Of a DNA stretch of 20,609 nucleotides, positions 1 through 20,609 are shown piece by piece. A program made the position numbers and the translations under genes. The stretch spans positions 1-20,609 of the IMG/VR virus record IMGVR_UViG_3300048584_000038; one strand, written 5' to 3'. Within the stretch, counting starts at the first letter, position 1, and every line of letters starts with the position of its first letter. Origin of the DNA: a virus. Under the pieces are notes generated by a model. The model saw nothing but the letters and a program-made list of their open reading frames with translations, searched no databases and was not told the DNA's origin.

Positions 1-101
1 GGACGGACAACGGAACGAACCTCATAACCTTCGGTGAACAGGGCGCCAAGAGACGCTGTTGACAATCCTCCACCTGAAGTGGATACACTTCCATCGAATT
101 C
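1..101 (-). repeat. Second copy of an internal fibre domain repeat (start only)
   Basis: Residues 748-780 of the fibre (FDG...SLGALFTEGYEVRSVV) match residues 343-370 (FEGG...SLGNVFTEGLEIRAVI, bases 1233-1316). The offset is 411 residues at the shared FTEG. Only the beginning of this copy lies in the window. This is a protein-level repeat; the DNA is not obviously identical. Confidence 0.65.
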
Positions 102-2342
102 AACTCTCGCAGAATGATCGGCCAGCAATGCAGTAGCCTCAGCAGTAGCGCGAGCCAGAGAATTGTCTTGAGGTACCGCTGTCTGCTGATCGGTAACGGC
201 TACCGGCGATCCATTCACAATGTCGATTCTCCAAGTAGAACCCTTCATATCTGGAGAAAATGCTAGATCTATTGCAACGCCAAATAGCTTCCCGGCCTGA
301 GTGGTGTCAACTGGATCATACTCAAAGTTAAACGTCCCATCACCATTGCTGCGATAGAAGCCATCTTCGGATGGGTTAGTTTGGTTTTGAAGCCAGATCA
401 GTTCACCAGATGGAGTCGACGCAAGGGCTGCAATGGTCGCAACTCCCTCGGTAATGGACCCACCTAGCCCTACTACGGGGAACGGAACTCGCAAGAGAAC
501 ACGATCACTGCCGTTGCCGGAAAGGTTTTCAATTTCAGCAAGAAGATCAATAAGCGCCTGAGCGACATTAGGGGCCTCGAAATCTTCATGATCAAACGCA
601 ACACTTCCCGCATCAAGATTATCGAGCTTTTGCTCTAGGTTAGAAATTCGATTTTCGTTAGAAATAGCAAGCCCAGCACCGGGACTAAAAGTCCACGTTC
701 TGTCTGTAGCGGACTGGAAAAATTCAGCAGATGGGTCGCCAATCAGACTCGCATCAATATGTTCTATCAGGTCGCCATCAGCGCCATTTCTCCACGTCAC
801 AGAATAGATCTTGCCAAAATAGTTATAACCAACGAGCCAAGGCTGATCACTGTGATTGACCGAACCGTAACCTAGATCAACAACTGAATCAATCCTCCGA
901 AAAATAGCTCCGTCCTCAGTTGTGACAAACACAAGATCTTCACCCTCTGTAAGGTGTGGCACTCGTATCCAGATACTTAGCTCGGTATTTTCGTAATCGA
1001 CTCTCGCCATAACCTCAATCTTGGGTCCGAAAGGCATACCGTAGGGACCAACAGCCCTATGGATAACCTCAGCGTCACCACCGAGTGGCACAGACTCAAA
1101 TAAAAGCTCTGGCATCGAACCTGCTTCGGGCCAGAAAATGGCAAGCTCAAAATTATCTCGTCCCGTTGGGTCATTTAGCGCAAATTGCTGAGAGGCAATC
1201 TCAGAAAACCAATCAGCATCAATGGGTTGCTCAGGAGCAATAACCGCACGAATCTCTAGCCCTTCAGTGAAAACATTTCCAAGCGAGGGCGTTGTAATAC
1301 GACCTCCCTCAAAGGCAAAATAGTTATCTGAATTCTGCTTTCCAAGAGAATCTCCTAAAATGGAGTCAGCGACAAGCAGCGCTGAAGTCGGTACGCCGCC
1401 AGACATTGAAGCAACAAGTTCTTCTAGAGTTTGAAGATCCTCTACGTCAGCTTTATCCCCGTTAGTTCTCACCCAACCGCTATGGGGTGTAAGAATCCAC
1501 TCTGATCCAGATTCTGTCATGACAAGGAACCTGTTACCTAGATTCACTTGAATCGGGTGAGGCTTCATAATATTGCCATCACCATTGAAAAGGTACAGGT
1601 ATCTCAATGACGAGTCGTTTGTGCAAAGTACCCAAGCGTTCGGATAGGCAGCCCCATCGAAGTCCACAGGCTCAGATGGGTCACCCTCATAGCGATAATG
1701 AGCAACGCTGGTGGACCCAGATACAAAGCTGAGAACGGGAATGCCTTGCGGGACTTGAATCTGGAACTGATGAGACGCGTTCCAAAACTGGTTCCCATAC
1801 ACAAGAACTTGGAAGTTGATGTTCTTAGAAGCATTGTCTACAACAAGAAGTTGTTCGTCAGCTAGAACCAGTGGCTCTGTTGCTGGGTTGTCTGTTGTGC
1901 GGTATGTCCCATTCTCGTCAGAATCATCCTGTCCAACCAGTTGAGCTACAACAGTGTTAGGCGGGAAATATGCCCCAAATGGATGAGGTTGAGAAATGTC
2001 AATATTAGTGAGGTGTCCAAACGACGCCGTACCAGAACCCGCTGGCCCTATCAGACTTACGCCAGCAGGCCACTCACCATCAACCTTAGGACCAAAAAGA
2101 GTCGTAGTGGTTGTGTTGACATAGAAATCGCCATCAGACCCAGTTGATTGATCAGGATCTGTGAGTCCATTCAGAATAGTTTGAGCAGCCAGACTGTCAA
2201 TCCATTGCTGCTGAGTACCGACAAAGCCCTCTTGAACAGCTATCTGGTATGCTGATAACCCCGGCCTACCCGGTGTAGAAACCTCAACCTCGGTCACCTC
2301 ATCTGCATCGTCAACTACGATGTAAGTAATATCATCACTCAT
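1..2342 (-). CDS. Large tail fibre / minor tail protein (3' end outside window)
   Basis: The frame is open from an ATG at 2342 to the window edge: 780 codons with no stop. The C-terminus is therefore missing. Residues 25-51 carry the 'SAYQIAVQEGF.GTQQQWIDSL' type motif common near the start of phage fibres. Residues 69-103 follow the usual 'GDFYVNT...LFGPK...W..GVSLIGPAG' pattern, which ends in a remnant collagen-like GPAG. About 340-545 looks like a beta-sandwich, lectin-like domain. Residues 561-606 contain a helical segment ('NVAQALIDLLAEIENL') likely to trimerise. Around 610-685 is a beta bead ('QTNPSEDGFYR'). From about 748 a second copy of the lectin-like domain begins (F.G...SLG..FTEG.E.R). 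The ATG overlaps the previous stop by 8 nt (ATGAGTGA), with AGGAG 11 nt upstream. Known: such proteins mediate host adsorption. Inferred: receptor binding here. Confidence 0.85.
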   Translation of the reverse strand, partial: MSDDITYIVVDDADEVTEVEVSTPGRPGLSAYQIAVQEGFVGTQQQWIDSLAAQTILNGLTDPDQSTGSDGDFYVNTTTTTLFGPKVDGEWPAGVSLIGPAGSGTASFGHLTNIDISQPHPFGAYFPPNTVVAQLVGQDDSDENGTYRTTDNPATEPLVLADEQLLVVDNASKNINFQVLVYGNQFWNASHQFQIQVPQGIPVLSFVSGSTSVAHYRYEGDPSEPVDFDGAAYPNAWVLCTNDSSLRYLYLFNGDGNIMKPHPIQVNLGNRFLVMTESGSEWILTPHSGWVRTNGDKADVEDLQTLEELVASMSGGVPTSALLVADSILGDSLGKQNSDNYFAFEGGRITTPSLGNVFTEGLEIRAVIAPEQPIDADWFSEIASQQFALNDPTGRDNFELAIFWPEAGSMPELLFESVPLGGDAEVIHRAVGPYGMPFGPKIEVMARVDYENTELSIWIRVPHLTEGEDLVFVTTEDGAIFRRIDSVVDLGYGSVNHSDQPWLVGYNYFGKIYSVTWRNGADGDLIEHIDASLIGDPSAEFFQSATDRTWTFSPGAGLAISNENRISNLEQKLDNLDAGSVAFDHEDFEAPNVAQALIDLLAEIENLSGNGSDRVLLRVPFPVVGLGGSITEGVATIAALASTPSGELIWLQNQTNPSEDGFYRSNGDGTFNFEYDPVDTTQAGKLFGVAIDLAFSPDMKGSTWRIDIVNGSPVAVTDQQTAVPQDNSLARATAEATALLADHSARVEFDGSVSTSGGGLSTASLGALFTEGYEVRSVVR
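1233..1316 (-). repeat. First copy of the internal fibre domain repeat (start of domain)
   Basis: Fibre residues 343-370 open a beta-rich, lectin-like domain that runs to about residue 545. The same opening signature (F-[ED]-G, then SLG-x2-FTEG-x-E-[IV]-R) recurs at residues 748-780, indicating a tandem domain duplication separated by a helical linker and a beta bead. Confidence 0.65.
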
Positions 2343-2727
2343 TTAATGTACTCTCCTGAATGACCTTGAAGTTGCTTGGCTGCATAAGGTAAGGAACGAA
2401 AGGGGTTGCATCTGGACTAAAAAGCTCTAACTCCCAGACATATGTATCAACAGGAAAAGTTGCAGTAACTGAAGCCGGAATACTAATCGTAACAAAGGTT
2501 TCGCCAACAGTAATGTATCCATTCTCTGTCGTAAGAGTTATTAGAACATCTGCGTCACCCGGAGTGGATTCGCCAAGAACTGGTGTTTCTTTACGGATTT
2601 CGATGCGTGCGGTGTACCCGAGATAACTCACGTAATTGCCGTTCTTGTCCTTAAAGCCTAAGGAGTCAGTGTAGGTCTTACCTTGCGGGCAAAGCCGGGG
2701 AAGTTTGGGCTTCTTCTTAAGTGCCAT
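2335..2727 (-). CDS. Small baseplate/fibre-associated beta protein
   Basis: A 130-residue protein. After a basic N-terminus (MALKKKPKLP) it follows the pattern of phage baseplate or tail-fibre immunoglobulin-like N-domains (BppU-N type): 'D.LGFKDKNGNYVSYLGYTARIEIRKE' (split here around residues 20-47), then 'ITLTTENGYITVG', then 'FPVDTYVWELELFSPDA', and a closing strand 'SNFKVIQEST'. I recognise the pattern (GYTARIxIR, then G.I..G, then Y.WEL.L.SP) but not a named gene. The ATG lies one base after the stop of the upstream gene. The stop codon sits inside the fibre gene's first codons. It is probably a structural piece of the distal tail made together with the fibre. An independent assembly factor is a less likely alternative. 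Confidence 0.7.
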   Translation of the reverse strand: MALKKKPKLPRLCPQGKTYTDSLGFKDKNGNYVSYLGYTARIEIRKETPVLGESTPGDADVLITLTTENGYITVGETFVTISIPASVTATFPVDTYVWELELFSPDATPFVPYLMQPSNFKVIQESTLNE

Positions 2728-2728
2728 G

Positions 2729-3076
2729 TCAAATCCAATCAGGTGTAGCGGTAATAATATCGCCTACCCACTGGATTGGGGTAGCACTGGTTTCTACTGA
2801 GATGTAGTACGTATTGTTGGTACCGTCATTGAAGGCTTCAGTGACCTTGTATATGGTATCTGTAGGAGAAATATCTCCATTTACTACGACTTCTTTCTCC
2901 CAATATCCATTTTCATCACCATTAAAGGTATATGATCCAGCAATCATGGTATCTGTATCGTCAACCTTAGCGACAGGAGCAAGGTTTTTGTCCCAGAGCA
3001 GTTCAAGAGTCACAGTCACAGATATCTGTGGGTCACCAGCAACTTTATCTATATTGTTGTATATGGTTGCAGACAT
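2729..3076 (-). CDS. Small fibre/tail-associated beta protein
   Basis: A 115-residue protein starting at ATG 3076, preceded by GAGGT with a short spacer. A TTG at 3088 in the same frame overlaps the previous stop and has no comparable site. The sequence is beta-rich: 'SVTVTLELLWDKNLAPVAK' near the start, 'DTIYKVTEAFNDGTNNTYYISV' style strands (residues about 78-97), then 'TPIQWVGDII'. The 'IY.VTE......YYISV......W.GDI' layout is seen in fibre or minor-tail beta-sandwich domains next to receptor-binding proteins. There are no membrane segments and no cysteines. With its neighbours at 2335 and 2342 it forms a three-gene fibre unit. Its exact role is not known; assignment to the tail is by pattern and position. 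Confidence 0.6.
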   Translation of the reverse strand: MSATIYNNIDKVAGDPQISVTVTLELLWDKNLAPVAKVDDTDTMIAGSYTFNGDENGYWEKEVVVNGDISPTDTIYKVTEAFNDGTNNTYYISVETSATPIQWVGDIITATPDWI

Positions 3077-3084
3077 CTCACACC

Positions 3085-3606
3085 TCAATTGTGAAGATCA
3101 TTTGCGTAGTGATCTACTAGATCAACGGCAATACTCCACCAAAATTCATTGTGTGCAGTTTCCCACTGACGATTCCTCTCAACGAAGAAATCCTCAAATT
3201 GGCAGTGAAACAGGATTGATGGACTCGCAGCGAAGAGGTCCCAGACAGCGAGACGATCCGTGGAAGATATGGACGTAAATTTACCTCTCAAAAGATCTGT
3301 CACGTCACCCTTCAAGTGCTGACCAATCGGGACGTTCTCCGCAAAAACATCGATCACCACCGAATGGCGAGTTTCTTCCAGATCAGAACCCAACTCCATA
3401 TCAGAGAAGTCTTCATCTTCGAATGAAACACCGACAACGTTAGGTCTGATGGACACAGATGGATCGATGTGATCACCGGTCACCGTCACCGGCTCATGAT
3501 TGCGACCAGCATTGAACCAGCCAATAGCAGTCAAACCATCCTCAACAAAATTGACGAGGTTCTCCTTGATAAGTCTTTGTCGAGCACCACCAACGTAAAT
3601 AGTCAT
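3085..3606 (-). CDS. Putative tail terminator / neck completion protein
   Basis: A 173-residue protein placed right after adaptor and stopper genes, where phages usually encode the tail terminator. Visible features are an N-terminal helix ('LIKENLVNFVEDGL'), a conserved-looking 'IRPNVVGVSFEDED' segment (about residues 53-66), 'HSVVIDVFAEN' (81-91), 'GDVTDLLRG' (100-108) and a C-terminal tryptophan-rich strand ending in 'VDLVDHYAND'. The pattern of P-N, then E-x-R-H-x-V-x-I-D-V-F-A-E-N, then a final D-x-Y is typical of this neck family. The start ATG lies 2 nt after the preceding TAA. Known role: caps the tail tube and joins it to the stopper. Family assignment is by pattern and gene order only. 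Confidence 0.55.
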   Translation of the reverse strand: MTIYVGGARQRLIKENLVNFVEDGLTAIGWFNAGRNHEPVTVTGDHIDPSVSIRPNVVGVSFEDEDFSDMELGSDLEETRHSVVIDVFAENVPIGQHLKGDVTDLLRGKFTSISSTDRLAVWDLFAASPSILFHCQFEDFFVERNRQWETAHNEFWWSIAVDLVDHYANDLHN

Positions 3607-3608
3607 GA

Positions 3609-4070
3609 TTACGACTCATCGACAGCAGTGGCGTATATTTGGTACACGGTTACAGGACCAAGACCGAAAGGTGGAGCTACAAAATCAATCTTGTAGTCGT
3701 CCCCACCAAGGATAACCATATTGGCACCCCTAATCTTCTCGTAGTGAGTGTCAAGAACTGTGATAAGAACGTATGGATGATCAAAGGTACCGATTGCTGT
3801 GCCATCTGGGGCAATACGAGTAATCTCTGATGTAGCTGGAATGCGAACGTCTGGAGTTTCATCCACAGAGACGGGGGCAGCATTTAGGTCAAAAGGAATA
3901 CCTGAACGATCGGCAGCATTGCCACTAAAAGTTTTCGTGGTCTTCCAGCGAAAAGTAATTCGCTCTGCCTCATCGTTAGGTAATCCCATCTCCATAGCAG
4001 AGGTGATGGCCTGCCTAAATTCGTCAGGATCAAAGCCTGCAAGAAACGTGGTGTCTGTAGGTTCTGCCAT
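3609..4070 (-). CDS. Putative head-tail stopper protein
   Basis: A 153-residue protein. I chose ATG 4070, which overlaps the upstream TGA as TGATG; an in-frame TTG four codons earlier would overlap that gene further. Residues around 28-47 read 'GLPNDEAERITFRW', followed by 'GIPFDLNAAPVS' and 'FDHPYVLITVLDTHYEKIRGA' type strands (shown in parts), then 'VILGGDDYKI' and 'PPFGLGPVTVYQIYA'. This succession (FRW, PFD..AAPV, ITVLD.HYE...GA, GG..Y, PPFGL..VTVYQ) matches what I know of neck 'stopper' proteins of actinophage siphoviruses. It would seal the portal channel and receive the tail. Gene order (adaptor, stopper, terminator) supports the call. Confidence 0.6.
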   Translation of the reverse strand: MAEPTDTTFLAGFDPDEFRQAITSAMEMGLPNDEAERITFRWKTTKTFSGNAADRSGIPFDLNAAPVSVDETPDVRIPATSEITRIAPDGTAIGTFDHPYVLITVLDTHYEKIRGANMVILGGDDYKIDFVAPPFGLGPVTVYQIYATAVDES

Positions 4071-4570
4071 CAGTAGTTCCAATCAATATACTGACGCCTC
4101 ATAGAATCGTCACGCTGTCGTACTGAATCAATATAAACGGTAGCGATAGTATTTTTTACCGCTAGGCGATCCAAAATAATAGCCTTCTGAGAAAGAAGAG
4201 AATCCATAATTGTCTTGAGAACAGTAGCTGACTGTTCAGTCTCGTACTCAACCGGACCAGCCTTGGCCTTGAAGCGGGTCTTGATCTGGCGGAAACCGTT
4301 CTCTGCCTCATTGATGGCACAGTAAAGAATCACGATCTGCTGGAGGTCACGAGTAAAGGTTGCCGTACCAGAAATTGGAGTGACAATACCATCTGCGTTA
4401 CAAGTAAACCCCTCCAACAGACCCTGATTATATGCAGTCCAAAAAGCATTGTTGAGGCGAGAAGTCCATTCCTCATCGGACACAGTTTCTAGGGAGGTTT
4501 CTGCGCTCCCTAGAGGGGTCATGGCAGCCTTGAGATCTGGAATTAACTCATTAAGATCCACTGCCGCCAT
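4070..4570 (-). CDS. Putative head-tail adaptor protein
   Basis: A 166-residue, mostly helical protein with a strong Shine-Dalgarno (AGGAGG, 6 nt before ATG 4570). It opens with 'DLNELIPDLKAAMTPLG', continues with 'RLNNAFWTAYNQGLLEGF', a beta hairpin ('TPISGTATFTRDLQQIVILY'), and a long helix pair around 'NAEN...IKTRFKAKAGPVEYETEQSA' in which the 'KAGPVEYE' turn is characteristic of adaptors. The C-terminus is polar and ends in 'DWNY'. Known role: a ring that docks under the portal and extends the DNA channel. Position directly after the post-capsid protein and before the stopper agrees with this. Confidence 0.6.
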   Translation of the reverse strand: MAAVDLNELIPDLKAAMTPLGSAETSLETVSDEEWTSRLNNAFWTAYNQGLLEGFTCNADGIVTPISGTATFTRDLQQIVILYCAINEAENGFRQIKTRFKAKAGPVEYETEQSATVLKTIMDSLLSQKAIILDRLAVKNTIATVYIDSVRQRDDSMRRQYIDWNY

Positions 4571-4587
4571 AATTGCCTCCTAATCAC

Positions 4588-4614
4588 ACTATAAAGTACA
4601 ACGACCTAAATCAA
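4588..4614 (-). promoter_or_regulatory. Possible promoter upstream of the neck genes
   Basis: Read on the minus strand, TTGATT (4609-4614) is followed after 15 nt by TATAGT (4588-4593), in the 55-base gap before the adaptor ATG. The -10 box matches 5 of 6 consensus bases. The -35 box matches 4 of 6 and the spacer is short, so this is tentative. Confidence 0.3.
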
Positions 4615-4625
4615 TAGATTTCAAA

Positions 4626-5249
4626 TCACATGTCTTGAAGCTCTGGGTCCTGAGCAAATGCCGCAATACGAGTCTCTACTTGCGGTGCAGGAACGTTGAC
4701 GGTTCTATCAATAGATGGACCAGTATTAACTTTGGGGGCCACGTTAGTGGTACCCGCTGACTGTGTTACTTCAGTGTAATTGACGGTACCCTTAACCTCA
4801 GCAATTCGTTTCTGAATAGCCTTAAACTGGGGCATAGAAACCTTGACGGGACTATCGTCACTATCTGAATTCTCGGCAATCTGAAGAATTCGACTCAGTG
4901 CGGCCTCGTTCGAAATCTCTGCGATTCTAGAGGTAAACGCCTTACCCTTAAGCTTGAAAAGGGCGATCATGTCGGCCTCGTCAATAAGGTTAGGATTATT
5001 GGCGATTTCTACGTAATCCTCGGCAGTCTCAACGAGACGCACTGGAATGAGAGAGCCATTAGTAAAGACATCAGACTTCTCTGAAGCTGCACGATCCTGA
5101 TTGATTTTTCGCTCCTCAATTGAGAGAGTGATCTGCTTACCAGAACGAACCGGTGTGGACCGCAATTTACCTTGTGGGTCATAAGTCAAAATATAGATGA
5201 GGCCACCACCGGGGTGTTCCCATGTTTCCTTTGCTGATACGTCAGACAT
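4626..5249 (-). CDS. Conserved-type structural-module protein of unknown role
   Basis: A 207-residue protein just downstream of the capsid gene. The start at 5249 has a clear ribosome site (AGGAG, 5 nt spacing). The N-terminal third is beta-like with 'GGLIYILTYDPQG', followed by 'ITLSIEERKINQDRAAS', 'DVFTNGSLIPVRLVE' (about residues 60-74), 'NPNLIDEADMIALFKLK', a helix 'FTSRIAEISNEAALSRILQIA', and a low-complexity, proline/threonine-rich C-tail. I recognise the layout (ERKINQ, then FTNG.L.PVRL, then NPN...E.DM, then R..EI.N..AL.R.L) as a protein often found next to capsid genes in actinophages, but no function is established to my knowledge. A head or connector role is inferred from position only. 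Confidence 0.7.
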   Translation of the reverse strand: MSDVSAKETWEHPGGGLIYILTYDPQGKLRSTPVRSGKQITLSIEERKINQDRAASEKSDVFTNGSLIPVRLVETAEDYVEIANNPNLIDEADMIALFKLKGKAFTSRIAEISNEAALSRILQIAENSDSDDSPVKVSMPQFKAIQKRIAEVKGTVNYTEVTQSAGTTNVAPKVNTGPSIDRTVNVPAPQVETRIAAFAQDPELQDM

Positions 5250-5269
5250 AAAAACTCCTGTTTCCTAAG

Positions 5270-5290
5270 GATGTATCATCATGATACATC
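5270..5290. promoter_or_regulatory. 21-bp palindrome, possible operator or mRNA hairpin
   Basis: Two perfect 10-bp arms, GATGTATCAT (5270-5279) and ATGATACATC (5281-5290), flank a single central base at 5280. The site lies between the post-capsid hairpin and the Shine-Dalgarno of the 4626-5249 gene. It contains TATCAT, which could serve as a -10 box on the minus strand. No U-tract follows, so it is not a classic terminator. Confidence 0.5.
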
Positions 5291-5311
5291 ATTTAATCTC
5301 TTCATAAATAC

Positions 5312-5347
5312 AGAAAAGGAGGACTCCCGAAAGAGTCCCCCTTTTCT
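5312..5347 (-). terminator. Hairpin after the major capsid gene (UUCG loop)
   Basis: A 15-bp stem (arms 5312-5326 and 5333-5347) plus a closing U·G pair encloses UUCG in minus-strand RNA. The one non-Watson-Crick stem position is a G·U wobble in minus-strand RNA but would be A·C on the other strand, so the hairpin is built for the minus direction. It lies 20 nt after the capsid stop. Only a weak, interrupted U-run follows, so it may attenuate transcription or protect the mRNA end rather than terminate fully. Confidence 0.7.
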
Positions 5348-5366
5348 AAACGCTAGATCGGTAAGA

Positions 5367-6320
5367 TCAAGGATCGATTGAATCGTCAACAATGCGACGA
5401 ATCCGCTCGGGTCGGTGAACTACGCCACCAAATTCCTTCTTACCAAGGAAGTGCCAGTACCAGTTGTCGCTCTCAGTGAACTCCTTGGACCGCATACCGC
5501 CCCAGAAGGCAAACTTCGACGCATCGTTCGTGAGAACGTACATCTCGTTTGCGGGAAAGAAGGGCTGATCATTCTCATCAAGGAAGTTGGTGAGAGAGAT
5601 GATGTTAGCTCCACGGTAGGTGCCTAGAAGGCCACGGCGAACCATATCCTCGTTGGTTGCAGGCAGGAAGCCTGAACCGTTGAAGCTTGTACCTAGAAGC
5701 TCATCCATGATCTGCTCGGTCATGGTAGACCGACCAATGATGTTCACTTCACGGGTGCGTGACACGTCACGAACCTCACGAATGGCAGTATTGATAGCTT
5801 CAAGCCCAACACCAGTACCATGAACATAACTAACAGTGTTAGTCTCTGGAATTGCAGCCTGCAGAAGAGCTAGGAACCGCTGATTGACGGCAGCATCCAT
5901 GCGCTCGATAGCACGATCAACTAGTGTCGCAGCAGTCTCAGCGAAGTTAGTTTCAAGCTTCTCTTCAAACTCAGTAACATGGAAACCAATGATGTCTCGC
6001 TGGATCTCCATGATCTCTGAATGTAGAGTGCTAGCTTCGATGTAACCACCACGAGCAAGCCAATATGCCTTTAGACCACGAACTTCCTTCACGAAGGAAC
6101 GACCCGTAAAGGGTAGGTTCTCGACCTCAGCCAGTAGCCCAAGAAGGTTCTCATGTTGGAAACCCTCATAGATGGTTTCCGTCATTTCCTGAGCACGCTC
6201 ACGACGCCAAGCTGGATCTTCGAACTTTAGGGCTGCTTCCTCGTTAAGAGCAGCAACCTGCTTACGTAGTGCATCTACCTCTGGGTCTGATGCCTTACCA
6301 TATAGTTTAATACTAGACAT
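5367..6320 (-). CDS. Major capsid protein (HK97 fold)
   Basis: A 317-residue protein with a GAGGGGG ribosome site before ATG 6320. Length and layout fit an HK97-fold capsid subunit. An N-terminal charged helical arm (residues about 10-50) is followed by an E-loop-like stretch ('ENLPFTGRSFVKEVRGLKAYW', in parts). A long spine helix comes next (about 105-150, 'IIGFHVTEFEEKLETNFAETAATLVDRAI', in parts). The A-domain follows: 'LLQAAIPE...GLEAINTAIREV', 'VNIIGRSTMTEQIMDELL', 'NEMYVLTNDASKFAFWGGMRSKEF'. It ends with 'RPERIRRIVDD'. It follows scaffold and decoration genes and precedes the neck genes, the standard position. A strong hairpin directly after the stop suggests separately tuned expression. 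I do not see a separate cleavable delta domain; the scaffold is encoded upstream. Confidence 0.88.
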   Translation of the reverse strand: MSSIKLYGKASDPEVDALRKQVAALNEEAALKFEDPAWRRERAQEMTETIYEGFQHENLLGLLAEVENLPFTGRSFVKEVRGLKAYWLARGGYIEASTLHSEIMEIQRDIIGFHVTEFEEKLETNFAETAATLVDRAIERMDAAVNQRFLALLQAAIPETNTVSYVHGTGVGLEAINTAIREVRDVSRTREVNIIGRSTMTEQIMDELLGTSFNGSGFLPATNEDMVRRGLLGTYRGANIISLTNFLDENDQPFFPANEMYVLTNDASKFAFWGGMRSKEFTESDNWYWHFLGKKEFGGVVHRPERIRRIVDDSIDP

Positions 6321-6336
6321 TTTAGTTTACCCCCTC

Positions 6337-6897
6337 TCAGAAGTTCAGGCGAGCTTCAACTTCGCCGGTAGTGTGATTTACAGCAGTAACAATGAGCCAA
6401 GCCTCTGCAAAGTCAGTAGTCTTAGCCCAGTAACCGTCGCCATCAGTGCCGACGCCGGGAGTGAGATAGTCACCCTCGTTCACGTCAGGGGTAGCCCCGA
6501 CGCCATCGACCATGGTCCGAGCGGCTGGGTAGCCGGTACGGGTACGGAAAGTGGTAGCAGTGGTGTTCTTGAGAGCAACCTTTACAGTGGTTCCAGATAC
6601 AACCTGCACGGATTCACCGGCTGGTGCGGTATCAAAATCGCTGTAGGTAGTCTCGTAGGGATCAACGTGCATGGACTGAATGTGCTCATACACAAGGATT
6701 CCACCAGTGCCCGGTGCAGGTGGAGCCTGCGCCGTAGTAGCAAGCTCCACACCCTGCCGAGCGGCGGTATCTACTTCACCAGAAATAACAACAGGGGCAC
6801 CAATAGCTAGTGGTGTCTCCGAATCTAGGTAGTAGCGACCATTGCGCTCGCCCGAGCGAGGAGTAATAAGAAAGTAGAAATTACGACCGTATGACAT
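6337..6897 (-). CDS. Putative capsid decoration / stabilisation protein
   Basis: A 186-residue, beta-rich, cysteine-free protein with an excellent AGGAGG site 9 nt before ATG 6897. It starts 'MSYGRNFYFLITPRSGERNG' and has 'IGAPVVISGEV' and 'ELATTAQAPPAPGTGGILVYEH' (in parts) in the first half. The second half contains 'VKVALKNTTATTFRTRTGYPAARTMVDG' (in parts), 'GDYLTPGVGTDGDGYWAKT', 'AEAWLIVTAVN' and 'VEARLNF'. The closing set (F..R.GYPA.RTM, then GD.LTPG.G, then AWL.VT.V, then EARL.F) is one I associate with the gene between scaffold and capsid in actinophage structural modules, where it is thought to be a head decoration or stabilising protein. No direct functional motif is visible, so the role rests on position and composition. 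Confidence 0.6.
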   Translation of the reverse strand: MSYGRNFYFLITPRSGERNGRYYLDSETPLAIGAPVVISGEVDTAARQGVELATTAQAPPAPGTGGILVYEHIQSMHVDPYETTYSDFDTAPAGESVQVVSGTTVKVALKNTTATTFRTRTGYPAARTMVDGVGATPDVNEGDYLTPGVGTDGDGYWAKTTDFAEAWLIVTAVNHTTGEVEARLNF

Positions 6898-6928
6898 TGT
6901 TTAACCCTCCTTTCAAGGATTATGTTTA

Positions 6929-7627
6929 TCAGATATAACGAATGTCGTTGCCGGTGTTACGTGCAGCGAAAACACTGGCGTAACCCTTGGACGAGGAATT
7001 CTCGTCACGAACATTAGACATGGCGGTTTCACGAGGAATATCGACACTCGTCTCTTCAGTCTCCTTGGTGGAGGCGCTAGAAACAGTCTTGTAATCCTCG
7101 ACAAGAGCAGCGAATGACTCATCGTCCATCGCAATGAAGCGATCAACGATCTCAGCAATACGCTCCTGTGCGAGTGGAGTGCTCTCCGCAAGAGCGGCGG
7201 CACGAGTCTCACGTAGAGCCTCTTGTGCGGCTGCCTCGACCTTGGCTGCCTCGACGCTCTCTAGATAAGCAACTAGCTCATCATACTTAGCGTTGGCGTT
7301 GGTGAGATTAATCTCAGCCTTATCGAGTTCAACCTGTAGCTCAGCAATGCGACCCTCAGCTTCGCCCTTTGCCTGCGTGACCTTAAGGCCATCAAGCTCG
7401 GACTGAAGCTCATTGACCTTGGCCTCAGCCGCAGCCTGAATAGGGGCAACAGCCTCTTGCACAGCAGTTGTGAATTCATCTTCAGTATAAGTCTTCATGT
7501 CACCCCCTCCATCGGAGTTTGCACTTAGATCGGGACTACAGAAGGGACATCCTTCTGTGTCATGGATAGCTCCTTCAGGGATCTGCTCTAGCAGCAGATC
7601 ATGTTGTTCTCTAAGACTTAAACTCAT
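6929..7627 (-). CDS. Capsid scaffolding protein with possible internal start
   Basis: A 232-residue acidic protein between the protease and the decoration/capsid genes. From about residue 55 to 140 it is an alanine/glutamate-rich coiled coil ('AEAKVNELQSELDGLK', 'GRIAELQVELDKAEINL'), followed by a helical region and a polar C-terminus; this is the usual build of phage scaffolds. The first 43 residues are different: 'LREQHDLLLEQIPEGAIHD' leads into a CPFC motif (Cys27, Cys30), possibly metal-binding. Start ATG 7627 has GGGAG upstream. A second ATG at codon 44 (7498) has an even better GGAGG site at 7 nt, so a 189-residue short form is plausible. It is expected to be removed by the adjacent maturation protease. 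Confidence 0.7.
   Translation of the reverse strand: MSLSLREQHDLLLEQIPEGAIHDTEGCPFCSPDLSANSDGGGDMKTYTEDEFTTAVQEAVAPIQAAAEAKVNELQSELDGLKVTQAKGEAEGRIAELQVELDKAEINLTNANAKYDELVAYLESVEAAKVEAAAQEALRETRAAALAESTPLAQERIAEIVDRFIAMDDESFAALVEDYKTVSSASTKETEETSVDIPRETAMSNVRDENSSSKGYASVFAARNTGNDIRYI
7499..7510 (-). promoter_or_regulatory. Strong internal ribosome binding site in the scaffold gene
   Basis: GGAGG (7506-7510) sits 7 nt before an in-frame ATG at 7498, inside the scaffold gene. It matches the anti-Shine-Dalgarno better than the site before the long start at 7627. It may direct a second, shorter scaffold product beginning MKTYTEDEF. Confidence 0.5.
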
Positions 7628-7680
7628 TGCTCAACTCCCTGAGGTTGCCTATTCTTCCTAACGTCACAGTTAGTGAGGAA

Positions 7681-8445
7681 TTAAGCAACTTTACCATTTG
7701 TTATCGTGCGTTCGATTACAGAGAACATCATTTGTTCCCATTGTGTTGGCGAAAGATGTGGAGACTCACTTGCAATTGAGCAAATAATTTCATGTTTCTT
7801 TTCGTCAGATACAAGGTTCGAAAGCTCGTTAACTGATGCACCTCTCCAACCGGGACGATCAGGTGGATAGATCAAAGCACCAGCCAAAAAATGTGGGTTA
7901 TTAAGCTGTCTAAACCCTGATCGATCACGGATATGTTCACAGTAAGAAGGGTCCATAGGACCCCTGTAATCAAATGTTGCATTGCAACCATTGGGACCAA
8001 CGCAGGTAATGGTATCAGAGATACATTCCATAGACTGATATAGTGCGCCCACGTTGTAAGCTGCCTCAACCATCGCTAGTTCGTCTGGGAAGTAGTACTT
8101 CCATGCAGCGCCTACGGTTTCAATATATGGATTTGCCTCTGATGTCGTTGGATACAGCATCTCAGATGCAACATAGGTTCCGATAATGTTGGTTGGCCTA
8201 TGAGCAACATTCATTGGAGAATGCTGGATTGTGGGCTGCTTAAGCTGAAGATCTTCAAGGCTCCAGTATTGCCCGTTAGAGTTTGCGTTGTCGGCCTCAA
8301 CATATTTACCGACAATCCACTTAAGGGCGGGATTTCTGACAATATGAGCACTCGCCCACTCAGCCGCTACGTCCCTGTCAAAATCTAAGACAGTAGCTGG
8401 AGTACTCAAATAAAATGATGTTTCGTTTTCGATCAATACAGTCAT
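7681..8445 (-). CDS. Putative capsid maturation (prohead) protease with cysteine-rich insert
   Basis: A 254-residue protein placed between portal and scaffold, where the head protease is normally found. AAGGA precedes ATG 8445. Candidate catalytic features are His75 or His82 in 'TIQHSPMNVAHRPTN' and Ser138 in 'GALYQSMECISD', a His-then-Ser order seen in herpes/HK97-type prohead proteases. After the serine lies a cysteine cluster: Cys141, Cys148, Cys154 and Cys169 with His171 ('CVGPNGCNATF', 'YCEHIRD'), which looks like an embedded zinc site. Then follow 'NPHFLAGALIYPPDRPGW' and a helical tail. Known role: processes scaffold and capsid before DNA packaging. The catalytic residues are assigned by eye and could differ. 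Confidence 0.65.
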   Translation of the reverse strand: MTVLIENETSFYLSTPATVLDFDRDVAAEWASAHIVRNPALKWIVGKYVEADNANSNGQYWSLEDLQLKQPTIQHSPMNVAHRPTNIIGTYVASEMLYPTTSEANPYIETVGAAWKYYFPDELAMVEAAYNVGALYQSMECISDTITCVGPNGCNATFDYRGPMDPSYCEHIRDRSGFRQLNNPHFLAGALIYPPDRPGWRGASVNELSNLVSDEKKHEIICSIASESPHLSPTQWEQMMFSVIERTITNGKVA

Positions 8446-8480
8446 GAATAATCCTTGGACGTAGAGCTAAAGATTTAACG

Positions 8481-10154
8481 TCAGTCCTTAGGTTGATTTG
8501 AAGGATTTTTAGATGGACTAGGTCTAGAGGAAGCTGGGTTGCGCCCACCGCCGCCAGAGTTGCCGCCTCCAGCACGACCGGCAGCCTTAGGGGTTGCCTT
8601 GGTTTCTGCCTCTGGCTGCCCCGGTGTAGATCCATCAAACGGAACATTGGTCGGCGTGAAAGCATCATCGTAAAGCTCGGCCTCACGCTTACGCTTGATG
8701 TATTCATCCTCTTGGCGAATATCTAGCTCGGCTAGGATAGTATCGCGAGACAAATCACCACGATCACGAGAATCCAACAAGAACTGAGCCTTGTTCGGGT
8801 CGAAGTCTAAAGCAATGTTTCTGGGATAGAAGGCCATGCGGGGTTCACTCGTTAAGGAGTCATTTAACTCAAAAACTCTATCAAACAAATTATCCATGAA
8901 GGAGTCACGAATCTGATCCCTGCGAGCTTCCATGGTAGACGACATAACTCTCAACAACTTCATAGAGTCATCAGTATTTCTAGAAGAACCCGTTGTCAAC
9001 ATCTGATATAAGCGCGTAGCAATCTGTCTATTAAGCATGTCGTAACGACTGGCCTCAAGAGTGTTATCATTTTTGGGAGTAATAATTTCAATCTCTAGTC
9101 GGTTATCAGAGACTATAATTGGTATACGTGAAGTAGTTTTCACTTCTGCAGCCAATTGCTGAAGTTCGGCACTTTGTGCTGGATGAGTGTCGGAGCCCTT
9201 CTTTACTAATATAATGGCATTAGTACTACCCAGTAGAACGGCTCTGTCCATTTCTTTAAGCTGAGTCTTTAGATCAAGTAGCTCAAAGATAGACTCCATA
9301 CGGATATCGGCAAACCGTTGATAGCTTGAGCGTGTCGCCGTGATACGCCAAACGTTTTTAGGATTAAGAACCCATAGGCGACCTGTCAAATCTGACTGTC
9401 CGGTTGACTCAGTTATTAGTTTACGTTCGGATCTGCTAGGCTGATACTGGTTAAGAAGAAGTTGCTTAACAACTAGATCAGCAGTGTTCTCCCGAGCCAT
9501 AGTCTCCATCTCCTGAACCTCTTCACGGTCAGCGATGTAAACAAGCTGTTCCTGTCCAAACATGAAGTTACCAACTGGAACAACCTTGAGTGGATCAAGA
9601 AAGGTGATTCCAGCAGGCACCATCAAACCATTGAACGTCTTCTTTCTTTTAGTGCCCTTATCCCCCTTGCCTTTCACTTTGTAATCTTTCTTCTGAAAGA
9701 TTACGGCTGCGTAGGCTTGTGATACCACGAAAGTTTCACGCCACGCTTCACGCATTCTCTGCTCAAGATTCAGTTCATCAATAATCTGATTCCAGATATT
9801 TTGCTCATCTTGATCTTCACACTCCATAACGATACGCTTAAACGCTAGTTGCTCAGTAGTTTCAACAGCATTGGACACAATATCGTCAGTTCTGGCTGCG
9901 TCGGCGGCGAGCCTCATTTTGGCAAATACGTTATCAGGAGTAACGTATTTATCGCGATTAAAGATCGTATTGGTGCCACCACGAGTAGCGCCCTGCGAGG
10001 ACATGGCCCAACTGCGAAGTGCAGCAACTTCAGGGGCCTGATTACGAACAGCCTCTTTTAGGTACCCCGTCAATTCCTCGGTTGACACTTCACTCTCGTT
10101 AATGATAGTAATGCCAAATTCTGGATCAATTTCAAACTCTGAACCTGTAGCCAT
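8481..10154 (-). CDS. Portal protein
   Basis: A 557-residue protein. I chose ATG 10154 (AAGGG, 6 nt spacing) over a TTG two codons earlier. After an N-terminal extension, 'GGTNTIFNRDKYVTPDNVFAKMRLA' (in parts, about 58-84) and 'DDIVSNAVETTEQLAF' begin the portal core. 'AWRETFVVSQAYAAVIFQKKD' (wing strands), 'PLKVVPVGNFMFG' and 'VWRITATRSSYQRFADIRMESIF' follow. A long helical stem comes next ('LKTQLKEMDRAVLLGSTNAIILVKKGS', in parts), then 'DMLNRQIATRLYQMLTTGSS'. The last 60 residues are a Gly/Ser/Pro/Asn-rich flexible tail. It lies two small genes downstream of TerL and just before the protease, the classical order. It forms the dodecameric ring through which DNA enters and leaves the head. 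Confidence 0.82.
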   Translation of the reverse strand: MATGSEFEIDPEFGITIINESEVSTEELTGYLKEAVRNQAPEVAALRSWAMSSQGATRGGTNTIFNRDKYVTPDNVFAKMRLAADAARTDDIVSNAVETTEQLAFKRIVMECEDQDEQNIWNQIIDELNLEQRMREAWRETFVVSQAYAAVIFQKKDYKVKGKGDKGTKRKKTFNGLMVPAGITFLDPLKVVPVGNFMFGQEQLVYIADREEVQEMETMARENTADLVVKQLLLNQYQPSRSERKLITESTGQSDLTGRLWVLNPKNVWRITATRSSYQRFADIRMESIFELLDLKTQLKEMDRAVLLGSTNAIILVKKGSDTHPAQSAELQQLAAEVKTTSRIPIIVSDNRLEIEIITPKNDNTLEASRYDMLNRQIATRLYQMLTTGSSRNTDDSMKLLRVMSSTMEARRDQIRDSFMDNLFDRVFELNDSLTSEPRMAFYPRNIALDFDPNKAQFLLDSRDRGDLSRDTILAELDIRQEDEYIKRKREAELYDDAFTPTNVPFDGSTPGQPEAETKATPKAAGRAGGGNSGGGGRNPASSRPSPSKNPSNQPKD

Positions 10155-10156
10155 AA

Positions 10157-10483
10157 TCAACCCTTAGCCATTTCCCAATCGTCTTTAATTAGGGTCCCCA
10201 CTCTGGACCATATTTGTCTCTGAAAGTCACATTCCTGCAAAAATGGAATAATCTCTTCGTATCTGAAATCTTTTGCAATTCTCGAATTAGATTCCGCTGT
10301 TCTAAGCTGCATATACCTAGCACGAACAGCAAAACCCGCAAGTTGGGGTAGAATTTCGTAAGGATCTCTAGTGTCCTTAAATGTGTACATTGTACTTAGA
10401 TAAGAAAGAAGTTCTTCCCTCCATTTCGGTACCTGAACTTGCCAACTCGTCGTCATTTGCTTACTTGAACCATCAGTTTCCAT
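10157..10483 (-). CDS. Small protein of unknown function between TerL and portal
   Basis: A 108-residue protein ending 2 nt before the portal start. It is largely helical and polar, with 'SWQVQVPKWREELLSYLSTMY', 'YEILPQLAGFAVRARYMQLR' and 'FQRQIWSRVGTLIKDDWEMAKG' (in parts). No domain is recognised. The start is uncertain. ATG 10483 has a moderate purine-rich site (GAGAAGA) but overlaps the upstream gene by 31 nt. ATG 10456 (99 residues) gives the ATGA overlap typical of this operon but lacks a Shine-Dalgarno. Its place among packaging genes suggests a head-assembly role, but nothing in the sequence proves it. Confidence 0.65.
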   Translation of the reverse strand: METDGSSKQMTTSWQVQVPKWREELLSYLSTMYTFKDTRDPYEILPQLAGFAVRARYMQLRTAESNSRIAKDFRYEEIIPFLQECDFQRQIWSRVGTLIKDDWEMAKG

Positions 10484-10803
10484 TTATCATCTTCTCTTTC
10501 GTCATTAGAAACGGCAAATAAATCAAATATAATTTCTTGAACACGCAAGGCATCAAACTCTCCACAGTCAACATGAAGTAGATTTGCAATCCCAACTTTG
10601 AGCATGTAAGTGTTCCTGACAAAACTGTAATTATCTACATACAAGATAAGACTCTTAGCATGTTCTTTGCACAGGACAACAGAAACCGCTAAATCTTTAG
10701 AACCTACAGTTTTGCCAGTTTTGCCACAAACAAAGCACTCACCGCTAAATAAAAACCATCTGAGGTGGCTCCCAAGAAGATTCCTTACTCTTGATGAATG
10801 CAT
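10453..10803 (-). CDS. Small Cys/His zinc-site protein overlapping the TerL 3' end
   Basis: A 116-residue protein if it begins at ATG 10803, inside the last 20 codons of TerL in another frame. No ATG, GTG or TTG occurs in frame between the TerL stop and the cysteine motif, so this overlap seems required unless a rare start is used. Residues 23-48 hold a C-x2-C...C-x2-H arrangement (CFVC, then CKEH 18 residues later), a likely zinc-binding finger. A hydrophobic, helical region ('MLKVGIANLLHV', 'ALRVQEIIFDLFAV') and a charged C-terminus follow. The ribosome site is weak, as expected for translational coupling to TerL. Function is unknown. The frame is open further upstream, but that part is only the shadow of TerL. 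Confidence 0.6.
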   Translation of the reverse strand: MHSSRVRNLLGSHLRWFLFSGECFVCGKTGKTVGSKDLAVSVVLCKEHAKSLILYVDNYSFVRNTYMLKVGIANLLHVDCGEFDALRVQEIIFDLFAVSNDEREDDKWKLMVQVSK

Positions 10804-13414
10804 CAATTGAGTCTTGCTGATACGCCAGAGCAGCCATTCGGCAAGCGTCGAGGGTGTGGAACGCACCTGCGCTATACAGCTTTTTGCGTCCGTAAGCGTC
10901 CAACGCACTCTTCGTATAAGTCCAAGTCTGGCCCTGAAACTCTCCAATAATTGACTTATCATATGGAAGAAGTAAGCGTTTTTCGTCCACCAGCTTTCTA
11001 AGAACATCAGTACTCCACTCAAGAACGCTGCGCTTAATAGCTGCTTCCTTCCAGCCATCTGGATCTATTTGATTGATTTCAATACTATCATCAAACTCCG
11101 CAATTACCTTTTCAGAGAAATTAAAGCCCCTAATTCTTGGCACCGTGTGTTTCAGTTCAGGAATTCGTCTAGCGGCCTCCTGCACGCCCTGAAGTAGGGG
11201 GAAACCTGCGCCAGTAGAATCCAAAGCAAACTGACGAGGTCTATACATGTCGATTAAATGTATGATTGCGCTTGTCTGATCAATGGTTGAAACTTTTTTC
11301 AAGAGTATCTTTGCTATCAATCTCAGGGTAGACGGACCACCCTTCTTGCCAGCCTCTTCAGCAAAAACAACAATAGATGATGGCGCTAGAGTCCAACCTA
11401 CATCCATACCAATCCAGAAATGCTTATATTTCATATGCGAACCGGGCATATCGAGCAGTTGAGCGATATCGCTCACATCACGAACCATAGATTCATCAAT
11501 GTCAAGGGACACGTACTCAAGAGAATTATAGTCACTTGACAGATCTGTATCTACTACTTCCATCAAACGATAAAGAACAAAAATAGGTGAATTCTGGTCA
11601 CCGGGAAGACCAAGGACGTTGCGTCGATAATCAACAGCATCAACGTGTCCACCGTATTCTTTGATCTTGGACTGTCGCTCTTGTTCTGTCCAGTTGGGCC
11701 TCAGCATGGCCGGTAGTGCGTGAACCTTCCAACCAGAATCAGGCTGGCACCGCTCATCGAATCCGCCGCCGACGCCACGGGTCACCCCATGAGCACGCCA
11801 ACGAGCTTTGGGATTTTGAATCTTAACTGTTTCAATAATTTCAGCCCATGCCTGTTCAGGCCAATCACTAGCCTCGTCCATTTCCAGCCAGATAGGGTGC
11901 GTATTTTTGTGCATTACGCCATCTGCCCAATAGCTACCACCATCCACTACTAAGCCATAAAATGTTTGCTCGGGGATTGGTTCCGCAGTTTTGATTTTGT
12001 AAGAGACGAAGCCTTCTTTGTCCCATACACCGTGACCAGATTTAGTAAGTCGACAGCGATAAGAATCTGCTGCCTTTTCCTTAATCGGAACTCCCATTAC
12101 TTCAGTGACGTTTATTTCTGACACTCCATAGCCAACATTATACCCAAGTGTTGTTGCGAGAGTGCCAAGCCCCAAAGTCAGTTTTTTGGACGCTGAGCCG
12201 ATATTATCTCGGTGCTGGCCGTGATGTATGTGTGCAGCACCGTCACCGCTGAGATAACCACCTAGTAGCGCCTGACGCCATTCTACCGGCATTGTATAGC
12301 ACCATGTGGGAATCTCTTTGTGATGTGAGTGATGCCCAAAGTGCTGACGCAGCCAATCGTTTAGGGCTGCATTTTGCAGGCAAACATTATCTGCCGACGA
12401 ATGTTTTCTAGCACGTATTGAATACGAAGCCATCATGCGATCTAGCCGAACAATAATTTCAGATTGATCTTTTGGATGAACAAAAAGAGAAATCGAAGAA
12501 CCACTACCAGATCCATCAGCAAGATAGCGACCAACGACCCACCAGAAGTCTTCGTTCATCTCAAAACTTGTCTTGCAGGAAGAATAGTCGATTTCAGGAA
12601 TAGGAAGTGGGTCGCCAAAATCGGTACAACCAGTCCAGTAGACATTAACAGGCATGTACTTAGACTCAGTGAAGTTATCAGGCCATTCCCAAGTAAACTC
12701 GCCAAGCTCACGCTTTGTTTTGCCGGGTTGCTTAGAAATATCATTACGAGCATAGAAGCGATGATCGGCGCTTACGTCCATTTCAAACGCGCCTTGACCC
12801 TTAACGCTATAACCTTCCTGCCTAATGGTATAAGTGTCTAATACTTTACCCCATCTCTTTTCGTGGGTCCATACATAGTCCCCAACTTTAATATCTTGAA
12901 CGGGAACTAAACCTCTGTCACGAGTCATGGTAAGGGTATCAAATGTACTCCCCTTTACACCCTTACCATCTCTCTGTGGAATACGACCCATAATACGAGC
13001 ACCATTAGCAAAGTTGATCATGAAGGGTCTATGTTTAATTCCTCCACGTCCCCTCGAAATCATCTCACGAGCTAGTCGTGTATTAAGGAAAAGTGTTTCA
13101 ACGTTGTCGGTTACGGCATCAAGGTGAACACCCTCAGGCGCGGTAATAACCATTTCTTCACCGGGGTTCACGAATGGGAACGCAAAAGCACGCATCTTGA
13201 TCGACAGCGACTTCCCAACAGAACGACTAGCACGGTCGATCTGTAGTTGGTCAGAGCATCTCCACCAAGGCCACTGAAAAGGCCATGCTCGGAAGCATCC
13301 ATCTTCTTGAGTTTCGTCAGTAAAAGCAAACTCGGCTTGATCCAAGCCGCTCTCGTCGCTCAAAATAGCCCAAAGATAAGACTCCTCATCTGTTAGTGCA
13401 GAATATACAGTCAT
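10745..13414 (-). CDS. terL: Terminase large subunit interrupted by an intein
   Basis: An 889-codon frame made of TerL exteins (residues 1-155 and 505-889, 540 residues joined) and a 349-residue intein. The ATPase Walker A-like loop is R-x5-GKS at 61-69. Walker B is 'IWLEMDEASD' (508-517, Asp513/Glu514), followed by a coupling motif 'GVTRG' (543-547). The RuvC-like nuclease shows 'WIGMDVGW' (Asp671), 'ALDSTGAG' (Asp732) and 'FHTLDACRMAAL' (Asp856), the three expected acidic positions. TerL docks on the portal and pumps and cuts phage DNA. The start overlaps the HTH gene's stop (ATGA) and has GAGAGA upstream. Intein and extein are in one open frame, so an active enzyme needs protein splicing. 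The 3' end overlaps a small zinc-site gene. Confidence 0.92.
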   Translation of the reverse strand: MTVYSALTDEESYLWAILSDESGLDQAEFAFTDETQEDGCFRAWPFQWPWWRCSDQLQIDRASRSVGKSLSIKMRAFAFPFVNPGEEMVITAPEGVHLDAVTDNVETLFLNTRLAREMISRGRGGIKHRPFMINFANGARIMGRIPQRDGKGVKGSTFDTLTMTRDRGLVPVQDIKVGDYVWTHEKRWGKVLDTYTIRQEGYSVKGQGAFEMDVSADHRFYARNDISKQPGKTKRELGEFTWEWPDNFTESKYMPVNVYWTGCTDFGDPLPIPEIDYSSCKTSFEMNEDFWWVVGRYLADGSGSGSSISLFVHPKDQSEIIVRLDRMMASYSIRARKHSSADNVCLQNAALNDWLRQHFGHHSHHKEIPTWCYTMPVEWRQALLGGYLSGDGAAHIHHGQHRDNIGSASKKLTLGLGTLATTLGYNVGYGVSEINVTEVMGVPIKEKAADSYRCRLTKSGHGVWDKEGFVSYKIKTAEPIPEQTFYGLVVDGGSYWADGVMHKNTHPIWLEMDEASDWPEQAWAEIIETVKIQNPKARWRAHGVTRGVGGGFDERCQPDSGWKVHALPAMLRPNWTEQERQSKIKEYGGHVDAVDYRRNVLGLPGDQNSPIFVLYRLMEVVDTDLSSDYNSLEYVSLDIDESMVRDVSDIAQLLDMPGSHMKYKHFWIGMDVGWTLAPSSIVVFAEEAGKKGGPSTLRLIAKILLKKVSTIDQTSAIIHLIDMYRPRQFALDSTGAGFPLLQGVQEAARRIPELKHTVPRIRGFNFSEKVIAEFDDSIEINQIDPDGWKEAAIKRSVLEWSTDVLRKLVDEKRLLLPYDKSIIGEFQGQTWTYTKSALDAYGRKKLYSAGAFHTLDACRMAALAYQQDSIDAFIKSKESSWEPPQMVFI
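11903..12949 (-). mobile_element. Intein with LAGLIDADG homing endonuclease inside TerL
   Basis: It spans TerL residues 156-504. The N-terminal splicing block starts at Ser156 (STFDTLTMTRDRG...DIKVGDYVW). Block B is 'DVSADHRFYAR' with the S-x-x-H form of the usual T-x-x-H (Ser215, His218). Two LAGLIDADG motifs, 'GRYLADG' (Asp300) and 'GGYLSGDG' (Asp391), mark a homing endonuclease with both catalytic acids kept. Block F is 'FYGLVVDGGSYWADG'. The C-terminus reads V-M-H-K-N, followed by Thr505 as +1 residue. The exteins rejoin as GVKG|THPIWLEMDE, giving continuous TerL sequence just before Walker B. The penultimate residue is Lys where most inteins have His; the His is one place earlier. The exact left boundary (Ser156 rather than Thr157) is inferred from the rejoined extein. 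Confidence 0.88.
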
Positions 13415-13938
13415 GATTTATCTCTCATTCCCTTAAGCTTAAGGTACCAAGCAGTAGCAGTCTCAGGGGAGTCAGTAAACATACCGTCCAAAACAACTAA
13501 AATAATGGCAATTCTATATTCAAGAAAATAGCTTGGATTTTTTCTAAAAGCCTCAGCTATTTTCTCCATAGTTTCAAAGGAAGGATCAGCATTACCACTA
13601 AGAAGTCTGTGAACATAAGACGTTCCAAGACCAGTCTTATGAGCAATATTTCTTATGGATCTACCAGCAGTAAGATTTCTGAACGTAGTTGCAAAATCAT
13701 ACTCAGAGAAATCTTCCCCCGACAACTTTGCTAATCTGTTTAGTGCCTCAGACCTATCTAGCTGCGGACGTTTGCCCGGCTTAGAACCTCTACCTTCAGA
13801 CTTTAGAACGTCGCCTAGAAGCCTCGCAAAAATATCACTCTCTTCGCGCATTACTCTTGACCAGTTAAGGTCACTCACTTCTGGATACTGCTTGATTATA
13901 CGTTTATATTTAACCTCCCAAGGTATCTTCTTAGTCAT
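13411..13938 (-). CDS. XRE-type helix-turn-helix protein next to TerL
   Basis: A 175-residue protein. Residues about 83-125 form a Cro/C1-type HTH: 'SIRNIAHKTGLGTSYVHRLLSG' (in parts) with 'DPSFETMEKIAEAF', continuing into 'RKNPSYFLEYR'. The N-terminal 80 residues are basic and polar. The C-terminal 35 residues are helical ('ATAWYLKLKGM'). It lies one base after the previous stop and its own stop overlaps the TerL start. HTH proteins of this layout directly before TerL are common in actinophage genomes. It may bind the packaging site as a small terminase, or act as a regulator; the sequence does not decide. XRE is confident as a fold, the role is not. Confidence 0.75.
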   Translation of the reverse strand: MTKKIPWEVKYKRIIKQYPEVSDLNWSRVMREESDIFARLLGDVLKSEGRGSKPGKRPQLDRSEALNRLAKLSGEDFSEYDFATTFRNLTAGRSIRNIAHKTGLGTSYVHRLLSGNADPSFETMEKIAEAFRKNPSYFLEYRIAIILVVLDGMFTDSPETATAWYLKLKGMRDKS

Positions 13939-13939
13939 A

Positions 13940-14593
13940 TCAAAGCTCGCGGACCCAGTAGGTTTGCTTCTCTCTTAACGCAACATCAATTTCATCAAAC
14001 TCTTCACCTTTATCCTTAATCCATTGAACTAAGTTTTCTAGAGTAGCACCAAACTCTTTGCGTTCAGATTCAGATGAATTTTCATATAAGGTCACAAGAG
14101 AACGAATCTCCATCAGTAAGGTTATAGCAGCAACAGCTTGCTTATTTCTTGTAATGCCAAATTCTTTAGCTCTTACACCAAGACTCTGAATGTATGCAGC
14201 CAAGTTCTCACCCTGATCACGATCACGGGTTGATTTATCGATACCAAGATCCTTCTTAATTCCACGAATCTCTTTAGAGAACAACTCTAAGGCTTTTTGG
14301 GCATCAGGAACACTAATTTTGCGACCCTGATAGTCTTCCCCCCTATTAAACCACTGACTCCAACGGTATGAGGCAATTTCAAAGGTGAGAATTCTATCCA
14401 ACTCTAGTAGGTCAGAGATGTTCGTAAATTTGTTGTCTGTTTGATATTGAGTACTGATTCTCTCAAAATGATCCGCTTCTTCTTGATTCATAACACGAAC
14501 GGTTGCACCTGAAGGTGAGACAACTTCTACGAAGTCCTCAGAATCTTCATTTTCTTCATCTATCAATTGGCTTACATTAAAGTCATCACTCAT
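13940..14593 (-). CDS. Candidate small terminase subunit / packaging-module protein
   Basis: A 217-residue protein, acidic and disordered for the first ~50 residues, then almost all helical. The core holds 'DLLELDRILTFEIASYRWSQW' (in parts), 'FNRGEDYQGRKI', 'LFSKEIRGIKKDLGIDKSTRDRD' (in parts), 'YIQSLGVRAKEFGITRNKQAVAAI' (in parts) and a C-terminal 'EFDEIDVALREKQ'. I know this pattern (LDR.L..E...YRW..W...G.DY.G; KEIR..KK.LG.DK.TRD; RAKEFG..R..Q) from proteins encoded upstream of TerL in actinophages, some labelled small terminase. No clear DNA-binding motif is visible. It starts the packaging block after a 55-base gap with only a weak ribosome site. TerS is therefore a working label, in competition with the HTH gene next door. 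Confidence 0.6.
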   Translation of the reverse strand: MSDDFNVSQLIDEENEDSEDFVEVVSPSGATVRVMNQEEADHFERISTQYQTDNKFTNISDLLELDRILTFEIASYRWSQWFNRGEDYQGRKISVPDAQKALELFSKEIRGIKKDLGIDKSTRDRDQGENLAAYIQSLGVRAKEFGITRNKQAVAAITLLMEIRSLVTLYENSSESERKEFGATLENLVQWIKDKGEEFDEIDVALREKQTYWVREL

Positions 14594-14648
14594 AAAGAAC
14601 CATTCTTTCTACTGTAAATTAGTGTATCGTAACAGAGTACACCGTTAT

Positions 14649-15341
14649 TTAAGCTGAAAGGGGGGGAGCAGCTTGTTTTTGGCGTTGAGCATCTAATCTT
14701 CTAGACCCACGGAGTTCCATCACTTCCCCGGTCCATTTCATTTTAAGAGCATCTTCACCCACAAACTTATGAGCACAACGCCTTCCTTTGGTATCGTGAG
14801 CTAGCGACTTAGAATCTCGATGCTGAACCAGTGAAGGAAAAGGGTACCAAGCCTGAATACGTAAGGATTCAAAAAACAAGGAAATTCTTCTATCATAGTT
14901 CTGAATCGTTTGCTTACTATAAAACTCAATAAGCTCAGGCAAAATGGCTGTAGGTACTACTACACAGGGACCCCAATAAACTCCATCCATCACAATCCAT
15001 GACGGTTTATGCCCCCTAATTAGCTTTTCTATGTGCTCTGCAAAGGGAGATACCCTTCCCAAGTATCCAACCATTGGAGAGTTTTCAGGCATATAGCGCA
15101 GGGCGTGTTCTATGCCAGCTACAAGATTAGGGCAAGGCAATGCATCGTCCTGCAATACTAGATGATGAGTCGCTTCTGGGTCAAAAGCCTCTAAGCTTCG
15201 TTTTCCTGTTTCATGTCTGTCATTATATCGATCCCATACAGGTTCAAGTTTGCGGTCCAATAAATTTTCATTTAGGTCCTTTACCATAAGTTTTCTTTTA
15301 GGGTGAGCCATAATTACCCCAGATAGCTTGATCCTTCTCAT
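14649..15341 (-). CDS. Putative GT25-like glycosyltransferase
   Basis: A 230-residue protein with AGGAG before ATG 15341. The N-terminus 'IKLSGVIMAHPKRKLMV' is followed by 'THHLVLQDDALPCPNLV' (in parts); the Asp65-Asp66 pair resembles the acidic motif of GT-A fold enzymes of the GT25 type ('EDDA'). Downstream are 'PMVGYLGRVSPF', 'WGPCVVVPTAILPELIEFY' and 'WYPFPSLVQHRDSKSLAHD' (in parts), consistent with a donor/acceptor pocket. It is the last gene of a cassette of sugar-transfer genes and ends 55 bases before the packaging genes. The call is moderate: the fold is recognisable, the sugar and acceptor are not. Confidence 0.6.
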   Translation of the reverse strand: MRRIKLSGVIMAHPKRKLMVKDLNENLLDRKLEPVWDRYNDRHETGKRSLEAFDPEATHHLVLQDDALPCPNLVAGIEHALRYMPENSPMVGYLGRVSPFAEHIEKLIRGHKPSWIVMDGVYWGPCVVVPTAILPELIEFYSKQTIQNYDRRISLFFESLRIQAWYPFPSLVQHRDSKSLAHDTKGRRCAHKFVGEDALKMKWTGEVMELRGSRRLDAQRQKQAAPPLSA

Positions 15342-15368
15342 CTGTAAAACTCCTGTCAGTGAGTCGAT

Positions 15369-16037
15369 TTAGGATGGTAACCATGTCTGCATAGGCGAAC
15401 CCATACTAATTATCTTGCCCGCTCGATAACCTAAGGGCATAATAACCTCAGCTACTTTTCTGGAGGCCGTTCGGGTGTGAGCTTCAGCGTAAATAACCGG
15501 ACGGCATCGTTCGATGTTCTTTATTGCACCAGCCAGAACGTCATGCTCCATACCTTCAACGTCGACCTTAATAACAGCCAAGTCGTCTACCTGAACAAAG
15601 TCATCAATTCTATGAACTGGAACATGACCCCTGTCCAAGGTGAGTTCTGCTCCCTCACGAGTGGGATCAAATTCAATCCACATTCCCTCAGTAAAACGAC
15701 CACGAGTTGATTCTGCTCCAGCGCCCCAATCATGCACCGTGACATCAAGATCAGGATTAAGAATTAGGTTTTCCTCAAGAGCGGCCCGAGAATCATCAAA
15801 GGGCTCCCAAGCGTGGACCTTAAAACCACACACAGCAGCTAGCCATAAAGTGTGATTTCCAATGTGAGCACCAACATCAAATGCTGTGCCAGTGGCCCCG
15901 AGACGGTAAATCTCCTGTAACAACTTCTTTTCGTAAGGTTCTCCATTAGCAAGCTTAGAACCAACTCTACCGGGACCGGGGTTGACGATTTGGTACTGCT
16001 CACCTTGTGGGCCAGTAATTGTAACGATATCTCTCAT
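15369..16037 (-). CDS. FkbM-family SAM-dependent methyltransferase
   Basis: A 222-residue protein. I chose ATG 16037 because AGGAGA lies 7 nt upstream and it begins just after the preceding TAA; an upstream start would extend through the previous gene. The SAM-binding loop is 'FDVGAHIGNHT' (about residues 53-63), with the acidic end of the next strand in 'VHAWEPFDD' and the FkbM signature 'VIKVDVEGME' near residue 155. The C-terminus has 'RPVIYAEAH'. FkbM proteins O-methylate hydroxyls, often on sugars or polyketides. Between glycosyltransferase genes it most likely methylates a transferred sugar. This methylation target is inferred. Confidence 0.85.
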   Translation of the reverse strand: MRDIVTITGPQGEQYQIVNPGPGRVGSKLANGEPYEKKLLQEIYRLGATGTAFDVGAHIGNHTLWLAAVCGFKVHAWEPFDDSRAALEENLILNPDLDVTVHDWGAGAESTRGRFTEGMWIEFDPTREGAELTLDRGHVPVHRIDDFVQVDDLAVIKVDVEGMEHDVLAGAIKNIERCRPVIYAEAHTRTASRKVAEVIMPLGYRAGKIISMGSPMQTWLPS

Positions 16038-16038
16038 G

Positions 16039-16686
16039 TTAAATTCTCCTATTACGAATAGTTCTTTGGTGATGCCAATGATGTATAGTGTAGGAATCTG
16101 GAAATGATTCACCATATCTATCTAGTTCATTATGGGCATACGGATAAAAATACCAGTGAGGGTAAATCTTAAAGTCCTGTCCATGTTCTTGCCAAAGTGG
16201 AGTAATCCACTGGGGTCCCGTCATTATGCTCGGCCTGCGTAAATTATGACGTTGACAGTAACGCAATCTTTCATGTAATCCGTCAAGTAAGTAACCAATA
16301 AAATCATTTTCGGGCTCGGCACCCACAATTGCATTATTTACCCAAAGGGATTCTGGGTCCTCAAATCCCGCAAAACCTGTAACCTTTTTACAAAGTTCAT
16401 CTATTGGCTTAAGAGCCTCAAGGTCACAATCAATGTAAACACCACCGAACTTCCATAGTATTTCCAATCTAGCTATATCGGCACGCAATTGACCAACCTC
16501 ATTAGGTCCTACTAGCTTGGGAGCTATGTCAAACCAAGATCGGTGACTGATCCAGTCAAGATTGTCGTCAGTCCATTTCATGATCTCCCATTCTGGATGA
16601 AGAGGTTTCCATGTCTCTATGCACTTAACCAAGTGATCAGGCATGGGAGGGCCAACCCAAATATAGTGCAATATCTTTGGAATCAT
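16039..16686 (-). CDS. GT32-type glycosyltransferase (DXD sugar transferase)
   Basis: A 215-residue protein with the full signature of the DXD-containing sugar transferase (Och1/GT32-like) family. It has 'IPKILHYIWVG' at the N-terminus, 'HPEWEIMKWTDDN' at 30-42 and 'RADIARLEILWKFGGVYID' leading to Asp86-Cys-Asp88, the metal/nucleotide-sugar site. 'ALKPID' follows, and later 'NNAIVGAEP'. The C-terminus carries 'HHWHHQRT', a common end for this family. It starts by ATGA overlap with the GT2 gene upstream. Family members transfer mannose, galactose or related sugars; the donor cannot be read here. Confidence 0.85.
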   Translation of the reverse strand: MIPKILHYIWVGPPMPDHLVKCIETWKPLHPEWEIMKWTDDNLDWISHRSWFDIAPKLVGPNEVGQLRADIARLEILWKFGGVYIDCDLEALKPIDELCKKVTGFAGFEDPESLWVNNAIVGAEPENDFIGYLLDGLHERLRYCQRHNLRRPSIMTGPQWITPLWQEHGQDFKIYPHWYFYPYAHNELDRYGESFPDSYTIHHWHHQRTIRNRRI

Positions 16687-17279
16687 GATAATTTATGCTT
16701 TCTCATAACCTTACTACGAGCGTTTTGCTGTTTTTTGCTGTTTCCGCTTATTCCTTCATCAATCCAGTAAGCTATAAAATGAACGTTAGCAACATACACG
16801 CCAGTAGATCCATTACTAGTCATAGTTAAAAACATATCCCAATCCTGAAGGCTTTCAATCCGTTCATCAAAACCCGGAAAGGCTGATTTGCGAACCAAGC
16901 TCATTGTGGAGATGTAATTTTGTTTACGAAGCGCTTTCAGGTCGAACTCTCTTGCTGTATGGCGCTTCACACGACTGTTCGGGTAGTTAGCAGCCAAATA
17001 ATCGCAATATGCAAAGTCGTGATCACCTATACCTTCAAGTAGTTTTTTAAGAAAATCTCGACTCAAAATAACATCATCATCGCAAAAGAACAAAAACTCC
17101 TGACTAGAGAGAGAAGCACCCTTATTTCTTTTCCATTGATTATTTTCGTCTCCATCCAATACATGGATCTCACGAGGCCTATTATGTTCTACACTTGGAA
17201 GGCAGTAGCTACGAAAAAAGTCCTCTCGACTCTTAAGATGAGGTATTACAACCGAAATCGGAAGAGTTTGCTCACTCAT
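16683..17279 (-). CDS. GT2-type glycosyltransferase
   Basis: A 198-residue GT-A enzyme. 'ISVVIPHLKSR' opens the nucleotide-binding fold, 'EIHVLDGDEN' gives the second strand, 'RNKGASLSSQEFLFFCDDD' leads to the metal-binding Asp67-Asp69, and 'FDERIESLQDWDMFLTM' contains the acidic 'DWD' of the acceptor side. It lacks a membrane segment and is shorter than many GT2 proteins, but the core is complete. It overlaps both neighbours by ATGA-type junctions, so it is co-translated with the other sugar genes. Confidence 0.8.
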   Translation of the reverse strand: MSEQTLPISVVIPHLKSREDFFRSYCLPSVEHNRPREIHVLDGDENNQWKRNKGASLSSQEFLFFCDDDVILSRDFLKKLLEGIGDHDFAYCDYLAANYPNSRVKRHTAREFDLKALRKQNYISTMSLVRKSAFPGFDERIESLQDWDMFLTMTSNGSTGVYVANVHFIAYWIDEGISGNSKKQQNARSKVMRKHKLS

Positions 17280-18034
17280 TTGTGATCCAAACCGTGAACG
17301 TCACAAGCCTTGTCAAAAAGCTTTTTAGAAATCTGGTAATTAGACTTTTGAGATCCCACCGGAGATGACTTATGCCATTCATGTATCATCTTAACGGTCC
17401 CAAGATACATAATTTTATAACCATGTCCCCTGAGATGGTACGAATAATATGTTTCCTCGAAAAAGTGTGGAGTAGGCAGAAATGCCCCTTCTGCCTCAGG
17501 TGCAGCCTCACGATAAAGTGAGCACTCAGTCATTTCATCCCAAGTCGATCTGCGAGTGAAGTAGGCTGATCCTGAAACAGATACCACCTCTTCCTCCACC
17601 CGGTACTTGCGGGGATGGGGAGACAACCAAGCCCTTGCCTTCATTGTTTTCTCATTGCCAATGAAACCGGCATGAGTTAGTCGATTCTTGGAGTCAACCT
17701 GCATGGGACCAACAGCGCCAACATCTGGATTCTCGTCAAGATATAAAGAGCAGTAGTCTGGACAAGCAGAATCAAGAAACTTGGTGTCTGCATTGAAGAA
17801 ACCAATGTTTCGACCTGAAGAAAGTCTCGCACCACGATTGCAGGCCCGAGCAAAACCAATATTATCGGAGACTGCAAGATAACCAACGTTATGCTTCATG
17901 GACCGACCTTCAGTCTCAACGTCAATGACTATAATTTCTGACTCTAGCTCATGTTCAAACTCAAACCAACTATCAAGAAATCGATCAAGAAGAGAGTCCG
18001 TATGATAATTAACTACCACGACACTGAGGTCCAT
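17276..18034 (-). CDS. GT2-type glycosyltransferase (rhamnosyltransferase-like)
   Basis: A 252-residue protein starting at ATG 18034, which shares its A with the previous stop (TGATG); GTG and TTG codons just upstream are less likely starts. It shows 'LSVVVVNYHTD' at the N-terminus, 'DNIGFARACNRGAR' (a hallmark of WbbL/RfbF-like enzymes), 'GFFNADT' as the DXD-equivalent, 'VGAVGPMQVD', 'VSGSAYFTRRSTWDEM' and 'FEETYYSYHLRGHGYKIMYL' (in parts) with an acidic pair. 'IHEWHKSS' near the C-terminus is also typical. Family members often add rhamnose to a lipid or protein-linked glycan; the donor here is inferred at best. Confidence 0.83.
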   Translation of the reverse strand: MDLSVVVVNYHTDSLLDRFLDSWFEFEHELESEIIVIDVETEGRSMKHNVGYLAVSDNIGFARACNRGARLSSGRNIGFFNADTKFLDSACPDYCSLYLDENPDVGAVGPMQVDSKNRLTHAGFIGNEKTMKARAWLSPHPRKYRVEEEVVSVSGSAYFTRRSTWDEMTECSLYREAAPEAEGAFLPTPHFFEETYYSYHLRGHGYKIMYLGTVKMIHEWHKSSPVGSQKSNYQISKKLFDKACDVHGLDHK

Positions 18035-18741
18035 CACCAACCCACTCTCTTGTCTACAACATTCAAAAGCTCTGGCGCCATAACATGCTTGCTGATGCAG
18101 GTAGGATCAAACCACAGTTTTCCTTGCTGCTCGTGTATAGCAGTAGACCAACCAAGATCCTCACCTTGACGATGGAAACGGTAATCTGTATTGTAAGCAG
18201 AATATCTCATAAAGCTGGAAGCTATAAGAACGTCCGCTCTTGTAGGTCTGGACCCCAAGCATCTATTCCACATACCGGGATGACCCTTCTTCGTCCAGTA
18301 ACCGGCATTGGTGTATCTTTCAGAACGCTTGGACAGGAAGCACTTGGTACCCACTGCCCATAAATCTGGCTGTTCACGCAGAATCCCCAAGGCCGATTTG
18401 ATAGCCAAGGGGTGAAGTAGAATATCTGAATCTAAACTGAAGAAAATTTCTGGCTCTCTATCTCTTACGTATGAGAGAAGCTCATTGCGTAAAGCTGCCA
18501 TATGGTGATACCTCTGCTGGGACCAACGATGGTCACCCGGTGCAGAGTGAAGATCGGTAAACTCAATGTGGGCAGACGGATAGCCGTCAATCAGCCACTG
18601 TGGATCATCTTCCCGGTACGCCAAGAAAAGTACATCTATCTCAACGTCAGCTACATCTGCGGCTGCTTCCAAGTAGGCTCTGTATTCTCTGATAATCCAG
18701 TCTCGGTCAGAGCTTATAGGGCATCCAACTAGAATCCTCAT
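18034..18741 (-). CDS. GT-A fold glycosyltransferase with DSD motif
   Basis: A 235-residue protein. ATG 18741 overlaps the nuclease stop (ATGA); a start 19 codons earlier would run far into that gene and adds no conserved sequence. 'RILVGCPISSDRD' opens the fold. 'ALRNELLSYVRDREPEIFFS' (in parts) leads into Asp104-Ser-Asp106 ('LDSDILLHP'). 'GEDLGW' at 193-198 and 'FDPTCISKHVM' near the end complete the likely active site. The layout (RN..L...., then LDSD, then GED..W, then a late His) resembles Anp1/GT62-like and related transferases. It is the first gene of the sugar cassette. Confidence 0.75.
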   Translation of the reverse strand: MRILVGCPISSDRDWIIREYRAYLEAAADVADVEIDVLFLAYREDDPQWLIDGYPSAHIEFTDLHSAPGDHRWSQQRYHHMAALRNELLSYVRDREPEIFFSLDSDILLHPLAIKSALGILREQPDLWAVGTKCFLSKRSERYTNAGYWTKKGHPGMWNRCLGSRPTRADVLIASSFMRYSAYNTDYRFHRQGEDLGWSTAIHEQQGKLWFDPTCISKHVMAPELLNVVDKRVGW

Positions 18742-19100
18742 AGGTAACCAGCCTTTGCCATTAGGGTCATGAAGAGATCCATCGGCATCATTGCCCACCA
18801 GTCCTCAGGTCTGGGTTTCCCTTTGGGGCGTACTGCGATAAACCCCATCTCTGATCCTGCATTTTCCATCTCTGATTCAAGCTCACGCATCCACTGAGGG
18901 ACATCAAGGGAGGCACCAGACTTGACTTCCACACAGACATTCCAAGCCCGATCAGGAGCAGCCCAACCAGCAATATCACCCTGATCGTAACGACCCTTGA
19001 GGTGACGACGCTCGGCATTCGCAATCCCGTGCCTGATGAGGTACTGAACATACTTTTCCTCTGTTTCAGCGCCTTTAGCTTTAGCTGTCGAGGGTTTCAT
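18738..19100 (-). CDS. PD-(D/E)XK nuclease, Holliday-junction-resolvase-like
   Basis: A 120-residue protein starting at ATG 19100; a TTG start 14 codons upstream would overlap the previous gene by 62 nt and adds non-conserved residues. The motif order is Glu in 'AKGAETEEKYVQYL', 'AERRHLKGRYDQGDIAGW' with the catalytic Asp in 'GDI', and 'VCVEVKSGASLD' giving the E-x-K. 'VPQWMRELESEMENAG', 'GFIAVRPKGKP' and 'WWAMMPM' follow. This matches small phage nucleases annotated as Holliday junction resolvases or RusA-independent resolvases in mycobacteriophages. The role may be resolving branched DNA before packaging. It overlaps both neighbours. Confidence 0.78.
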   Translation of the reverse strand: MKPSTAKAKGAETEEKYVQYLIRHGIANAERRHLKGRYDQGDIAGWAAPDRAWNVCVEVKSGASLDVPQWMRELESEMENAGSEMGFIAVRPKGKPRPEDWWAMMPMDLFMTLMAKAGYL

Positions 19101-19413
19101 TAGGCTCTTCACAAGTTCTTGAAAACAATTCAACGTCACCAATGTAAAACGTTTCAGTCCACCAACTAAACATCTCGTGTAGATCAGTTACCTTTTGCTT
19201 TTTAGATGTAATAGAACTCTGCTCCACATATCCATAGGGCGGAACGTAGAAACCGCCCTGAGAATCATCTTCCATTTGTACAATCAAATGGAAGTAAGGA
19301 ACAGCATCCTCTAACCAAACAGAGGTAGCTCGACCATTAAGACCCAAGAGATCTACTAGTTGATCAACCGGCATACTGATGTGATGGAATGGCTTCGACC
19401 AGTCTTCATTCAT
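19081..19413 (-). CDS. Small protein of unknown function
   Basis: A 110-residue acidic protein starting by ATGA overlap with the previous gene. It contains 'VDQLVDLLGLNGRATSVWLED', 'YFHLIVQMEDDSQGGFYVPPY' (in parts) and an aromatic helix 'LHEMFSWWTETFYIGD'. No domain or catalytic motif is recognised and no membrane segment is seen. The mix of strands and helices suggests a small globular protein. It lies between another unknown and the resolvase-like nuclease, so it may belong to a DNA-metabolism or accessory group. Confidence 0.7.
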   Translation of the reverse strand: MNEDWSKPFHHISMPVDQLVDLLGLNGRATSVWLEDAVPYFHLIVQMEDDSQGGFYVPPYGYVEQSSITSKKQKVTDLHEMFSWWTETFYIGDVELFSRTCEEPNETLDS

Positions 19414-19796
19414 TCAAGGTCCTCTAACTCTTTAATGATCTGCTGTAGATCAGATGCAGCACTTTTCACTCTCTTTGAGGTTATCAACTCATCCTCAACG
19501 ACATCAGACTCAATGTCAGTCACTACCATCATATATCTAATATTGATACATGAACCAATATCATCAAATGAAAAAGATGAGGGCAGCCACTTATCGATAT
19601 TATCGTACATCACCTCAAGAGCAAGCTTGACACGCTTTGTTGTAGCTTCTCTCTGTTCATCTGTCATGAGAGCATAAATCTCCTTGGATTGTTTAGCGTA
19701 CTCATAGTTTTCTCGTCTGGATTCCCAATTTAATGCTGGAGTAAGAACATCGGTGGTGACTTCTGTGGTCACGCCTGCAAAATCATAGATAGCCAT
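19410..19796 (-). CDS. Small protein of unknown function, probably leaderless
   Basis: A 128-residue acidic protein. Residues about 24-65 form a charged helix region ('ESRRENYEYAKQSKEIYALM', 'DEQREATTKRVKLALEVMYD'), followed by 'FDDIGSCINIRYMMVVTD' and a C-terminal helix ('SAASDLQQIIKELEDLE') suited to oligomerisation. No family is recognised. No Shine-Dalgarno precedes ATG 19796, but TAAAAT ends 6 nt before it, so translation probably starts at the very 5' end of the mRNA. It is the first gene after the UUCG terminator and thus probably the first gene of the long operon that continues through the sugar and head genes. Confidence 0.7.
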   Translation of the reverse strand: MAIYDFAGVTTEVTTDVLTPALNWESRRENYEYAKQSKEIYALMTDEQREATTKRVKLALEVMYDNIDKWLPSSFSFDDIGSCINIRYMMVVTDIESDVVEDELITSKRVKSAASDLQQIIKELEDLE

Positions 19797-19808
19797 GAAG
19801 CTATTTTA
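19797..19808 (-). promoter_or_regulatory. Candidate leaderless promoter (-10 box) at start of the long operon
   Basis: TAAAAT (19803-19808, minus strand) lies exactly 6 nt before ATG 19796, directly after a terminator. The expected -35 zone overlaps the terminator U-tract and has no good TTGACA match. The absence of a ribosome site and the same spacing as the 20259-20286 promoter support it. Confidence 0.5.
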
Positions 19809-19822
19809 CTTCATAAAAGGCC

Positions 19823-19864
19823 AAAAAAAATACAGAAAGGGGAAGGACCGAAGCCCTCCCCCTT
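19823..19864 (-). terminator. Rho-independent terminator with UUCG tetraloop
   Basis: A 12-bp stem (arms 19837-19848 and 19853-19864) closed by C(UUCG)G in minus-strand RNA is followed within a few bases by eight U (19823-19830). Two stem positions are G·U wobbles in minus-strand RNA and would be A·C mismatches in the other direction, so it acts on minus transcripts. It ends the small unit holding the 19896-20252 gene. Confidence 0.88.
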
Positions 19865-19895
19865 GTGCGAGTGAAAATCTAAAAGAATCTAAAAA

Positions 19896-20252
19896 TCAAT
19901 CATCTGGGAAGTCGAGAAGATCGTCCTTCTCTTCCTGAGCCACCGCCTGAAAGACTTCAAGCTCATTAGGCGCGATTTTCATGAACTCCTGATTCAGCGA
20001 ATGAGTGTCGGGGTTCAGAACCCTGTCACTCCACGCCACATCTCCGATCCTCAGCGTAAGAACCATATAGAACTGGCCGATCCCCTCTGCCACCATTTGG
20101 TCGGGAGGTAGATCGCTGTCGGCTGCCTCCATAAAGGCTTCGTCCATCCCCGTCTCGGGCATGGCCCCAACAGAGTGATTCATGAGGTACAACCCGATCT
20201 TACGGAGTTCGTCCTCGACTGCTTCTAGGATGTCGTCTGGAAATTCGCTCAT
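19896..20252 (-). CDS. Small acidic protein of unknown function, probably leaderless
   Basis: A 118-residue, strongly acidic protein. It starts 'SEFPDDILEAVEDELRKIGL' and ends 'EEKDDLLDFPDD', with 'IGQFYMVLTLRIGDVAWSDR' in the middle as the only clearly beta segment, and 'NQEFMKIAPNELEVFQAVAQ' as a helix. No domain is recognised. It is transcribed alone: a TTGACA/TAAAGT promoter ends 6 nt before the ATG, no Shine-Dalgarno is present, and a strong terminator follows 32 nt after the stop. Such an isolated, separately expressed acidic protein could be an early inhibitor or DNA mimic, but this is only a guess from charge and context. Confidence 0.75.
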   Translation of the reverse strand: MSEFPDDILEAVEDELRKIGLYLMNHSVGAMPETGMDEAFMEAADSDLPPDQMVAEGIGQFYMVLTLRIGDVAWSDRVLNPDTHSLNQEFMKIAPNELEVFQAVAQEEKDDLLDFPDD

Positions 20253-20286
20253 GAGTGGACTTTAGCACAATATTGGCGGCTGTCAA
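20253..20286 (-). promoter_or_regulatory. Leaderless promoter (TTGACA - 16 nt - TAAAGT)
   Basis: On the minus strand TTGACA (20281-20286) is followed after 16 nt by TAAAGT (20259-20264), then 6 nt and ATG 20252. The -35 box is a perfect sigma-70-type match and overlaps the stop codon of the winged-helix gene. The position predicts transcription starting at or beside the start codon; no ribosome site is present. Confidence 0.7.
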
Positions 20287-20552
20287 GTCCGGCTTTGCGT
20301 CTTCGATTTAATGTACTGGCGACGTAGCTGCTTGAACTTATCCCAAGGGATCTTGTCTGGATCATACACAACAAGGAACTTGTGACCGTTCTTGTCGATC
20401 AGCCCCATCTCAACAAACTCTTTCATAATTCCAGAAAGTTGTTGATATGAAACTCCAATACGCTTAGCTACCTCTCCCTGAGAAAGGGAGATAATACCAC
20501 TCGCATTGGAGTTCTCGTACAGAAACCTGTAAAGCGATTCTCTATCGTACAT
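20283..20552 (-). CDS. Winged-helix DNA-binding protein
   Basis: An 89-residue protein. Residues about 4-58 form a winged helix-turn-helix: 'SLYRFLYENSN' helix, 'GIISLSQGEVAKRIGVSYQQ' (in parts) as helices 2 and 3 with the typical 'Q.E.A.R.GVS.Q..S.....' pattern, and 'EMGLIDKNGHKFLVVYD' as the wing hairpin. A basic tail (FKQLRRQYIKSK) follows and could contact DNA. The start ATG abuts the previous stop (TGAATG). It may regulate nearby promoters or act in replication; no partner domain is present to decide. Confidence 0.75.
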   Translation of the reverse strand: MYDRESLYRFLYENSNASGIISLSQGEVAKRIGVSYQQLSGIMKEFVEMGLIDKNGHKFLVVYDPDKIPWDKFKQLRRQYIKSKTQSRT

Positions 20553-20609
20553 TCAGCACCAAACCCTATACCCAACTGCATCAAGAAGCTTAATGGCCTT
20601 ACCCCAATC
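20553..20609 (-). CDS. 3' end of an unidentified gene (5' end outside window)
   Basis: The frame is open from the window edge to TGA at 20553-20555, giving the last 18 residues (DWGKAIKLLDAVGYRVWC). The stop directly abuts the next ATG (TGAATG), the tight spacing seen elsewhere in this genome, which supports it being a real gene end. Too short to identify. Confidence 0.55.
   Translation of the reverse strand, partial: DWGKAIKLLDAVGYRVWC

Follow-up and report, generated by a model that had tools for sequence, protein, structure and literature searches.

An intein with a penultimate lysine and fewer of the usual histidines before Walker B of a viral TerL

The large terminase subunit (TerL) of this virus carries a full-length intein, consisting of a Hint splicing domain and a LAGLIDADG homing endonuclease, inserted between Walker A and Walker B and lying just before the Walker B strand. 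The intein ends HKN/T, where the slash marks the junction. Compared in alignments with the more canonical inteins found at the same site in other viruses, it is unusual in what appears to be a joint loss of three assisting histidines, combined with Ser at residue 1. The sequence analysed, here called the window, is the whole of a 20.6 kb IMG/VR record, and the features of the gene are collected in Table 1.

Table 1. Features of the intein-bearing TerL gene in the window
Feature	Position	Strand	Basis or remark
TerL precursor with intein, 889 aa	10745..13414	minus	single open ORF; GX15bay TerL match; phrog_5909
N-extein, residues 1-155, ends GRIPQRDGKGVKG, Walker A RSVGKS	12950..13414	minus	alignment with GX15bay and L047
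Intein, residues 156-504, 349 aa, Ser first, Asn last	11903..12949	minus	empty sites, fold match, profile match
Block A, STFDTLTMTRDRG	12911..12949	minus	register against Cys1 inteins ambiguous by one residue
Block B, V-S-A-D-H, intein His63	12761..12775	minus	S60-x-D-H63 invariant in L002 and L048
First LAGLIDADG acid, Asp300 (FWWVVGRYLADG)	12515..12517	minus	conserved in L002 and L048
Second LAGLIDADG acid, Asp391 (LLGGYLSGDG)	12242..12244	minus	conserved in L002 and L048
Blocks F and G, FYGLVVDGGSYWADGVMHKN; block F His to Gly, penultimate His to Lys, extra His at -2	11903..11962	minus	alignment with relatives
C-extein, residues 505-889, starts THPIWLEMDEASD (Walker B)	10748..11902	minus	alignment with homologues

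The insert and its boundaries in TerL

The ORF runs without a stop across its 889 codons, and residues 1-155 joined to 505-889 make up a TerL that has the Walker motifs RSVGKS (A) and LEMDEA (B) and a nuclease part at its C-terminus. GX15bay TerL is 44% identical, with 60% of the query covered, and phrog_5909 (terminase large subunit) matches the nuclease part (7.7e-06). Scanning IMG/VR with a three-sequence C-extein alignment gave 64 loci encoding TerL homologues; a search using GX15bay TerL peptides returned no matches.

More than 50 of these 64 loci have no insert at the window site. The nearest intein-free TerLs (L039-L045 and L047) read GRIPQRDGKG[LI]KG/THP[LI]WLE[QM]DEASD with nothing inserted, their empty sites being GKGLKG/THPLWLEQDEASD in L039-L045 and GKGIKG/THPIWLEMDEASD in L047. 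The GX15bay empty site is GVKG/IHPIWLELDEA, with Ile at +1. In the window protein this text breaks off at G155 and resumes at T505, leaving an extein of exactly the expected length. The nearest intein-free relatives natively have Thr at +1, and N504, followed by T505, is the only Asn near the junction that precedes Ser, Thr or Cys. The alignments place the boundaries at exactly 156 and 504. A first-pass annotation, made from the sequence alone, had the exteins rejoining as GVKG/THPIW before Walker B; the intein-free homologues agree with it and place no boundary elsewhere, and with so many loci lacking the insert it is not part of an uninterrupted TerL.

It is extremely improbable that the boundaries lie elsewhere or that this is a class 3 intein, and we rejected both on the alignments. 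Class 3 inteins do seem to occur among TerLs of this family, the L002 protein having a second insert with the W/C/T signs, but F:4 of the window intein is Gly rather than Cys and no W follows its block B His. Other boundaries were rejected because any other cut makes the extein length depart from that of the homologues.

A Pfam search of the window protein alone gave no match, and in NCBIfam it matched intein-bearing models. Other members of a seven-intein alignment matched the Pfam families Hint_2, Intein_splicing and LAGLIDADG_3, and the profile built from all seven found known inteins in the PDB: PI-PkoII (8e-22), TliVMA (2.5e-17), PI-SceI (2e-13) and gp41-1 (1.7e-10). An AF2 model of the intein made from the same seven sequences had a mean pLDDT of 85.6; a first model from three sequences (pLDDT 36) was discarded. 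The model matched 7qsu over nearly its full length (Z 29.8, rmsd 3.1, 315 residues), 2cw7 with Z 26.9 and PI-SceI with Z about 24, and full-length homing-endonuclease inteins overall with Z about 18-30; TliVMA and PI-PkoII are among the inteins matched in fold. Both LAGLIDADG acids are in place, as the first-pass annotation had noted, and the endonuclease is presumably active. Scanning genome contigs with the window intein found no relative.

Compared with L047 and L039, the window exteins have dN of about 0.18-0.24 with dS saturated, which points to strong purifying selection on the mature protein. TerL is required for packaging. As the exteins appear to be under such strong constraint, the window intein presumably splices. 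The empty sites, the fold, both endonuclease acids and the extein conservation all agree with the earlier view that a critical ATPase site holds an intact intein of the mobile type. Dating the insertion by GC was abandoned, the gap between intein (45.1%) and exteins (46.8%) being too small.

Residues at the two splice junctions

The C-terminus of the window intein is DGGSYWADGVMHKN/T, in which Lys503 is intein Lys348. Two other viruses, L002 (IMGVR_UViG_3300003886_000472) and L048 (IMGVR_UViG_3300042540_000917), have inteins with the same insertion point before Walker B and the same two-domain layout. The L002 intein (48% identity) ends EDHSYLSEGIISHN/T, or IISHN/T, and the L048 intein (37% identity) ends DAHSYLSGSIMSHN/I, or IMSHN/I. 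The penultimate and block F histidines are present in both of these inteins and missing from the window intein. The F:4 Asp is also absent, being Gly in the window and in L002. In the intein tree the window pairs with L002 with support of 100/99.

As both sister inteins carry the usual residues, the window junction is probably the derived state, with the penultimate Lys a substitution rather than a misread boundary. The HKN/T ending noted in the first pass is real, by the sequence and by the empty sites, but it is not shared by the other TerL inteins at this site, which end S-H-N. Its His had been described as one place early. A His does stand at -2, but nothing has shifted: relative to L002 and L048 there are two substitutions, Ser to His at -2 and His to Lys at the penultimate position.

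The N-terminal junction is less clear. The empty site puts Ser156 directly after the extein Gly, and an ungapped block A sets it on Cys1 of L048 and of Lactococcus phage 949, with 22 residues to the G-D pair in all of them. MAFFT instead moves the relatives' Cys1 back by one residue, so that it faces the extein Gly. Most structural matches likewise start with model residue 10, the extein Gly, opposite residue 1 of known inteins, although AF2 was given the same alignment and these matches are therefore not independent. Block A may have lost one codon, possibly that of Cys1 itself. The placing of Ser as residue 1 follows from the empty site rather than block A. The Ser1 of the earlier reading holds on that evidence, while block A also allows the relatives' Cys1 one residue earlier. 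Where the window intein begins with Ser and is followed by Thr, the L048 intein begins with Cys1 and, unexpectedly, is followed by Ile; the L002 contig does not reach the first residue of its intein.

Canonical splicing requires Cys, Ser or Thr at +1. The L048 intein (3969-5000), which has Cys1 and an HN ending (SHN/IHPIW), seems to have no +1 nucleophile, and many intein-free relatives also have Ile there.

The block B Thr/Ser-x-x-His of class 1 inteins is present in the window intein as S60-A-D-H63 (intein numbering), matching the S-x-x-H reported earlier and kept in L002 and L048. The NX His is missing, as the stretch between intein residues 30 and 62 contains no His. Among Ser1 cysteine-less inteins whose +1 residue is Ser or Thr, 56 of 58 conserve this motif, a His with Arg or Lys before it (PMC10189870). 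Members of that group such as PolB16 and archaeal Pol inteins (PMC10189870) resemble the window intein in having Ser first, Thr at +1 and the oxyester chemistry proposed here, but the NX His of PolB16-type inteins is missing from the window intein.

Probable splicing route and competing explanations

The intein most likely splices as a class 1 intein using oxyester chemistry, through Ser1, Thr+1 and Asn cyclisation. Ser156 would attack the preceding Gly-Ser bond, the N-extein would be transferred to Thr505, and cyclisation of Asn504 would release ligated TerL, GVKG-THPIW. Asn cyclisation would have to proceed without the penultimate and block F histidines, with Lys503, His502 or backbone geometry alone substituting for them. 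Inteins tolerate the loss of single catalytic helpers, and mutational studies have usually probed the penultimate, block F and NX histidines singly. Here the penultimate His, block F His, NX His and F:4 Asp are all missing together, which argues against splicing. In its favour, a KN-ending intein interrupts a conserved enzyme, phage 949 NrdD, whose empty site is known, and a noncanonical class 1 phage intein tested by Kelley et al. splices fully (PMC5050341). More tentatively, the block B His could be the sole canonical His at work, with the branched ester resolved by the displaced H502-K503 pair or with no side-chain help, in a reduced oxyester site that evolved from an ordinary same-site TerL intein.

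The same losses could mean that the intein is decaying. Deletion of one codon would have removed Cys1, and substitution the penultimate and block F histidines, leaving no splicing or only cleavage in a defective phage or a minority variant. Four assisting positions deviate simultaneously, the sister inteins keep the histidines, and MAFFT sets the relatives' Cys1 opposite the extein Gly; at this same site L048 reads KG/CS, where loss of the Cys codon would give KG/S. We nevertheless consider decay unlikely. The 889-codon ORF is open, both endonuclease acids are kept and the exteins are strongly conserved. Because an insert separating the two Walker motifs would be expected to inactivate TerL, a dead intein ought not to be maintained.

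If the intein does splice, its unusual catalytic residues might tune the rate, as Kelley et al. proposed for phages (PMC5050341), and the first-pass annotation suggested that slow splicing could time packaging. Such conditional or slow splicing is improbable, and the published rates lend the suggestion no support. The Bethlehem RDF intein, with a native penultimate Gly, is fast and became slower when His was introduced, and five mycobacteriophage TerL inteins are fast (PMC5050341). HN-ending inteins occupy the same site in other phages, so no conserved regulatory trait is apparent.

The three homologous inteins at one TerL site in a packaging ATPase, two with the usual His and one without, offer a natural comparison of which residues Asn cyclisation needs, and of whether their relaxation is neutral or serves rate. 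The window intein is a natural test of the minimum needed for splicing, and its cysteine-free junction pair may be useful in protein engineering.

Penultimate lysine in other viruses and the intein hotspot in TerL

A penultimate His is usual in class 1 inteins but not obligatory. In mycobacteriophage class 1 inteins, Kelley et al. (2016) described Gly, Lys and Ser at the penultimate position; every noncanonical intein that they examined had Cys as its initiating nucleophile (PMC5050341). The Lys is as in the window, but those inteins start with Cys rather than Ser, and host protein, site and sequence also differ. TerL is the commonest intein host protein in mycobacteriophages, and one of the insertion classes lies in Walker B (PMC5050341). 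The TerL1-e intein of Gaia, which belongs there, shares with the window the host protein and the Walker B region; the likeness is at the level of the region, and the terminase family is different.

Penultimate Lys is a published and recurrent phage variant, found in at least four other viral inteins. The Lactococcus phage 949 NrdD intein (HM029250, phrog_26446) is 27% identical to the window intein over its full length. It reads LLVKN/CGYLS, against a phiL47 empty site of QRV/CGYLS, and its block F His is replaced by Ala; unlike the window intein it has Cys1, Cys+1 and a ribonucleotide reductase host. Near-identical copies occur in P1048, AM4 and AM5. This KN-ending intein (L004:1433-3682, and L037) is unmarked in the feature tables of 949 and P1048. 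A methylase intein of mycobacteriophage Pacc40 ends LVVKN/C, and two IMG/VR proteins (L008 and L009) also have the penultimate Lys. The L009 motif (5243-5301, minus strand) reads IITKN/CSCHYEYVYA with Gly in block F, possibly in a phage head-morphogenesis-like protein. Searching genome contigs for a KN block F/G pattern gave 10 matches, none in an intein-like frame, which were taken as chance.

In a tree of 11 inteins the three with Lys did not form one clade, the deep branches being weak. The window HKN/T fits the published phage inteins with a noncanonical penultimate residue (PMC5050341), subject to the doubt over residue 1. The variant group suggested by the first-pass annotation exists in that its Lys is published and recurrent, but the members tested do not form a single lineage. 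Block F His was found in none of six inteins with a non-His penultimate residue and in 11 of 22 with HN, a trend only (Fisher p about 0.055).

The TerL family of the window is an intein hotspot. Insertions occur at the P-loop (L046, L069 and L087), before Walker B (the window, L002 and L048), at DEA/S (L046), in the nuclease part (L002 and L062) and near the C-terminus (L057), and the L046 TerL ORF reaches 1278 codons. A further TerL site, in L048 and L062, ends YYTGN before Ser or Thr, with a penultimate Gly. The second insert in the nuclease part of L002 TerL (1734-2177) is small and intein-like; it reads DK/MQPVSEPV...LTHN/TGAG and shows the class 3 signs W, Cys(F) and Thr+1. At the same point L062 carries a longer homologue whose middle is endonuclease-like.

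The window TerL gene adjoins an HTH protein and a cassette (15369-18040) in which an FkbM methyltransferase and several glycosyltransferase genes lie next to the packaging genes. GX15bay has a similar gene order, with glycosyltransferases and a putative transcription factor ahead of TerL.
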